This document shows, piece after piece, positions 1 to 64,000 of a DNA stretch of 64,000 nt. This stretch comes from Deltaproteobacteria bacterium HGW-Deltaproteobacteria-18 (lineage in GTDB: Bacteria > Desulfobacterota > Desulfovibrionia > Desulfovibrionales > Desulfomicrobiaceae). Made by a program: the position numbers and the translations under genes. The notes under the pieces are model-generated. The model made no database searches. It was not told the DNA's origin and saw only the letters and a list, made by a program, of their open reading frames with translations. The first letter of the stretch is position 1. Every line of letters begins with the position of its first letter. The stretch lies in contig PHBE01000004.1 of assembly GCA_002841885.1 (NCBI GenBank), forward strand, positions 186,001 to 250,000, read 5' to 3'.

Positions 1-507
1 CGGAAAGTTGAAATACTCCTCTGGTACGCTGAACGTGACCAGCAACTTCTGTCGGCCGGAATAGATCGTGATGGTCTTCTTGTCCTTGTCGACCACGGGA
101 AACTTCTTGGCCGCCTTTGCGTCCTTGTCGAATACCAGCGGGTGGTCCTTGGCAATGTCTTTTTGCGCATCAACGATGGCGATGGACAACTCTTCAATCA
201 CCTGAGTGTTCGGATTGAAGATCTTGATGATCTTGGCTTCAGCATCGATCTTCATGCGCAGTCCCACCTTGGGGTCGGCTCCTCGCTCTGCGGGGTCACT
301 GGGCATTGTATATGTATGCGGAGGCAGAATCGCGTAGTCGGGATTCTGGGAATCCATGTTCTTGTCTTCAATGACGGTCACGGTCTGCTTGTCCTTGTCG
401 AACGCGATGACCCGCCCCTGATCGACCTTGCCATATTCATCGCAACCCAGAACCCCGAAGGTCAGTATTGCGACCATGAGCATGAAGAGAGTGCGTTTGA
501 TATTCAT
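1..507 (-). CDS. DUF4881-like lipoprotein (3' end outside window)
   Basis: An open frame runs from an ATG at 507 to the window edge (169 codons, no stop), preceded by an AAGGAG ribosome-binding site. The N-terminus is a lipoprotein signal: a basic start, a hydrophobic stretch and a lipobox reading FGVLGC near residue 22, so it should be a lipid-anchored envelope protein. The rest is lysine- and aspartate-rich with short beta-strand-like segments. It resembles the DUF4881 proteins that I recall near TauE exporters in Desulfovibrio; the family call is from memory. It lies 26 bp after the exporter gene on the same strand and is probably the last gene of that operon. Function unknown. Confidence 0.65.
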   Translation of the reverse strand, partial: MNIKRTLFMLMVAILTFGVLGCDEYGKVDQGRVIAFDKDKQTVTVIEDKNMDSQNPDYAILPPHTYTMPSDPAERGADPKVGLRMKIDAEAKIIKIFNPNTQVIEELSIAIVDAQKDIAKDHPLVFDKDAKAAKKFPVVDKDKKTITIYSGRQKLLVTFSVPEEYFNFP

Positions 508-533
508 GAGTCTTGCTCCTTGTGCTTTGCGCT

Positions 534-1589
534 CTAGCTCTTACGGTTCTTCGAAGCCAATTCCATCTTTACTCCCTGGACCATGCGCACAAATATGTAC
601 GTGGACATGGCGCATACCAACCCGAGAACCAGGACCGTTGACGCGGTGTCAAGCAACACCTTGTATGCGGGCAGCCAGGGCTGGACCAGCTTCAGCAGAA
701 TGGACAACATGCAACCGATGACGGCCAGGCCAAAAGCGATACGGATGCCGTAGCCCTTGATGTACTTGGTCGCGACTGCGCCGACCTGAGCGCCCATGGC
801 CGCGCCGACGAGCATGATCATGGCCGCGACCAGCTCGGTCCGACCCTTCCAGGTATAGGTGGCCGCGCCGTACAGACCGGAGATGGCCACTTCAAAAAGG
901 TCAGTACCCACCGCGACGTGAGTCGGGCAACCGATCATGTAGATCAGGGCGGGCATACGGATCAGACCGCCGCCAATACCGAGGATACCAGCGAGCCAAC
1001 CGGTAAAGAAGCTGACGAAAATGGGCAACCAGGCGGAGCAGTATATGCCGGCTTCCTTCAGGTGGACCATTGGGGGAATCTTGATCTTGTGCAGGGTCTT
1101 GTGCCACTCGACGCCGGTCTCAAGTCCGGTCAGCTTTTCACCACGGGCGAGAGCGGCCTTTTCCTTGGCCCTGCGCTTGGCGACGTCATGAAAAACCATC
1201 CAGGCAATGAAGGCCAGAAGCCCAATGTAGATCCAGCGTACGACCTTCTCCACACTGCCGATGCGCTCCAGCCACATGACCATCTGGGCCCCGGCCTCGA
1301 AGCCGACCACCGTGCCGACCAGCATGATCAAACCAAGTTTATAGTCCACGTTTCCAAACTTGCCGTGGCGCATGGTTGAAATAAGCGATTTACCCGCCAT
1401 GTGCGCGATGTCTGTGCCAATGGCGAAGGCCATGGGAAAACCGAGGATGTTGAGACCGGGGGTGACCATCCATGCACCACCCATACCAAAAAAGCCACCG
1501 ATGATGCCGACGCCGACGCCAAGAATGATCAGGCCGGGCCAGAAAATTTTAACGCCTGCAATGGGCATGAGGACATAGAGCCATTCCAT
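534..1589 (-). CDS. Sulfite exporter TauE/SafE family permease
   Basis: The 351-residue protein is an integral membrane protein with about eight hydrophobic segments. It shows the two-fold repeat of the TauE/SafE (DUF81) family: glycine-rich GGFFGMGG near residues 31-38 and GILGIGGG near 206-213. A charged cytoplasmic loop of roughly 40 residues separates the halves. The family moves sulfite, sulfoacetate, sulfate or similar organosulfur anions across the inner membrane. In a sulfate reducer a role in sulfate or sulfite movement is reasonable, but direction and substrate cannot be read from sequence. The start has AAGGAGAT upstream. It sits between a small membrane protein and a lipoprotein in one operon. 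Confidence 0.88.
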   Translation of the reverse strand: MEWLYVLMPIAGVKIFWPGLIILGVGVGIIGGFFGMGGAWMVTPGLNILGFPMAFAIGTDIAHMAGKSLISTMRHGKFGNVDYKLGLIMLVGTVVGFEAGAQMVMWLERIGSVEKVVRWIYIGLLAFIAWMVFHDVAKRRAKEKAALARGEKLTGLETGVEWHKTLHKIKIPPMVHLKEAGIYCSAWLPIFVSFFTGWLAGILGIGGGLIRMPALIYMIGCPTHVAVGTDLFEVAISGLYGAATYTWKGRTELVAAMIMLVGAAMGAQVGAVATKYIKGYGIRIAFGLAVIGCMLSILLKLVQPWLPAYKVLLDTASTVLVLGLVCAMSTYIFVRMVQGVKMELASKNRKS

Positions 1590-1619
1590 GGGTTATCTCC
1601 TTAATCTAGTGTGTACGAT

Positions 1620-1922
1620 TTAGTGTTCAGCCAGATCACGGGACTTCAGATCGATTCCGATCCAGCTCATGATGATGTCGGCCAGGACGCCGAAAATCAC
1701 GCCGGTTACGGGAATCAAAATTACCGTCAGGATCATAAACTGGAAATGGCTCTCATTGTACAAATTTGCCCACCAAGCCAATATTCCGCTCAGTTTGCGG
1801 GTGTCCGCCACCAGCACTATGGGGGCCGCTCCTCCACCGCCGGCGGCGAGGGCGAAGCTTGGACACAGCACGATCATTGCCATCAATGACCACCACAGCT
1901 TGCTTAACCTTGATTTCATCAT
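1620..1922 (-). CDS. Small membrane protein upstream of TauE exporter
   Basis: This is a 100-residue protein of unknown function when started at the ATG at 1922, which has a GGAGGTT site just upstream. An alternative ATG at 1985 lacks a well-placed site. It begins with a signal peptide or first membrane segment ending near ALA-AGGGG, has a short periplasmic part, then one long hydrophobic segment (ILTVILIPVTGVIFGVLA). It is 30 bp ahead of the exporter gene and is the first gene after the sigma-54 promoter at about 2052-2067, so it is probably an accessory subunit of the exporter. I recognise no named family. Confidence 0.65.
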   Translation of the reverse strand: MMKSRLSKLWWSLMAMIVLCPSFALAAGGGGAAPIVLVADTRKLSGILAWWANLYNESHFQFMILTVILIPVTGVIFGVLADIIMSWIGIDLKSRDLAEH

Positions 1923-2051
1923 AACCTCCAGATTTGTTAGCATTCCTTTTCCGGCCTTCTGAGCAGCCGGACTTGCCTCTTTCATACCTCGCCCCGGCTA
2001 TCGGAGTTTTTCTCGCAACACCTGAAATCACGCATTGCCATCGACACTAGG

Positions 2052-2067
2052 GCAAGGAATGTGCCAA
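2052..2067 (-). promoter_or_regulatory. Sigma-54 (-24/-12) promoter of the TauE operon
   Basis: On the minus strand the sequence reads TTGGCACATTCCTTGCC. It has the invariant GG and GC with exactly ten bases between them and matches TGGCAC-N5-TTGC fully. Transcription should start near 2041 and run into the small membrane protein, TauE and lipoprotein genes with a leader of about 119 nt. The divergent neighbour encodes a sigma-54 activator. Confidence 0.85.
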
Positions 2068-2118
2068 GGCTCATCGCGCAACTTTTTATTTCTTTATTCT
2101 GGAGTATTAGAGAAAAGA

Positions 2119-2133
2119 ATTGCGCAATGCGCA
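2119..2133. promoter_or_regulatory. Possible upstream activator site
   Basis: A perfect palindrome ATTGCGCAAT (2119-2128) overlaps a second TGCGCA at 2128-2133. The pair lies 53-67 bp upstream of the -24 element of the TauE promoter and 65-80 bp before the activator gene. It could be the binding site of the neighbouring activator; this is inferred from position and symmetry only. Confidence 0.35.
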
Positions 2134-2197
2134 GAAGCATGTTAAAAAATGCACAAAATATTTCGCATCCCGTATCCGTCTCTTGCAAGGAGTTCGC

Positions 2198-4792
2198 ATG
2201 CGCTACTCGTATCCGCCCATTCTTAATCCGGTCATCAACCTGGAGAAGCCCCTCAAGGAGTGGAGCTTCACGCGCCTGCTGCTCCTGATCGGCACGCCGT
2301 TGGTTGCGGCGGTCATGCTAGTCATGACCGTGTCCACATACCGCATCGCCTCCCACTACCTGAACCGGGCCTATGCGCGGAACGCCCACACCAGGGCCCT
2401 GGCCCAGGCCCATGAAATCGAGAAGATCCTCGTCGATGCCCGCTACGAACTCCTGAACCTCGGCCAGGCGGACCTGACGGCCGAGTCCATCCAGGCGTAC
2501 ATGATGGGCAGACCCACCACGAAACGGAACCGTTACGCCGAGATAGCCTTCCACGCCGTGAATCCTGACAAGAATTTCCTGCTCCTGAACACGGGGGAGC
2601 ATATCTGGAGGGTGCCGAGCGACAAGGCCTCCGAAATCAAGTTCGGGACATTCACCAAAAAGGAGAAAATCGAGGGAAAACTGGAGGATTTCGTACAGAT
2701 CAACCCGCCCATCCAAGTCTATTACACCTCCGTCCCCTATCTGGGTTCCGTCGAGAACATGGAATTTTCGGTCATCCGGCTCAGCACTCCGGTCATGGAC
2801 AGGGACAAAGTCTTCATGGGTTACCTGACGGTGTCCCTGGACATTACCGAAATCCAGCGCATCATGACGCTGTTTTCCTCGCGGCAGTCACCCCTGTACA
2901 TATTTCCCCAGGAGAAGGAGCGCGCGAGGAGCTTTTTCTTCGACGCCGCAGGGTGGCTCATCTGCGAAACAGGGCCCACGACGACGGGTCGCCCCCATGT
3001 TTCCATCGACGCCATCCGCACCGGGCTCCAGGGAGACATGGGTCGGCCAGGCTTCGCCACCGCCTTCCGCCCCAATCCGCAATATGAGAAGTACTGGGCC
3101 GTGGTCTCTGCGGTCCAATCCGGCAAGGATGGAGAAATCGACTTCTCCAATTTTTTGAACGATCCGGATAATACGGCCAGGGATCACTTCCTGTATTACG
3201 TGCCCATCCGGTTCCAGGAGGAAGCGGGGAGCGAGCCGGCCATCCTCGGGGGCATCGGATGTATCGACAGCAGCTTCATGCTCAAGTCTTCGCGCTACGA
3301 GATCGCCATGGCGCTGAGCATTTCCTGGCTCGTCGCGCTCCTTTTGACCTTGGGAGCTTTCTTCTACCTCAACCGCAGAATCAGCAAACCCATAAAACTG
3401 CTGACCAATGCCGCTGAAAAGCTGACTCTTGGAGACGAAACTGCCGCTCTCGACATTTCTCCCCTGCCCAGGGAATTGCGCCATCTCCAGCGTGTCATGA
3501 ACGTCCTCCTGCTGCAGCTGCAGGTCGCGCGGGACGAGACGACACTTCGTCAGAACAAGGTGTTCGAAGAAATGCAGCGCCAGCCTGTCTGTCTGGACTC
3601 CATGGTTGACGCGCTTCGCCAGGAGAGTTTCCAGGACGTCGGACACTCAGCCGGCATCGTCGGTTCCGGCCAGGCAGTGCGCGAACTCAACGCCATGATT
3701 CACAAGGCCTCCCAGGTCATGGCCGACGTGCTCATCGTCGGGGAGACGGGAACCGGCAAGGAGCTCACGGCTGAAGCCATCCACCGAATCAGCGCCCGCG
3801 CCAAGGGCCCATTCATTTCCATAAATTGCGGTGCCTTGGACGAAAACCTCCTGATGGACGCTCTTTTCGGCCATGTGAAAGGAGCCTTTTCCGAGGCCAA
3901 GGCCGATCGCAAGGGCGCTTTCCTGGCCGCGTCGGGAGGCACGCTGCACCTCGACGAGATCGGCAACGCATCCCCAAAGGTCCAGCAGGCCCTGCTGCGC
4001 GCCCTGGCTGCGCGTGTCATTCGCCCCCTCGGCAGCGACCATGAGCAACCCTTCGATGCTCGGGTCATCGCGGCGACCAACGTCGACCTGCTCGAATGTT
4101 CGCGCAACGGGACATTTCGCGAAGACCTCTACTACCGTCTGGCGGTCGTCACCATCATCACTCCGCCATTGCGCGATCGCAAGGATGACATCCCCGCCCT
4201 GGTACGCTCATTCCTCGCGGAAGAGGCCCTGGTCACGGGCAAGACCCCGCCCGACCTGAGCCGAGGGGCTCTGGACAAGCTCCTGCAGTACGACTGGCCA
4301 GGCAACATCCGGGAACTGAAGAACTGCATCACCCGGGCAATGACCTTTACCGAAGGCCAAATCCTTCTGGCCGACCACCTTGCCTTCGGGCAAGTCAAGC
4401 CCACGTCGCGCGACACTGAAGTCTCGACCTCGCCCGTGATCCCGATCCCAAAGGGTGCAAGCCCTACGGCTTTTCCCGACCTGGCTTCGGACACTGAACA
4501 CCAGCCTCCGGTTGCGGATGGGGAAAGGCCACACCAGATTAAGACCAAATTACGCTCGACCGTCTCCGATGCTCTGCGGGGCCTCGATCTGAATTCACGA
4601 CAAAAAAAGGCATGGCCTTCAATTGTCGCATCCGGTGGCACGAACCGTGCTTTGTATCAAAGCGCGCTCGGGGAGGAAGTCTCGGTGCGCACCGCGCAAT
4701 ATGACTTGCAGGATATGGTCAACAAGGGCCTGCTGGTCAAAACCGGCAAGGGACCTTCATCCCGGTACGTCATAGCGGATCAAATTCAGTAA
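2198..4792 (+). CDS. Membrane-bound sensor fused to a sigma-54 activator
   Basis: With the ATG at 2198, preceded by AAGGAG, this is 864 residues. An N-terminal membrane segment (about 24-46), a periplasmic sensor region of about 320 residues, a second membrane segment (369-391) and a HAMP-like linker lead into a AAA+ sigma-54 interaction domain. That domain has Walker A GETGTGKE near 513, Walker B LHLDEIG near 583 and WPGNIRELK near 700. The sigma-54 contact loop reads GAFSEA rather than GAFTGA. The C-terminus (about 780-864) looks like a winged helix, not the usual Fis helix-turn-helix. Sensor and activator are in one chain, so no separate kinase is needed. It is divergent from a sigma-54 promoter and likely controls it. 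Confidence 0.85.
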   Translation: MRYSYPPILNPVINLEKPLKEWSFTRLLLLIGTPLVAAVMLVMTVSTYRIASHYLNRAYARNAHTRALAQAHEIEKILVDARYELLNLGQADLTAESIQAYMMGRPTTKRNRYAEIAFHAVNPDKNFLLLNTGEHIWRVPSDKASEIKFGTFTKKEKIEGKLEDFVQINPPIQVYYTSVPYLGSVENMEFSVIRLSTPVMDRDKVFMGYLTVSLDITEIQRIMTLFSSRQSPLYIFPQEKERARSFFFDAAGWLICETGPTTTGRPHVSIDAIRTGLQGDMGRPGFATAFRPNPQYEKYWAVVSAVQSGKDGEIDFSNFLNDPDNTARDHFLYYVPIRFQEEAGSEPAILGGIGCIDSSFMLKSSRYEIAMALSISWLVALLLTLGAFFYLNRRISKPIKLLTNAAEKLTLGDETAALDISPLPRELRHLQRVMNVLLLQLQVARDETTLRQNKVFEEMQRQPVCLDSMVDALRQESFQDVGHSAGIVGSGQAVRELNAMIHKASQVMADVLIVGETGTGKELTAEAIHRISARAKGPFISINCGALDENLLMDALFGHVKGAFSEAKADRKGAFLAASGGTLHLDEIGNASPKVQQALLRALAARVIRPLGSDHEQPFDARVIAATNVDLLECSRNGTFREDLYYRLAVVTIITPPLRDRKDDIPALVRSFLAEEALVTGKTPPDLSRGALDKLLQYDWPGNIRELKNCITRAMTFTEGQILLADHLAFGQVKPTSRDTEVSTSPVIPIPKGASPTAFPDLASDTEHQPPVADGERPHQIKTKLRSTVSDALRGLDLNSRQKKAWPSIVASGGTNRALYQSALGEEVSVRTAQYDLQDMVNKGLLVKTGKGPSSRYVIADQIQ

Positions 4793-4814
4793 TCTGCATC
4801 AGCGAGAATGAACC

Positions 4815-7373
4815 ATGGGACTCCGTGACTGGCTCGACGCGATCCTTCCCAAAGGGCAGCCGAAACGCGATAATGACACCGTACTGAGATCATTTCGCAT
4901 TCAGTACAAGCACTTCAAGGATCTGCTCCTGTCCAATGCGGAATTAGGCGCGCTGATGGCTCAAATCGATCAAAAGCTCAAAGGATCCGAGCTGTTCGGC
5001 ATAAGCGAAATTCGCGCGCTGGCGACCCGGAGCGTCTTTCACACCATGTGCATGGTCACGGCCCTGAACGTCATTTCCAAAAATCGCTACAGCGTCCTTC
5101 AGGAAATGGTGGAACACATCAATGGCCGCATTTCAGGCATTCTCGACAGCAAACCTCAGCCCATCGTGGACAAATACACATATCCGCTCTCCACGGTGGA
5201 CAGAAATCTAGTCGATGTCGTCGGAGGGAAATGCGCAAATCTAGGAGAAATCCAAAATCACGCAAAAATCTCCACGCCTCCCGGTTTCGCGATAACAACC
5301 GCAGCCTACGACGCCTTCATCCAAACCATGGGTTTGCGCGATGAAATTCTCAAACTTCTTCGCGAAGCGAAGGCTGACAATCCAGTCACCGTTGTCACCG
5401 TGTCGGAAACCATCTCCAGGACAATCAACCAGGTCCGGGTCCCTGAACATGTCTTGCGCGCCATGCTCGAAACGTGGGATGCAACGTTTCCCGATCCCAC
5501 TTCGGCGCGGGCCGCATTGCGCTCCAGCGCCATCGGGGAAGACGGAATTCTCTCCTTCTCCGGCCAATACCGGACCATTCTCGGTGTCACGAGACAATCC
5601 CTTGAGAGCGCTTTTCGCGAAGTGCTGGCCAGTCTTTTTTCTCCCCGAGCCATCACCTACCGCATCCATCACGGCGTATCCTTCGAGCAATGCGCAATGG
5701 GCATGGCCTGTATCGAAATGGTGGATGCCCTGGCCAGCGGGATCATTTTCTCTCGCCATCCCGTCAACCCGCTCTCTGATGAAATGGTCCTGAACGCCAT
5801 CTGGGGTCTGGGCGCTTATGCCGTGGACGGAATCATCGAACCTGACACGTGGCATATCAAACCGACTCCCGCACTGACCATCTCTTCGCAGCATGTTGCA
5901 TACAAACGAGTAAAATTGATTTCCGACGCCAAGGGAAAACATGAGGCGGCTGTGCCCGAAGCAATGCGAGCGTTGCCCTGTCTCAATGCAGAGCAGGTCC
6001 TGGAGCTTGCAGCGATCGCAGCCAGGCTCGAAGCGCATTACCATCACCCCCAGGACATCGAATGGGCTTTGAACACGCAAGGCCGGATCATGATCCTGCA
6101 AAGCAGGCCCATGCGACTCGCGAGCGTTCATCACGACGGGCTTTCGACAACGGCCATCGAAGGCGCCGAACTTCTGCTTGATAATGCCGACATCGCCTGT
6201 TCCGGCATCGGCACGGGTCAAGCCGTTCTGGCCACTGCTTTGAAAGATCTCTCCGATTTTCCCGAAAACGGCATTCTGATCGCTCCTCACTCCCTGCCCA
6301 ATTACGTTCTGGTCATGAACAGGGCCCAGGCCATCGTCACCGAGGCAGGCAGCATCACCGGCCACATGGCATCCCTGGCCCGTGAATTCGACGTTCCTGC
6401 CATACTCAATGCCAAGCATGCCACGACACGGATCACAAATGGCCAGACTCTGACCGTGGATGCCATCACCGGCCGGGTCTACGCCGGAATCGTCGAGGAG
6501 CTCGTGGTTTTCAAATCCGCAAGCAAATTCAAGATTGCCGACACGCCCGTCCACGCTACCCTCAGACAGGTCGCGGACCAGATCATTCCCTTGCACCTGC
6601 TTGATCCCAAGTCTCCCCTGTTCCGACCGGAGTCCTGCACCACGCTGCATGATGTCATGCGGTTCGTGCATGAACTCTGTTACACGGAAATGTTCCGCAT
6701 CAGCGACCGCGCTTCCGATGCCGGAGCCGTGTCCTGCCAACTGAAGGCCAAACTGCCCATAGATCTGCATCTCATCGACTTGGGTGGAGGGCTGAAAGAT
6801 GCCGACGGCCCCTATGTATATCCCGAACAGATCACTTCCGAGCCCCTGTCCGCGCTGCTGTCCGGCATGCTTCGGCCTGAGGTTCATCAGCGAGGCCCCC
6901 GCCCGATCAACGTGGGGGGCTTTCTCTCCGTCATGAGCCAACACCTGCTCGAACCGCCCACGGTCCAGGCGCAGCGCTTCGGCGAACGCAGTTACGGCAT
7001 CATCTCCGACAAGTACCTCAATTTCAGTTCCCGTGTGGGCTATCATTACAGCGTAATAGATGCCTATTGCGGAGAAACCATGTCCAAGAACTATATCACG
7101 TTCCAGTTCAAGGGCGGTGCGGCAGACGAAATACGCCGCGAACGCAGAGTACGCTGCATCGCCGAAATTCTCGGACGCCTCGGCTTTGTCACCGATGTCC
7201 GCGGGGACATGACGCAGGCCAGATTCCAGAAGTACACCCAGGAAGAGATCCGGGATCGTCTGGATCAACTGGGCCGACTGCTCATTGTCACCCGGCAAAT
7301 GGACATGCTCATGACCAGCGAAGCCTCTGTAAAAACCATGGCCGACAATTTCATGGCCGGCGATTATCATTAG
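4815..7373 (+). CDS. PEP/pyruvate-binding (PEP-synthase-like) protein
   Basis: The protein has 852 residues. After about 110 residues of unassigned sequence it has a PPDK/PEP-synthase ATP-grasp domain (GGKCANLGEI near 140; RSSAIGED near 240). A swivelling phosphohistidine domain follows, with GSITGHMASLAREF near 510 and its histidine near 516. The TIM-barrel PEP-binding domain with its catalytic cysteine is not recognisable; instead there is a C-terminal region of about 250 residues of unknown type. It probably phosphorylates or binds pyruvate/PEP or a different acceptor. It begins 22 bp after the membrane sigma-54 activator and is likely co-transcribed with it. The ribosome-binding site (AGCGAGAA) is weak. 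Confidence 0.75.
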   Translation: MGLRDWLDAILPKGQPKRDNDTVLRSFRIQYKHFKDLLLSNAELGALMAQIDQKLKGSELFGISEIRALATRSVFHTMCMVTALNVISKNRYSVLQEMVEHINGRISGILDSKPQPIVDKYTYPLSTVDRNLVDVVGGKCANLGEIQNHAKISTPPGFAITTAAYDAFIQTMGLRDEILKLLREAKADNPVTVVTVSETISRTINQVRVPEHVLRAMLETWDATFPDPTSARAALRSSAIGEDGILSFSGQYRTILGVTRQSLESAFREVLASLFSPRAITYRIHHGVSFEQCAMGMACIEMVDALASGIIFSRHPVNPLSDEMVLNAIWGLGAYAVDGIIEPDTWHIKPTPALTISSQHVAYKRVKLISDAKGKHEAAVPEAMRALPCLNAEQVLELAAIAARLEAHYHHPQDIEWALNTQGRIMILQSRPMRLASVHHDGLSTTAIEGAELLLDNADIACSGIGTGQAVLATALKDLSDFPENGILIAPHSLPNYVLVMNRAQAIVTEAGSITGHMASLAREFDVPAILNAKHATTRITNGQTLTVDAITGRVYAGIVEELVVFKSASKFKIADTPVHATLRQVADQIIPLHLLDPKSPLFRPESCTTLHDVMRFVHELCYTEMFRISDRASDAGAVSCQLKAKLPIDLHLIDLGGGLKDADGPYVYPEQITSEPLSALLSGMLRPEVHQRGPRPINVGGFLSVMSQHLLEPPTVQAQRFGERSYGIISDKYLNFSSRVGYHYSVIDAYCGETMSKNYITFQFKGGAADEIRRERRVRCIAEILGRLGFVTDVRGDMTQARFQKYTQEEIRDRLDQLGRLLIVTRQMDMLMTSEASVKTMADNFMAGDYH

Positions 7374-7740
7374 GCATCTTTCCCACCAACTTTGTTCGCG
7401 ACATCAAGTCCCCGACCATCGCGCACGGCGCTGACGTTTCCCCCTTCTCACCTTGAGTGACTCCTGTTCATATTCCGGGCAAAATTCCCAAAATCCACAC
7501 CTGTCTCCCAGCCGAGCTTTCCAAAATGACCAGGAAAAGGGGGTGCAATCCTATCGACACGACCACGGTCCAAACATAGATAATCTATTGAATTTCTCCA
7601 TGCTCCACCATTGACCGCCTACTCTTATGAAACGCGTGCCGATGCGTAGCGCCACCACGGATTCCCTGCCCGGTTCTCTGGTGGCGACATGCGTTTTGGA
7701 GAAACACAATACTCAAATTTGCATACGGGAGACGAAAACG
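7374..7740 (+). other. Intergenic region with short palindrome
   Basis: This 367-bp gap contains no convincing gene. An upstream in-frame ATG at 7627 would extend the next protein by 38 residues that do not look conserved. A perfect palindrome ATAGAT-A-ATCTAT at 7576-7588 lies in an AT-rich patch and could be an operator for the downstream gene. No clear terminator or -24/-12 promoter was seen. Confidence 0.4.
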
Positions 7741-9378
7741 ATGATCCAATGGCCCAAAAGCAACGATGTTCTCGGCACCACCAACCGCGGAAACCCGGCC
7801 GAATCCGGCCTGTGCACGTTATGCCGCTCCGACTGCGCCGGTAAATGCGAAACCTGGATGTCCTGCCTCAAAGGTCGGCACATGCTCTATCCCAGGGATT
7901 TCGGCTCCGTCACCGCCGGCAGCGCGAACACCTGTCACGTCGGCGTGAGCTACAATTCCCTGCGCATCCAGGGCTTCAGCTACGGCGCTCACGGCGTCGC
8001 CCAGGGCCGCACGACAAATCCCGACGATTGCCTTTTCACCAACGTCTCCCTGGAAACCGCCTTCGGCGCCACGGAAAAGACCAAGGTTCGGCTGCCGCTC
8101 ATGACCGGCGCCCTGGGCTCGACCTTCATCGCCGCCAAATACTGGGACTCCTTCGCCGCGGGTTGCGCCCTGGTGGGCATCCCCATCGTCATCGGCGAGA
8201 ACGTGGTCGGCGTCGACCGAGCCTCGACCCTGGAAAACGGACACATCGAAAAATCCCCGGAACTCGACCGCCGCATCAACATTTACAACCGCTACTATGA
8301 CGGCTTCGGCGCGATCATCGTTCAGCTCAATGTCGAAGACGCGCGCAACGGCGTGGCCGAGTACGTCATCGAAAAGTACGGCAGCAACGTCTGCATCGAG
8401 CTCAAGTGGGGACAGGGCGCCAAGAACATCGGCGGCGAAATCGAAGTCACGAGCCTTGATTACGCCCTGTTCCTGAAAAAGCGCGGCTACCTGGTCGATC
8501 CGGACCCCGAACTGCCCGAAGTGCAAGAGGCCTTCAAGGCCGGTGCCATCAAGGGTTTTGCCCGCCACAGCCGCCTGGGCTACACCGATCTGCCGTCCTC
8601 CGACGCCGTGCACCAGAACTTCATGGAGACCGTGGCCTACCTGCGCAGGCTCGGCTACACCAAAATCTCCCTCAAGACCGGCTCCTACGGCATGGAAGCC
8701 CTGGCCATGGCCATCAAGTACGCCACCGAGGCGGACCTCGACCTGCTGACCATCGACGGCTCCGGCGGCGGCACGGGCATGAGCCCCTGGAACATGATGG
8801 AGACCTGGGGCGTCCCGTCCGTCCTGCTGCACTCCAAGGCAGTGGAATACGGCAACGTCCTGGCCGCCCAGGGCAAGAAGGTCGTGGACATGTCCTTTGC
8901 AGGCGGCCTGGCCCGTGAGGACCACATCTTCAAGGCCCTGGCGCTGGGCGCCCCCTTCGTCAAACTGATCTGCATGGGCCGCACGCTCATGATCCCCGGT
9001 TTCCTGGGCTCCAACATCGAAGGAGCGCTGAACCCCGACCGCAAGGAAAAAGTCGCCGGCAACTGGGATACCCTGCCCAAGACCGTAAAAGACATCGGGG
9101 AAAGCCCAGAACAGATCTTTGCGGGCTACGAGTCCCTCAAGGCCAGAATCGGTGCCGACGAGATGAAAAATGTGCCCTACGGTGCCATCGCCGCCTGGAC
9201 CCTGGCCGACAAGCTCGGCGCGGGCCTGCAGCAGCTCCTGGCCGGTGCCCGCAAGTTCTCGGTCACCGAGATCACCCGCGGCGACATCGTCTCCGCCAAC
9301 CGCGAAACCGCGCACGAGACCGGCATCCGGTTCATTACCGACGTGCAGGACGAAATCGCACGCAAGATCCTGTCCTGA
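7741..9378 (+). CDS. FMN-binding glutamate synthase family protein
   Basis: The protein has 545 residues from the ATG at 7741, which follows a GGGAGA site. It matches the FMN- and iron-sulfur-binding half of glutamate synthase: a TIM barrel with DGSGGGTGMSPW near 338-349 and ELKWGQGAKNIGGE near 220-233. There is no amidotransferase domain, as in archaeal-type GltB-like proteins. The N-terminus carries five cysteines in CTLCRSDCAGKCETWMSC (about 24-41), probably a cluster site. It could make glutamate with a separate glutaminase or be a different FMN oxidoreductase. It is followed by a two-component pair on the same strand. Confidence 0.82.
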   Translation: MIQWPKSNDVLGTTNRGNPAESGLCTLCRSDCAGKCETWMSCLKGRHMLYPRDFGSVTAGSANTCHVGVSYNSLRIQGFSYGAHGVAQGRTTNPDDCLFTNVSLETAFGATEKTKVRLPLMTGALGSTFIAAKYWDSFAAGCALVGIPIVIGENVVGVDRASTLENGHIEKSPELDRRINIYNRYYDGFGAIIVQLNVEDARNGVAEYVIEKYGSNVCIELKWGQGAKNIGGEIEVTSLDYALFLKKRGYLVDPDPELPEVQEAFKAGAIKGFARHSRLGYTDLPSSDAVHQNFMETVAYLRRLGYTKISLKTGSYGMEALAMAIKYATEADLDLLTIDGSGGGTGMSPWNMMETWGVPSVLLHSKAVEYGNVLAAQGKKVVDMSFAGGLAREDHIFKALALGAPFVKLICMGRTLMIPGFLGSNIEGALNPDRKEKVAGNWDTLPKTVKDIGESPEQIFAGYESLKARIGADEMKNVPYGAIAAWTLADKLGAGLQQLLAGARKFSVTEITRGDIVSANRETAHETGIRFITDVQDEIARKILS

Positions 9379-9487
9379 TCAGCATGAATGCCCAGGGGCG
9401 AACCGGCCGCATGCCGGTTCCGCCCCTGGCCCCCTGCCCCATCCTGTGCTACACGGCCAACGCGCCCGTTGCCCAGGAGAAACGCTC

Positions 9488-10633
9488 ATGACCATCCGCC
9501 CCGACAGCACCGAAGAATTTCCCGCCTCGAAAGAAGAGTGGATGATATTCGTGGCCCAGAGCCGCAAGACTCAGCACGATCTGCTTGAACGCATAAAAGA
9601 ACTCAATTGCCTCTACGGCATCAGCAGGCTGGCCCAGCATCGCGAACAGCCGCTGAATGAGCTCCTGACAGGCATCGCCGACCTGATCCGCTCTTCCTGG
9701 CAATATCCTGACATCTCCTGTGCCTCCATCCGCCTTGGCGACACGCGGCACAACTCCGGCAACTTCGCGCGCACCCGATGGTGCCAATCCAGTCCCATCG
9801 TCATCGACGCAGACGAATGCGGCGCGGTCGAAGTCTGCTATCTGGAGGAACGTCCGGACAGCGATGAGGGTCCTTTTCTGCGCGAGGAACGCAGCCTCAT
9901 CGACGCCGTAGCCGACCAGATCGGCCGCATCGTGGCCCAGCGACGGGCCGAGGAACAGATGCGCGCCCTGTCCCAGGAGCTGATCATGGCCCAGGAAAAC
10001 GAACGCCAGCGCATCGCCCGCGAACTGCACGACCACCTGGCCCAGGACCTCTCCCTGGCCCGGGCCGAACTGGATCGCATCGGCTGCGGTCTGCCCGAAA
10101 ACGGGCCCTGGCGTGCCCAGAACGGTGCCGTCGCCGAGAGACTCGGCACGGCCATCCGCTCCATCCGCGATTTGGCTTACGGCCTGCTCCCGCCGGGCCT
10201 GACCGAGCTTGGCCTGGTCGAAACCGTGCTCGCGCACTGCGAGGATTTCTCCCTGCGCCACGGCATCGCCGTCGACGTCTTTGCCGACGGGCTTGGCGGG
10301 GTCGCCTTTGATTTCGACACCCAGATCAACATCTACCGCCTCATCCAGGAAGCCTTGAACAATGTGCGCAAACACGCCAAGGCCAGCCGCGTGATCATCC
10401 GCCTGCTGGGATCCTATCCCAATCTGCTGGTACGCATCGAGGACGACGGCTGCGGCGCGGACATGGACCGCTGCCTGTCCCAGGCCGGTCGCACCAAACG
10501 CATGGGGCTGTGGAGCATGCGCGAGCGGGTCAAACTCCTGGGCGGCAAGATCAGCTTTCGCTCCAAGCCCGGACAAGGCCTGCACATCCGCATCGAAACC
10601 CCGCTCAACAGGAGCAGCAATGAGCACGCCTAA
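9488..10633 (+). CDS. NarX/DegS-type sensor histidine kinase
   Basis: The protein has 381 residues from the ATG at 9488, which has CCAGGAGAAA upstream. It has no membrane segment, so it should be cytoplasmic. Residues about 30-165 look GAF-like. A HisKA_3 dimerisation domain follows, with phospho-acceptor motif ARELHDHLAQDLS near 175-187. A compact HATPase domain has NNVRKHAKA near 297 and a glycine-rich GLWSMRERV near 339. It shares a 14-bp overlap with the downstream NarL-type regulator, its evident partner. The ligand sensed by the N-terminal domain is unknown. Confidence 0.9.
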   Translation: MTIRPDSTEEFPASKEEWMIFVAQSRKTQHDLLERIKELNCLYGISRLAQHREQPLNELLTGIADLIRSSWQYPDISCASIRLGDTRHNSGNFARTRWCQSSPIVIDADECGAVEVCYLEERPDSDEGPFLREERSLIDAVADQIGRIVAQRRAEEQMRALSQELIMAQENERQRIARELHDHLAQDLSLARAELDRIGCGLPENGPWRAQNGAVAERLGTAIRSIRDLAYGLLPPGLTELGLVETVLAHCEDFSLRHGIAVDVFADGLGGVAFDFDTQINIYRLIQEALNNVRKHAKASRVIIRLLGSYPNLLVRIEDDGCGADMDRCLSQAGRTKRMGLWSMRERVKLLGGKISFRSKPGQGLHIRIETPLNRSSNEHA

Positions 10634-11288
10634 GCGCATCCTCATCATCGACGATCACCCGCTCTACCGTGACGGCCTCAAAGCCCGCCTCGGCACCAGA
10701 TCCGACTTCTGCGTCGTCGGCGAGGCCGGAACCTGCGCCGAAGGACTGCGCCTGACCCAAACCCTGGCCCCGGATCTGGCGGTCATCGACATCTCCCTGC
10801 CCGACGGCAGCGGCATCGAGCTCACCCGGGAAATCCGCGCCTCGCGGCCGGACCTGCCCGTACTCATCGTCAGCATGCACGCCAAACTCGATTTCATCGC
10901 CGCCGCCTTCCAGGCCGGAGCCAGCGGCTACATGTCCAAGGAATCAGGAGGCGAAGGAATCCTGCAAGCCATCGGAACCGTTCTCTCCGGCGGGCAATAT
11001 CTCGACGGCTCCCTCTCGCCCTCGGTCCTGCGTCGACTGAACGACATCTCCGGCCGCAAGGCCAAGACCCTGGACGCATCATACGGCAGCCTCTCGCTAC
11101 GCGAACAGCAGGTCATGCGTCTGCTGGCGGAAGGGCTGACTCCGGAAGAAATCGCGGCCAAGCTCTTCGTGTCCCGAAAGACCGTCCTCAACCACCGCTA
11201 CGCCATCATGACCAAGCTCGGCATAAAAAGCCCCGTGGCCTTCGTGCGCCACGCCGCACGCCTCGGACTGATCGAAATCGACGACTGA
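10620..11288 (+). CDS. NarL/FixJ-family response regulator
   Basis: The 222-residue protein has an N-terminal receiver domain with acidic IIDDH, phospho-acceptor aspartate in LAVIDISLPDGSG near residue 55, and a lysine in MSKE near 107. The C-terminal LuxR-type helix-turn-helix spans about 155-215 (LSLREQQVMRLLAEG, then KTVLNHRYAIMTKLG). The start ATG at 10620 lies inside the end of the kinase gene and has AGGAGC upstream, so the two are translationally coupled. Its targets are not evident; the glutamate-synthase-like gene or the CorC-like gene beside it are candidates. Confidence 0.92.
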   Translation: MSTPKRILIIDDHPLYRDGLKARLGTRSDFCVVGEAGTCAEGLRLTQTLAPDLAVIDISLPDGSGIELTREIRASRPDLPVLIVSMHAKLDFIAAAFQAGASGYMSKESGGEGILQAIGTVLSGGQYLDGSLSPSVLRRLNDISGRKAKTLDASYGSLSLREQQVMRLLAEGLTPEEIAAKLFVSRKTVLNHRYAIMTKLGIKSPVAFVRHAARLGLIEIDD

Positions 11289-11435
11289 TCCGGCATTCGC
11301 GAAATTTTGGCGTCAGCCCCATTTGCGTCTTTACCCTGACGGGCGATCATGGTTACAGATGATCGAGAACGCCGCGCGGGATACGACCACGCAGCCCAAA
11401 GTTCAAACAGCCCGTATTTCATCAAGGATTTCTTC

Positions 11436-12737
11436 ATGCTCCGCTCTTTAGCATTCCTGCTGCTGGTCCTGCTGCTGGTCCTGGCCAACGGTTTTTTTGT
11501 GGCTTCGGAGTTCGCCCTCGTGGGCGTACGGCGTTCGCGTATCGCAACCCTGGCGGAAAGTGGAAACAAAAAAGCCAAACTGCTGCTGCGCCTCATCGAC
11601 CACCTGAACGCCTACATTTCCGCCACCCAGCTGGGCATCACCCTGTCCTCCCTCGCCCTGGGCTGGATCGGCGAGCCCGCCATCGCAGAACTGCTGAACC
11701 CCCTGCTCGAAGGCCGGGTCCCCCCCGCCGTGCTGCACTCCATCTCGTTCGCCATCGCTTTCAGCCTGATCACATTCCTGCACATCGTCCTCGGAGAGCT
11801 CGCGCCCAAGACCATCGCACTGGAGCGGGCCGAGAAGACCGCCCTGGCCATCGCACTGCCCATGGAAATCTTCTACCGCATCTTCTACTGGCCGATCCGT
11901 CTGCTCGACTGGTCCGGAACGCGCACGGTGCGTCTGCTCGGTTTCACGCCCAGCGCCACTCACGGCTCCGTCTACACCGAAGACGAACTGCGCATGCTCA
12001 TCGACGCCAGCTACTCCAGCGGACAGATCGAAGAAGAAAAGCGCCGCCTCATCCGCCGCGCCTTCGACTTCAACACCACCGAAGCCTGCGAGGCCATGAT
12101 CCCGCGCTCCGAGATCGTGGCCCTGCCTGTGACCTCCACCCTGGACGAGGTCCTCGAAGCCTTCCGGATTCACGGCTACTCCCGCCTGCCCGTCTATGGC
12201 GCGGACCTGGACGACGTGGTCGGGGTGCTCTTCCGCCAGGACATGGAACCGTTCATGGCCCGTGAACCGGGGCTGGTCTTTTCCATGACCGCCCTCTTGC
12301 ACCCGCCCGCCTTCGTCCCCTCGGGCAAACGCCTGGGCAGCCTCTTAAAACAGATGCAGGCCACACGAACCCACCTTATCTTCGTCATGGACGAATACGG
12401 CGGACTCGAAGGTCTGGTTACCCTGGAGGATGTGCTGGAAGAAATCGTCGGCGAGATCAATGACGAATACGACGAAGAAGTGCGCTCACAGATCGTGCGC
12501 GACGGCGCGGACTTCATCCTCGACGGGATGCTCGCCGTACGCGACGCCAACCGCAAACTGGGTTTGCGCCTGCCAGAGGACGAAGCCTACAACACCGTGG
12601 CAGGCTTCCTCCTGGCCCAGGCTGGAAAAGTCCTGGAGCCCGGCGATGAAGTGCCGATCAGGGAAGGAGTTTTCAAGGTCAAACGGGTCGAACGCCGCCG
12701 CATCGTGCGAATTCGGTTCGCGCCCAAGGCTCGCTAG
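11436..12737 (+). CDS. CNNM/CorC (HlyC) family membrane protein
   Basis: The protein has 433 residues from the ATG at 11436, with AAGGA upstream; a longer in-frame start at 11349 has no site. It has the DUF21/CNNM membrane domain (about 1-190, three to four hydrophobic segments), a pair of CBS domains (about 205-330, EAMIPRSEIVAL at the start) and a C-terminal CorC_HlyC domain (about 345-430). The family is linked to magnesium, cobalt or sodium efflux and was first named haemolysin by mistake. It lies 147 bp after the response regulator and could be a separate unit. Confidence 0.9.
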   Translation: MLRSLAFLLLVLLLVLANGFFVASEFALVGVRRSRIATLAESGNKKAKLLLRLIDHLNAYISATQLGITLSSLALGWIGEPAIAELLNPLLEGRVPPAVLHSISFAIAFSLITFLHIVLGELAPKTIALERAEKTALAIALPMEIFYRIFYWPIRLLDWSGTRTVRLLGFTPSATHGSVYTEDELRMLIDASYSSGQIEEEKRRLIRRAFDFNTTEACEAMIPRSEIVALPVTSTLDEVLEAFRIHGYSRLPVYGADLDDVVGVLFRQDMEPFMAREPGLVFSMTALLHPPAFVPSGKRLGSLLKQMQATRTHLIFVMDEYGGLEGLVTLEDVLEEIVGEINDEYDEEVRSQIVRDGADFILDGMLAVRDANRKLGLRLPEDEAYNTVAGFLLAQAGKVLEPGDEVPIREGVFKVKRVERRRIVRIRFAPKAR

Positions 12738-13181
12738 AAGGAACAAGAGAAAGGCATGCTGGGCGAATCCCCTTCCACCCAAAGCTCGGCAGGAGCGGGG
12801 CGGGGCGTTTCGGGGCGGGGCCGGCGACTGTCTGACTGATCCAGGCATCGTTTGCTTCCCCGTCGCTCCATCACCCGAAACGCAAAAGCCTGTCCCTGCA
12901 CGCGGCGGGAAAGCATTACGAGGCCGGAGAAGGAGTTTCGGCGGGCCCGCCCCGAAATGCCCCGGCACGCGGCCGCCCTGCGCCGCACATCTACTCTACA
13001 CGGCCATTCTTCTTTATTTTCAAGGGGTTGAAAGACATGGATCTCCCGCGCAGCCTGACACGTCCGCCTGCGCGGGAATGACACAGTGGAGGTGCGGTCA
13101 ACTGCAATATTTTACCTGCATTCCAATCAGAGAGACTTCCCCGAAACGGGCTATTTTCCGACCGCCGCCTTGTCTATCAGC
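12738..13181. other. Intergenic region, no gene seen
   Basis: About 440 bp separate the convergent CorC-like and zinc-ribbon genes. Open frames here lack coding character. It holds an imperfect GC-rich palindrome around 12940-12965 (core GGCGGGCCCGCC) and a REP-like inverted repeat at 13036-13083. No T-tracted terminator was found. Confidence 0.5.
13036..13083. repeat. REP-like inverted repeat
   Basis: Arms CCCGCGCA (13045-13052) and TGCGCGGG (13069-13076) flank a 16-bp loop, set in an ATGGAT...GGGAATGACA context. This resembles short repeats scattered in many proteobacterial genomes (ATTCCCGCG...CGCGGGAAT type). Copy number cannot be judged from one window. Confidence 0.5.
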
Positions 13182-13415
13182 CTAGATATCGATCTTCGTC
13201 CCCGAATACGTGAACGCGTTCTTGTTCATCTTGATGAACGTCCCCTTGTCGATGCCGACGGCCTTGCCGCACTGGCACCAGACCTTGCCGTCCCGTTCCT
13301 CCAGAATCCAGACCTTCTCGATCCGCTCCCGGTGGCACCGCAAGACCTCGCCAGGGCCCAGCTTGCGGTAGCGCCACAATTTCTTGCGGCAGGCCGCGCA
13401 CTTGATGACCAGCAT
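13182..13415 (-). CDS. Small zinc-ribbon protein
   Basis: A 77-residue protein with KCAACRKKLWRYRK at the start, a middle cysteine (LRCHRE), and VWCQCGKAVG near 46-55. CxxC plus CxC suggest one zinc site. It is otherwise basic and without a membrane segment. Its ATG at 13415 overlaps the stop codon of the upstream metallo-beta-lactamase gene (TAATG), so the two are translationally coupled. Function unknown; an RNA-, DNA- or protein-binding accessory role is possible. Confidence 0.7.
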   Translation of the reverse strand: MLVIKCAACRKKLWRYRKLGPGEVLRCHRERIEKVWILEERDGKVWCQCGKAVGIDKGTFIKMNKNAFTYSGTKIDI

Positions 13416-14161
13416 TATTCCGGCACGCTCTCCATCCCGGCCCATTTCGGTTCGTGCAGGGGCAGGATGTGGTCGGCCAGGGTCTTGGCCCGGACCAGGG
13501 TTTCGTATGCCTCGTAGGCGTTGACGTGGGTTCCGGGGGAGATGACCTCCATCTCCATGGCCGTGACCGCCTTGGGCGGATAGAGATTTTCCAGGATGGT
13601 GCAGAAGCCGCAGATGAGGACGCTGCCCCTGTCCGTCTCCACGCGCACGGACATGCCGCCCTCGGTGTGGGCCGGGGTGTGGATCATGGTGATGCCGGGT
13701 GCGATCTGGGTGTCACGCGTCAGCGGCACGATCTGACCGTTCTCCTCCACCTCCTCGATGTAGTCTTCGAGGTAGCGAAAATCGAGAGGGTGCGGGTCGT
13801 GGATGCACGCAAGTTCCTTTTCGTGGACGTAGATCTTCGCGTTCACGCACCGGGCATCGTTCTCGCAGTGGTCGTTGTGCAGATGGGTGTGCAGGACGAT
13901 GTCGATGTCCTCGGGCGTAAGGCCAAACCGGGCCAGCCCCTCGTCGAAGGTGTGGATCTTCCCGCCGATGGCCCTTTCCCGCTCCTCCGAGATCACCGGG
14001 TGCATCTCGCCCGTGTCCACCAGGATCTTCTTGTCCCCGCCCTCCAGGTACCAGCAGTAGATGGGGATGGTGTAGGGCGTGCCGTAGTCGTGCTGATAGG
14101 TCATCATGCCCTTGTCGAAGACCTTGGTGCCCATGACGATGGGATGGATGATGTAGGTCAT
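13415..14161 (-). CDS. Metallo-beta-lactamase-fold hydrolase (AHL-lactonase-like)
   Basis: The 248-residue cytoplasmic protein has the metal-binding HxHxDH motif as THLHNDHCEN near 91-100, downstream histidines in TPAHTEGG near 160 and a late HEP near 238. The layout follows the N-acyl-homoserine-lactonase-like group of the superfamily, but real substrates in this group are varied and quorum quenching should not be assumed. TGGAG precedes the ATG. It lies 51 bp after another metallo-beta-lactamase-fold gene and probably belongs to the same ORP-like operon. Confidence 0.8.
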   Translation of the reverse strand: MTYIIHPIVMGTKVFDKGMMTYQHDYGTPYTIPIYCWYLEGGDKKILVDTGEMHPVISEERERAIGGKIHTFDEGLARFGLTPEDIDIVLHTHLHNDHCENDARCVNAKIYVHEKELACIHDPHPLDFRYLEDYIEEVEENGQIVPLTRDTQIAPGITMIHTPAHTEGGMSVRVETDRGSVLICGFCTILENLYPPKAVTAMEMEVISPGTHVNAYEAYETLVRAKTLADHILPLHEPKWAGMESVPE

Positions 14162-14212
14162 GCAATGCTCCAGAGAATGTCGTCGCGGCCGGAAATCCGC
14201 GCACGCATCGTA

Positions 14213-15052
14213 TCAGGGTTCGGACGCGTCCATGCGGAATCCACAGTAGCCAGTGTGCACGGGACAGTCCAGATGGTCGCGCAGGTAGGCTATAGCCCCC
14301 TCCCCGGTGCAGTGGCATGGGACCAACAGGCCGGGCTGCATGTCACGCAGGGCCCGCGCGGTCTTTTCCAGCCGCTGCGGACTGGCCGAGCCCAGATGAA
14401 GGCCGCCGATCACGGCGTGGATACGGCTTTCGCCGGTGATCTCCTGCAGATGGGTGAGGGTGTTGATCAGCCCCGCGTGACAGCAGCCCACGCAGACGAT
14501 CAGCCCCTTTTCGGTGCTGATCCACAGGGCCTGGTCGTCGTGGACGGGATCGGAGCGCAAGGCGTGAGGATCGAAGTAGAAAGGCCCCCCTGCGTCCTCG
14601 AAATCCGTCCACCTCGGAATCAAACCGCTCAGGCCGATCCCGTCGCCGAGCAGCTGGGGCCCGCTGTTCCAGCGCATGCGCTCCACGGGCAGAGTGGCCA
14701 GGGCCCGCATTGAAAACATGGGCATGCGGATGTCCCTGGCCTCGCCGCCCGAGATGCTGTAGCGGGGCTCGGTCACGCCCGAATGGCAATACACCCGAAC
14801 CTCCGGCGCGGCCCCGAGGACCATGGGCACCGCGCCGGTATGATCGTAATGGCCATGGCTCAGGACAAGCGTGTCGGTGCGGCCCAGATCGATCCCCAGC
14901 GCCCGGACGTTCTCGGCCAGGGCGGTGCCCTGGCCGGTGTCGAGCAGGATGTGCCCGTCGCCATGCTCTATCCACAAGGCGAAGCCATGCTCCGCCAGGC
15001 ATCCGAAGCCGGCCTGATTGTCGACCAGCACCGTCAGTACGGTTTTGTGCAT
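14213..15052 (-). CDS. Metallo-beta-lactamase-fold protein, dihydropterin-type
   Basis: The 279-residue protein starts at the ATG at 15052, preceded by CAGGAGAA. The motif SHGHYDHTGA near 76-85 is the HxHxDH site, ILLDTGQG near 51-58 is the usual strand before it, and GCCHAGLIN near 187-195 supplies a later histidine. It is most like the group annotated as 7,8-dihydropterin-6-methyl-4-(ribofuranosyl)-aminobenzene-phosphate synthase, common in anaerobes. It lies 16 bp after the Mrp ATPase gene, which suggests a role in the same process, perhaps cofactor or cluster handling. Confidence 0.8.
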   Translation of the reverse strand: MHKTVLTVLVDNQAGFGCLAEHGFALWIEHGDGHILLDTGQGTALAENVRALGIDLGRTDTLVLSHGHYDHTGAVPMVLGAAPEVRVYCHSGVTEPRYSISGGEARDIRMPMFSMRALATLPVERMRWNSGPQLLGDGIGLSGLIPRWTDFEDAGGPFYFDPHALRSDPVHDDQALWISTEKGLIVCVGCCHAGLINTLTHLQEITGESRIHAVIGGLHLGSASPQRLEKTARALRDMQPGLLVPCHCTGEGAIAYLRDHLDCPVHTGYCGFRMDASEP

Positions 15053-15068
15053 GATGGGTTCTCCTGGA

Positions 15069-15980
15069 TCAGGCTTCCTGTTTGACAGTTGGCAGCTCCA
15101 GCAGCGGCGCGACAACCCGGCGCATGAGTTCCGCCGTAGGGCTTGCGGCATGATGCATGACGAACGCCTCTCCCATGTCGCCCGCCTCGGCCACCATCGG
15201 GTCGATGGGAATGGAGCCGAGAAAGGGAACGCCCATGTCTTCAGCCATGAGCCGCCCGCCGCCGGAACGTAGAATATGGGTCAGCTCGCCGCATTTGGGA
15301 CACACGAAGCCGCTCATGTTCTCCACTACTCCCAGCACCTTCATGCCGACCTGAGCGCAGAACGTGATGGACTTGCGCACATCCATGGCCGCCACACGCT
15401 GCGGCGTGGTCACCACCACGGCTCCGTCGATGGGGTTGATGAGCTGACAGATCGACAGGGGCTCGTCGCCTGTGCCGGGAGGGGCGTCGATGATCAGGTA
15501 ATCCAGATCGCCCCAATCCACGTCTCTCAAAAACTGCTTGATGACGTTGCCCTTGACCGGACCGCGCCAGATGACCGCGTCATCGGGGTTGCGCAGCAGA
15601 AAACCCATGGACATGACCTTGAGGTGCCCGAGTTCCACCGGCATGAGACCGCCAGGCCCTGCTTCGATGTTCGCCCCTTCAAGACCGAGCATGGTCGGTA
15701 TGCTGGGGCCGTGGATGTCGACGTCGAGAAGGCCGACCTTCTTGCCCGCGAGCATGAGCCCAATGGCCAGGTTCACGGCCACGGTGCTCTTGCCCACGCC
15801 GCCCTTGCCGGACATGACCATGATCTTGTGACCGATATGGCACAGCCGGGACTGCAGGGCGCGGCGTTCCTCGAAGTCCTGATCGTTTTCATCCAGCTCG
15901 CGCCTGGCCGCCGAACAGCTGGAATCCTTGCATGAATCGCACGAACTGGCCCTTTGGGCGTTATTTTCCATATTCTCCAT
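15069..15980 (-). CDS. Mrp/NBP35-family P-loop ATPase (MrpORP-like)
   Basis: The 303-residue protein has the deviant Walker A SGKGGVGKST at 57-66, a DVDIHGPSIPT segment near 83-93 and IIDAPPGTGDE near 140-150, the hallmarks of the Mrp/NBP35 ApbC family of iron-sulfur carrier ATPases. The N-terminus has cysteines at 14, 17 and 22 and a later CPKC near 215, both candidate cluster ligands. Its ATG follows the stop of the NifX-like gene directly (TGA-ATG). In Desulfovibrio the orange-protein complex contains an Mrp-type ATPase, and this pairing matches that arrangement. Confidence 0.9.
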   Translation of the reverse strand: MENMENNAQRASSCDSCKDSSCSAARRELDENDQDFEERRALQSRLCHIGHKIMVMSGKGGVGKSTVAVNLAIGLMLAGKKVGLLDVDIHGPSIPTMLGLEGANIEAGPGGLMPVELGHLKVMSMGFLLRNPDDAVIWRGPVKGNVIKQFLRDVDWGDLDYLIIDAPPGTGDEPLSICQLINPIDGAVVVTTPQRVAAMDVRKSITFCAQVGMKVLGVVENMSGFVCPKCGELTHILRSGGGRLMAEDMGVPFLGSIPIDPMVAEAGDMGEAFVMHHAASPTAELMRRVVAPLLELPTVKQEA

Positions 15981-16373
15981 TCAATCTCTCCACGATGCGC
16001 GGTTAGTTGTTGATCGCCCTATGCCTCTCTTGCGGACTCGGCCTCTGCCCCGGCAACCCGGCATGTCAAAAGTCTCATCCAGATCGCCATGTTCCCAGGC
16101 CGCGATGACCCGTTCCAGATCGCCGGCTATGAAACCGACAACCGTGATCCCCCCGGCCGCAAGGGCCTCCTGCATGGACCTTGAAATGGCCCCGCAGATG
16201 AGCGTCCCGACGTCAAGGCGAATCAGGTCCTCGGCCCTGTGCAAAGGCTCGTCGCGCAGCAGGACATGTTCTTCCCGCTCCCGGGTCCCTTCGGCCAGCA
16301 AAAGGATACGCCCGCCGACATCAAAGACCGGCGCGATGCGATCCTGCCAGTGGTGCAAGGCAATACGCGACAT
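15981..16373 (-). CDS. NifX/NifB-like protein, probable orange protein (ORP)
   Basis: The 130-residue protein starts at the ATG at 16373, 6 bp after GAGGAG. It has the ferredoxin-like fold of the dinitrogenase Fe-Mo cofactor-binding family: DRIAPVFDVGGRILLL near 10-25 and DVGTLICGAISRSMQEAL near 57-74, with a glycine/arginine-rich tail GCRGRGRVRKRG. In Desulfovibrio such a protein beside an Mrp ATPase and a sigma-54 activator is the orange protein, which holds a Mo-Cu-S cluster. Here the same neighbours are present, so I call it ORP-like by context. It is the first gene behind the sigma-54 promoter at 16400-16413. Confidence 0.78.
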   Translation of the reverse strand: MSRIALHHWQDRIAPVFDVGGRILLLAEGTREREEHVLLRDEPLHRAEDLIRLDVGTLICGAISRSMQEALAAGGITVVGFIAGDLERVIAAWEHGDLDETFDMPGCRGRGRVRKRGIGRSTTNRASWRD

Positions 16374-16399
16374 TAGGGCTCCTCTTTGAGCTCTGCAAA

Positions 16400-16414
16400 G
16401 CATGAGGCGTGCCG
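16400..16414 (-). promoter_or_regulatory. Sigma-54 promoter of the ORP-like operon
   Basis: Minus-strand sequence CGGCACGCCTCATGC has GG and GC separated by exactly ten bases, close to TGGCACG-N4-TTGC. The start point would fall near 16388, leaving a leader of about 15 nt that just includes the GAGGAG site of the first gene. Confidence 0.75.
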
Positions 16415-16434
16415 CCGGAAGGTCGCGCGAAAAA

Positions 16435-16463
16435 AGAATACAAGATTCTGATAATACTGTATT
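16435..16463. promoter_or_regulatory. Possible activator sites upstream of ORP-like operon
   Basis: Two inverted repeats lie 47-75 bp upstream of the predicted start: AGAAT-N5-ATTCT (16435-16449) and AATAC-T-GTATT (16453-16463). The stretch is AT-rich in a GC-rich setting. They are candidates for the binding site of the sigma-54 activator encoded next door. Evidence is symmetry and position only. Confidence 0.35.
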
Positions 16464-16533
16464 TTAAGAAAAAAAGACCACCTCGGAGAGGGGCGTGAAC
16501 GCACCACAGGCGGACAACAAGGTAGCGCCGAAG

Positions 16534-17907
16534 CTACTCTTTTGGAGAGGAACGGCCGTCGCGCTCGGGCAACGCCATGCCAAGGCGCTTCATGCGCCTA
16601 AAGAGCGTGGTTTTGTGGATGCCAAGCTCGCGGGCCGCGGCCAGACGATTGAAGGCATTGCGCTCCAGGGCCGTGTGAATGGCCTGCCTGTCGAGCATGT
16701 CGTGCATCGTGCGGCCATCGCCGAAATGTCCGCGAGGAGCAAGAAGGGTAAGTTCGTCGGGCAGGTGGTCGATGTCGATGCGGCCTTCGCCGCAAAGCAC
16801 GAAGGCCCTCTCGATGCAGTTTTCGAGCTCCCGGATGTTGCCCGGCCAGTCATGGGCCATGAGCAGGGACAGGGACTCGGTGCCTATGCCCGTGACCGTG
16901 CGCCCCTGGATGCGGTTGAGGCGGCGGATGAACTGTTCCACCAAGAGCGGCAGATCGTCCTTGCGTTCACGCAACGGAGGCAGCTCCAGGCGGATGACAT
17001 TGATTCGATAATAGAGGTCTTCGCGGAATTCGCCGGCCCGGATCAGCTCCGTCAGGTTGCGGTTGGTGGCTACAATGACGCGGGCGTCGGTGGATTCGGT
17101 TTTCGAGGACCCGAGCGGCTCGAAGGTCCGCTCCTGCAGCACGCGCAGGAGGCGCACCTGCAGGGCCGGGCTGATCTCGCCGATCTCGTCCAGAAAAATC
17201 GTCCCGCCCCGGGCCTGGGCAAAACGGCCCAGCCGGTCACGATTTGCCCCGGTGTAGGCTCCGGCCTTGACCCCGAAGAGTTCGGACTCGAGCAGGGTGT
17301 CGGGCAGGGCCGCGCAGTTGACGGCAATGAAAGGCCCGCTGGCGTGAGCGCTCAGGGAATGGATGGTACGGGCGAAGAGTTCCTTGCCGGTGCCGGTCTC
17401 TCCGGTGAGCAGGACCGTGCTGGGGCTGGCGGCGATGGCAGGCAGCATGGAGAAAAGCTTGTGCATGCGCGGACTGCGGCTGAAGAGCTCGCCGACATGG
17501 TAGCGGCCTTCGATCTCGCGCTTCAATGCGTCAATTTCCGAGAGATCGCGGAATGTTTCGGCTCCGCCCATGACCTGGCCGTTTTCGTCACGAAAAACCG
17601 CCGTGGACACGCTGATGGAGATGCGGTCCCCCTGGGCCGTGATGATGTACCCGCAGGTGCCTATGCGCGGCTTCCCGCTCGCAAGCGTGTCCTGCAGGGG
17701 ACAATTGTCGACGCAGAGGCTGGAACGGAAGACCTCGGAGCACAGGCGTCCGATGGCCTCGGAGCGGGACACTCCGGTGATCTCTTCCGCGGCGCGATTG
17801 AAGGACGTGATGCGCCACTCAAGGTCGACGGTGAACACCCCATCGGAAATGCTCTCGAGGATGGCGTCCGTGGGCGTGCGTGCGGTGTTCTTTGTGGACG
17901 AGGACAT
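16534..17907 (-). CDS. PAS-type sigma-54-dependent regulator of the ORP-like operon
   Basis: The 457-residue protein has an N-terminal PAS domain (about 12-125), a AAA+ sigma-54 interaction domain (about 140-375) and a Fis-type helix-turn-helix (about 405-445, RLAAARELGIHKTTLFRRM). Walker A is GETGTGKE near 165, the sigma-54 loop is GAYTGA near 218, Walker B is IFLDEIGE, and WPGNIRELENC is present. The PAS domain holds CVDNCPL near 63-69, two closely spaced cysteines that could bind a cluster or sense redox state. It lies 160 bp upstream of the ORP-like operon on the same strand and is the likely activator of that promoter, as in Desulfovibrio. Confidence 0.88.
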   Translation of the reverse strand: MSSSTKNTARTPTDAILESISDGVFTVDLEWRITSFNRAAEEITGVSRSEAIGRLCSEVFRSSLCVDNCPLQDTLASGKPRIGTCGYIITAQGDRISISVSTAVFRDENGQVMGGAETFRDLSEIDALKREIEGRYHVGELFSRSPRMHKLFSMLPAIAASPSTVLLTGETGTGKELFARTIHSLSAHASGPFIAVNCAALPDTLLESELFGVKAGAYTGANRDRLGRFAQARGGTIFLDEIGEISPALQVRLLRVLQERTFEPLGSSKTESTDARVIVATNRNLTELIRAGEFREDLYYRINVIRLELPPLRERKDDLPLLVEQFIRRLNRIQGRTVTGIGTESLSLLMAHDWPGNIRELENCIERAFVLCGEGRIDIDHLPDELTLLAPRGHFGDGRTMHDMLDRQAIHTALERNAFNRLAAARELGIHKTTLFRRMKRLGMALPERDGRSSPKE

Positions 17908-17961
17908 GGCTTTTCTTGTCCCTCTCGGCCAGCCCGGTCAAGGACGCATGAAAACAAAGAA

Positions 17962-17990
17962 GGGCGGAAAAGGAATGTTCCTTTCCGCCC
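17962..17990 (-). terminator. Terminator after metK
   Basis: A hairpin with arms GGGCGGAAAGGAA and its near-complement closes on a 3-base loop and is followed on the minus strand by a T-rich tract (TTCTTTGTTTT). It lies 23 bp after the metK stop codon and ends the sahR-ahcY-metK operon. Confidence 0.88.
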
Positions 17991-18012
17991 CGCATGCTGA
18001 ATCAGGTTCGAG

Positions 18013-19182
18013 CTAAATCTTGGCGGCGGTCTTCAGGTCCGCGATGGCATCGGTCACTTCCCAGGGGAAGACGAAGTCTTCGCGGCCGAAATGGCCGTAG
18101 CAGGCGCTCTTTTTGTAGATGGGCTGAATCAGGTTCAATCTTTTGATGATATAATACGGACGCAGGTCGAAGACCTCGCGCACGGCCTTGGTCAGGACTT
18201 CGTCCGGAACCACGCCCGTGCCGCCGGTGGTGACCAGCACCGAAACCGGCTCGGCCACGCCGATGGCGTAGGCGATCTGAACTTCGCAGGTGCCCGCAAG
18301 GCCGGCGGCCACGATGTTCTTGGCCACGTAGCGGGCCATGTAGGCGCCCGAGCGGTCGACCTTGGACGGATCCTTGCCGGAGAAGGCACCGCCGCCATGG
18401 TTGCCCATGCCGCCGTAGGTGTCGTTGATGATCTTGCGGCCGGTCAGGCCGCAGTCGGCCAGGGGACCGCCGGCCACGAAGCGGCCCGTGGTGTTGATGT
18501 AGATGCGCGTCTTCTCGTCCATCATTTCAGCCGGCATGACCTTGGCGATGACCTCGCGCTTGATGCCTTCGACGATCTCCTCGTAAGTCACCTCGGGGGT
18601 GTGCTGAGAGGACACGACAACGTTGTCGATGCGCACCGGCTTGCCCTTGTGGTATTCAACGGAGACTTGGGTCTTTCCGTCCGGGCGCAGGAAATTGAGG
18701 ATGCCGCTCTTGCGCACCTCGGCCAGCCTGCGGCTGAGTCCGTGGGCGTAGTAGATGGGCGCGGGCATGAGCGAGCTGGTCTCGACCGTGGCATAGCCAA
18801 ACATCATGCCCTGGTCGCCGGCGCCCTGGTCCTCGGGTTTGGCGCGGTCAACGCCCATGGCGATGTCCGGGGACTGCTTGTCGATGGAGGACAGGACGGC
18901 GCAGGTGTTGGCATCAAAACCCATGTCGGAGCTGACGTAACCGATTTCGCGCACCGTGGAGCGCACGATCTCGGGCAGGTCGGCATAGGCTTCGGTCGTG
19001 ATTTCACCGGCGATGACGGCCATGCCGGTGGTGACCAGGGTCTCGCAGGCCACGCGGGAGCGGGGGTCCTGAGCCAGCAGGCAGTCGAGCACGGCATCGG
19101 AGATCTGGTCCGCGATTTTGTCGGGGTGCCCTTCGGTCACGGATTCGGACGTAAACAGATAGTGATCGGCATTGAGAATCAT
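18013..19182 (-). CDS. metK: S-adenosylmethionine synthetase
   Basis: The 389-residue protein makes S-adenosylmethionine from methionine and ATP in the cytoplasm. It has the family's start ([18 protein letters not shown] near 8-25), [12 protein letters not shown] near 120 and [16 protein letters not shown] near 260-275, and is of normal length. AAGGAGATTTTTC precedes the ATG. It is 29 bp downstream of ahcY and co-transcribed with it and sahR, an arrangement that places SAM synthesis and removal of its by-product SAH under one regulator. Confidence 0.97.
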
Positions 19183-19211
19183 GAAAAATCTCCTTTTACA
19201 CAGGGAGGTTG

Positions 19212-20633
<1,422 letters not shown>

Positions 20634-20673
20634 GGTATCTCCTTTCCTTGGCTGTGGCCTTGGCCACCTGATG

Positions 20674-21609
20674 TTAAACTGAAAATTCTTCCCGGCGGGC
20701 GGTGATGACCATGAGGGTCAGCCCAAGATTGACGGAGTGCCGCTCGCAGGCCAGTTCCTGAAATCCGGCCTTCTCCATCCACGCCTGCAGGTCGTCGGGG
20801 GAAAAACCGAGCCAGCGGTCGCCATAGCGCGTGCGCAGGGTCTCGTTGTCGTGCAGCAGAAAGTCCACCAGCACCGCCTGCCCTCCGGGCCGGACCACCC
20901 GGCCCATCTCGGCGATGCCGTCCTGGGGCGCGGCCAGATGGTGCAGCACCAGCGACATGATGGCCGCGTCCGCCTCCGCGTCGCGCAGCGGCAGATGCTC
21001 GAGATCGCCGATGCGCAGGCTGACCTCCAGACCCTCGGGCAGGAGCTTGGCCGCCGCGTCGAGCATGCGCGGAGAGTTGTCCACGCCGATGACGCATCCT
21101 GCCGCGCCGGCCAGATGCCCAAGCAGAAGCCCAGGCCCGCAGCCCAGATCGACCACGGTGCCCCGCTTTGTCTCCGAGGCGGCAAGACGTTTCATGATGG
21201 CCGGTCCCAGCGCGAAATCGCCGAGCATTTCACGGCTCAGGCGATTCCAGTCCGAAGCGATGCCGTCAAAAAAGCGGGTCGTCGAAAGGCGGCGATCATT
21301 CAGGACCTGTGCGGCGCGCTCCAGATCCTGACGATGCTCGGGCAATCCCTTGAGCCCTTCCAGCACGGCCGCAAGCAGCGCGCGTGAACCGTTGGCCGAG
21401 GAAGACGAATAGAAGGCCCAAAGGCCATGGCGCTGACAGACCACAAGACCGGCATCCATGAGAATTTTGAGATGCCGCGAGATGCGCGACTGGCCCATAT
21501 CCAGAACCTGCACGATCTCGCCCACGTTGAGTTCGTGGGCGGCGAGCACGCCGATGAGTCGGAGCCTGGTTTCATCGGCCAGGGCCTTGGTCTGGGTCAG
21601 AAGTTTCAT
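20674..21609 (-). CDS. sahR: SahR-type ArsR regulator with methyltransferase domain
   Basis: The 311-residue protein joins an ArsR winged helix (about 5-75, [16 protein letters not shown]) to a class I SAM-dependent methyltransferase fold ([17 protein letters not shown] near 143-159). This fusion beside ahcY and metK is the known make-up of SahR, a regulator in Desulfovibrio and other proteobacteria that responds to S-adenosylhomocysteine. The methyltransferase domain likely serves as the SAH sensor, though activity is not excluded. A strong AT-rich palindrome lies 25 bp upstream, consistent with control of its own operon. Confidence 0.88.
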
Positions 21610-21633
21610 GAGTGGCGCAGGTGGTTATTTTTA

Positions 21634-21655
21634 TATATCAAGATATCCTGATATA
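21634..21655. promoter_or_regulatory. SahR operator
   Basis: The sequence TATATCA-A-GATATC-C-TGATATA is an almost perfect 22-bp palindrome built on an inner GATATC. It lies 25 bp before the sahR start and about 80 bp before the divergent DUF721 gene. Position and base composition agree with an ArsR-family SahR binding site overlapping the promoter. Confidence 0.85.
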
Positions 21656-21732
21656 GGCTCGCCTACATGCCCTCCCCGCAAAGGTCAAGAACCAGTCTTG
21701 CAGGGCGCAGACAAGACGGTTAGGCAGGTTGC

Positions 21733-22215
21733 ATGCACAAACGCGAAAAGAAAGTACGCTCCGCGTCCGAGGCGTTGAACACGGTCCTCGGCACGCCTGA
21801 GGCTGCCCTGGAGCTGGCCATCGCCCGGTTGTGGAGACACTGGCCCGAAATCCTCGGTCCGGAGATCGCCGAGATGATCCGCCCCCTGGGACACCGGAAA
21901 ACCACCATGCTTCTCGGCGCGACCAACTCCATGGTCATGCAGGAGTTTTCCTACTTTGCCCAAAACATCCTGGACAAGGCCAACGCGTTCCTGGGCAACG
22001 CATTTTTTCAAAAAGTTCAGATTGAACTCATGGCCGGCCGTCCCGCCCTGGACGAGTCCCTGCTGCCAAAATTCCCGCCCCGGCCCCCGGCCCCCAAGCC
22101 CGACGTCCTCGGCAACCTCCTGCCCTGCATGGACCCGTCCTCGCCCGTGACGTCATGCTACCGCGCATACGTCAGGCATTTCCGCCCGGATCTCGATATC
22201 CCGGAGGAAAAATGA
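21733..22215 (+). CDS. DUF721 (DciA-like) protein
   Basis: The 160-residue protein has the DUF721 pattern: RLWRHWPEILGPEIAEMIRPLGHRKTTMLLGATNS near 34-68 is a KH-like domain that resembles the N-terminus of DciA, the helicase loader of bacteria lacking DnaC. The C-terminal 50 residues are proline-rich and likely disordered. A weak AGG site precedes the ATG at 21733. It overlaps the next gene by four bases. Whether it loads DnaB here is unproved; genomes may carry more than one DUF721 protein. Confidence 0.72.
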   Translation: MHKREKKVRSASEALNTVLGTPEAALELAIARLWRHWPEILGPEIAEMIRPLGHRKTTMLLGATNSMVMQEFSYFAQNILDKANAFLGNAFFQKVQIELMAGRPALDESLLPKFPPRPPAPKPDVLGNLLPCMDPSSPVTSCYRAYVRHFRPDLDIPEEK

Positions 22216-22847
22216 GCAGGCCCTCGCTCTTGCTTTTCGTTATCGTTCTGCTGTTCCTGCCCGCACAGGTCCGCGCCGACACGGACGCGCTCCTGCGCGA
22301 CTACATTCCAGACGGCAGGATCACGCGCTTCGAGGAACCCGTACTCTTCTGGATCGGCGGCAAGGACCGCCTTGAAGGACAATATTATATTGATACGGTG
22401 ACAAACGAGATGCGGCGCATCTTACCGCAGCTATCCTTCAAGCAGGTCTCGTCCATGAATCAGGCCAATATCCGATTCTTTCTGACCGACTCGAAGGAGG
22501 AATGGCAGGAGGCCGTGACCAAGAGTTCTCAAGGCATGGCAGGCTGGAAAGAAATTGGTGACCGCATCCGGGGGTTCACCCTGCTGGCCTCACGCAACGG
22601 GGTCATCAGGAAGGCCGACATCGTCCTGCATTTGAACTTCCAGACCTCTGGCGGACAAAAACTCTGGATCGTCCGCCACGAACTGATGCACGCCCTGGGC
22701 ATCATGACCCACCCCAAGGCAACCACCGACACGGTTCTCAACTCCAGGCAGGCGCAGGAAGAAAAAAACAGCCTCTTTTCGGACTCCGACATCCTCGTCC
22801 TGAAAACCATGTACAGCCCGGATCTCTCCGCCGGAGGCACTTGGTGA
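22212..22847 (+). CDS. Secreted DUF2927-like protein with HExxH motif
   Basis: The 211-residue protein starts at the ATG at 22212 (CGGAGG upstream; ATGA overlap with the DUF721 gene). A signal peptide of about 22 residues ends near VRA-DTDALL. The motif RHELMHALGIMTHP near 155-168 is an HExxH zinc-protease signature with a further histidine seven residues on. Its general form recalls DUF2927 proteins, which usually keep a similar but inactive-looking motif. It is probably a periplasmic metalloprotease or relative; no partner is evident. Confidence 0.7.
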   Translation: MSRPSLLLFVIVLLFLPAQVRADTDALLRDYIPDGRITRFEEPVLFWIGGKDRLEGQYYIDTVTNEMRRILPQLSFKQVSSMNQANIRFFLTDSKEEWQEAVTKSSQGMAGWKEIGDRIRGFTLLASRNGVIRKADIVLHLNFQTSGGQKLWIVRHELMHALGIMTHPKATTDTVLNSRQAQEEKNSLFSDSDILVLKTMYSPDLSAGGTW

Positions 22848-22866
22848 AAGGCGACGTTTTTCGACC

Positions 22867-22895
22867 TTGACAGCCGAAGTCTCTTTCCCTAATGA
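22867..22895 (+). promoter_or_regulatory. Sigma-70 promoter of the tRNA operon
   Basis: TTGACA (22867-22872), a 17-bp spacer and TAATGA (22890-22895) precede the tRNA-Gln gene by 13 bp. The -35 box is a full consensus match and the -10 box is partial. Transcription would start near 22902. Confidence 0.75.
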
Positions 22896-22908
22896 GACTT
22901 TTCGCTGC

Positions 22909-22982
22909 TGGGCGATCGTTCAACGGTAGGACAGCGGACTCTGACTCCGTCAATCTTAGTTCGAATCTAAGTCGCCCAGCCA
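22909..22982 (+). tRNA. tRNA-Gln (CTG anticodon)
   Basis: The cloverleaf has a 7-bp acceptor stem TGGGCGA/TCGCCCA, an anticodon arm with CTG at 22941-22943, T-arm TTCGAAT and an encoded CCA end. Length is 74 nt with CCA. It is followed after 6 bp by tRNA-Glu in the same transcript. Confidence 0.95.
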
Positions 22983-22988
22983 ACTTGC

Positions 22989-23066
22989 GTCCCCATCGTC
23001 TAGCTCGGTCCAGGACACCGGCCTTTCACGCCGATAACAGGGGTTCAAATCCCCTTGGGGACGCCA
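22989..23066 (+). tRNA. tRNA-Glu (TTC anticodon)
   Basis: The acceptor stem is GTCCCCA/TGGGGAC, the anticodon TTC is at 23025-23027, the T-arm reads GGGGTTCAAATCCCC and CCA is encoded. Length is 78 nt with CCA. The outermost pair of the anticodon stem appears as C-A, a small irregularity. Confidence 0.95.
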
Positions 23067-23123
23067 CATCCGACCATAACGGGATTCATCCCGCCCCCCC
23101 GGAGGTTCCGGGAAACACATCCT

Positions 23124-23152
23124 AAGCCCCGCGCGAAAGCACGGGGCTTTTT
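23124..23152 (+). terminator. Terminator of the tRNA operon
   Basis: AAGCCCCG and CGGGGCTT form an 8-bp stem around a 10-base loop, followed by a run of T. It ends the tRNA-Gln/tRNA-Glu transcript just before the convergent cusA-like gene. Confidence 0.88.
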
Positions 23153-23170
23153 CCGTGCATCCGGGTCTCT

Positions 23171-26100
23171 TCAGCCCCTCCTCCACCGCAGCTTCCATTC
23201 CTCCACCCAGCAGTACAGCACCGGCACCACGAAGACCGTGATCGTCGCAAAGACCATGCCGCCAAAGGACGGAATGGCCATGGGAATCATGATGTCCGAG
23301 CCCCGGCCGGATGAGGTCAGGATGGGCACCAGGGCCAGGATGGTCGTGGCCGAGGTCATGACCGCCGGGCGTATGCGCCGCCCCGCCCCTTCCAGGACCA
23401 TGGCCCGGATGGCCGCGACGGAGTCGGGCTTTTTGCGCGCCTTGCTCTCGTCCAGGAAGGTGGCCATGAGCACGCCGTCGTCCGAGGCGATGCCGAAAAG
23501 AGCCAGGAACCCTACCCAGATGGCCACGCTCAGGTTGATGGGGTGCACTTGGAAGAGCGCGCGCATGTCCACCCCGGCCACATGGAAGTTCAGGAACCAA
23601 TCCTGCCCGTAGAGCCAGATCATGGTGAATCCGCCGGACCAAGCCGTGAAGATGCCCGAGAAGACCATGAGCGTGGTCGCGATGGATCCGAACTGCAGAT
23701 AGAGGATGATGACGATCAGCAAGAGGGCCACGGGCAGAACGACCATGAGCTTCTTCTGGGCGCGGACCTGGTTCTCGTAGCTCCCGGCGAATTCGATGGT
23801 CACCCCCGCCGGGATGACCAGGTTGCCATCCGCGCGCTGCTGCTCCAGATACGCCTTGGCCGACTCGACGACATCCACTTCCGCATAGCCCGGCTTCTTG
23901 TCGAAGAGCACGTAGCCGAGCAGAAACGTGTCCTCGCTCTTGATGGCCTGGGGACCGCGCACATAGCGGATCTCGGCCAGCTGCCCCAGCGGAATCTGCC
24001 TGCCGCTCGCCGCAGGCACGGGGATGCGTTCCAGGCTTTCGACGGAATCGCGCAGGTCGCGCATGTAACGCACCCGGAGGGGATAGATCTCGCGGCCCTC
24101 GATGGTCGTGGTCGCCACCATGCCGCCCACGGAGGCCTGGATGATCTCCTGCACCGTTGCGAGCATGATGCCGTAGCGCGAGATGGCCTCACGGTCCGGA
24201 ACGATCTCAAGATACGGCTTGCCCACGATGCGGTCCGCCACCACTGCGGCCGGCTGGACCATGGGCACTTCCCTTAGCAACCGCTCCACCTCCATGGTCA
24301 CGGATTCGATGGTCTGAAGGTCCGGCCCCTTGACCTTGACGCCCATGGGCGCGCGCATGCCCGACTGGAGCATGACGATGCGCGCGGCAATGGGCTGCAG
24401 CTTCGGGGCCGAGGTCATGCCCGGCACTTCGGCGGCCCTGACGATCTCGTCCCAGATGTCATCGGGGGATCTGATCCCGTCCCAGGCGCTCCGCCCCCGG
24501 TTCAGCTCCGGGTCCAGCGCGGCCCGCCAGAGCCGGAAGGGCTGTCCGTCCTCGTCGGGGATGAGGCGGCCCTGTTCGTCGCGCTCGAACCAGCCGCGCA
24601 CCAGATAGTGCATGCCGTCGGACGCCGGAACCGGCGTGCCGCCCGCATCGCGGAAATAGTCCCGGGCATCCTCGTGCCAGACAAAGCGCAGGCGCTTGCC
24701 CTGCGCGTCCAGCAGATACTCGCTCTTATAGTTGATGACGGTCTCGACCATGGACACGGGCGCCGGATCCAGGGGCGAATCCGCGCGGCCGAGCTTGCCC
24801 ACGGCGCTTTCCACTTCCGGGATGGCCTGAATGGACATGTCCTGCAGGGCCAGAAGCTCCTTGACCTCGCCCAGGGAGGCGTGGGGCATGGTGGTCGGCA
24901 TGTAGAGGAAGGAGCCTTCGTCAAGGGGCGGCATGAACTCCTTGCCCAGGCCCGGAAAGGCGTGGACAAAGGCCACTATGGGCCGGCTCGTGCGCAGCCC
25001 CTCGGGCAGGACGGACAGAAATGGCGCGGCCCCGAGCCAGACGATCCCGCCAAATGCGGTCAGAAAGGCCGGAATGATCAGAAAAAGGCCCTTGTGCCGC
25101 AGGAAGACTTTCAGAAGCGGCTCGTATGCAAGGCGAAAGGCCTGGAAAAAACCCATCAGCAGGCCGATGAGGCCGAGCACGAAAAGAGTGTTGACCGTCC
25201 GCCCCTTCTCCAGTCCCAGCGGCAGCCAGTCCAGAGCCAGGAACACGGCCACGGCGAGGGCCAGCCCGATGCTCGCGCCCCAGCGCAGCCGGGTCTGCCA
25301 CCATTCGGGCAAACGGTCGTAAACCAGGCGGTAGATGCCGACCACGACAAGACCCATCCCGATCCAGAAGGACTTCCAGACCGCCACGACAAGGCCCGCG
25401 GTCACCAGCGCGGCCACGAACCACAGGGAAGGCCGCATCTGTCTGCGACGGAAAATGAGCGCGGCCGCCGCCGGCAGGATGGTCAGGGCCACGATGATGG
25501 AGGCGATGAGGGCGAAGGTCTTGGTGTAGGCCAGGGGGCCGAACAGCTTGCCCTCGGCCCCGGTCATGAAGAACACGGGCAGAAAGCCCACGATGGTCGT
25601 GCTCACGGCCGTGAGCACCGCGCTGCCGACCTCCGAGGCACCCTCGAAGACCACCTGGGCCATGGGCGTGTCCTCAGGCGAGGAGTCTATTTTCTGCAGG
25701 ATGCTCTCGCAGATGATGATGCCCATGTCGACCATGGTCCCGATGGCGATGGCGATGCCGGACAGGGCCACGATGTTGGCGTCCACCCTGAACTGCTTCA
25801 TGGCGATGAAGCACATCATCACGGCCAAGGGCAGGAGCGCGGAGATGAGAAAGGAGCTGCGCAGGTGCATGACCAGCACCAGGACCACGATGATGGTGAT
25901 CAGGATCTGCTGCCAGAGGGCCTCGCCGAGTGTGTCCAGAGTCTCGTGGATGAGGCCCGAGCGGTCGTAAAAGGGCACGATGGTCAGCTTGGAGCGCGTG
26001 CCGTCAGCCAGGACCTTCTCCGGCAGGCCGGGCGCGATGCGCTCGATCTCGGCCTTGACCGCGTCGATGGCAGCCAGGGGATTCTCGCCGTAGCGCACGG

Positions 26101-27034
26101 TGACCACGCCGCCAACCACCTCCACCCCGCCCTTGTCCAGCAGGCCGCGCCGGTTCGCCGGGCCGAAGCTGACGTGGGCCACGTCGTCCACGGTGATGGG
26201 GATGGAGTCGCGCATCTTGATGACCGAGGTCCGTACCTGGTCGAGATTTTTGATGAAGCCGATACCGCGGATGACGTACTCCACGCGGTTGACTTCCATG
26301 GTCCCGGCGCCCACCTCAAGATTGGCCATTTTCAGGGCACCGACAATCTCCGGCAGGCTGACGTTCGCCGCGCGCATGGCGTCGGGATCGACCTCAATCT
26401 GATATTCGCGCACGAAGCCACCCACCCCGGCCACCTCGCTGACCCCCTCGGCCGAGGTCAAGGCGTAGCGCACGTACCAGTCCTGCACGCTGCGGATCTC
26501 GTCGGGATCCCAGCCGCCCGTGGGTCGGCCCTCGGGGTCCCGGCCCTCGATGGTGTACCAGAAGACCTGTCCCAAGGCCGTGGCGTCGGGGCCCATGGTC
26601 GGGCGCACGTCAGACGGCAGGGTGGACGGAGGCAGTGAATTGATCTTCTCCAGCAGGCGTGTGCGGGACCAGTAGAACTCCACGTCCTCGTCGAAGATGA
26701 CGTAGATGGTCGAGAACCCGAGCATGGAGTAGGAGCGCACGGTCTTCACGCCGGGCATGCCAAGAAGAGACACGGTCAGGGGATAGGTGATCTGGTCCTG
26801 GACGTCCTGGGGCGAGCGGCCGGGCCAAGCGGTGAAGACGATCTGCTGGTTCTCGCCGATGTCCGGGATGGCGTCCACGGGCACGGGGTCGCGTTCGATG
26901 CCCGGCGCGTGCCAGGCAAAGGGGGCGACGAGGAATCCCCAGCCCAGCGCCATGCAGACCAGGAGCACGACGACGAGCTTCTGGTCCAGACAGAAGCGGA
27001 TGATGCGGTCCATGAGTGACATTTGCGCGCTCAT
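23171..27034 (-). CDS. Heavy-metal efflux RND transporter, CusA-like
   Basis: The 1287-residue inner-membrane pump belongs to the heavy-metal-efflux (HME) branch of the RND family. Its N-terminus (MDRIIRFCLDQKLVVVLL) and first periplasmic motif (PDIGENQQIVFTAWPGRSP) are typical, and about twelve membrane segments follow. It is some 240 residues longer than the roughly 1045 of E. coli CusA. The excess includes extra hydrophobic sequence after about residue 530 and a segment near 770-870 rich in D, W and R. It is 2 bp after the adaptor gene and should work with it and the TolC-like protein to expel copper, silver or a related cation. Confidence 0.92.
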   Translation of the reverse strand: MSAQMSLMDRIIRFCLDQKLVVVLLVCMALGWGFLVAPFAWHAPGIERDPVPVDAIPDIGENQQIVFTAWPGRSPQDVQDQITYPLTVSLLGMPGVKTVRSYSMLGFSTIYVIFDEDVEFYWSRTRLLEKINSLPPSTLPSDVRPTMGPDATALGQVFWYTIEGRDPEGRPTGGWDPDEIRSVQDWYVRYALTSAEGVSEVAGVGGFVREYQIEVDPDAMRAANVSLPEIVGALKMANLEVGAGTMEVNRVEYVIRGIGFIKNLDQVRTSVIKMRDSIPITVDDVAHVSFGPANRRGLLDKGGVEVVGGVVTVRYGENPLAAIDAVKAEIERIAPGLPEKVLADGTRSKLTIVPFYDRSGLIHETLDTLGEALWQQILITIIVVLVLVMHLRSSFLISALLPLAVMMCFIAMKQFRVDANIVALSGIAIAIGTMVDMGIIICESILQKIDSSPEDTPMAQVVFEGASEVGSAVLTAVSTTIVGFLPVFFMTGAEGKLFGPLAYTKTFALIASIIVALTILPAAAALIFRRRQMRPSLWFVAALVTAGLVVAVWKSFWIGMGLVVVGIYRLVYDRLPEWWQTRLRWGASIGLALAVAVFLALDWLPLGLEKGRTVNTLFVLGLIGLLMGFFQAFRLAYEPLLKVFLRHKGLFLIIPAFLTAFGGIVWLGAAPFLSVLPEGLRTSRPIVAFVHAFPGLGKEFMPPLDEGSFLYMPTTMPHASLGEVKELLALQDMSIQAIPEVESAVGKLGRADSPLDPAPVSMVETVINYKSEYLLDAQGKRLRFVWHEDARDYFRDAGGTPVPASDGMHYLVRGWFERDEQGRLIPDEDGQPFRLWRAALDPELNRGRSAWDGIRSPDDIWDEIVRAAEVPGMTSAPKLQPIAARIVMLQSGMRAPMGVKVKGPDLQTIESVTMEVERLLREVPMVQPAAVVADRIVGKPYLEIVPDREAISRYGIMLATVQEIIQASVGGMVATTTIEGREIYPLRVRYMRDLRDSVESLERIPVPAASGRQIPLGQLAEIRYVRGPQAIKSEDTFLLGYVLFDKKPGYAEVDVVESAKAYLEQQRADGNLVIPAGVTIEFAGSYENQVRAQKKLMVVLPVALLLIVIILYLQFGSIATTLMVFSGIFTAWSGGFTMIWLYGQDWFLNFHVAGVDMRALFQVHPINLSVAIWVGFLALFGIASDDGVLMATFLDESKARKKPDSVAAIRAMVLEGAGRRIRPAVMTSATTILALVPILTSSGRGSDIMIPMAIPSFGGMVFATITVFVVPVLYCWVEEWKLRWRRG

Positions 27035-27036
27035 GC

Positions 27037-29157
27037 CTACTCGTCCTTCAGCTGACGTTTGACCTCGCCGCAGCGCAGCATGGAGGCCCCGAAATAGGGG
27101 TTGTTGACCTTCGGGTCACCCTGCAGCCACGTCGCACCCTGATTGCCGAAGGCCATGGGACAGTAGAGTTCGTAAACCGGCCCCTGCCCGGCGCCGTAGG
27201 CCTCGACCATTCTGGTCATGGCCACGGACAGCGGGAAGAATCCGGCGCGCAGCCCGTCCATGTCGGCGGCCTGCTCCATCTCGGCCAGGCCCGATGCGAT
27301 GGCCTCGGAGTAGCCGCCCCATTCACCGCCGCCTTCGGCCAGGCGGGCGCTCTCGTCTGCCTGGCCGAGGGCCTGCCTGAAAAGGACGAGGGCCGCGTGG
27401 GCCGTGTTCGCGTCATCGCCGGCCAGGGCCTCCTGCACCGGAACATAGGCGGCGTACAGGGCGTCGAGGGCACTGCGCAACCCGGCGGGGGCCTCGATCT
27501 TCGCCGCGAGTTCCTGCAGGGGAAACGCGGCCCGGACCCGGGCGAAATGGCTGCGCATGTCGTCCAGCACCTGGACCGCGCGACGCGGGGTGGCCGACTC
27601 GTAACCAAGCAGGGCGTCGTTCCCCAGGAGCATGGACAGCTCCTTCCACTCCAGGGCCGCCTCACCGTCCAGGACGTCGCCGTCAATGCCGTTCAGGGCC
27701 TTGCCAAAATCGTGGTACGCGCCGCGCACGGCGTCAAGGTCCCCCGCGCCCACCGCGTCCTCGACGACTCCAAGGCGCTGGGCCAGGGCCGCCAGGCGGA
27801 CGCTGAAGGGCTGCGGGACATCCGCGAAGCGCACTCCGCTCGCAGCCGGGGCCTCGGCCGGGTTCATCATGCTCGGCCGGGCCACGATCTGCAGGGCCGC
27901 GTCGATGCGGAAATTGCCCTGCACCACCACCAGCTCACCCTCGGCGATGCCGCCGCGGACCACGTAGCCCTGGTCAGTCCTGGGCCCGAGGACCACCTCT
28001 CGGCCCTCGTAGCTGCCCGGCCGGTCGGGGTCGGCCACGTAGACCACGGCCCGCTTGCCGGTCATGAGGGGGGCCGAGGCAGGGATGACCAGTTCACGCG
28101 CCCGCTCAGCATTCGCGTCCGTCTGCTCGGCACTGACGAACATGCCGGGTTTGAGCGCCAGTTCGGGGTTAGGCACCTCCACCCGCACTTCCACGGTGCG
28201 CGTGGCCGGGTTCACGGACGTGCCCACATAGACCACCTTGCCCGTGAACTGCTGACCCGGCAGAGCCTGGGCGCTGAAGGCGACCTCCTTGCCCGGGGCC
28301 ATCCAGACCAGATCCGACTCGTAAGCTTCCAGAACCACCCAGACCTTCGAGAGATCCGCGATGGCGTAAATGGGCATGCCCGTCTGCACGTACATGCCCT
28401 CCACGACCTTCTTCTCGATGACGATGCCCGCTTTGGGCGCGGTCAGGGTGACGTGGTCGGCCGGGGTTCCCCGCTTGACCATGCCTTCGATCTGCGCCTT
28501 GCCCATGCCGAGCAGCCGCAGCTTCTCGCGGGCCGCGTTCTCCATGCGCAGGGCGGCTTCCGCGACCAGCCCGCTGCCGCCCGACACGCGCTCCCGGGCC
28601 CGCACAGCCTGGATGAGCTCGGCCTGGGCCGCCACCAGTTCGGGGCTGTAGACCAGGGCCATGGCCTGTCCGGCACGGACCACCTCGCCGGTGGTGTCGA
28701 TATGGAGCCGGTCGATGCGGCCGCCGATCCAGGCCGTGATGACGCCCACGCGGGACTCGTCGTAGGCGACCTTGCCGAAGAGATGGGTCTGCACGGACAC
28801 ATCGGCCATGCGCGCCGCCTCCACCCGGATGCCGGCCAGGCGGGCCGCGTCCTCGGAGAGGGTCAGCTGGCGCAGGCTCGTCCGCCGGTCATCGCCGTCC
28901 GGGATGGCCAGGGGGATGAGGTCCATGAAGCAGATGGGACACTGCCCGGGCTCGGGCAGCTTGATCTGGGGATGCATGGAGCAGGTCCACAGGGACGCGG
29001 CGGGCGCGCCTTCGGCGGTTTCCTGTCCGGCATGGTCGTGACCGTCATGCTCGGACCCGGGAGGAGCCCACAAGAAGTATCCCCCGCCGAGGCCGAGGGC
29101 CACAAGCAGGCATCCGGCCGTGGCCCACACCGCATATTTCCTGAGTATCGCGTTCAT
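27037..29157 (-). CDS. RND periplasmic adaptor with metal-binding ends, CusB-like
   Basis: The 706-residue adaptor starts with a membrane anchor or signal (about 8-28). A heavy-metal-binding domain follows (WTCSMHPQIKLPEPGQCPIC near 57-76), then the beta-barrel, lipoyl and hairpin regions of CusB. The C-terminal third (about 440-706) is DUF3347-like and helical, with a final CPMAF...CGEV segment holding more cysteines. Both ends could hand copper or silver to the pump. It is longer than E. coli CusB (about 407) because of these additions. It lies between the YHS protein and CusA genes. Confidence 0.9.
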   Translation of the reverse strand: MNAILRKYAVWATAGCLLVALGLGGGYFLWAPPGSEHDGHDHAGQETAEGAPAASLWTCSMHPQIKLPEPGQCPICFMDLIPLAIPDGDDRRTSLRQLTLSEDAARLAGIRVEAARMADVSVQTHLFGKVAYDESRVGVITAWIGGRIDRLHIDTTGEVVRAGQAMALVYSPELVAAQAELIQAVRARERVSGGSGLVAEAALRMENAAREKLRLLGMGKAQIEGMVKRGTPADHVTLTAPKAGIVIEKKVVEGMYVQTGMPIYAIADLSKVWVVLEAYESDLVWMAPGKEVAFSAQALPGQQFTGKVVYVGTSVNPATRTVEVRVEVPNPELALKPGMFVSAEQTDANAERARELVIPASAPLMTGKRAVVYVADPDRPGSYEGREVVLGPRTDQGYVVRGGIAEGELVVVQGNFRIDAALQIVARPSMMNPAEAPAASGVRFADVPQPFSVRLAALAQRLGVVEDAVGAGDLDAVRGAYHDFGKALNGIDGDVLDGEAALEWKELSMLLGNDALLGYESATPRRAVQVLDDMRSHFARVRAAFPLQELAAKIEAPAGLRSALDALYAAYVPVQEALAGDDANTAHAALVLFRQALGQADESARLAEGGGEWGGYSEAIASGLAEMEQAADMDGLRAGFFPLSVAMTRMVEAYGAGQGPVYELYCPMAFGNQGATWLQGDPKVNNPYFGASMLRCGEVKRQLKDE

Positions 29158-29175
29158 GCATCCCTCGAAGAAGGT

Positions 29176-29457
29176 TTACTGTTTCTTTTCCGCAGGAGCG
29201 GCTTCGGCCGGGACCTTCTCCAGCTCGATGCCTTCGTCCTTGAGCTTCTTCATGTACTTCTCGGGATTTTTCTTGAAGGTCTCGGGGCATCCCGCGCAGC
29301 AGAAGTACACCCTCTCGCCCTTGTAATCCACATAGAGTTCCTTGTTGATGGTCCCGCCCATGACGGGGCATTCGGTCTGGGGCGCGGCCCAGGCCTGGGA
29401 CAGGGACAGAAAGGCGAAGACGGTCACGGCCGCGCAGAGCAGAATGAGCTTTTTCAT
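29176..29457 (-). CDS. Periplasmic YHS-domain metal-binding protein
   Basis: The 93-residue protein has a signal peptide ending near AWA-APQ and a YHS/TRASH-type domain: CPVMGGTINKELYVDYKG near 30-47 and VYFCCAGCPETF near 51-62. The cysteines are typical metal ligands. The C-terminus is rich in K, E, A and P. It lies between the TolC-like and adaptor genes of the efflux operon (19 bp before the adaptor) and is likely a small periplasmic copper or silver carrier for the pump. Confidence 0.85.
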   Translation of the reverse strand: MKKLILLCAAVTVFAFLSLSQAWAAPQTECPVMGGTINKELYVDYKGERVYFCCAGCPETFKKNPEKYMKKLKDEGIELEKVPAEAAPAEKKQ

Positions 29458-29473
29458 GATGGTTCTCCTTGCC

Positions 29474-30841
29474 TCACTTGGAGGCTTCGGGTTTTGTCAG
29501 TGTAACCCGCAGGTCGCGGGCCTGTTCTTTCCCGGCCAGGGCCGGGGTCCTCGTAAATGTGCGGGGGATCTCCTCCCCGGCCAGGACATCGAGATCGGCC
29601 AGACGCACGGCCTGATCGGCCAGCACCCGGTGGTACTGCAGTTCAAGCTCGATGAGCGTCTTCTCGGCCGTCAGCAGGTCCAGCATGGAGGCCTTGCCCG
29701 CCTGGTACGCGTCCATGGAGGCATCCAGATTCTGCCGCGCCTTGGGCACGATGGTCTCACGCAGAAGCTCAAGGCGCCTGGACCCGTCGCGGATGCCGAA
29801 AAGCAGCCTGCTGGCTTGGGCCTCTAGGCCCGCGACCTTGTCCGCCCGCTCCAGACGCGTCGCCCGGGCGGAGTTCTTCGCCTGCCGAACCGCAGCCTGC
29901 CGGGCGTCCTGGTCGAAGGGCAGGTTGATGCCGAAGGTGATGGCCACGGGGTCCTTGCCTTCATTGACCACCCCGGCCATGCGCGGGGCGTCGGTGTAGA
30001 TGGACTCCACGCCAACGGTCAGGTCCGGAAAGAACTCCCGGCGCGCAAGATCCCCGGCCGCATCGGCGGCCTGGGCCTTGGCGTCGAGGGCGGCCAACGC
30101 CAGGTTCTGCGCCGTGACGGCTGAAGTGATCCGCCTGTCATCCCAGCCCGTAATCATGAACGGCACGTCTTCGGGCATGGGCAGGATCTCGCCGGCGGGC
30201 CTGCCGAGCAGAGTGCGTAGGCGCTCGGACAGGGGGAGCCGGTAATCCTCCAGGGAGGCGATGCGCTCCTCCGCCCTGGCCCGCTCCACCTGGACGCGGG
30301 TGAAGTCCGCGTAGGAGGCGCTGGACACGGCGTAGCGTACTTCCACCAACGACTCGAAATACTTCAGTATTTCCAACTCCTCCCGAGCGGATTCCAGCGC
30401 CTTGCCAAGATAGGCGTATTCGAAATAGGCGGCCTCGATATCCCGAAAAAGGGCCAGCTTGACACTCTGGGCCTGGGCCAAGAGGGCTGCTGCCTCATGT
30501 TCGGCCACGGAAGCCTTGAGGTCGCGTTTGCCGAACCAGGGCAGCATCTGGGACACGCCGTAACGCATGCGCTGCGGGCCTGTGCGCGATTCCGCAGGCA
30601 CGGTGAAGACGGCAAAGGACAATCTCGGGTCGGGCCAGGCTCTGGCCTGGGGGACCTTGTCCAGGGCGGCGTCAAAGCGGGCGAAGGCGGCCTGCAGTCC
30701 CGGGTTGGCGCGTGCGCCCTCCTCCAGATAGCCATTCAGGACGCTTTGCTCCGGCCAACTATCCGCGAACGCGGCCTTGCCCGCAAAAGCCAGAACCACG
30801 GCTAAACCCCAAACGGCCAAGCGGGTCAGGGACATCTTCAT
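29474..30841 (-). CDS. TolC-family outer-membrane channel, CusC-like
   Basis: Taken from the ATG at 30841, 6 bp after GGAGG, this is 455 residues; other ATGs at 30844 and 30835 are possible. A signal peptide ends near AFA-DSW. The rest is long helical coiled segments with the internal two-fold TolC repeat (LNGYLEEGARANPGLQAAF near 30-48 and a matching segment near 240). It forms the outer-membrane exit duct of the efflux system and is the first gene of the operon. No clear promoter was recognised upstream. Confidence 0.88.
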   Translation of the reverse strand: MKMSLTRLAVWGLAVVLAFAGKAAFADSWPEQSVLNGYLEEGARANPGLQAAFARFDAALDKVPQARAWPDPRLSFAVFTVPAESRTGPQRMRYGVSQMLPWFGKRDLKASVAEHEAAALLAQAQSVKLALFRDIEAAYFEYAYLGKALESAREELEILKYFESLVEVRYAVSSASYADFTRVQVERARAEERIASLEDYRLPLSERLRTLLGRPAGEILPMPEDVPFMITGWDDRRITSAVTAQNLALAALDAKAQAADAAGDLARREFFPDLTVGVESIYTDAPRMAGVVNEGKDPVAITFGINLPFDQDARQAAVRQAKNSARATRLERADKVAGLEAQASRLLFGIRDGSRRLELLRETIVPKARQNLDASMDAYQAGKASMLDLLTAEKTLIELELQYHRVLADQAVRLADLDVLAGEEIPRTFTRTPALAGKEQARDLRVTLTKPEASK

Positions 30842-31164
30842 CATCAACCTCCGGCAGAATAATCTCGACGGATGGAAAGCAACTGCCATGCTCAGATGCA
30901 AAGCTCCCATTATTCCGGCAAAATAGACCTGAAAATCAAAATCGGACCATTTTTATATGAATAATACGCGCAACGGATTGCACAAGGGCCATGCACAAAG
31001 TCTGCACGGTCGCGAATCCTGCACAATCAGCACAGGCCGGCACCAAAACAGGAAAAGAAACGGCGCCTCGGACTCCCGTCACGCTGCGATATCCTAGCAA
31101 CTTGCACGGACCATAGCCAGCGCAATTGCACCGCGAGCGACGGCTTCGGCCTGGAAATGAAAAA
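30842..31164. other. Intergenic region before the efflux operon
   Basis: About 320 bp with no convincing gene. It is AT-rich around 30900-30970, where the promoter of the efflux operon probably lies, but I cannot place -35/-10 boxes with confidence. Several TGCAC words (for example 30978, 30990, 31002, 31019) recur and are unexplained. Confidence 0.4.
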
Positions 31165-31187
31165 CCCGGAGGGAGAATCCCTCCGGG
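31165..31187 (-). terminator. Terminator after ketopantoate reductase gene
   Basis: A perfect 10-bp stem (CCCGGAGGGA with TCCCTCCGGG) closes on a 3-base loop and is followed on the minus strand by TTTTT. It lies about 20 bp past the stop codon. Confidence 0.9.
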
Positions 31188-31208
31188 CCGAAAAGGAAGA
31201 GGCGGGAC

Positions 31209-32144
31209 CTAGCGGGCGCTTTGCAGGCGCTGGTCGAAGAAGATGAGCTGCTGGTAAACGGTGCGCACGCAGGGCAGCACGACATCGCGGGTGGCGGCGG
31301 TGCGCAGGGGCTCGCCGTAGATGGCCTCGACCTCCAGGGGCCGTCCGTTCTCGGCGTCGAGCATCATGCTCGGTTTGTACGGGGCCATCTGGTCGGTGGA
31401 GGCGAGGATGTCGTCGATGAAGGACTCCGGAATTTCCCGGCCCGCGGAAAGGGCGCCTATCATGACCTCGGTCATGAGTTCGCGGGCCAGTTCCCGCGTG
31501 GCCGCGCAGCCCGCAATCTGGTCGGTGGTCGCGCCCAGCAGTGTGCACGGGCCGTTGAAGGCGATGTTCCAGAAGAGCTTGCGCCAGCGGGACAGGATGA
31601 GGTCTTCGCTCCGCTGCACCGGGAGCCCCGCGCTCTCGAAGACCGAGGCCACGAGCTCCAATTCGGGCGTGATGCCGGCGGGCATCTCGTCGGGACGGTA
31701 GTGGCCGAGTTCCACCTTGCCGTAGTCGAGATGGGCGATATGGCCCGGTCCGAGCTTGTTGCAGCACGCGAAGCACAGGCAGCCGACAACCGTGACGCCA
31801 AGGCCCAGGCGCTCGATGACCCGTTCGCCGTTCAGCCCGTTCTGCATGAGCACCACCGTGCCCCCCTCCTTGCAGACAGGTCGCAGCAGCTTCTCCAGCA
31901 GATGGTTGGTGGTCGTCTTGGTGGCCACGAGCACCAGCTCGCAGCGCGGCATGTCCTCGGGGTGCCCGTAGGCGCGGACCCGGGGAAAGAACATGTCCCC
32001 GTCCACGGAATCGACGCGCAGCCCGTACTCGCGGACGTGATCGAAATCGGAATGGAAGAGAAAGTGAACCTCGTGCCCGGCCTGCAGCAGCCGGGCTCCG
32101 TAGAAGGCGCCGATGGCGCCGGAACCGATGATGGCAATCTTCAT
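31209..32144 (-). CDS. 2-dehydropantoate 2-reductase family protein
   Basis: The 311-residue protein begins MKIAIIGSGAIGAFYGARL, the NADP-binding Rossmann motif (GSGAIG) of the ketopantoate reductase family. The family's conserved lysine lies in LVATKTTTN near 75-83, and a C-terminal helical domain with WRKLFWNIAFN near 185-195 follows. It probably reduces 2-dehydropantoate for pantothenate and coenzyme A synthesis, but paralogues of other function are common. A GTG at 32150 is an alternative start; AAGGA lies upstream of both. It appears to be a single-gene unit. Confidence 0.85.
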   Translation of the reverse strand: MKIAIIGSGAIGAFYGARLLQAGHEVHFLFHSDFDHVREYGLRVDSVDGDMFFPRVRAYGHPEDMPRCELVLVATKTTTNHLLEKLLRPVCKEGGTVVLMQNGLNGERVIERLGLGVTVVGCLCFACCNKLGPGHIAHLDYGKVELGHYRPDEMPAGITPELELVASVFESAGLPVQRSEDLILSRWRKLFWNIAFNGPCTLLGATTDQIAGCAATRELARELMTEVMIGALSAGREIPESFIDDILASTDQMAPYKPSMMLDAENGRPLEVEAIYGEPLRTAATRDVVLPCVRTVYQQLIFFDQRLQSAR

Positions 32145-32550
32145 TTTCACTGCATCCTTGTCTGCAATTCTTATGGAAATCGGGGAGATTTAATGGAACG
32201 CGCCCGCCCATGCCGGCGTCAGGCCATGCACTGCGGACCGCCCGCACCCTTTCGGGAGGGCATTACGTCGCGCACGGGGGGCCTGCGTGTCAAGGCGGGC
32301 CCCGGCCCGCCGCGGACTATCTGGTGGTCCCAGACGGTTCCGCGCTGCCGGGGCGAAAACAGGGAGCTCACATAGCCATCGGCACCTTCGACTACGCGCA
32401 TCTGGTTGAACTGTGGACGAGCTGCAACCTGCTCCTGCTGCACCTCGTCCGGGTCGTGAACCCCGCCGCAAAAAAAAACACGTCCGGGGCCTCGGCCTTC
32501 TTTACAGCCTCTCTCCACAGGCCTAGGGTGCGCGCGAACGGAGGTGCGCG
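32145..32550. other. Intergenic region between divergent genes
   Basis: This GC-rich gap of about 400 bp contains a 60-codon frame at 32193-32375 with GGGGAG before its ATG, but its composition (arginine, proline, glycine) does not look like a real protein. No promoter was recognised. A run of nine A at about 32470 is unusual for this genome. Confidence 0.4.
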
Positions 32551-33465
32551 GTGAATGTTCTTCAGACTATCCTGCCGATTTTCATACTTATTCTGACAGG
32601 TTTCGTGCTCCGCAGGGCGGAATTTCCGAGCGCGGCCTTCTGGCCCCAGGCCGAGCGCCTGACCTACTACGTGCTCTTCCCGGCCCTGCTCGTGAACAAG
32701 TTGACCTCCATGCACATCGGCGAGCAGCCGGTGCAGTTCATGGCCGCGACCCTGCTGGTCTCCATCACCCTCATCGCGCTCGTCCTCATGGCCGCACGGC
32801 CCCTGGTGCAGAAGAACGGCCCGGCCTTCACCTCCATCTTCCAGGGGGCCATCCGGCCCAACACCTACATTTGCCTGTCGGCCGCGGGCGGGCTTTTCGG
32901 CGACGAAGGCCTGTCCCTCTCGGCCGTGGCGCTCATGACCATCATCCCCCTGGTCAACGTGCTCTGCGTGCTGGTCCTGACCAGGCACGGCCGCGACACG
33001 AACGTGCGCGGCTTGCGCGAGACCCTGGTGCAGCTGGGCCGCAACCCGCTCATCCTGTCCTGCGCCGGCGGCTTCGCCCTGTACGGCGCAGGCGTGACCC
33101 TGCCACCGATGCTGCAGGAAGGCATGCACCTCATGGGCAGCGCCTCCCTGCCCCTGGGCCTGCTGGCCGTGGGCGCGGGGCTGTCCTTTTCCGCCGCCCT
33201 GGCCGGGTGGAAGGACATCGTGGTAAGCTCGGCCATGAAACTTCTGGCCCTGCCCTTCCTGGCCTTCGCCATCGGCCGGGCCTTCGGGCTTTCGGGCGCC
33301 CCTTTGGGCGTCTGCCTGGTCTTCACGTCCGTCCCGGTCTCGGTCTCCTCCTACATCCTGGCCCGGGTCCTCGGCGGCGACCACGACCGCATGGCCGCCA
33401 TCATCACCGTCCAGACCCTCATCGCCCTGCTGACGCTGCCCCTGGTGCTGGGCCTGCTGCTCTGA
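32551..33465 (+). CDS. AEC-family transporter
   Basis: The 304-residue protein starts with GTG, 6 bp after GGAGG. It has about ten hydrophobic segments in two halves with the AEC (auxin efflux carrier) pattern: VLQTILPIFILILTGFVLRR at the start and LPLGLLAVGAGLSF near 205-218. The family exports organic anions such as malate or malonate. No transport partner lies next to it; the next gene is convergent. Confidence 0.87.
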   Translation: MNVLQTILPIFILILTGFVLRRAEFPSAAFWPQAERLTYYVLFPALLVNKLTSMHIGEQPVQFMAATLLVSITLIALVLMAARPLVQKNGPAFTSIFQGAIRPNTYICLSAAGGLFGDEGLSLSAVALMTIIPLVNVLCVLVLTRHGRDTNVRGLRETLVQLGRNPLILSCAGGFALYGAGVTLPPMLQEGMHLMGSASLPLGLLAVGAGLSFSAALAGWKDIVVSSAMKLLALPFLAFAIGRAFGLSGAPLGVCLVFTSVPVSVSSYILARVLGGDHDRMAAIITVQTLIALLTLPLVLGLLL

Positions 33466-33489
33466 CTCAGGCGGCGGCACACAGTGCGC

Positions 33490-33948
33490 CTACGCCTTCG
33501 GCGACAGCCTTTTTTTCATGCACACACTGTGCTCAAGGCCGACGTAGGGACCGTAGTTCTCCGTCACCTCATAACCCATGCCGCGGTAGAGGCCGATGGC
33601 CTCGGGCTGCCCCTTGCCAGTCTCGAGAACGGCGCGGGTGAAACCCAATTCAGCGGCCCACTCTTCCAGGGCCTGGACGGCAGCCCGTCCATGCCCCTTG
33701 CGGCGTTGCCCCTCAGCCACGAACATCCGCTTCATCTCGACCGTCTCCACGTCCATGACCTTGAAACAGCCGCAGGCGGCCGGCTCTCCATCGACATACC
33801 CGATGACGGCCGTATCGATGGGCGCGATGCGATTGTGCTTGTCGTATTCTGCCTGTGCGGCGCCATACCGCGCGCGCAATTCCGCATCGAGGGCGGCGGT
33901 GAGGCGCCTGAAATCCTCATGCGTGTTTTTGGTTCGCACGATGACCAT
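33490..33948 (-). CDS. GNAT N-acetyltransferase
   Basis: The 152-residue protein has the GNAT acetyl-CoA site RRKGHGRAAVQALEEWA near 82-98 (R/Q-x-x-G-x-G/A), preceded by EMKRMFVAEG, and ends with YRGMGYEVTENYG. It starts 3 bp after the stop of iorB with GAGG inside the end of that gene, so it is translationally coupled to it. Substrate unknown. Its coupling to an arylpyruvate oxidoreductase suggests an acyl-CoA or amino-acid substrate, which is inference. Confidence 0.85.
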   Translation of the reverse strand: MVIVRTKNTHEDFRRLTAALDAELRARYGAAQAEYDKHNRIAPIDTAVIGYVDGEPAACGCFKVMDVETVEMKRMFVAEGQRRKGHGRAAVQALEEWAAELGFTRAVLETGKGQPEAIGLYRGMGYEVTENYGPYVGLEHSVCMKKRLSPKA

Positions 33949-33951
33949 GAC

Positions 33952-34521
33952 TCAGGCCTCGCGGAACAGCTGCAGGTTCGCCTCCAGCACAGCGCCCTTG
34001 AGCAGGTCGTTCATGGCCTGCTCGTAATGCCCGGCGGTTACTCCGGGTATGAGCCCTTCCCTGCTGACGACCGAAAGCACGGCGATGTTCTGCATGCGCG
34101 GGTCGGCGATGTCCGGACGGATGACCGCATGGACCGTGACGCCGCGCGAAGAGGCGGCCCGGGCGACGTCCTCGCCTGAGATTTCCGGAACCGTGCCGAG
34201 GCGCACGGGCAGGGGCTGGAGCACGGTATCGTAATAGACGAGAGTGGCGCCCTCCTTCAGGGCGGCCTGCATGGCGCGCAGGCCCTCGTGGCGTTCGAGG
34301 CCCACGGCCAGGTCCGCCTCGCCCGCGGGGATCATGGGACTGTGGGCGGAATCACCGAGCCGAATCTGGGACACGACGATGCCGCCGCGCTGGGCCAGTC
34401 CGTGGGTGTCGACGGCCTTGGCGGCATGACCGGCGTGGTCGGCCGCGCGCAGGATGATCTCGCTCAGCAGGCCGATGCCCTGCCCGCCGACGCCGCAAAG
34501 GTATATGTTGAAGACGTCCAT
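33952..34521 (-). CDS. iorB: Indolepyruvate ferredoxin oxidoreductase, beta subunit
   Basis: The 189-residue protein has the gamma-type domain of 2-oxoacid:ferredoxin oxidoreductases: YLCGVGGQGIGLLSEIIL near 7-24 and GLAQRGGIVVSQIRLG near 41-56. It pairs with IorA to convert indolepyruvate and other arylpyruvates to aryl-acetyl-CoA, CO2 and reduced ferredoxin. GGAGCATCAC precedes the ATG. It lies 10 bp after iorA. Anaerobes use the enzyme in aromatic amino-acid fermentation, or in reverse in synthesis. Confidence 0.93.
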   Translation of the reverse strand: MDVFNIYLCGVGGQGIGLLSEIILRAADHAGHAAKAVDTHGLAQRGGIVVSQIRLGDSAHSPMIPAGEADLAVGLERHEGLRAMQAALKEGATLVYYDTVLQPLPVRLGTVPEISGEDVARAASSRGVTVHAVIRPDIADPRMQNIAVLSVVSREGLIPGVTAGHYEQAMNDLLKGAVLEANLQLFREA

Positions 34522-34531
34522 GTGATGCTCC

Positions 34532-36394
34532 TTAACGGGTGATGGCCTTGCTGGGACAGGTCTGCATGCAGGAGCCGTCGCCGATGCACAGCTCCGGGTT
34601 CACGGTCACGCTTCCGTCGGCGGCCCGGATGAAGCTCGGGCAGGCGAAGTCCTGCACGCAGACGTGGGCGCGGGTGCAGACACTCTGGTCGATGGTCACG
34701 TGCCGGTCCACGTAGCCGCTCTTGCGGCGCTGGTTGCGGGTGAAGAGCAGCATGCAGGGATGCCGGGCGATGACCACGCTGAAACCCTCAACGGCCATGG
34801 CCTGGCGCATGAGGTCCGTCAGCTCGGCCTGCTTGTAGGTGTCGGTCTCGAAGATGTGCTTCACCCCCAGCCCCTCCAGCACCTGACGCACCGGGATGGC
34901 GTCCGTCACCTCGTTGAAGTTGCGCCCCGAGGCCGCGTGGTCCTGATGGCCGGTCATGGCCGTGGTGCCGTTCTCCATGAGCACCAGGGTCAGGTTGTGC
35001 CGGTTGAAGAGTGCGTTGACGATGCCCGGCAAACCGGCGTGGAAGAAGGTCGAGTCGCCCAGGAAGGCCACGACCCTGCGCGTGTCGTTGAACAGGGTCA
35101 GTCCCGCGCCCATGCTCGTGGAGGCGCCCATGCACAGCAGAATCTCCCCCATGCGGTACGGCTCCATGAAGCCCAGGGTGTGGCAGCCGATGTCGGCCAC
35201 GGTGATGGCGCCCTCGGGCAGGGCCTTCCTGATGGCGTAGAAGGCGCTGCGGTGGCCGCACCCCGGGCACATCTGGGCCGGCCGCGCGGGCACGGGGACA
35301 AGGGGTGCGGCAACGGCCTTCCGCGGCGGGATCATGTCCGGCCAGTCGCGGTGCAGGATGTCACGGACCTTGTCCGCCGTGTACTCGCCGATCCAATCCC
35401 CGTCGTCCTGCTTGCCGATGATCTTCGTCGAAAGCCCCAGGTCGTAGGCCAGGGCCTTGATGTCCTTCTCCAGGGTGTCGTCCAGCTCCTCCAGAACCTT
35501 CACTTCCCCGTGGGAGGCCAGGAACTCCTCCACCGCCTTTCGGGGCATGGGGTACGGCATGGCCAGCTTGAGCACGTCGGGCCGGTCGGTGAGCCCTTCC
35601 AGGACGTCGGCCACGGACAGGGCGACCATGCCCGAAAGGATGATACCGCGCGAACTGCCCTGCCCCGTGACCGTGTGCAGGCCGCGCCCGTCCACCCAGG
35701 AGTCCGCCTTGCGCAGGTTCTCCAGGGCCGTGCGCTTCTTGGGGAACACGGCAACGGTCAGCGGGATGTAGGGGCCGTTTGCGGTGTCGAAGCGCGGTTC
35801 GTTCTTCGGCTCCACCGGCGTCCAGCCCGCGAAGGACACTTTCGCCTTGGCGTGGCAGACGTGGGTGGTCAGCCTCAGGATGACGGGCCGGCACAGTTCC
35901 CGGGCCAGAGACGCCGCCTCCTTGTAGTAGGCGTAGACCTCGGCCGGGTCGGCGGGCTCCAGGACCGGGGTGTAGCTCATGGCCGCGTAGTGCCGGTTGT
36001 CCTGCTCGTTCTGGGAGGAGTTGGCGCCGGGGTCGTCGCCAAGCACGATGACCATGCCGCCGATGAGGTTCAGAAGCGAAAGCTGCACAAAAGCGTCGGC
36101 GGCGACGTTGAGCCCCACGCTCTTGAAGAAGACCGTGGACAGGTAGCCGTTCAGGGATGCGCCGAGCGCGACCTCCGTGGCCACCTTCTCGTTGGTTGAA
36201 AATTCGAAATAGAAGGGCCGCTTTTCGGGCGGGATGGACTGGATGGCCGCGGCGATCTCCGGCGTCGGAGAGCCGGGATAGGACGTGACCACACGCGTCC
36301 CGGCCTCGACCATGGCCCGCACCAGGGCCGTGTTGCCCATGACGATCTCCGAAAACGGCGCCCGGGTGGTGAGCATTTCTCCCATGTACTTCAT
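34532..36394 (-). CDS. iorA: Indolepyruvate ferredoxin oxidoreductase, alpha subunit
   Basis: Taken from the ATG at 36394 with GAGGACC upstream, this is 620 residues. It has the pyrimidine domain (TSYPGSPTPEIAAAI near 33-47), the thiamine-diphosphate domain (CPGCGHRSAFYAIRKALPEG near 378-397 and GDSTFFHAGLPG near 446) and a C-terminal ferredoxin segment. The latter includes CIGDGSCMQTCPS and a less regular first group starting CTRAHVC. It works with IorB to oxidise arylpyruvates with ferredoxin. A longer start at 36418 lacks a good site. Confidence 0.94.
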   Translation of the reverse strand: MKYMGEMLTTRAPFSEIVMGNTALVRAMVEAGTRVVTSYPGSPTPEIAAAIQSIPPEKRPFYFEFSTNEKVATEVALGASLNGYLSTVFFKSVGLNVAADAFVQLSLLNLIGGMVIVLGDDPGANSSQNEQDNRHYAAMSYTPVLEPADPAEVYAYYKEAASLARELCRPVILRLTTHVCHAKAKVSFAGWTPVEPKNEPRFDTANGPYIPLTVAVFPKKRTALENLRKADSWVDGRGLHTVTGQGSSRGIILSGMVALSVADVLEGLTDRPDVLKLAMPYPMPRKAVEEFLASHGEVKVLEELDDTLEKDIKALAYDLGLSTKIIGKQDDGDWIGEYTADKVRDILHRDWPDMIPPRKAVAAPLVPVPARPAQMCPGCGHRSAFYAIRKALPEGAITVADIGCHTLGFMEPYRMGEILLCMGASTSMGAGLTLFNDTRRVVAFLGDSTFFHAGLPGIVNALFNRHNLTLVLMENGTTAMTGHQDHAASGRNFNEVTDAIPVRQVLEGLGVKHIFETDTYKQAELTDLMRQAMAVEGFSVVIARHPCMLLFTRNQRRKSGYVDRHVTIDQSVCTRAHVCVQDFACPSFIRAADGSVTVNPELCIGDGSCMQTCPSKAITR

Positions 36395-36502
36395 GTGGGT
36401 CCTCGCTGTAGGGAGCATTCATGTCCCGTGAAAATGGGTTCTCGATTCACAATTGCCTACCCCACGCCCGGGCCGGAGGCAACGTCCCACGCGGAGGAAA
36501 CC

Positions 36503-36865
36503 ATGTCTGATCTGAGCTTCACGAAAATCGAACAGAGCATCAAGGACCGCAAGCGCCTGCACCTGACCTTCCTCAAAAACGTCAAGACCTACGCCCCGTT
36601 TTTGGAACTGGAAAAACAGGCTTTCTGCGACGGCGCCCTGAGCCGCAAGGCCAAGGAACTCATGGCCCTGTCCATCTCCATCGTCACCAAATGCGAACCC
36701 TGCATGGAATGGCACCTGGACCAGGCCATGCAGGCCGGCGCCACGGACGAGGAGATCTACGAGACCATCGACGTGGCCATCGAGATGGGCGGTGGCCAGG
36801 CCGGGGCGTACGCGCGGTTCGTGCTGAAGGCCATGGAGTATTTCAAGGGGAATCGAAACGAATGA
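36503..36865 (+). CDS. Carboxymuconolactone decarboxylase/AhpD-like protein
   Basis: The 120-residue protein starts at an ATG with GGAGG six bases upstream. It is all-helical and has the AhpD-like motif KCEPCMEWHLDQAMQAGA near 64-81 (CxxCxxxH), the redox-active site of alkylhydroperoxidase-type members. A second motif EIYETIDVAIEMGGG follows. It could act in peroxide or thiol chemistry. It is divergent from iorA. Confidence 0.85.
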   Translation: MSDLSFTKIEQSIKDRKRLHLTFLKNVKTYAPFLELEKQAFCDGALSRKAKELMALSISIVTKCEPCMEWHLDQAMQAGATDEEIYETIDVAIEMGGGQAGAYARFVLKAMEYFKGNRNE

Positions 36866-37162
36866 GGGGGGGGGCTGAGCGACGGCATGTCGAGGGCAGG
36901 AATTCGCGCCAGAGAGGACGTTGACAACGCCTTCGTTGCGCCATGACAACCAAAAACAATATTGAAAATTCAATTAACTGGATTTATTGATTTAATACCC
37001 TGTGCTACACGGGAAAACTTACAATTGGACGGACACATATTTTCAATCAGCCGAACGCCCATCGCTCACTGCGGATTTACTCAACAGATTGAGTAAAAAC
37101 TCTCAATTCAGAATATTTCCTTATTTCTTAGCCAGTTACGATATGCGCTATCCATAAAAAAA
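36866..37162. other. AT-rich intergenic region with palindrome
   Basis: This gap of about 300 bp is clearly richer in A+T than its surroundings. No gene was found. It contains a 22-bp inverted repeat at 37076-37097 and the T-tract side of the nspC terminator at its end. It may carry foreign or regulatory DNA. Confidence 0.5.
37076..37097. repeat. Perfect inverted repeat in AT-rich gap
   Basis: TTTACTCAA and TTGAGTAAA (9-bp arms) flank CAGA. No T-tract follows on either strand, so a terminator is unlikely. It may be an operator or a small RNA hairpin. Confidence 0.6.
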
Positions 37163-37189
37163 CGGGAGCCCGGATGGTCCGGACTCCCG
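37163..37189 (-). terminator. Terminator of the polyamine operon
   Basis: CGGGAG and CTCCCG plus inner CCGG/CCGG arms form a stem, followed on the minus strand by seven T (37156-37162). It lies 27 bp after the nspC stop codon. Confidence 0.9.
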
Positions 37190-37215
37190 CGTTTCTGTAT
37201 GGTTCCCGAAGGGTG

Positions 37216-38385
37216 TCAGGACAACCGACCCTTGAAATCCTCGTATCCGAAGGTCCGCACCACCCGCATGGACCCGTCCTCGGGTTCGAAGGTGGCGATG
37301 GACGGCAGCTGGATGCCGTTGAAGGTGTTGGTCTTGACCATGGAGTAGTGGGCCATGTCCGTGAAGACGAGGCGGTCGCCCGGTTCCAGGGGCTTGTCGA
37401 AGGAGTACTCCCCGGCCACGTCGCCGGCCAGGCAGGACTGGCCGCCCAGGCGGTAGGTGTGGGTCTTCTCGCCCGGCAGGCCGGAGCCGACGATGTGCGG
37501 GCGGTAAGGCATCTCCAGCACGTCGGGCATGTGCGCCGGAACCGAGGTGTCCAGGATGGCGATGGGCATGTCGGCTTCGGTCACGTCCAGAACCGTCGAA
37601 ACCAGGTAGCCCGTGTTCAGGGCCACGGCCTCGCCGGGCTCCAGATAGACCTGCACGCCGTGGCGCTGCTTGAACTCGCTGATAAGCCGGCAGAGCAGGT
37701 CCACGTCATAATCGGGGCGGGTGATGTGATGGCCGCCGCCGAAGTTGACGTACTGCATGCGCCCAAAGAACTCGGCGAAGTTTGCCTCCACCGCGGCAAT
37801 GGTCCGTTCCAGGCAGTCGGCGTTCTGCTCGCAGAGGTTGTGCCAGTGCAGGCCAGTCACCCCTTCCAGCAGGTCGGGGCGAAAGTCCTTGCGCCGCACG
37901 CCCAGGCGCGAACCCGGCGAACACGGGTCGTAGATGGGCACCGCGCCTTCGGAATGCTCGGGATTGATGCGCACGCCCAGCTCGATGTCCCGTCCCAGGC
38001 GCTTTGCCTCACCTTCGATGAGGCCGCGGAACTTCTCCAGCTGGTAGAAGGAGTTGAAGACGATGTGGTCAGCCGTGGTGCACAGATCGAAGATGTCGGT
38101 TTGGGAGTAGCCGGCCGCGAAGGCGTGCACCTCGCGCTTGAACTCTTCCCGTCCGAGCCTGGCTTCATGCGGCGAACTGGCGCAGACTCCGTCGAGCACC
38201 TGGCGCAGCATTGGAAACAGGCTCCACATGGCAAAGCCCTTGAGCGCCAGCAGGATCTTGCAGCCCGTGCGCTCCTTGACCCCGGCCAGCACATCGAGGT
38301 TGCGACGGATGAGCCCCAGGTCGACCACGAAGGATGGCGTGGCGACCTGATGCGCATCGAAGCGGAATGCGGTGCGGCCGTCCAT
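37216..38385 (-). CDS. nspC: Carboxynorspermidine decarboxylase
   Basis: The 389-residue protein belongs to the fold III (alanine racemase-like) pyridoxal-phosphate decarboxylases. The lysine for PLP is in ILLALKGFAMWS near 37-48; GLHWHNLCEQ near 175 and NFGGGHHITRPDYD near 215-228 are typical of NspC. It removes CO2 from carboxy(nor)spermidine to give spermidine or norspermidine. The ATG at 38385 overlaps the stop of the dehydrogenase gene (TGATG), so the two are coupled. It is the last gene of the operon. Confidence 0.9.
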   Translation of the reverse strand: MDGRTAFRFDAHQVATPSFVVDLGLIRRNLDVLAGVKERTGCKILLALKGFAMWSLFPMLRQVLDGVCASSPHEARLGREEFKREVHAFAAGYSQTDIFDLCTTADHIVFNSFYQLEKFRGLIEGEAKRLGRDIELGVRINPEHSEGAVPIYDPCSPGSRLGVRRKDFRPDLLEGVTGLHWHNLCEQNADCLERTIAAVEANFAEFFGRMQYVNFGGGHHITRPDYDVDLLCRLISEFKQRHGVQVYLEPGEAVALNTGYLVSTVLDVTEADMPIAILDTSVPAHMPDVLEMPYRPHIVGSGLPGEKTHTYRLGGQSCLAGDVAGEYSFDKPLEPGDRLVFTDMAHYSMVKTNTFNGIQLPSIATFEPEDGSMRVVRTFGYEDFKGRLS

Positions 38386-39575
38386 CACAGGTCGACCACC
38401 ACCCAGGGCAGGCCGTGGATGTTGAGCATCTCCATGAACGGATCGGGATCGAGCTGCTCCATGTTGAAGACACCCTCGCCGCGCCACTTCCCGGTCATCA
38501 TCATCATGGCCCCGATCATGGCCGGCACGCCCGTGGTGTAGGAGATGGCCTGGGAGCCGACCTCGCGGTAGGCCTCCTCATGGCTGCAGATATTGTAGAT
38601 ATAGGCCTTGCGCTCCTTGCCGTCCTTGACGCCCTTCATGACGCAACCGATGCAGGTCCGGCCCTTGGTCAGGGGGCCCAGGGAGCCCGGCTCGGGCAGC
38701 ACGGACTTCAGGAACTGCAGGGGCACGATCTTCTGGCCCTTGTAGTCCACGGGCTCGATGGAGGTCATGCCGATGCCCTCAAGCACCTTCAGGTGGTTGA
38801 GGTAGTTCTGGGAGAAGGTCATCCAGAAGCGGGCGCGCTTGAGGCCCTTCAGATTCTGCATCAGGGATTCGAGCTCCTCGTGGTACATGAGGTAGCAATC
38901 CTTGGCGCCGATGCCTTCCGGAAAGTCATAGCTCATGCGCCAGGACAGGGGGTCGGTCTCGACCCACTCGCCCCGCTCCCAGTAGCGGCCGCGCTGGGTG
39001 ATCTCGCGGATGTTGATCTCGGGGTTGAAGTTGGTGGCGAAGGGCTGGCCGTGGTCGCCGGCGTTGCAGTCGATGATGTCGAGTTCGTGGATCTCGTCGA
39101 AGAGGTGCTTCTGGGCGTAGGCGCAGTAGACGTTGGTCACGCCGGGGTCGAAGCCCGACCCCAAGAGCGCCATGAGGCCCTTCTCCTTGAAGCGCTCCTG
39201 ATAGGCCCACTGCCACTTGTATTCGAACTTGGCCTCGTCGAGGGGCTCGTAATTGGCGGTATCTAGGTAGTCGACCCCGGTTTCGAGGCACGCGTCCATG
39301 AGGGCCAGGTCCTGGTAGGGCAGGGCCACGTTCAGAACCAGCTTGGGCTGAAACGATTTGATGAGGGCCACGGTCTCGGCCACGTTATCGGCATCGAGGG
39401 CCGCCGTCTGGATGGTGCGGCCGGTGCGTTCCTTAACGGAGGCGGCGATGGCGTCGCATTTGGACTTGGTTCGGCTGGCCAGCATGATCTCGGAGAAAAC
39501 CTCGGGAACCTGGGCGCACTTGTGAGCCACGACATGGCCGACACCGCCGGCGCCGATAATGAGCACTTTGGACAT
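38385..39575 (-). CDS. Carboxynorspermidine synthase (saccharopine dehydrogenase family)
   Basis: The 396-residue protein starts at an ATG after AAAGGAGGAT. It has the NAD(P)-binding start SKVLIIGAGGVGHVVAHKC and the saccharopine-dehydrogenase-like middle (GVDYLDTANYEP near 107-118, GFDPGVTNVYCAYA near 145-158). With NspC it forms the carboxyspermidine route: a diamine plus aspartate semialdehyde is reductively joined, then decarboxylated. The usual diamine is putrescine or diaminopropane, but the operon makes agmatine (see findings). It lies between speA and nspC. Confidence 0.9.
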   Translation of the reverse strand: MSKVLIIGAGGVGHVVAHKCAQVPEVFSEIMLASRTKSKCDAIAASVKERTGRTIQTAALDADNVAETVALIKSFQPKLVLNVALPYQDLALMDACLETGVDYLDTANYEPLDEAKFEYKWQWAYQERFKEKGLMALLGSGFDPGVTNVYCAYAQKHLFDEIHELDIIDCNAGDHGQPFATNFNPEINIREITQRGRYWERGEWVETDPLSWRMSYDFPEGIGAKDCYLMYHEELESLMQNLKGLKRARFWMTFSQNYLNHLKVLEGIGMTSIEPVDYKGQKIVPLQFLKSVLPEPGSLGPLTKGRTCIGCVMKGVKDGKERKAYIYNICSHEEAYREVGSQAISYTTGVPAMIGAMMMMTGKWRGEGVFNMEQLDPDPFMEMLNIHGLPWVVVDL

Positions 39576-39609
39576 GGCGATCCTCCTTTCACATAAGGAA
39601 TGTTTCTGA

Positions 39610-41577
39610 TTACAATCCGCTCGGCGACCCGCCGCTGCAGGCATCGGGATTCTCGCATTCCCGGCCCACGTTCAAATAGGTGTATCCGCGCATGCCCCGT
39701 TCGTAGGCGCGCATGATCATGAAGCGCTCCTGGGGGCTGATCTTGCCCGTGCGCACGCCCTGCTCCGCCACCTTGCGGAAATTCTCCAGGACCTGCTTGG
39801 GTTCAAACTCCACATAGGAAAGCACGTCGGCAACGCTGTCGCCTTCGAGTTCGCGGATGAAGTCGTAGGTGCCGTCTTCATTGATGCGCACGCTGACCAC
39901 GTTGGTATCGCCGAAGAGGTTGTGCAGATCGCCCAGGGTCTCCTGATAGGCTCCGACCAGGAACGCGCCCAGATAATACGGCTCGCAGGGCTTGATCGAA
40001 TGCAGTTCCAGCACGCGCTTGACGCCGTGGATGTCGATGAAGCTGTCCAGCTTGCCGTCGCTGTCGCAGGTGATGTCGGCCAGAATGGCCTGCTCTTCGG
40101 GGCATTCGTCGAGCCGGTGCACGGGCATGATCGGAAAAAGGTGTCCGATGGCCCAGGCGTCGGGCAGGGACTGGAACACACTCATGTTGCAGTAGTAGAT
40201 GCTGGCCAGAGCCAGATCCACGTCTTTCAGGGCCGAAGGCGGATTCTTCATCTCGGGCAGCTTCTCGGCGATGTTGCGGATCACGGCCCAGAAGATGGTG
40301 TCGCTCATGGCGCGCTGGCGCAGGCTGCACTGGCCCAGACGGAAGAGCTGACGCATCTGGTCGCGGTAATAGATGGCGTCGTTGTAACATTCCTGAAGGT
40401 TCTTGAGCGACAGGGAGTTGTAGACTTCCAGCAGGTTGTGGATGGCCTCGGGGTCATCCTCGTCCAGAGTCTGGGGCACGGTGCGGTCTTCAAGACGGCT
40501 GACGTCCAGCACATTGAAAAGCAGAACCGAATAGTAGGCCACCGTGGCCCGGCCGGATTCGGTGATGATGTGCGGATGGGGCAGATCGTGCTCGTCCATC
40601 GTGGCCATGACCGACTCGACGATGTCCGTGCAGTATTCCTCCAGGGAGTAGTTGCGGCTGCTGGCGTAATTGGTGTGGGAGCCGTCGTAGTCCACGGCCA
40701 GGCCCCCGCCCAGGTCCAGATAACCCATGGCGCAACCTTCCTTGACCAGTTCCGCGTACATCCGCGTGGCTTCGTGCACGGCGGTGCGGATGTCGCGGAT
40801 GTTGGGGATCTGCGAACCAAGATGAAAATGCAGGAGCTGGACGCAATCGAGCATGGACTGGCCGCGCAGCAGGTCGAGCACGTCCACGACCTCGGCCGTG
40901 GACAGGCCGAAGATGGACAGGTCCCCGGCCGATTCGGCCCAGTGGCCGCCTGCCTGGGTGGACACCTTGATGCGCACGCCGATGCGCGGCTTGATGCCGA
41001 GCGCCTTGGCCCGGTCCAGGATGAGCGGCAGTTCGCTGGGCATTTCAAGGACCAGGAAGCACAGGAAACCCATCTTGCAGGCGTAGAGGGCCAGATCGAT
41101 ATAATCCCGGTCCTTGTAACCGTTGCAGACCAGGCAGGCCTTGGGGTTCTTCAGGAAAGACAGGGCTGCGATCAGTTCGGCCTTGCTGCCGACCTCGTAA
41201 CCATGGTTGTATCGGTCGCCGACCTTGGCGATCTCTTCCAGTACCTGCTGCTGCTGGTTGACCTTCACCGGATACACGCCGCGAAATTCGCCGTTGTATT
41301 GCAAGGTCTTGATGGCAGAGGCAAACGAATCATGAAGCAGGGAAATCTGCGCATCGAGCAGATTCTCGATCCGAAGCAGCACCGGCAGCCCCAGACCGCG
41401 TTCCTGCAGGCCGCTTATGATGGAAGGGATGGGCACGCAGACACCCTTGCCCGGAAAGGGAGTGATGCCGAGCTTTCCATCGGGGTTTATCTTAAAATAC
41501 CCGCCGCCCCAGTTGTCCACGCCGTAGAGTTCCACAGAACGTTCCACGGTCCACTTTTCAAGATTCCGAGATCGCAT
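39610..41577 (-). CDS. speA: Biosynthetic arginine decarboxylase
   Basis: The 655-residue protein is of normal length for SpeA and starts at the ATG at 41577, six bases after GGAGG. It has the fold III PLP-lysine region (FRGVYPVKVNQQQQVLEEI near 97-115), LDLGGGLAVDYDGS near 286-299 and HIITESGRATVAYYSVLLFN near 335-354. It turns arginine to agmatine, the first step of polyamine synthesis. It is the first gene of a three-gene operon with the carboxyspermidine dehydrogenase and NspC. Confidence 0.96.
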   Translation of the reverse strand: MRSRNLEKWTVERSVELYGVDNWGGGYFKINPDGKLGITPFPGKGVCVPIPSIISGLQERGLGLPVLLRIENLLDAQISLLHDSFASAIKTLQYNGEFRGVYPVKVNQQQQVLEEIAKVGDRYNHGYEVGSKAELIAALSFLKNPKACLVCNGYKDRDYIDLALYACKMGFLCFLVLEMPSELPLILDRAKALGIKPRIGVRIKVSTQAGGHWAESAGDLSIFGLSTAEVVDVLDLLRGQSMLDCVQLLHFHLGSQIPNIRDIRTAVHEATRMYAELVKEGCAMGYLDLGGGLAVDYDGSHTNYASSRNYSLEEYCTDIVESVMATMDEHDLPHPHIITESGRATVAYYSVLLFNVLDVSRLEDRTVPQTLDEDDPEAIHNLLEVYNSLSLKNLQECYNDAIYYRDQMRQLFRLGQCSLRQRAMSDTIFWAVIRNIAEKLPEMKNPPSALKDVDLALASIYYCNMSVFQSLPDAWAIGHLFPIMPVHRLDECPEEQAILADITCDSDGKLDSFIDIHGVKRVLELHSIKPCEPYYLGAFLVGAYQETLGDLHNLFGDTNVVSVRINEDGTYDFIRELEGDSVADVLSYVEFEPKQVLENFRKVAEQGVRTGKISPQERFMIMRAYERGMRGYTYLNVGRECENPDACSGGSPSGL

Positions 41578-41792
41578 CAAAATCCTCCACCGTCTTACCT
41601 GTAAAATGCAGGCCCAGCTACAATCCGGGCCAGCGCACCCCTCTAAACAGCAGGGGGCAGGCCGTCAATAAATCTTGTGCCTCGCTGGCACACCGTAACC
41701 TTCCGGCCAACAAAATCGACGAAATTTCTGCTTTGCCTTGTGCCCCGCCCTGGGCTATCTGCCTTTTGCCGTTTCACCCGCAGGAGAGCACA

Positions 41793-42353
41793 ATGCCTTT
41801 TGTTGAAATCATGGCCATGGCCATCGCCCTGGCCATGGATGCTTTTGCCGTAGCCATCGCTTCGGGCGTGGCGCTCAAGGTCGTGACCAGGCGACACACC
41901 TTCCGCCTGGCCTGGCATTTCGGACTTTTCCAGGCCGTAATGCCCATCATCGGCTGGTACGGCGGCTATGCCGTGCGCGATTATTTCCTGCGTTTCGGTC
42001 ACTGGATCGCCTTCGCCCTGCTCCTCTATATAGGAGGCCACATGCTATGGGAAGGGCTGCACAAGGACGATGACGATGTCTGTCAGGACCCGACCGTGGG
42101 CTCAAAGCTGATCATGCTCTCCGTGGCCACAAGCATCGACGCCCTGGCCGTGGGCTTCACCCTGGCCATGCTGGGCCTGTCCATCTGGGTCCCGGCGGCA
42201 ATTATCGGCGTGGTGGCCCTGCTCTTCACCGCCGCAGGCCTGCACCTGGGCAAATACCTCGGCTGCGGGACCCGTCTCGGCCAGTACGCGGAAGTGCTCG
42301 GAGGCGGCGTGCTGCTCGCCATCGGCTGCAGGATCCTGTGGCAGGCGCTTTAA
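41793..42353 (+). CDS. mntP: Manganese efflux pump MntP
   Basis: The 186-residue protein starts after CAGGAGAG. It has six hydrophobic segments and the two DA/D-containing repeats of MntP: AIALAMDAFAVAIASG near 11-26 and ATSIDALAVGFTLAM near 111-125. The family exports Mn2+. The leader does not show a recognisable yybP-ykoY manganese riboswitch, so control is probably by a protein. It is divergent from the polyamine operon. Confidence 0.92.
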   Translation: MPFVEIMAMAIALAMDAFAVAIASGVALKVVTRRHTFRLAWHFGLFQAVMPIIGWYGGYAVRDYFLRFGHWIAFALLLYIGGHMLWEGLHKDDDDVCQDPTVGSKLIMLSVATSIDALAVGFTLAMLGLSIWVPAAIIGVVALLFTAAGLHLGKYLGCGTRLGQYAEVLGGGVLLAIGCRILWQAL

Positions 42354-42357
42354 GAAA

Positions 42358-42420
42358 ATGGGACATATGAAACCAGGGCGCCCTGTCTTTATCCTATACG
42401 TCCCATATGTCCCATAAGTC
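42358..42420. repeat. Inverted repeat and short tandem repeat after mntP
   Basis: Arms ATGGGACATATG (42358-42369) and CATATGTCCCAT (42404-42415) are perfect 12-mers facing each other. Between them is AGGGCGCCCT. The right arm belongs to a three-fold 9-mer repeat (CGTCCCATA, TGTCCCATA, AGTCCTATT). The site separates the convergent mntP and unknown membrane-protein genes. It may act as a two-way terminator or be a mobile REP-like unit. Confidence 0.65.
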
Positions 42421-43008
42421 CTATTCTTCTCTCTCGAAATCCTTTCTGATCCGCTTCAACTCGCGCTTGTAACCCTCGGCGTCGCCGTAATCCACGAACC
42501 TGCCGTACCGTGCGTGCGTGGTTTTGGGCAGGCGGGAATGTCTTATGGGGCACCAATACTGTTCGGTGCGGCCGGCGATCTCGCGCAGATAGCCCATGAG
42601 GCCGTTGAAGTAGCTGCAGTAGAAACAGTTGCACTTCTCCACCCAGTTCAAATACTTGAGCTTATGACGATCGAGAATGATGTGGTCCCGGCGCCTGACG
42701 CGCGGAATGCCGTAGACCGGAAAGCAGATGAGCTGGTAAAAATAGACAAAAAAATCCAGAACCATGGCCGGAATCAGGGCAAACCAGATGACCGGGATGG
42801 TCAGAATCTTGAAAAACCCCGACTCGTAAACATAGGACGTCCAGCGCGTGGCCAGGATGCGGTGTGCCTCCTGCGCCTCACGGCTGAAGCGAACCCGGTT
42901 CCTTTCCACCGTGTAACGGAACTCCTTCTGCTTGGCCGCCAGGTCGCGCCGCAGTTCCTGTTCGAACTCATCCATCCTTTCACGAATCTCTCGAAAGGTG
43001 TCTCTCAT
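42421..43008 (-). CDS. Unknown membrane protein with cysteine motif
   Basis: The 195-residue protein starts at the ATG at 43008 after AAGGAGACG. I do not recognise it as a named family. The first 70 residues are highly charged and probably a coiled coil (RERMDEFEQELRRDLAAKQK). One or two membrane segments follow (ILTIPVIWFALIPAMVLDFF near 69-88), then a soluble part with CNCFYCSYFNGLMGYL near 128-143 and RTEQYWCPIRH near 150-160. Three or four cysteines there could bind a metal. It is convergent with mntP and divergent from the aldehyde oxidoreductase gene. Confidence 0.72.
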   Translation of the reverse strand: MRDTFREIRERMDEFEQELRRDLAAKQKEFRYTVERNRVRFSREAQEAHRILATRWTSYVYESGFFKILTIPVIWFALIPAMVLDFFVYFYQLICFPVYGIPRVRRRDHIILDRHKLKYLNWVEKCNCFYCSYFNGLMGYLREIAGRTEQYWCPIRHSRLPKTTHARYGRFVDYGDAEGYKRELKRIRKDFEREE

Positions 43009-43145
43009 TGCGTCTCCTTGTGATTTCCCCGCACCTACATGCTCCGCGTCCGCCCCACAACCAGTGAACGCATCCGCGCGTCTAGGCAAAGCGCTCGATC
43101 CGGAGTATGTAGAAGCCACACCCCAACCTTTGCCAAGGAGGCCCC

Positions 43146-45089
43146 ATGCACGGCTGGACCGGGCGCATCCTGGATATCGACCTTTCGACGATGACGGCCC
43201 GTACCGGGGAACTGCCCCGCGAACTGGCCATCTCCTTCCTGGGCGGCCGCGGCCTCAATTCCAAGACGCTTTTTGATCGCGTGCCCCCCGGACTCGACCC
43301 TCTGAGCCCCGAAAACGTATACTGCATCGCCCCCGGCCCCCTGTCCGGCACGGTGCTGGGCATGACCAGCCGCATGGAGGTCTCGACCCTGTCCCCGTAT
43401 TCGGGAATCCTCGGCGACGGCAATGCCGGCGAACGTTTCGCGACGGTCATGAAGCGTGCCCGCGCCGACCAGATCATCATCACCGGCCGCGCAGCCAGAC
43501 CATGCTATCTGCTGGTCACGCCGGAAAGCGCCGAACTGCACGACGCCACAAACCTGTGGGGCAAGGGAGCCTGGGAAACGACCGACCTCCTTCTGGCCAA
43601 GCACGGCGGCAAGGCCTCCGTGGCCTGCATCGGCCAAGCGGGCGAAAATCTGGTCCGCTTCGCCTCGACCATCGTCGACAAGTACGCCTCGGCCGCCCGC
43701 GGCAGCGGCGCGGTGCTCGGCGCCAAGAACCTCAAGGCCGTCGTGGTCGCAGGCAACCATTCCGTGAGCCTGGCCGACCCCGAGACCTTCAGGGAATTGG
43801 CCGCACTTGACCGGGAATTCTTCGCCAAGGACGAATTTCAGCGGAATGTGGCCGCCAGATACGGTTCCCATCACGGCATGAGCGACTGGCGGCCCGGCTT
43901 TCGCAACTACTCGAAATATCTGGAGCCCGGCGAGGTTCCGCCCCAGCTGCGACCCGAAGCCTGGAAAAAATACGAGATCGGGCGCACGGGCTGCGGGAAC
44001 TGCTCCGTGCGCTGCAAGAACGTATACGAGATCCCGGACGGCCGGCGCAAAGGCGAGCACGGGGAGGCGCTTGAATACGAATCCATCTTCTGCATGGGCA
44101 CCAACTGCGGAGTCTGTGACCCCGTGGCCATCATGGAGATGAGCAACCTTGGCGACATCTACGGCCTCGACGTCATTCCGCTGGGCAACGCCATGGCCCT
44201 GGCCAAGGACCTCTACGCGCGCGGCATTCTGACCCGGGAGCAGACCGGCGGCCTCGACCTGTCGTGGGAGAACGTCGAAGACCAGATCGAGCTCGTGCAC
44301 CTGACGGCCCTGCGCGAAGGCTTCGGCAACATCCTGGCAGAGGGCATGCTTTCCATGGCCAAAATTCTCGGCCCCGAAGCCATGCAGTATTGCTACCACG
44401 TCAAGGGGCTGAGCCGAGGCCCCTACCCGGCCGGACTCTTCGCCCTGGCCCACGCCACCTCGACACGCGGCGCCGACCATCTGCGTGGACGCAGCTGGGC
44501 TTACGGCGAAAACGACCCCGACCTCTACCCCAGACTTCAGGCCTCCGGAGCCCTGCATGCGGACATGGACGACCCTGTGCAGGCCATCATCCTCTCGGAG
44601 CGGGTCTGCACCCTGGCCGACTCCGTGGGACGCTGCAAAGGGGCGGTCAATTCCTGGGCCAACGCCCTGCCCCTGGCCTGGAAGCACCCTCTCTTCGAAG
44701 GGCTGGCCCGACTGCTCGGCGCGGCAACCGGCGAGACCTTTTCCGAGAAAAGCCTCATCGACGCAGCAGACCGCATCTACACGCTGGAAAAAGCCTTCAA
44801 CTCCCGGCAGGGCATCACCAGTGCCCACGACTCCATCCCTCTGAACCCGGACCGTCTCACCCCGGAAGAAATGGAAAGGGAGCGGACCATTCACCGGGAC
44901 CTCCTCTACCGTTACTACACCCGGCAGGGACAGGACACACGAACCGGAATCCCCACCCGGGAACGCATGAGAGAGCTGGGCCTGGCCATGGAGGGAGAGT
45001 GCCTGCATGACGAGGGTCCCTACCCCGAATGGACCGGACCTGCGCTCCGGCCCCTTGACTCCTACCCGCGCGGCGGCAACCGGTCCTGA
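43146..45089 (+). CDS. Aldehyde:ferredoxin oxidoreductase (tungsten type)
   Basis: The 647-residue protein starts after AAGGAGG. It begins like AOR-family enzymes (GWTGRILDIDLSTMTA, FLGGRGLNSKTLF near 31-43). The 4Fe-4S ligands appear as CGNCSVRC near 283-290 with a late cysteine in SVGRCKGA near 495. It has ARGSGAVLGAKNLKAVVV near 183-200. AOR enzymes hold a tungsten bis-pterin cofactor and interconvert aldehydes and acids with ferredoxin. It could use arylacetaldehydes formed by the IorAB step, though that link is inference. It looks monocistronic. Confidence 0.93.
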   Translation: MHGWTGRILDIDLSTMTARTGELPRELAISFLGGRGLNSKTLFDRVPPGLDPLSPENVYCIAPGPLSGTVLGMTSRMEVSTLSPYSGILGDGNAGERFATVMKRARADQIIITGRAARPCYLLVTPESAELHDATNLWGKGAWETTDLLLAKHGGKASVACIGQAGENLVRFASTIVDKYASAARGSGAVLGAKNLKAVVVAGNHSVSLADPETFRELAALDREFFAKDEFQRNVAARYGSHHGMSDWRPGFRNYSKYLEPGEVPPQLRPEAWKKYEIGRTGCGNCSVRCKNVYEIPDGRRKGEHGEALEYESIFCMGTNCGVCDPVAIMEMSNLGDIYGLDVIPLGNAMALAKDLYARGILTREQTGGLDLSWENVEDQIELVHLTALREGFGNILAEGMLSMAKILGPEAMQYCYHVKGLSRGPYPAGLFALAHATSTRGADHLRGRSWAYGENDPDLYPRLQASGALHADMDDPVQAIILSERVCTLADSVGRCKGAVNSWANALPLAWKHPLFEGLARLLGAATGETFSEKSLIDAADRIYTLEKAFNSRQGITSAHDSIPLNPDRLTPEEMERERTIHRDLLYRYYTRQGQDTRTGIPTRERMRELGLAMEGECLHDEGPYPEWTGPALRPLDSYPRGGNRS

Positions 45090-45363
45090 TTTGCAGGCAC
45101 CCCACATCATCAGCAACATTAAACGCTTGACTGCCCTGAAAAGCAGATGCAGAAAATGTCATACCGCGCTACCGGCCTGACAGCCCGGTAGCCCCAAAAC
45201 GTCAGACAAGACAAAAACTGACGCCAAGCCCCCGGCTGCCTAGGCCTCTCCATGGGACGAGGGCCCAGAAAATGGCCCCGTTTCTTGCTTCCGGGGCAAT
45301 TTTCGTGCTAGCGACACTCATGGCCGAATCATACGGCCTGTATCCTCATCCCCGGAATGGCTC
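45090..45363. other. Intergenic region with hairpins
   Basis: About 270 bp between AOR and the sensor kinase. A 7-bp hairpin CTACCGG...CCGGTAG spans 45169-45191 without a T-tract. A likely terminator lies at 45275-45297. The kinase promoter must lie after it, within about 65 bp of the ATG, but is not obvious. Confidence 0.5.
45275..45297 (+). terminator. Probable terminator before the sensor-kinase operon
   Basis: GCCCCG and CGGGGC flank an 11-base loop and are followed by AATTTT. It lies 186 bp after the AOR stop codon. Confidence 0.65.
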
Positions 45364-48300
45364 ATGCGTTTCATCCTTGCCATGCTCCTGCTGCTGACAA
45401 TCTGCGGCCAATGCCCGGCAGCCCCTTTGCCGGACTTGAGCCCGGAAGAAAGGGCGTGGCTGGACGAGCACAGGGAATCCCTGCAGCTCTCCTTTGACAG
45501 GTCGTTCCCCCCCATAGAATTCGAAAAGCCCGGCGGCGAATTTGCAGGCCTGAGCGCCGACCTTGTCGAGCGCATCGAAGAACGCCTCGGCATCACCTTC
45601 CGCAAGCAGGGCACGCCCTGGACCGACATTCTGCAAGGCCTGCATAACGGAACCACGGCCCTGGCCCCAGCCATCGTGAACAACGCGGAGCGCTCCGAAT
45701 ATACGTATTTCACTCGAGCCTATGCACGCATTCCGCATGTCATCGTCACTTCCCGCAGCGTCAGGGGCCTGCTGACCCTGGAGGATCTTGACGGAATGCG
45801 CGTGGCGGTGGTCCGGGGTTACGCTTCGGCCGGCATGGTCCAGGAAGCCAACCGAGGCCGATTCAACGTGGTGGAGGTCGAAACGATTCGCGAAGGACTG
45901 CGTGACGTGTCCTTCGGCGTGGTCGATGCTTTTGTCGAAAATCTGGCTGTGGCCGCGTGGTACATTGAACAGGAAAAACTACCCAACCTGCGCGTCGCGG
46001 GAAACCTGGACGTGACCCAGGAGCTGTCCATCGGCATCAGCAGGCACTACCCGCTGCTGGCCAGTTCCATAAACAAGGCCTTGGATTCAATCACCGAATC
46101 CGAGAAAGAAAAGATCGTCGACAGGTGGCTTCAATTTCCGACATTTTTTCCCGACAAGCAGACTCTCGACGCCTTGAAACTCGCGGCCCTTTTCACGGCC
46201 GTCATCCTTCTGGTACTGACGGGGATCGCCTGGTTCCTGAGCCGCAAGCTGCGCCGAAAAATCCATGAACTCAAGCGCACCGAATCCGCCCTGACGGAAC
46301 AGGTGGAGCGCTTCCGTCTGGCCCTGGAGACTACCCAGGCCGGATTCTGGGAGCACTACCCGGCAGAGGGCCGGGAAGTGCACAGCCAGGAATGGTACGC
46401 CATGCTCGGGTACCCCCCCCAGATCGTGACGGGCGGTGTGGAGGACTGGACCGAGTTGATCCATCCGGAGGATCGTGAAAAAGCCCAGAATGCCTTTTCC
46501 GCCTACATCCACGAGGGCGGCAGGGGCATGTACGAAGCGGAATATCGCCTGCACGCCAAGGACGGCTCATGGCGCTGGATCCTGGGCAAGGGCCGCGCCG
46601 TCTCCTGGGACGACGAGGGCCGCCCGACCCGCATCATCGGTCTCAACCTCGACATCCAGAAAACCAAGGAAGCCCAGCTCGAAATGCAGCGCACCCAAAC
46701 CCTGAACAAGGCGCTGCTCGAACAGACAACGCAGTTCATCGGCCTGCTCGACCTGCAGGGGAACCTCCTGGTCGCCAACCGCACAAGCATGGATTGGGCC
46801 AGGGCGAAGCCAGAAGATGTTCTGGGCAAGCCCTTCTGGGACGGACCATGGTGGCCCGACAGGAAAAAGGCGCAATCCTTCCTTCTCAGCCTCATCGATC
46901 AGGTCAAAAGCGGCCAGACCGTGCGCAGCGAGGTCGTGCATGTCGATGCCGAAGAAAACGAGTCATTCATCGACTTCACGATGTCTCCGTTCCGCAACGA
47001 GAACGGCGAGGTCGTGAATTTCATCGTCGAAGGCCGCGACATCTCCATGCTCAAGAGAAAACAGAACGAGATCATGGAAAGCGAGACGCGGTTCCGCACA
47101 ATCTTTGAAAGTGCCCCCTATTCCATGTCCATCAACCGTCTCTCGGATGGAAAGTACATGGACGCAAACACCGCCTTCCTGAACAAAATGGGTATCAGCA
47201 GATCCCAACTGATCAGCCTGTCCCCCAGGGAAATCGGCGCGCTGCCCGTTGAACACCAGGATGAAATATTCATGAGCCTCAAGGGCAGCCGCAACATCCA
47301 CAACATGGAAACCCGGGTGCAACGGCCCAACGGCACGCTCGGGTATCTGCTCTATTCAGGCGGGCTCATAACCCTCGACGGCGAGGACTGCATTCTGTCC
47401 ATGACCGTGGACATCACGGAACTCAAAGAAGCCCAGGAAGCCCTGCGGCGCTCGAAGGAGATGTTCTCCCGCCTGTTCCAGCTCTCGCCGGACATCATCA
47501 CCCTGGCCAGAAAGGAAGACGGGATACTGCTCGAAGTCAACGAAACCTTCTCACGCACAACCGGCTACTCCCGGAAAGAGGCCCTGGGAAAAAGCACCCT
47601 GGAACTGAGAATCTTCGCCGCGCCCGAAAGACGGACCGACTTCGTGCAGGCCCTGCTCAAGGACGGGCAGGTGGATAACTTCGAATTCGACTTGCGCCAC
47701 CGCGACGGACACATCCTGCAGTGCTCCACCTCGGCCAGGCTGATGACCGTCGACGACGTCCCCTGCATCCTGGCCATCACCCGCGACATCTCGCACGTAC
47801 GGGCCATGCAGGAGAGCATGATCCAGTCCGAAAAAATGCTCTCGCTCGGAGGCATCGCCGCCGGCATCGCCCATGAGATAAACAACCCGCTCGGCATCGT
47901 GCTGCAGGCGGCCCAGACCATCACCCTGCGTACCCGGGCCGACTTCCCCAAGAACATCGAGACGGCCGCGAAGATCGGCGTCGACCTAGGCCAGGTGGAT
48001 CGCTACCTGAGGGAACGCAAGATCGACGTCTTCATCCGCGACATCCAGGGTGCGGCTGTCCGGGCGGCGGAGATCATCCGCCACATGCTCGATTTCAGCA
48101 GGCGCAGCGAGTCAAGACGTTCTGTATGTGACATAAGGACCATTCTCGAAAATTCCCTGCGCCTCGCTTCCAGCGATTACGATCTCAAGAAGAACTACGA
48201 TTTCAAATCCATAAGGATTGTGAAGGACCTGGCGGAAGAACTTCCCAAACTGCATTGCACGGAGACCGAGATCGAGCAGGTTCTGCTCAACCTGCTGCGC

Positions 48301-48633
48301 AACGCAGCCCAGGCCATGAGCGAAGCCAAACCGCCCATTCCCGATCCCTGCATCAGCATCCGGGCCAGGGCGCTGGGAACGGGCCTGCGCATCGACATCG
48401 CCGACAACGGACCCGGCATCTCGCCGGAAAACCGCAAACGCATCTTCGAACCCTTCTTCACCACCAAAAATGCCGGAGCGGGAACCGGCCTTGGGTTGTC
48501 CGTTTCCTACTTCATCATCACCAAGGGGCACGGCGGCGTCATGTACGTCACCTCCCCGGCCGAGGGAGGGACCGTGTTCAGCATAGAACTGCCCGGACCG
48601 CCTGAATCCGTGAAAAATGAGCCATATACCTAG
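45364..48633 (+). CDS. Sensor histidine kinase with periplasmic SBP and four PAS domains
   Basis: The 1089-residue protein has a signal peptide (about 1-20) and a periplasmic solute-binding domain of the SBP_bac_3/BvgS type (about 30-255). A membrane segment near 275-297 and four PAS-like repeats (about 318-435, 445-560, 575-690, 697-810) follow. The kinase core has its phospho-histidine in GIAAGIAHEINNPLG near 834, then NLLRNAAQAM, DNGPGI and GAGTGLGLSVSY. The periplasmic domain may bind an amino acid or other small ligand. No receiver domain is attached; the next gene, a REC/HD-GYP protein 75 bp on, is the likely partner. Confidence 0.92.
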   Translation: MRFILAMLLLLTICGQCPAAPLPDLSPEERAWLDEHRESLQLSFDRSFPPIEFEKPGGEFAGLSADLVERIEERLGITFRKQGTPWTDILQGLHNGTTALAPAIVNNAERSEYTYFTRAYARIPHVIVTSRSVRGLLTLEDLDGMRVAVVRGYASAGMVQEANRGRFNVVEVETIREGLRDVSFGVVDAFVENLAVAAWYIEQEKLPNLRVAGNLDVTQELSIGISRHYPLLASSINKALDSITESEKEKIVDRWLQFPTFFPDKQTLDALKLAALFTAVILLVLTGIAWFLSRKLRRKIHELKRTESALTEQVERFRLALETTQAGFWEHYPAEGREVHSQEWYAMLGYPPQIVTGGVEDWTELIHPEDREKAQNAFSAYIHEGGRGMYEAEYRLHAKDGSWRWILGKGRAVSWDDEGRPTRIIGLNLDIQKTKEAQLEMQRTQTLNKALLEQTTQFIGLLDLQGNLLVANRTSMDWARAKPEDVLGKPFWDGPWWPDRKKAQSFLLSLIDQVKSGQTVRSEVVHVDAEENESFIDFTMSPFRNENGEVVNFIVEGRDISMLKRKQNEIMESETRFRTIFESAPYSMSINRLSDGKYMDANTAFLNKMGISRSQLISLSPREIGALPVEHQDEIFMSLKGSRNIHNMETRVQRPNGTLGYLLYSGGLITLDGEDCILSMTVDITELKEAQEALRRSKEMFSRLFQLSPDIITLARKEDGILLEVNETFSRTTGYSRKEALGKSTLELRIFAAPERRTDFVQALLKDGQVDNFEFDLRHRDGHILQCSTSARLMTVDDVPCILAITRDISHVRAMQESMIQSEKMLSLGGIAAGIAHEINNPLGIVLQAAQTITLRTRADFPKNIETAAKIGVDLGQVDRYLRERKIDVFIRDIQGAAVRAAEIIRHMLDFSRRSESRRSVCDIRTILENSLRLASSDYDLKKNYDFKSIRIVKDLAEELPKLHCTETEIEQVLLNLLRNAAQAMSEAKPPIPDPCISIRARALGTGLRIDIADNGPGISPENRKRIFEPFFTTKNAGAGTGLGLSVSYFIITKGHGGVMYVTSPAEGGTVFSIELPGPPESVKNEPYT

Positions 48634-48708
48634 ACGGACGGCAGGTTTTAAACATATCAAGACGGACATGTCAGACATCATGAGCAGGCCTGCAAGGCGG
48701 TAAACCCC

Positions 48709-49797
48709 ATGAACATACTGGTTATCGACGACGAAGACGGACTGCGGCGCTCCCTGTGCGCATATCTTGAAGACCTTGGATACGAAACCCTTGACGCGGC
48801 CAACGGACGCGAGGGTCTTGATGCCATGCGCAAGGCTCTGCCCGATCTGACGGCCGTCATCGTCGATCTGAACATGCCGGTCCTGGACGGCTACGGTTTC
48901 CTCCAACAGGCCAAAATCGAGGCGCCGGAAATACCCATCATCGTGCTCTCGGGCGTAGGCGTGATCAATGACGCGCTCCAGGCCGTAAGACTCGGCGCCT
49001 GGGACTTTCTGACAAAACCGCTGCACAATTTCAGCATCCTTGACCACACCCTCGGCAAGGTTGTCGAAAAAGCCCGCCTGATCCGTGAAAACAGGGAATA
49101 TCAGACCAATCTCGAACAGCTCGTGCAACAGCGCACCGCCGAACTGGAACGAACCCGACGCCAGATCATGCATCGCCTGAGCCGCGCCGCCGAATACAAG
49201 GACAACGAGACCGGCCATCACGTCATCCGGGTCGGGGAAATCGCGGCGGTTCTGGCCCAGGCCCTGGGACTGGACGAGTCAAGCTGCGCCAATCTGCGTG
49301 ATTGCGCCCCGCTGCATGACATAGGCAAAATCGGCATCCCCGACGAAGTGCTCCTGAAACCGGGTAAACTCGATCCCGCTGAGTGGAAGATCATGCAGCA
49401 GCACTGCATGTTCGGCTGCGAAATCCTGGGACCCCTGACCAGCAAGGAAGAGGCGCATTCGAGCTGCGAGGAGTGGGACAAAAAGGATCTGGACGGCAAC
49501 GAATTACTTGACCTGGCGCGCACCTTGGCCCTGCTCCATCACGAACGCTGGGACGGGAGCGGTTACCCTTTCGGGCTGGCCGGTGAAGACATCCCGCTTG
49601 CGGCACGCATCGTTGCGGTAGTCGACACCTACGACGCTCTGGCCAGCGAAAGGCCATACAAGGATGCCTTTCCGGAGGAAAAATGCCTGGGCATCATCCG
49701 CGAAAGCTCGGGCACTCATTTCGATCCCGAAGTCGTCGAGGCCTTTTTTGCCAATATCGACAGAATCCGGAACATCCGCATACGGTGGCAGGACTAG
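48709..49797 (+). CDS. Response regulator with HD-GYP c-di-GMP phosphodiesterase
   Basis: The 362-residue protein has a receiver domain (about 1-120) with LVIDDEDG and phospho-acceptor aspartate in VIVDLNMPVLDGYG near 50. After a coiled-coil linker (about 125-155) comes an HD-GYP domain with ETGHHVIRVG near 165, LHDIGKIGIPDEVLLKPGKL near 203-222 and HHERWDGSGYPFGL near 275-288. The motifs for a di-iron phosphodiesterase are intact. An insert of about 20 charged residues (SKEEAHSSCEEWDKKDLDG) precedes the GYP motif. It should break down cyclic di-GMP when phosphorylated by the upstream kinase. Confidence 0.93.
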   Translation: MNILVIDDEDGLRRSLCAYLEDLGYETLDAANGREGLDAMRKALPDLTAVIVDLNMPVLDGYGFLQQAKIEAPEIPIIVLSGVGVINDALQAVRLGAWDFLTKPLHNFSILDHTLGKVVEKARLIRENREYQTNLEQLVQQRTAELERTRRQIMHRLSRAAEYKDNETGHHVIRVGEIAAVLAQALGLDESSCANLRDCAPLHDIGKIGIPDEVLLKPGKLDPAEWKIMQQHCMFGCEILGPLTSKEEAHSSCEEWDKKDLDGNELLDLARTLALLHHERWDGSGYPFGLAGEDIPLAARIVAVVDTYDALASERPYKDAFPEEKCLGIIRESSGTHFDPEVVEAFFANIDRIRNIRIRWQD

Positions 49798-49821
49798 AAC
49801 CCGCATCACAAAGAAGAGATC

Positions 49822-50958
49822 ATGATCGTAAGCCAGATGCGCGTAAACTCCAAAGGGGAATGGGAAGCCTGTTCCGCGAAGACCCATGGCCTGGACGCCG
49901 GACTTGCGCTGGTGTTCTGGTCCGAAACGGACGAAAGTACCGTCGCCGCCGCCGTGGAGGCCCTCAATGCCCATTGCCCGCAGGCGATCATCATAGGCTG
50001 CTCCTCCGGCGGAGTCGTCTCGGGACGGGCATTCCTCGAAAGCGCCATGACCGCGACCCTGGTCTCCTTCAAGGAAACCAGGCTTGAATCCGCAGTGGCC
50101 CGCCTGCAGGACCACGCGGACATCCGCGACATGTGCCGCCATCTGGTCTCCAGCCTGCCTCGCGCCGGGCTATCCCATGTTTTCGTGCTCTCCGACGGCC
50201 TGGCCATCAACGGCTGCGCCCTGGCCTCCGGCCTTGCGGAATTTCTTCCGTCCACTGTCGGAATCACCGGCGGCCTGGCCGGTGACGGGGACCGCTTCGA
50301 GCGCACCCATATCCTGCACAAAACGGAAATCATGTCAGGCAGCGTGACATGCCTGGGGTTTTACGGGGAAGCCCTCGAAATCGGCCAGGGCGCGCGCGGA
50401 GGATGGTTGCCCTTCGGCCCGGAGCGGCTCATCACCGATTCCCGCGACAACGTCCTGCTTGAACTCGACGGAGAGTCGGCCCTGCAACTCTACGAACGCT
50501 ACCTTGGCAAACACGCGAAAAACCTTCCCGCCAGCGGCCATCTCTTTCCCCTGCATCTGCGCGAAGCCGGGAGCTCAAACTGGGTGGTACGCACCATCCT
50601 CGGCGTGGACCGGGAACGCAACGCTCTTTTCTTCGGCGGAGAGATGCCTCGTGGCGCCACGGTCCGACTCATGCGCGGAAACATGGACAACCTGCTGGAC
50701 GGCGCACAGGAAGCCGCCGAGCTTGCCAGGCTGGATGGTGAAGATACGCTGGCCATTCTGGTCAGCTGCGTGGGCCGCAAGATGCTGCTCAAACAATTCG
50801 TCGAAGATGAGATTGATGCTGTGGCCCAGATTCTTGCCCCCCGCACGACCCTCACCGGCTTTTATTCCTATGGGGAAATCGCCAGCAGCGTGACGGGAGA
50901 AGCCTGCTGCCTGCACAATCAGACCATGATGGTCACCGTGCTGCAGGAGCGGGCATGA
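49822..50958 (+). CDS. FIST-domain sensory protein
   Basis: The 378-residue soluble protein has FIST_N and FIST_C domains: QAIIIGCSSGGVVSG near 54-68, TVGITGGLAGDGDRFERT near 148-165, and at the end LTGFYSYGEIASS near 347-359. FIST domains are thought to sense small molecules, perhaps amino acids, and often accompany c-di-GMP or chemotaxis proteins. It is 24 bp after the HD-GYP gene and overlaps the GGDEF/EAL gene by four bases (ATGA), so it probably feeds a signal to one of these. Confidence 0.88.
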   Translation: MIVSQMRVNSKGEWEACSAKTHGLDAGLALVFWSETDESTVAAAVEALNAHCPQAIIIGCSSGGVVSGRAFLESAMTATLVSFKETRLESAVARLQDHADIRDMCRHLVSSLPRAGLSHVFVLSDGLAINGCALASGLAEFLPSTVGITGGLAGDGDRFERTHILHKTEIMSGSVTCLGFYGEALEIGQGARGGWLPFGPERLITDSRDNVLLELDGESALQLYERYLGKHAKNLPASGHLFPLHLREAGSSNWVVRTILGVDRERNALFFGGEMPRGATVRLMRGNMDNLLDGAQEAAELARLDGEDTLAILVSCVGRKMLLKQFVEDEIDAVAQILAPRTTLTGFYSYGEIASSVTGEACCLHNQTMMVTVLQERA

Positions 50959-53900
50959 GCATGCACCGTCTCTTGCAACGACAGTTCAAACGAGCCCGGA
51001 TCTCACATGGGGCGTTGCCCGCGAACCTTGAACCTTTCGTGAATCTCATCGAAGACGCCTACCGCCAATTCGACGAAGAAAAAGAAGTTCTGGAAAGGGC
51101 CCTGGAAATCAGTTCCGCCGAACTGGTGCACCGCAACGAAGTCATGCGCGCCGTGTTCATGGCCCTGCCGGACGTGTTCCTGTGGGTCACCCGCGACGGC
51201 CTGATCAAGGATTGCCGCGGCGGTCTGCAAGCCCTCTTCGGAGTTGAGCCGCTCAGTCTCCTGAAACGGAATCTTCGCGAAATTCCGGATATCGCCGAGC
51301 CCCAGGCCTTCTCCCTGGCCATGCGAATGCTTGCCGAGACCTCATTCTTCCAGGCCGAATACTCCATTCATTCCGCAGACCGGATCCGGCACTACGAAGC
51401 CCGCTTCGCCAACCTCGATGACGACCTGATCCTGGTCCTGATCAGGGACATTTCCGACCGCGCCCAGGCCGAGGAAGCGCTGCTTGGAATGCAACAGCGC
51501 CTGGACCACATCATCGAGTTCCTGCCCGATGCCACCCTGGTGGTCGACAACGAACACCGGGTCATTGCCTGGAACAGAGCCATGGAACTGATGACCGGAG
51601 TGCCGAAAGAGGAGATTCTCGGCAAATCGGGCTATGAGTACGGCACGCCCTTCTACGGACATCCTCGGCCCATCCTCCTTGATTTTATCGGCAAGGACCC
51701 AAGCCGCGACTATCCCATGTATGAGCCAACCCAGAACAACCTTGAAGGACTGACCACGGAGATTTTCGTCCCGTGCCTTCATGGCGGACGCGGGGCTTAC
51801 GTATGGGCCAAGGCTTCAGCACTTTACGACAAGGACGGCAACATCGCCGGAGCCATCCAGTCCATCCGGGACATCACCGACAAAAAACGCGTCGAGATCG
51901 GCACACGGGTTCTCTACCTGGTCTCCACCGCAGCCAGCGCGCCCCTGACGGACAAGGATCTTCTCGCCAAAGTTTTCGACATCCTGGCCGAACACCTCGA
52001 GGTCCAGATCATGTTCGTCTCCCATCTGGGCGCGGATGGCTCAAACCTCACCTTCCCATTCTTCAGCCGGCAGGACCTGGCCAGACACGAGACCATGAAA
52101 CATCTCTCCATGCTCTCGGCCGAAGCCTGGAAATCTCCGGCCCCGCAAATCGTGAACGCAAGGCCGGAAGGGCTGCACGAAGACGAAACACAACCATCGC
52201 TGTGGTTTGCCTCTCCCCTGCGCTACGGGGATCGACTGCTGGGCTCCGTGGTCATTGCGCTTCCTGAAAACAACCACTTCGTGCGCGACAAGGATGCGCA
52301 TGTGCTGGCTTCGGTGGCGGACCATCTGGCCCTGGCCATTTCACGCAACGCCACGGAGAAGGCGCTGCGCCAAAGCGAAAAGAAGCACCGCGCAATTTTT
52401 CAAAACGCCACCGAAGGCATCTTCCAGATTTCCCTTGATCACGACCTCTTGAGCGCCAATCCGGCCATGGCCCAAATCTTCGGGTACGACAACATGGACA
52501 GCCTGATGGCCGATGCCAAAGGCTTCCTGCAGCGCGTCATTTCCTCTGCCGATCGGGTCCTGCTGCTGAGCCAGGCACTGCAGCTCGGCACCGCCCAGAA
52601 CTTCGAGCTCGACGCGTTCATGAAGGGCGGGAAAAAAACCTGGATCTCGATCAACATGCGTACCGTGAAACGCTCCGACGGGTCCATCAGCCATCTCGAA
52701 GGCTCCATGCGCGACGTGTCCAAGCGCAAAAAGGCCGAACGCAGGCTTGCCATCCAGAAAGGCCTCTTCCAGCAGCTCTTCGACAATTCTCCGCAGGGCA
52801 TCCTGCTGCTGGGCAAGGACGGGGCGCCCATGGACATCAACCCCAGTTTCACCAGCCTTTTCGGCTACACCAGAAGCGACCTTCACGCTCTCTTCGAAAT
52901 GCTGCTGAGCCCGGACAGCCTCGACGAAAGCTATGCCTTCATCTCCAATGTGCTGAGCGGAACCTCGGTGAGCACCGAGACGCAGCGCAGGACCAAGGAC
53001 GGGCGGCTCATTCCCGTCTCCATGCTCGGTTATCCCTACGTGCTGGACGGCACGATCTCCGGCGCGTTCTTCATCTTCAGCGACATTTCCGAGCGCAAGA
53101 ACTACGAAGCACAGCTTACCAGGCAGGCCCTGCGCGACAATCTGACGGGGCTGCCCAACAGGGTGCTCTTCATGGACCGGCTGAACCGGGCCATGACCAG
53201 GCAGAAACGCAACTCCAAATACCGTTTTGCCGTGCTCATGATCGACCTGGACAGCTTCAAGAGGGTCAACGACACCCTCGGCCATCAGGCCGGAGACCAC
53301 CTGTTGCAGGAAGTGGCTGCGCGCCTGACCCAGTGCCTGCGCACCATGGACACGGTGGCCCGCATGGGCGGAGACGAATTTGCCGTGCTCCTCGAAGACT
53401 TCCAGAGCAACCAGGAGGCCATCGGCATCACCCGCCGTCTCCTGGACACCATCCGTCAGCCCCTCAAAATCCAGAATCGGGATGTGCTGGTCAGCGCCTC
53501 CGTCGGCGTGGTGCTGCAGACCTCGCGCTACACCTCGCCCAACGACCTGCTGCGGGATGCCGACATCAGCATGTACCGCTCCAAGGAGCTGGGCAAAAAC
53601 CAGTTCAAGGTCTTCAGCAAAAGCATGTACGACCAGGTGGTGCAGACCGTGCAGCTCGAAAACGACCTACGCCAGGCCTTGGTCAAAAACGAATTCGAAC
53701 TCTTTTTTCAGCCCATCTACGCCCTGAGCGGACAGAAACTCCGTGGGTTCGAGGCGCTCATCCGCTGGAACCACCCGCTGCGCGGCTATCTCACCCCGGG
53801 AGAATTCATCCCCGTTGCCGAGGAGACAGGGCTGATCACCGAGATAGGCAAATGGGTCATGCGCCGTGGCTGCCGGGTCCTGGCCGGATGGCAGGCGCAA

Positions 53901-54431
53901 TTCCCCGGGCTTGACATCAGTCTGTCCCTGAACCTTTCGCCCAAAGACCTCCTGCAGGTATCGCTCATCCCCATCCTGACGGAGCTTTTGCATGAAACCG
54001 GCATCAAGGCGCGGCACATCAAACTCGAGATCACCGAAACAGCGGTCATGGACAATCCCGAACAGGCCACATCCCGGCTTGAGCGATTGCAGAAGATGGG
54101 CTTTCAGATCGCCATGGACGATTTCGGCACGGGGTATTCGTCCCTGTCCTACCTGCAGCGCCTGCCCATCGACATCCTCAAGATCGACCGCTCCTTCGTA
54201 CAGACCATGCTCGAAAACCCCAACAACCTCGAGATCATCAAGGCCATCATCGGACTGGGACAAATCCTGGACCTGCGCATCGTGGCCGAGGGCGTGGAAA
54301 CGCAGGAACAGCTTGAATCCCTGCAGGAGCTCGGGTGCGATCTGGCTCAAGGCTATCATCTGGGCAAACCCATGTCCAAGAAGCAAAGCGAAGCGCTCAT
54401 GACCTCATTCGGCGCGGACCCGAAGGCATGA
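50955..54431 (+). CDS. PAS/GAF/PAS-GGDEF-EAL cyclic-di-GMP enzyme
   Basis: The 1158-residue protein has no clear membrane segment. Two PAS domains (about 55-310), a GAF-like domain (about 325-470) and two more PAS domains (about 475-715) lead to GGDEF (about 720-885) and EAL (about 900-1150). The cyclase motif RMGGDEF is intact near 801-807, and an RTMD inhibitory site lies five residues before GGDEF. The phosphodiesterase residues EALIRW, EITETAVM, DDFGTGYSSL and AEGVET are also intact. Both activities are possible, with the balance set by the sensory domains. It is coupled to the FIST gene by overlap. Confidence 0.94.
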   Translation: MSMHRLLQRQFKRARISHGALPANLEPFVNLIEDAYRQFDEEKEVLERALEISSAELVHRNEVMRAVFMALPDVFLWVTRDGLIKDCRGGLQALFGVEPLSLLKRNLREIPDIAEPQAFSLAMRMLAETSFFQAEYSIHSADRIRHYEARFANLDDDLILVLIRDISDRAQAEEALLGMQQRLDHIIEFLPDATLVVDNEHRVIAWNRAMELMTGVPKEEILGKSGYEYGTPFYGHPRPILLDFIGKDPSRDYPMYEPTQNNLEGLTTEIFVPCLHGGRGAYVWAKASALYDKDGNIAGAIQSIRDITDKKRVEIGTRVLYLVSTAASAPLTDKDLLAKVFDILAEHLEVQIMFVSHLGADGSNLTFPFFSRQDLARHETMKHLSMLSAEAWKSPAPQIVNARPEGLHEDETQPSLWFASPLRYGDRLLGSVVIALPENNHFVRDKDAHVLASVADHLALAISRNATEKALRQSEKKHRAIFQNATEGIFQISLDHDLLSANPAMAQIFGYDNMDSLMADAKGFLQRVISSADRVLLLSQALQLGTAQNFELDAFMKGGKKTWISINMRTVKRSDGSISHLEGSMRDVSKRKKAERRLAIQKGLFQQLFDNSPQGILLLGKDGAPMDINPSFTSLFGYTRSDLHALFEMLLSPDSLDESYAFISNVLSGTSVSTETQRRTKDGRLIPVSMLGYPYVLDGTISGAFFIFSDISERKNYEAQLTRQALRDNLTGLPNRVLFMDRLNRAMTRQKRNSKYRFAVLMIDLDSFKRVNDTLGHQAGDHLLQEVAARLTQCLRTMDTVARMGGDEFAVLLEDFQSNQEAIGITRRLLDTIRQPLKIQNRDVLVSASVGVVLQTSRYTSPNDLLRDADISMYRSKELGKNQFKVFSKSMYDQVVQTVQLENDLRQALVKNEFELFFQPIYALSGQKLRGFEALIRWNHPLRGYLTPGEFIPVAEETGLITEIGKWVMRRGCRVLAGWQAQFPGLDISLSLNLSPKDLLQVSLIPILTELLHETGIKARHIKLEITETAVMDNPEQATSRLERLQKMGFQIAMDDFGTGYSSLSYLQRLPIDILKIDRSFVQTMLENPNNLEIIKAIIGLGQILDLRIVAEGVETQEQLESLQELGCDLAQGYHLGKPMSKKQSEALMTSFGADPKA

Positions 54432-55168
54432 CCCGCTCCGCGCATCTGTCTCCGTTCCGCACATACCGGGCATCCCGGAGTGACGACCTCGTCAGCTTTC
54501 AGCTCGTCATAGAGGAAACGGACCTGTGGGTTGCAGCGCAGGAAGACCTCGGCGATCCCATGGCCGACCATGTGCGGTTCCTGCGCGGACAGATCAAGAG
54601 CTACGCGGCCGTACACCCCGAATTTCTGACCTCGCTTGAACCCCTTGAGGCAGATCCCCGATCACCGGAAATCATCCGCCGCATGTGCAGGGCAGGAACC
54701 CTGACCGGTGTCGGACCCATGGCCGCCGTGGCCGGAACCCTGACCCAGCTGCTGGCTGAACATTTCCGGGATCGCTCGCCCGACCTTTTGATCGAGAACG
54801 GCGGAGACACCTATCTTTGCTCCACCCGGGACAGGCACATCGGCATCCTGAACATGCCGGACCAGGCCGTACGCCTGTGCGTGCCGGTGACGGCCGGAGA
54901 ATTTCCCTGCTCCTTTTGCGCGTCCTCGGCCACGATCGGGCATTCACTTAGTTTCGGAAAGGCCGACCTTGTGGTGGTCCGCTCAAAAGACGCAGCCCTG
55001 GCAGATGCTGCGGCTACAGCCCTGGCCAACGCGCTGACCTGCGCCGCGGCCATGGACGAGGTCCTGGCCAAGGCGCAGGGCTGGGAGCACCTTGGCCTCG
55101 ACGGAGTCTTCACGCAATGCGACGACAGGATCGGGGTGTGGGGAAAAATGCAGCTGGCCGTGATTTAA
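54428..55168 (+). CDS. UPF0280/ApbE-like protein
   Basis: The 246-residue protein starts at the ATG at 54428, overlapping the stop of the GGDEF/EAL gene (ATGA). The motifs AGTLTGVGPMAAVAGTLTQL near 92-111 and LLIENGGDTYLCS near 125-137 are typical of UPF0280 proteins, which share the fold of the flavin transferase ApbE. A late segment ATALANALTCA near 200-210 also fits. Its function in this family is unknown. It is the last gene of the signalling operon, an unusual place for it. Confidence 0.85.
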   Translation: MTRSAHLSPFRTYRASRSDDLVSFQLVIEETDLWVAAQEDLGDPMADHVRFLRGQIKSYAAVHPEFLTSLEPLEADPRSPEIIRRMCRAGTLTGVGPMAAVAGTLTQLLAEHFRDRSPDLLIENGGDTYLCSTRDRHIGILNMPDQAVRLCVPVTAGEFPCSFCASSATIGHSLSFGKADLVVVRSKDAALADAAATALANALTCAAAMDEVLAKAQGWEHLGLDGVFTQCDDRIGVWGKMQLAVI

Positions 55169-55189
55169 GAGATGAAAAATCATCCCGAC

Positions 55190-55500
55190 GCTGGACAATG
55201 CCTGCTGGCAGGCTTATAAGGTAATCAAGACTTGTTCGTGTTAACCTCAACGGAGGAAAGACCATTGGACCATACAAATTGGAAGAAAGGTTGCTAAAAG
55301 GTAGCGTGAAAAACAGGCCTGAAGAGGCGGGGGACTTGAACCCATCAGCCCGGGCAAACCAGACGGAGAGACCGTCACCAAACGCTACGAAGTGAAGTTT
55401 TTAAGGGTTCAAGAATCTTAAAAATCAACAGTACGAAGAAACGATCAAGTTAAAAGTGTTTTGAAATGACTCGCCCCGCTTCCCATGAAGCGGGGCGTTT
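55190..55500 (+). ncRNA. Candidate structured RNA (unidentified)
   Basis: This gap is poorer in GC than the genes on either side and ends in a strong terminator. A long-range stem GTAGCGT (55301-55307) with ACGCTAC (55382-55388) encloses two local hairpins: GCCT-GAAG-AGGC (55317-55328) and GACGG-AGAGA-CCGTC (55362-55376). GGA triplets recur (about 55193, 55252, 55255, 55267, 55281, 55331, 55365). I compared it from memory with tmRNA, RNase P RNA, 6S, SRP RNA and common riboswitches and it fits none. It may be a small RNA or the structured 3' end of the operon transcript. Boundaries are approximate. Confidence 0.4.
55472..55497 (+). terminator. Strong terminator
   Basis: A perfect 10-bp stem CGCCCCGCTT/AAGCGGGGCG closes on CCCATG and is followed by seven T. 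It ends either the signalling operon or a separate small RNA. Confidence 0.95.
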
Positions 55501-55581
55501 TTTTGCTTCTCGCCAAAACCTCCTCCAAAGACATCAAACGCGCTCTTTGCCTTTGCCCGGACCTTTGCTAGACAAAGGAGC

Positions 55582-58257
55582 ATGTCCAATGCAAACGGCC
55601 CCGTGCCGGACAAAACGAACCCGCAAGCCATAATCCAGCCCGCCAGACCGGCTCCGCCCTGTTTTCTGCGCGGGTTGCTTTTTGTCATCTCGCTGTTCTG
55701 CCTTGTCCTCGCAACGCTGTGGATTTTCCTGCCCCGCATCGCCCAGGAACTTCTCGTGCCAGCACTGGCCAAGACCCTGCACGCGCCCGAACTGGGCATG
55801 GACATCCGCAGGGCAGACTTCACTGGCCTTGACCTGGGCGAAATATCCCTGTCCAGCGATGCCGGTCCTGCTGCCGGAGCCGTGCTTGTGGACTGGAGCC
55901 TGACCGGTCTGCTGCGGGGCCGGATCGACAGGATCAGGATTCTGGACCTTCAAATCCAGGTTCGAAAAAATGGCGAAGCATGGGACGTTCCCGGCCTTCC
56001 GCGGCTTGAGAAATCATCGAACGCGGACCCAGGGCCCATGTTCGTACCCTGGGTGGAAGAGATGTTCGTTGAAGGCCGCATCAGCCTCAAAGGGCAGGGC
56101 CTTGACCACTCTTTCCCATTCAATGTGAGCGGCGGCCTCGATGAAAATGCCGCCCTAGTCCTGAACGCCGAGGCCTCGCTGGCCGGACAGGACGTGAGCC
56201 TGACGCTTAAAGGAAACCTGCGGCAAAACGATTTTCAGCTGACCTGCGTCCTGCCTCCGACCTCCATCGCGGCCCTGGCAGCAATGGTCCCGGGTCTTGC
56301 CCCCCCCCCTCTCGCCGGGACCCTGCGGGCCGTGATTGAAGCATCTGTGCCCCCGGACCAAAAACCCGTCATTGAAGCGGAATTTGGTCTAGACGCCTTC
56401 CAGTCCGTACTGGGCGGCACGGCCCTGGCCCAGGATGGCAACGCCACGCTCAGCCTAGCCTGGCAGAATACGCCGCGGATTTCTCTCTCGCCCCTGACCG
56501 TGGGCGCTCCCCTGCCACTGACGCTGGTCGTTGAGGACATTACGGCAAGCCTTGAGGACCTGTCTTTTGGCTGTTCCTGGAACCTTACCACGCCAGCCTT
56601 GCCGGGCATCGCTTTTACCTCTCCGCCGCGCCTGGCCGGGAGCTTCGAGATTATGGCCACGGACCGGGGTTGGAACATGCGTACCGGAGCAGAGCTCGGA
56701 GCCCTTGCAGTCCGGCTGAATCAGGTCCCGGAGCTGATTCTGGACCTGGGCACGACCACCCTGAGCCTTGAAGCCTCCACGGGTGCGGCCGGTACCGTCG
56801 TGGACGGGGCCCTGGCGCTTGGCAGATTGCGTCTGGCCCGTGAAGCCGCCGTCGCGACCCTCTCGGACCTGAAAATGACCGTGAACGCGACAGCAGCGAC
56901 GGACGTAAACGGAACAATAATTCTCTCCGGGGCGCGCCTGGAAGCCAGACAACCCGGCATGGCCCTGACCACGACCCGGATGGACGGGCAATGCGCCTTT
57001 GCCTTGGCCGAGCGTCTTTCCCTCGGCGGCGTCATCAACCTGGGCGCACGCGCCAGCAGCGGGGATACCGTCGCACTGATGAGTCTGCGCCTGCCCCTGG
57101 CCTGGCCCGAACCGGCGGCAGCGACCGGCAGCGTGAACCTTGACCTGAAATGGAAAGGGAAAGGGCTGGCAAAAATTTCATCGAAGATCGCGCAAGATTT
57201 GCACGGCGCAAGCCTTGACGGAACTCTCTCTGCGCTGCCGTTGGCGGTTCGGGCAGCCTTGAAAGGTCGCATCGACGCAAAAAACATTTCCAGTTCCTGG
57301 ATCGAAATCAAGACCGCCCAGACTCTCACCCTGCCCGGCAATCTGACGAGCCTCGTCCCGGCGCTAGGGGACCTGTCCGGCAGCGCGCGCCTGAATGCGA
57401 CCGCGCGTCTGGACATGAGCAAAGGAGTGCCTACGCTCCCCACCGACTTGAAACTCACTGAGCTGTCCCTGGCGCACACCGGGAGTGAAATCACCCTGAC
57501 CGGGGGAGCTGTCGAACTGGCCTTTTCCAACCTGCTGAGCATGCGCTCAGACCCGGATGGACGCATGAATTTCGAGCGCATGCAGCTGGGCACCATCATC
57601 CTTGAAAAAGGCGACATCCATTTTCAGGTCGAAGCCCTGCACAGCATCCTGGTCGAGGGTTGCCGCTTTCAATGGGCCGGCGGACGCATCGGCAGCCAGG
57701 CTTTCCGGATCAACCCGAACGTTGAGGACTACACCGTCGAGCTCTATTGCGACCGGGTCGAAATGGCACAGGCCCTGGAACAGTTCGGCATGACCCAGGC
57801 CCAGGGCGGGGGCACCGCCAACGGCCGCATCCCGGTGCGCTGGGCGGATGGGAACCTGACCTTCGACAACGGCTTTTTGTATTCCACTCCGGGGGAAAAA
57901 GGGGTACTGCGCGTCCAGGGTGCAGAGATCCTGACGGCCGGGGTTCCCCCGGGGACGCCCCAATACGGGCAGCTGGACCTGGCTGCGGAGGCCTTGAAAG
58001 ACTTCACCTACGACTGGGCCAGAATCCGCATCAACACCGAGGAAAGGGAGCTTGTCGTCTCCCTCGAACTTGACGGCAAACCCGAAAAGCCCATGCCGTT
58101 CAGCTACAACCGCGACATCGGCGGCTTTGCCCGTGTCGATGCCTCTTCACCGGGTTCAGTCTTCCAGGGTATCCGCTTGGACGTGAATTTCCGTCTGCCC
58201 CTGGATCAACTTTTGCAATACAGACAGCTCTTGGAACTGATGAAAAACGGAGGTTAA
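55582..58257 (+). CDS. ydbH: YdbH-family AsmA-like protein
   Basis: The 891-residue protein starts after AAAGGAG. One membrane anchor near 30-52 is followed by a long periplasmic beta-rich region of repeated short strands, as in AsmA-like bridge proteins. Its C-terminal part (about 720-890) and its two followers identify it as YdbH, which in E. coli helps move phospholipids between the two membranes together with YnbE and YdbL. It shares little exact sequence with the E. coli protein, as expected. The next gene begins one base after its stop. Confidence 0.85.
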   Translation: MSNANGPVPDKTNPQAIIQPARPAPPCFLRGLLFVISLFCLVLATLWIFLPRIAQELLVPALAKTLHAPELGMDIRRADFTGLDLGEISLSSDAGPAAGAVLVDWSLTGLLRGRIDRIRILDLQIQVRKNGEAWDVPGLPRLEKSSNADPGPMFVPWVEEMFVEGRISLKGQGLDHSFPFNVSGGLDENAALVLNAEASLAGQDVSLTLKGNLRQNDFQLTCVLPPTSIAALAAMVPGLAPPPLAGTLRAVIEASVPPDQKPVIEAEFGLDAFQSVLGGTALAQDGNATLSLAWQNTPRISLSPLTVGAPLPLTLVVEDITASLEDLSFGCSWNLTTPALPGIAFTSPPRLAGSFEIMATDRGWNMRTGAELGALAVRLNQVPELILDLGTTTLSLEASTGAAGTVVDGALALGRLRLAREAAVATLSDLKMTVNATAATDVNGTIILSGARLEARQPGMALTTTRMDGQCAFALAERLSLGGVINLGARASSGDTVALMSLRLPLAWPEPAAATGSVNLDLKWKGKGLAKISSKIAQDLHGASLDGTLSALPLAVRAALKGRIDAKNISSSWIEIKTAQTLTLPGNLTSLVPALGDLSGSARLNATARLDMSKGVPTLPTDLKLTELSLAHTGSEITLTGGAVELAFSNLLSMRSDPDGRMNFERMQLGTIILEKGDIHFQVEALHSILVEGCRFQWAGGRIGSQAFRINPNVEDYTVELYCDRVEMAQALEQFGMTQAQGGGTANGRIPVRWADGNLTFDNGFLYSTPGEKGVLRVQGAEILTAGVPPGTPQYGQLDLAAEALKDFTYDWARIRINTEERELVVSLELDGKPEKPMPFSYNRDIGGFARVDASSPGSVFQGIRLDVNFRLPLDQLLQYRQLLELMKNGG

Positions 58258-58258
58258 C

Positions 58259-58459
58259 GTGCGAATTCCCCTGATGGCCCTGGGTGCGATGCTGCTCCTG
58301 CAAAGCGCCTGCAGCACCCGCCACGAGGTACAGATGGCACCGGTGGAGGTCAAACCCATCCACATCACCATTGATGTCAACGTGCGGGTCCAAAAAGATC
58401 TCGAAGATTTCTTCTCCGACATCGACAAGGCCGACCAGAAACTGAACCCAAGCAACTGA
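58259..58459 (+). CDS. ynbE: YnbE-like lipoprotein
   Basis: The 66-residue protein starts with GTG after GGAGG. It has a short signal with an atypical lipobox (LLQSAC near 14-19) and then the YnbE segment KPIHITIDVNVRVQKDLEDFF. In E. coli YnbE is an outer-membrane lipoprotein that joins YdbH. It sits between ydbH and ydbL at 1 bp and 11 bp, the normal gene order. Confidence 0.85.
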   Translation: MRIPLMALGAMLLLQSACSTRHEVQMAPVEVKPIHITIDVNVRVQKDLEDFFSDIDKADQKLNPSN

Positions 58460-58470
58460 CGGAGCCCCAT

Positions 58471-58842
58471 ATGCTTAAAATGAAACACCTCATACCGATC
58501 CTTCTGGCCCTTCTTTGCGTCACGTTTTGCGTGCAGGCCGGCTTCGCCCAGGGTATCAAGGAAAGGATGCTTTCCCGTCTGCCGGTCATCAACGAACTCA
58601 AAGCCCAGGGCCTCGTGGGTGAAAACAACCAGGGATTTCTGGAATTCCGCTCCGGAAAGAAACCCAAGGCCGATGTGATCAACGCCGAAAACGCCGATCG
58701 CCAGGAAGTCTACAAGGCCATCGCCGCCCGCCAGAACGCCTCTCCCGCCCTGGTGGGAAAGACCCGCGCCGCGCAGATTGCGGAAAAGGAAGCCCCGGGG
58801 ACATGGATCCAGAGCCCCGATGGAGCGTGGAAAAAGAAATGA
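58471..58842 (+). CDS. ydbL: YdbL/DUF1318 family protein
   Basis: The 123-residue protein has a signal peptide ending near GFA-QGIKERM. It has the DUF1318 sequence EFRSGKKPKADVINAENADRQEVY near 54-77, AARQNASPALVGKTRA and a GTWIQSPDGAWKKK end. It is the periplasmic partner of YdbH-YnbE. GGAG precedes the ATG. It closes the operon; no clear terminator follows, only the decamer repeats. Confidence 0.87.
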   Translation: MLKMKHLIPILLALLCVTFCVQAGFAQGIKERMLSRLPVINELKAQGLVGENNQGFLEFRSGKKPKADVINAENADRQEVYKAIAARQNASPALVGKTRAAQIAEKEAPGTWIQSPDGAWKKK

Positions 58843-58867
58843 TCAGGCGATAAGAGTGCGCTGAAGA

Positions 58868-58952
58868 TGGACTGACGTGGACTGACACGGACGAGCACGG
58901 GCTGACACGGGCAAGAAATGATGGTCGCGCCTGTGTTAGTCCGTGTTAGTGC
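58868..58952. repeat. Decamer repeats in inverted groups
   Basis: Four to five imperfect 10-mers of the form TGGACTGACG, TGGACTGACA, CGGACGAGCA, CGGGCTGACA run from 58868 to about 58913. A reverse-complement group (TGTGTTAGTCCGTGTTAGTGC) follows at 58932-58952. The pattern resembles the short intergenic tandem units seen in several Desulfovibrionales genomes, from memory. It lies between ydbL and the EamA gene. Confidence 0.6.
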
Positions 58953-59092
58953 TTACAAGGTCCATGTCACTCCATGTAGAATCCACACCATCCCACCCAC
59001 CCCGCCACACGTGCCTTGACGGAGCCTCCCCGGGCCCGGTACAGCCTCCATCCAGCCCGAGAGACACCACAGCCTGCCGTACAAGGAATCCC

Positions 59093-59968
59093 ATGAACTC
59101 CAGAGCCATACGCGCCAATCTCTTCCTCCTGCTGACCGCCCTTATCTGGGGCGCGGCCTTTGTGGCGCAACGCATGGGCATGGACCACATGGGTCCTCTG
59201 ACCTTCAACGGCGTCCGCTTCGCACTGGGGGCCCTGGCCCTCTTGCCCCTCATCGCGAACATGGACAGAAGGCGCACCACCGTCGCCCCGCCGATGTCCG
59301 TCCTGATCAGGGGCGGCGTGCTCATGGGAGGAGCCCTGTTTCTGGGTGCGTGGCTGCAACAGTTCGGTCTGTGTTACACAACGGCGGGCAAGGCCGGCTT
59401 CATCACCGGGTTGTACGTGGTTTTTGTGCCGCTGATCGGCATCTTCCTCGGTCACCGCTATGGCATTGGGACCTGGGCCGGAGCGGGCCTTGCCATCGCC
59501 GGCATGTACATGCTGAGCGTGACCGAGAGCATGACCATGGACAAGGGAGACGCGCTGGTCCTCATGTCGGCATTTTTCTGGGGCGTGCATGTACTCCTCA
59601 TCGGCAACCTGACCGGCGGGCTTGCAGCCGTGGACGCCATCAAGCTGGCTGCAATCCAGTTCGCTTTCTGCAGCCTGATCAGCCTGGCCGGAGCCGCGGC
59701 CTTTGAAGAAATCACTCTGGTCGGCCTGTGGGCCGGCATCATCCCCATTCTTTACGGCGGGCTCATGAGTGTCGGCGTGGCCTACACCCTGCAGGTTGTG
59801 GCCCAGCGCGACGCCCGCCCGGCTCCGGCAGCCATCATCCTGAGCCTCGAAGCGGTCTTTGCGGCCGTGGCCGGCTGGATGCTGCTGGGCGAAATCCTCA
59901 CCACCCAGGCCCTTATCGGCTGCGCGCTGATGCTCGGCGGCATGATCTGGTCCCAAGCCAGACCCTGA
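59093..59968 (+). CDS. EamA/DMT-family transporter
   Basis: The 291-residue protein starts at the ATG at 59093 with AAGGA upstream. It has ten hydrophobic segments in two EamA halves: ANLFLLLTALIWGAAFVAQR near 7-26 and DALVLMSAFFWGVHVLLIG near 151-169. The family exports metabolites such as amino acids or nucleotides. Substrate unknown. It stands alone between repeats and a pseudogene. Confidence 0.9.
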   Translation: MNSRAIRANLFLLLTALIWGAAFVAQRMGMDHMGPLTFNGVRFALGALALLPLIANMDRRRTTVAPPMSVLIRGGVLMGGALFLGAWLQQFGLCYTTAGKAGFITGLYVVFVPLIGIFLGHRYGIGTWAGAGLAIAGMYMLSVTESMTMDKGDALVLMSAFFWGVHVLLIGNLTGGLAAVDAIKLAAIQFAFCSLISLAGAAAFEEITLVGLWAGIIPILYGGLMSVGVAYTLQVVAQRDARPAPAAIILSLEAVFAAVAGWMLLGEILTTQALIGCALMLGGMIWSQARP

Positions 59969-60159
59969 TCTCCATCGAACCGCGCTGGTCGGCAATCCTG
60001 CCGGGGCGACAGCCTTGAATTAAAGCCCGCTACTGTTTTGAGACGCAAAAGCGGCCATGCATGACGCATGGTCCCGTGCAGGCATGCTTAAACCATGTTG
60101 GCGGCACGAAACAGACTTGCCCTTGTCTGACCCGACCCTATGCACGAAGCAACAACCGC
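59969..60159. other. Intergenic region before the kinase remnant
   Basis: About 190 bp without a gene. It has several short CATGC palindromic words around 60055-60090 but nothing I can assign. Confidence 0.4.
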
Positions 60160-60688
60160 ATGACGCAAGCCACCAACGACGACCTGGAAAAAAGGCTCGC
60201 CCAAGCCATGGCCGCCTTGGAGACGAGCGAAGCGTGATACCGCGACCGCTTTGATCACTCCCCGGTCGGAGTGTACCGCAGATCCCTGTCGGGCAGGTCA
60301 GCCCCTGCTACTCGGAGGCAATCTGGCCGAGGATGACGAGGGCAATCTGCTGACCAGCCTCAAGATGCTGCAAAAACTCGGGCACACGGTGACTGCGGTC
60401 ATGAATGGTCAGGAAGCCCTGGACGCACCGGCCCGGCAGGATTTCGACCTGATCTTCATGGACATCCAGATGCCTGTCCTGGACGGCGTCGAGGCGACCA
60501 GAATCATCCGCAAGTCAAGGGAACTCGGCGACAAGGCCGCAATCCCCATCATCGCCATGACTGCCTATGCCATGGCCGGAGACAGGGAGACCTTTCTTCA
60601 GGCCGGCATGACCGACTATCTGGCCAAGCCGGTAAGCAGGGACGCCCTGATTCAGGCTATCGAAAAGACAATGTCCGCCGGTTCCTGA
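60160..60688 (+). pseudogene. Remnant of a hybrid sensor kinase (PAS start and receiver end)
   Basis: The ATG at 60160 opens a 25-codon coiled-coil-like frame that hits a TGA at 60235. The same frame then continues with YRDRFDHSPVGVYRRS, a clear PAS-domain start. Near 60295 the reading moves by one base into a receiver domain: LAEDDEGN, phospho-acceptor in LIFMDIQMPVLDG, MTAYAM and YLAKPV, ending at 60688. The rest of the PAS domain and the whole histidine kinase core are missing. So a hybrid kinase has lost its centre and gained a stop and a frameshift. A 145-residue receiver-only protein could still be made from an ATG at 60251. Confidence 0.8.
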
Positions 60689-60725
60689 CAAACCGCATAA
60701 AAGATTGCGCCCATATTGACCCTTT

Positions 60726-61199
60726 TCAGGGAGTCTGTCCCTGCCAGGCCTGATACCCGGCCGGATAGCGAAAAACATTTGTGTATCCCAGACGCACGGC
60801 CCAGGCAGCGGCAATCTCGCTGAGTAGTCAGCGGAATCCCCGGCAATAGACCACGATGATCCTGTCCTTGTCCGCGCCCAGAACATCCACAAAGGCCTGC
60901 CGCCGGGCAGAAGGCAGGTCGCCCCAATCTGCAAGGTCAACGGGCAGACTGACCGCGCCGGACATATGCCCGGCCGCGTACTCGTAGGCAAAGCGCACGT
61001 CGACCAGCAGCACACCTGGTTCGACGAGCAGCATCTCGCGCAACCCGGCGGTGGTGAGCAGCCTGTAGCCGTCGCGTTCGGCCGCACGCGCGGCCTGCTC
61101 ATAAAGCGGGGAGCCGGCTTCCTGATCGGCCAGCCCTGTCGAGACGCAGCACAGCGCCGTCAGCACGGACAGGCACAGAGTTCGTCGCAGCAGACGCAT
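60726..61199 (-). CDS. Periplasmic rhodanese with in-frame UGA (possible selenoprotein)
   Basis: From the ATG at 61199 (AGGA upstream) the frame encodes a signal peptide ending near GLA-DQE and a rhodanese domain with LLVDVRFAYEYAAGHMSGAV. It reaches IIVVYCRGFR, then TGA (60828-60830, codon 124). The same frame goes on with LLSEIAAAWAVRLGYTNVF and ends at 60726, giving a full domain of 157 codons. In the neighbouring triple-rhodanese protein the same place reads YCGGLACPLS and YCGGVECPLS, so the UGA aligns with a cysteine. It is either read as selenocysteine or is a recent nonsense mutation. Confidence 0.7.
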
Positions 61200-61304
61200 G
61201 ATCCTCACGGCATCCCCCCTTCTTGCAGACTTTAAAGGCCGCCTTCGCCAGTGCATGACGAAGGCGGCCACGGTTGACGCATTGCGAATAGAGACCCCGC
61301 CCTG

Positions 61305-62603
61305 CTACTTCTTGATCTCGAAAGACCCGTCTGGGGCGTAACTGACGTTGGCGTCAACGTAGTAGACGTCCTTCAGGTCGGGGCGCATGGCCTGGAACAT
61401 GTAGAACGCCTCTCCGCTGCGCGCGCCGGTGGTACAGATGAAGACGATGGGCTTTTCCGCCGTGAACCCGTCTATCTTCTTCTCGAGCATGTCCACGGTC
61501 ATGTTTTCGGCGCCGGGGATGTGCGCGATGGCGAACTCCGCAGGGGCGCGCACGTCGATGAGCCGGATGCTGTCCACGTTGTTTCTGGCCAGGTCGGTGA
61601 ATACACCGTTGTCAATGGTCCCTTCGCCCGCACCGGCCTTCAATGCTCCGGCCGGAGCAGCGGCCTTGGCCGGGGCCGGGGCGGACGCGGCCTCCTGGGA
61701 AGCCCCCTCAGCGGTCCAGACCTTGAGGCCCTTGGCGACCCATTCAGGATCGCCCGCCGGATACACGGCCACGTTGGTGTAGCCCAGGGCCTCCGCCTTC
61801 CAGGCCGACTGATGGCTCAAAGGGCATTCCACTCCGCCGCAATAGAAGATCAGCTTTGCGCTCTTGTCGGCAGGCAGGACCTCGGCGGCCATCTTGTCGA
61901 ACTGGCTGTCTGGCAGGCTCACGGCCGTGGGGATGTGCCCCTTGTCATAGCGAGGCTGCTTGGGCCGGGCGTCGATGATCATCACATCCTCTACGGGCGT
62001 AGCCGAAAGCATGGCGTTGGCCACGTATGGCTTGAGCTGGTCGAGGGTCAACAACCGATGAAACGGCTTGGTCACCTTGGCCGGATTGAGCACCGGAAGG
62101 GGCGTACGCACATCGCGCGCCGTCCACACCGTGTACCCCAGGGATGCCCACTCCGGATCGCCGGCGGCATAGACCTTGACGTTGGTGTAGCCCAGGGCCT
62201 CGGCCTTCCAGGCCGACTGGTGGCTCAAGGGGCAGGCCAGCCCGCCGCAGTAGAAGACCAGCAGGGCGTCCTTGTCCGCGGGCAGGACCTCGGCGGCCAT
62301 CTTGTCGAACTGGCTGCCTGGCAGGCTCACGGCCGTCGGGATGTGGCCCTTGTCATAGCGGGGCTGTTTGGGTCTGGCGTCGATGATCATGGCCCCCGTC
62401 GACGGGTTCTGGTTCATCATGGCCTCAAAGACCAGGGGTTTGACGAACTCGATATCCACCAGGGTGTGGTAGGGCGTGGGCACCTTGGCCGGATCGAACT
62501 GGACAGCCGCGCCCTTGTGCCCGCGCGCGCCGGAACAGCCGGCGAGCAGCCCCAGAAGGAGCGCCACCACAAGAACATGAAGAAGGGATGATTGTCTGCG
62601 CAT
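61305..62603 (-). CDS. Lipoprotein with three rhodanese domains
   Basis: The 432-residue protein starts at the ATG at 62603 with GAGGAG upstream. The lipobox is LLAGC near 19-23. Two nearly identical rhodanese domains follow (about 35-165 and 170-290), each with IIDARPKQPRYDKGHIPTAV and a CGGxxCPLSHQSAWKAEALG active loop. A proline/alanine linker leads to a third, different domain (about 315-430) with RLIDVRAPAEFAIAHIPGAE and catalytic cysteine in FICTTGARSGEA. The first two are a recent tandem copy, visible also in DNA. It is probably an envelope sulfurtransferase working with the neighbouring oxidoreductase genes. Confidence 0.9.
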   Translation of the reverse strand: MRRQSSLLHVLVVALLLGLLAGCSGARGHKGAAVQFDPAKVPTPYHTLVDIEFVKPLVFEAMMNQNPSTGAMIIDARPKQPRYDKGHIPTAVSLPGSQFDKMAAEVLPADKDALLVFYCGGLACPLSHQSAWKAEALGYTNVKVYAAGDPEWASLGYTVWTARDVRTPLPVLNPAKVTKPFHRLLTLDQLKPYVANAMLSATPVEDVMIIDARPKQPRYDKGHIPTAVSLPDSQFDKMAAEVLPADKSAKLIFYCGGVECPLSHQSAWKAEALGYTNVAVYPAGDPEWVAKGLKVWTAEGASQEAASAPAPAKAAAPAGALKAGAGEGTIDNGVFTDLARNNVDSIRLIDVRAPAEFAIAHIPGAENMTVDMLEKKIDGFTAEKPIVFICTTGARSGEAFYMFQAMRPDLKDVYYVDANVSYAPDGSFEIKK

Positions 62604-62684
62604 TGCCTTGCTCCTCATCTGATTGGTTGCATTAAACGTTGAATTTTCGGTCGAACAGCCGCCGCGCCTCGTGATAACCCGCGA

Positions 62685-63404
62685 CTAGCCGTCTTTTTCC
62701 TTTTCTGCGGCCACTTGCGCGTACCACAGCGAGTGATGATGCCGCGCGTAGTGTTCGGACACATTGCCGGTGAACATGGACATGAATGCCGGGCGCTCCT
62801 CCCGCGAGATGGCAGCCATGAAAATGTGCACCAGCAGACCCGCGAAAACCAGGCCCACCGTCAGGTAGTGGATCACGCGGGACCAGGCCGCCGGGGCGGG
62901 GTTGTCCATGGATATGGTTGAAAAGAACATGACCAGGCCCGTAGCCACGATTACCGCCCCGCCCACCACCGAGGCCTGAGCGAAGAGCTTCTGCCCGAAG
63001 TTGTAAAAGCCTTGGGGCGGCAGGTCCGGGGTCAGCCCGAAGCGCTCAAGCCCCTTGCGGCCCAGGGCCATCTTCAGGGTCATCTTGAGCAGCCAGATGT
63101 CGCTGGCCGGAGACACGGCGAAGACCTCCTTGAGGAAGGCCCAGGTTTCGCGAGGCCTGAGAAGGATGTAGGCCAGAAACGCCCCGGCCCAGATCAGGCC
63201 GAGGTACTGATGCATCAGGAGCAGGTTTTCCCCGCCTCCGAACAGGGCGCGCATCAGGTCCGGAAGCCACGCGCCCACGGGGTTCAGCTCTTCGTTCTTG
63301 ATCAGCCCAAGGCCCGTCAGCAAAAGGGCGAACCAGCTAAAAGCGTTGAACCAGTGCATGAAGATGGAGAGCCGGGTATGTCTGTGGATCATTTTTTCAC
63401 TCAT
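62685..63404 (-). CDS. Cytochrome b subunit, formate-dehydrogenase gamma type
   Basis: The 239-residue protein starts at the ATG at 63404, after GAGG. It has four membrane segments and histidines suited to two b haems: RLSIFMHWFNAFSWFALLLTG near 7-27, LLLMHQYLGLIWAG near 56-69, and VIHYLTVGLVFAGLLVHIFMA near 184-204. This is the pattern of FdnI-like quinone-reactive subunits. It follows the iron-sulfur subunit gene by 8 bp. The catalytic subunit must lie beyond the window, so the substrate (formate, thiosulfate, polysulfide or other) is open. Confidence 0.88.
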   Translation of the reverse strand: MSEKMIHRHTRLSIFMHWFNAFSWFALLLTGLGLIKNEELNPVGAWLPDLMRALFGGGENLLLMHQYLGLIWAGAFLAYILLRPRETWAFLKEVFAVSPASDIWLLKMTLKMALGRKGLERFGLTPDLPPQGFYNFGQKLFAQASVVGGAVIVATGLVMFFSTISMDNPAPAAWSRVIHYLTVGLVFAGLLVHIFMAAISREERPAFMSMFTGNVSEHYARHHHSLWYAQVAAEKEKDG

Positions 63405-63412
63405 GGGGCACC

Positions 63413-64000
63413 TCAATCCTTCCCTGGGGCTGACGATTCATGTTCGTTCTCCTCCCTGTCTGGAGAAAAGATCTGCTTGGCCCACATGACCGCGACACCC
63501 AGGGCGCTGAGGCCCACCGCCACCTTGACCACCGGGTTGACCAGGGTGGCCATGGTCGTGAACGCACCGGGGAACTCCACCTCGCCCGCCCAGTCCGTGG
63601 GAGCGGTGGCTGCCACGTAGTACATGTTGGGTTTGGTATCGATGCCCCCCCTGGCCAGCACCCGCACGGAAGGCTTCTCGCGCAGCAGGCGGGAAGCGTC
63701 GCTGTCCGGGTCGTTCAAGTCCCCGAAGACCCGGGCCTTGGTCGGGCAGGTATCCACGCAGGCGGGAAGCAGGCCGCGCTCAAGCCTGCCGGAACTGAAG
63801 CAGAAGTCGCACTTGTCCGGCACCCGCGTGTCCGGATGACGAAAACGGGCGCCATAGGGGCAGGCCTTGATGCAGTTGCCGCAGCCGATGCACAGGGCCT
63901 CGTTGACCTGCACGATCCCGTTCCGGGGGTCCTTGTAGGTCGCGCCGCTGGGGCAGGCCTGCACGCAGGTCGGGTTGTCGCACTGCATGCACCCCCCCGG
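63413..64000 (-). CDS. 4Fe-4S electron-transfer subunit (5' end outside window)
   Basis: The open frame enters from the window edge in phase, so the N-terminus is missing; 195 codons are seen. It has cysteine groups CMQCDNPTCVQACP, CIGCGNCIKACPYGA and CDFC with CVDTCP, typical of the four-cluster beta subunit of molybdoenzymes (FdnH, PhsB, NrfC types). A membrane anchor near the C-terminus (VVKVAVGLSALGVAVMWA) fits FdnH-like subunits. It passes electrons between the catalytic subunit and the cytochrome b encoded next. Confidence 0.9.
   Translation of the reverse strand, partial: PGGCMQCDNPTCVQACPSGATYKDPRNGIVQVNEALCIGCGNCIKACPYGARFRHPDTRVPDKCDFCFSSGRLERGLLPACVDTCPTKARVFGDLNDPDSDASRLLREKPSVRVLARGGIDTKPNMYYVAATAPTDWAGEVEFPGAFTTMATLVNPVVKVAVGLSALGVAVMWAKQIFSPDREENEHESSAPGKD

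Follow-up and report, generated by a model that had tools for sequence, protein, structure and literature searches.

A rhodanese gene with a probable selenocysteine codon lies behind a Psr/Phs-like molybdoenzyme gene cluster in a member of the Desulfovibrionales

The 64,000-nucleotide stretch of Deltaproteobacteria bacterium HGW-Deltaproteobacteria-18 analysed here (the window) carries a rhodanese gene interrupted by an in-frame UGA. A preliminary description, made from the letters and their open reading frames, had offered two explanations for this codon, a new selenocysteine-containing sulfurtransferase or a fresh nonsense mutation, and had pointed to a small hairpin just after the UGA as a possible selenocysteine insertion (SECIS) element. 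The locus raises the question of which explanation holds and, if the codon is decoded as selenocysteine (Sec), of what such a rhodanese would do in its genomic setting. The features discussed below are collected in Table 1.

Table 1. Features of the rhodanese locus and its cluster; positions are those of the window unless a locus is named.
Feature	Position	Strand	Remarks
Seleno-rhodanese gene (putative)	60726..61199	minus	157 residues + stop; single rhodanese domain
In-frame UGA, very probably selenocysteine, residue 124	60828..60830	minus	67 aligned family rows: 58 TGA, 9 Cys codon
Likelier SECIS hairpin, CCUGGGC-CGUGC-GUCUGGG	60787..60805	minus	nt 23-41 past UGA; loop 60798-60794
Hairpin of the preliminary description, CAGCG-AGATTGC-CGCTG	60806..60822	minus	present; too near UGA, not conserved
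Multi-rhodanese lipoprotein	61305..62618	minus	two CxxxxC domains (YCGGLAC, YCGGVEC), one CTTGARS domain
Cytochrome b subunit of cluster	62685..63416	minus	PF01292; cytochrome b561-type
4Fe-4S subunit	63413..64000	minus	continues past window end
Psr/Phs-like molybdoenzyme, beyond window	L142:6169-8418		follows 4Fe-4S subunit
Cytochrome c, beyond window	L142:8457-8795		follows molybdoenzyme
Lipoprotein genes with UGA	L099, L101, L104, L113, L118, L119, L120

Translation of the minus strand returned the frame exactly where it had been described (60726-61199), together with the 33 codons of rhodanese sequence reported to follow the UGA before a normal stop. Starting from an ATG at 61199, it proceeds as ...IIVVYCRGFR-TGA-LLSEIAAAWAVRLGYTNVFRYPAGYQAWQGQTP-TGA, with the internal UGA at 60830-60828 and the terminal TGA at 60728-60726. 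The N-terminus reads as a signal-peptide-like stretch, and the Pfam match to PF00581 (59.6 bits, against a gathering cut-off of 22.2) covers residues 59-154 and spans the UGA. The active-site loop takes the form C119-R-G-F-R-U124-L-L-S, with the catalytic-type cysteine at residue 119; the fifth residue after the catalytic cysteine of a rhodanese faces the persulfide. As had been pointed out, the matching spot is a cysteine in both CxxxxC domains of the neighbouring lipoprotein (YCGGLACPLS and YCGGVECPLS), and no UGA is present at these positions in the copy of the window. An AlphaFold2 model of the protein obtained a mean pLDDT of 92.9, and its fold matches are rhodaneses, with 1qxn (polysulfide-sulfur transferase) at rank 34. 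On the plus strand, convergent with the gene, positions 60160-60688 hold what appears by eye to be a hybrid sensor kinase remnant, with a PAS-like start containing a stop and then a receiver-like ORF.

Rhodanese selenoproteins have been catalogued previously, and the qualifier "new" in the preliminary description needs to be tempered on that account, while its selenocysteine reading is supported by the comparisons presented below. In its accessible portion, PMC13188914 lists five forms, among them form 1 (PF00581, motif UxxS, one Sec, WP_010941598.1), form 3 (rhodanese_LYCAU, CxU) and form 5 (TsoB, UxxxxU), all three in its Table 1. Earlier surveys likewise mention selenoproteins of the rhodanese-like kind, including a deltaproteobacterial one (PMC8318568), and such proteins are also named in PMC1088965, PMC2398784 and PMC9312934.

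None of the NCBIfam models scores the window protein above its cut-off. The best one, TsoB (NF045694), shares the second-position Sec in its rhodanese domain, but it contains two Sec residues and a DsbD/thioredoxin part, whereas the window protein presents C119 with one Sec and no DsbD; membership was rejected, given a score of 110.8 bits over the rhodanese part only against a cut-off of 805 bits, and a CxxxxU rather than UxxxxU motif. The rhodanese_LYCAU family (NF041203), a rhodanese-related (seleno)protein by its own description, was similarly discarded, with 23.5 bits against a cut-off of 115 and a Sec two residues after the Cys (CxU) instead of five. The window protein does resemble form 1 in motif and domain as tabulated in the accessible part of PMC13188914 (PF00581, one Sec, and U-L-L-S fitting UxxS). 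CxxxxU rhodaneses, most of them U-x-x-S, were also observed in the order of the ExtH-bearing genome G409 (L200-L210), both in a short kind (YCNGFSUGQS-like) and in a long multi-rhodanese form with FCAGVTUALS. These proteins may correspond to form 1, and the two compared by BLASTP show 33-34% identity to the window protein. TsoB-type rhodanese-DsbD genes with two UGAs (FYUAGLTU) were encountered in L028 (G013) and L041 (G011), and downstream of them in L028 comes the stretch NEPNGKPU, in agreement with the TsoC motif of PMC13188914.

The gene is present in 6 of the 22 genomes of its family, its own included, and each copy contains a single in-frame TGA. The codon is retained in all five relatives, which show 61-88% identity, the match in G010 covering only part of the length. 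At the order level, 141 of 348 genomes presented a match at E 1e-12 or better, a count that takes in TsoB as well as Cys paralogues of the type IYCGFVKC. From this order, 60 loci were fetched among the matches listed, with a lower limit of about 123 bits and G210 (92 bits) as an addition; the set leaves out genus members already in hand and further TsoB copies, and lower-scoring Sec members may be missing from it, since G210 also encodes the Sec form. Adding seven family-level loci and five from a phylum search yielded 72 rows, five of them TsoB. L017 (contig shared with L024) and L027 (the same gene as L134) were dropped. In the 67 non-TsoB rows, the UGA position is occupied by TGA in 58 and by a Cys codon in nine (eight TGC, one TGT), with no instance of TAA or TAG. 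The selenocysteine reading passes the comparison with homologues proposed in the preliminary description, UGA being retained in most of these rows and a cysteine codon present in some.

The Sec rows are spread over four families within the order and a single family beyond it, and most of them share the motif YCRxFRU. Beyond the order, members turned up in f21 only, with two Sec and three Cys genes; 43 of the 395 genomes searched in the phylum gave any match at E 1e-20, and these were mostly TsoB or Cys paralogues. A tree comprising 57 Sec, nine Cys and three TsoB rows (69 in all, with the partial L134 and two TsoB rows omitted) forces at least four Sec/Cys changes and places the three TsoB rows in a separate group with support 100/100. 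Single Sec/Cys events in this tree are uncertain, because several end branches are long. Within the genus, pN was lower than pS over the 90 nt after the UGA in all ten gene pairs, with pN/pS ranging from 0.08 to 0.81, the latter value in one pair.

The preliminary description had named the sel genes as a check on the selenocysteine reading, and the 3.99-Mb genome carrying the window encodes the full set, each over its curated cut-off: selA (624 bits), selB (366 bits), selC (tRNA-Sec, 86 bits) and selD (327 bits). The selD gene has one in-frame TGA (L052), and SelD is on this basis probably a selenoprotein itself. Across genomes, selB was detected in 38 of 39. The remaining one, G015, has a Sec-form gene, but its fragmented assembly yielded no selB. 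Since all nine Cys-form genomes possess selB, its presence does not track the use of Sec, and it was set aside as uninformative for predicting the Sec or Cys form. About 4.6 kb past the window end, on the minus strand (L142:10650-12044), lies a gene for an Fe-S oxidoreductase with an in-frame UGA (LNTE-U-GHVTY), which fits the known UGH selenoprotein family and is split in two by ORF calling.

Candidate SECIS elements were evaluated with rules scripted from the published bacterial model, which, as excerpted, requires a loop of 3-9 nt, a stem of 4-16 bp, a G as the first or second loop base, a UGA-to-loop distance of 16-37 nt and an energy of -7.5 kcal/mol or lower (PMC13188914). The hairpin initially proposed (60822-60806) does exist, but its role as a SECIS could not be upheld: its loop starts 10 nt past the UGA, against 16-37 nt in the model, and its pair 7-21 forms in five of 12 close relatives (four A-T, one G-C). 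A second hairpin, at 60805-60787, fits the model in loop, stem, G and spacing, with seven pairs, a CGUGC loop and 29 nt from the UGA. All seven pairs form in each of the 12 rows of groups g1 and g6; one pair varies, being G-C in nine rows and G-U in three, so there is no two-sided covariation.

Folding energy and synonymous variation spoke differently on this second hairpin, the former being equivocal and the latter supporting a SECIS in g1 and g6. The hairpin alone reaches -6.6 kcal/mol, missing the published threshold, and the 45-nt fold reaches -13.9; compared with 100 synonymous shuffles, its energy is not special (p 0.76). Among all rows, the energy test was significant (p <=0.05) for 8 of 58 Sec and 2 of 9 Cys rows and therefore fails to separate the two forms, so folding energy was discarded as SECIS evidence. 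L104 and L106, relatives from f4, have a hairpin of only -3.7 kcal/mol under the model used. In the 12 genes of g1 and g6, the synonymous difference falls to 0.099 in codons +8..+14, versus 0.40-0.47 upstream, making this the lowest seven-codon window of the gene; values as low were obtained in 71 of 200,000 random codon sets and in 128 of 5,000 shuffled gene orders. The 23 genes of g52 display values of 0.31 at +1..+7, 0.395 at +8..+14 and 0.46-0.49 upstream, with no constraint peak at +8..+14 and the lowest windows beginning at -3 to 0 and at +7, and RNAalifold returned a weak, different structure for this group (-8.1), which was set aside. The constraint in g1 and g6 is the stronger evidence, and the hairpin at 60805-60787 is probably a bacterial SECIS.

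Judged by these sequence comparisons, the UGA at 60830-60828 is very probably read as selenocysteine, residue 124. The frame is formally interrupted, as a true stop followed by decaying sequence would have it, be it a fresh nonsense mutation or a pseudogene, but the recurrence of TGA in rows from five families, with cysteine in every other row, no other stop codon and conserved sequence past the UGA, excludes a fresh mutation and leaves any form of decay with a next to negligible probability. Suppression by another amino acid was rejected on the same alignment, in which only Cys or UGA occurs. Sec decoding competes with termination, and a 123-residue form keeping C119 could be made alongside the Sec form according to selenium supply and matter in its own right; truncation would, nonetheless, strip the modelled fold of its loop end, the next helix and the last strand, so that the short form should not fold, and we regard such regulated termination as very unlikely. 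With Sec124 as the preferred reading, the question turns to the function of the protein.

The gene is part of a cluster encoding, in order, a cytochrome c, a Psr/Phs-like molybdoenzyme, an Fe-S protein, a cytochrome b, the multi-rhodanese lipoprotein and the seleno-rhodanese. In tblastn searches of the 16 neighbourhoods fetched, all six genes were found together in the 15 that were complete, the sixteenth (L155) ending within the lipoprotein gene. Fourteen of the 15 share one gene order, the exception being L149, in which the two rhodanese genes are swapped; L157, which encodes the Cys form, has the same six-gene cluster. These genes appear to form an operon-like cluster and would be co-transcribed. 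The molybdoenzyme scores over the Pfam cut-offs for PF00384, PF01568 and PF04879, which cover the molybdopterin oxidoreductase, dinucleotide-binding and Fe4S4 domains. Its best NCBIfam model is PhsA, with 511.8 bits under a cut-off of 694, and its best PDB chain is 2vpw (362 bits), named thiosulfate reductase, which we take to be the Thermus Psr. Phs, Psr and Sre are, according to the excerpted text of PMC8359478, not distinguishable by sequence.

The partner lipoprotein provided a parallel to the rhodanese. In two neighbourhoods its ORF appeared broken, interrupted by a TGA where a CxxxxC loop would have its second Cys. The lipoprotein motif was present in 54 of the 60 fetched loci (absent from three TsoB loci and from L106, L121 and L134), and seven of these 54 carry a stop codon, always TGA, at that second Cys. 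Six of the corresponding genomes belong to f4 (G041, G039, G038, G035, G032 and G037) and one to g52 (G303). In all seven genomes both rhodanese genes contain a UGA, while the genome of the window has it in the seleno-rhodanese only. About 21 nt past the lipoprotein UGA, a hairpin with arms around UGGAA forms five to seven contiguous pairs in all seven genes; the fourth of them varies in a compensatory manner between C-G, U-A and A-U. Among 40 Cys rows caught by a stricter pattern, the fourth pair forms in six, while the contiguous stem measures 6 bp in three rows and is either 3 bp long or absent in the other 37; the rows being related, these hairpin counts are not independent.

Three architectures were identified in the relatives: a rhodanese alone, as in the window, a rhodanese with a C-terminal part of about 180 residues, and TsoB with DsbD. 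The C-terminal part matches AhpC-TSA with 29.8 bits in L088 (g52) and with 25.5 bits, just below the cut-off of 26, in L082 (g6), and gave no Pfam match in L123 (g48). We infer the decoding in vivo, export, chemistry and substrate of the protein as follows, the reaction cycle being drawn from the CxxxxU pair, these fused reductants and the cluster. The SelA/B/C/D machinery would decode the UGA as Sec, directed by the hairpin about 30 nt downstream, and the product would be an exported rhodanese in which the catalytic-type C119 is kept and Sec lies five residues on. Polysulfide, thiosulfate or the neighbouring multi-rhodanese lipoprotein would donate a sulfane sulfur to C119, which would hold it as a persulfide, and Sec124 would attack this persulfide, releasing sulfide or passing the sulfur on. 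The remaining C119-Sec124 selenenylsulfide may be re-reduced by a thioredoxin-like protein, as suggested by the redoxin-like domain fused to the rhodanese in relatives and by the fusion of the UxxxxU rhodanese of TsoB to DsbD. The seleno-rhodanese could in this way serve the Psr/Phs/Srr-type molybdoenzyme of the cluster as a sulfur (or selenium) carrier, as a reducing partner, or as both.

Rhodaneses associated with such enzymes have precedents. Wolinella succinogenes Sud (1qxn) has the same rhodanese fold, with 17% identity to the window protein in the fold alignment; it presumably feeds polysulfide sulfur to Psr and, to our knowledge, lacks Sec. The srr operon of Bacillus selenitireducens, as described in the accessible part of PMC12481199, encodes a catalytic subunit with a TAT leader, an Fe-S subunit, an anchor and a chaperone in addition to SrrE and SrrF, and its products include rhodanese-domain proteins. 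Like the cluster analysed here, it groups a molybdoenzyme and an Fe-S subunit with rhodanese proteins, but that part of the source mentions no selenocysteine for srr, and the cluster of the window includes cytochromes b and c. In the openly licensed literature, among the matches listed, we found neither a Sec rhodanese beside a Psr/Phs operon nor a cluster with two Sec rhodaneses.

The protein is best read as a periplasmic partner of a respiratory sulfur (or selenite) reductase, for which its CxxxxU loop would carry out persulfide transfer or reduction, and the chances that it works as partner of the molybdoenzyme in this cluster seem to us about even. It could instead be a general periplasmic thiol or selenol oxidoreductase, engaged in peroxide or disulfide repair. 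The likeness of CxxxxU to a redox pair and the AhpC/redoxin-like and DsbD domains of relatives and TsoB are consistent with this role, but the placement of the gene behind Psr/Phs-like genes in every complete neighbourhood and the corresponding UGA that relatives have in the next gene, for the multi-rhodanese lipoprotein, argue against it and make it unlikely. A related proposal retains the partnership and changes the cargo, with the cluster encoding an Srr-like respiratory selenite reductase and the rhodaneses carrying selenium rather than sulfur. The rhodanese-domain proteins of the srr operon point in this direction, as does the assignment of PsrA, PhsA and SrrA to one lineage in the excerpted text of PMC7331816. 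The molybdoenzyme, on the other hand, best matches the PhsA model, below its cut-off, among the NCBIfam models and 2vpw among the PDB chains, and the anchor here is a cytochrome b561-type protein; we consider this proposal rather unlikely. Within the favoured reading of a respiratory partner, a more specific scheme can be tentatively advanced, although we hold it to be somewhat doubtful: a Sec-dependent sulfur relay in which two periplasmic Cys-x4-Sec-capable rhodaneses would shuttle sulfane sulfur (or selenium) to or from a Psr/Srr-type molybdoenzyme by selenenylsulfide exchange, Sec having been adopted separately in both.

These results would define a Sec-containing family across many sulfate reducers whose members would be cut short by annotation that stops at UGA, and would tie selenium supply to the periplasmic respiration of sulfur (or of selenium oxyanions). 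With Sec and Cys replacing each other repeatedly at a single loop position in both partners, the cluster would also constitute a natural experiment on why Sec is chosen, in which Cys and Sec versions of one gene may be compared within one cluster.
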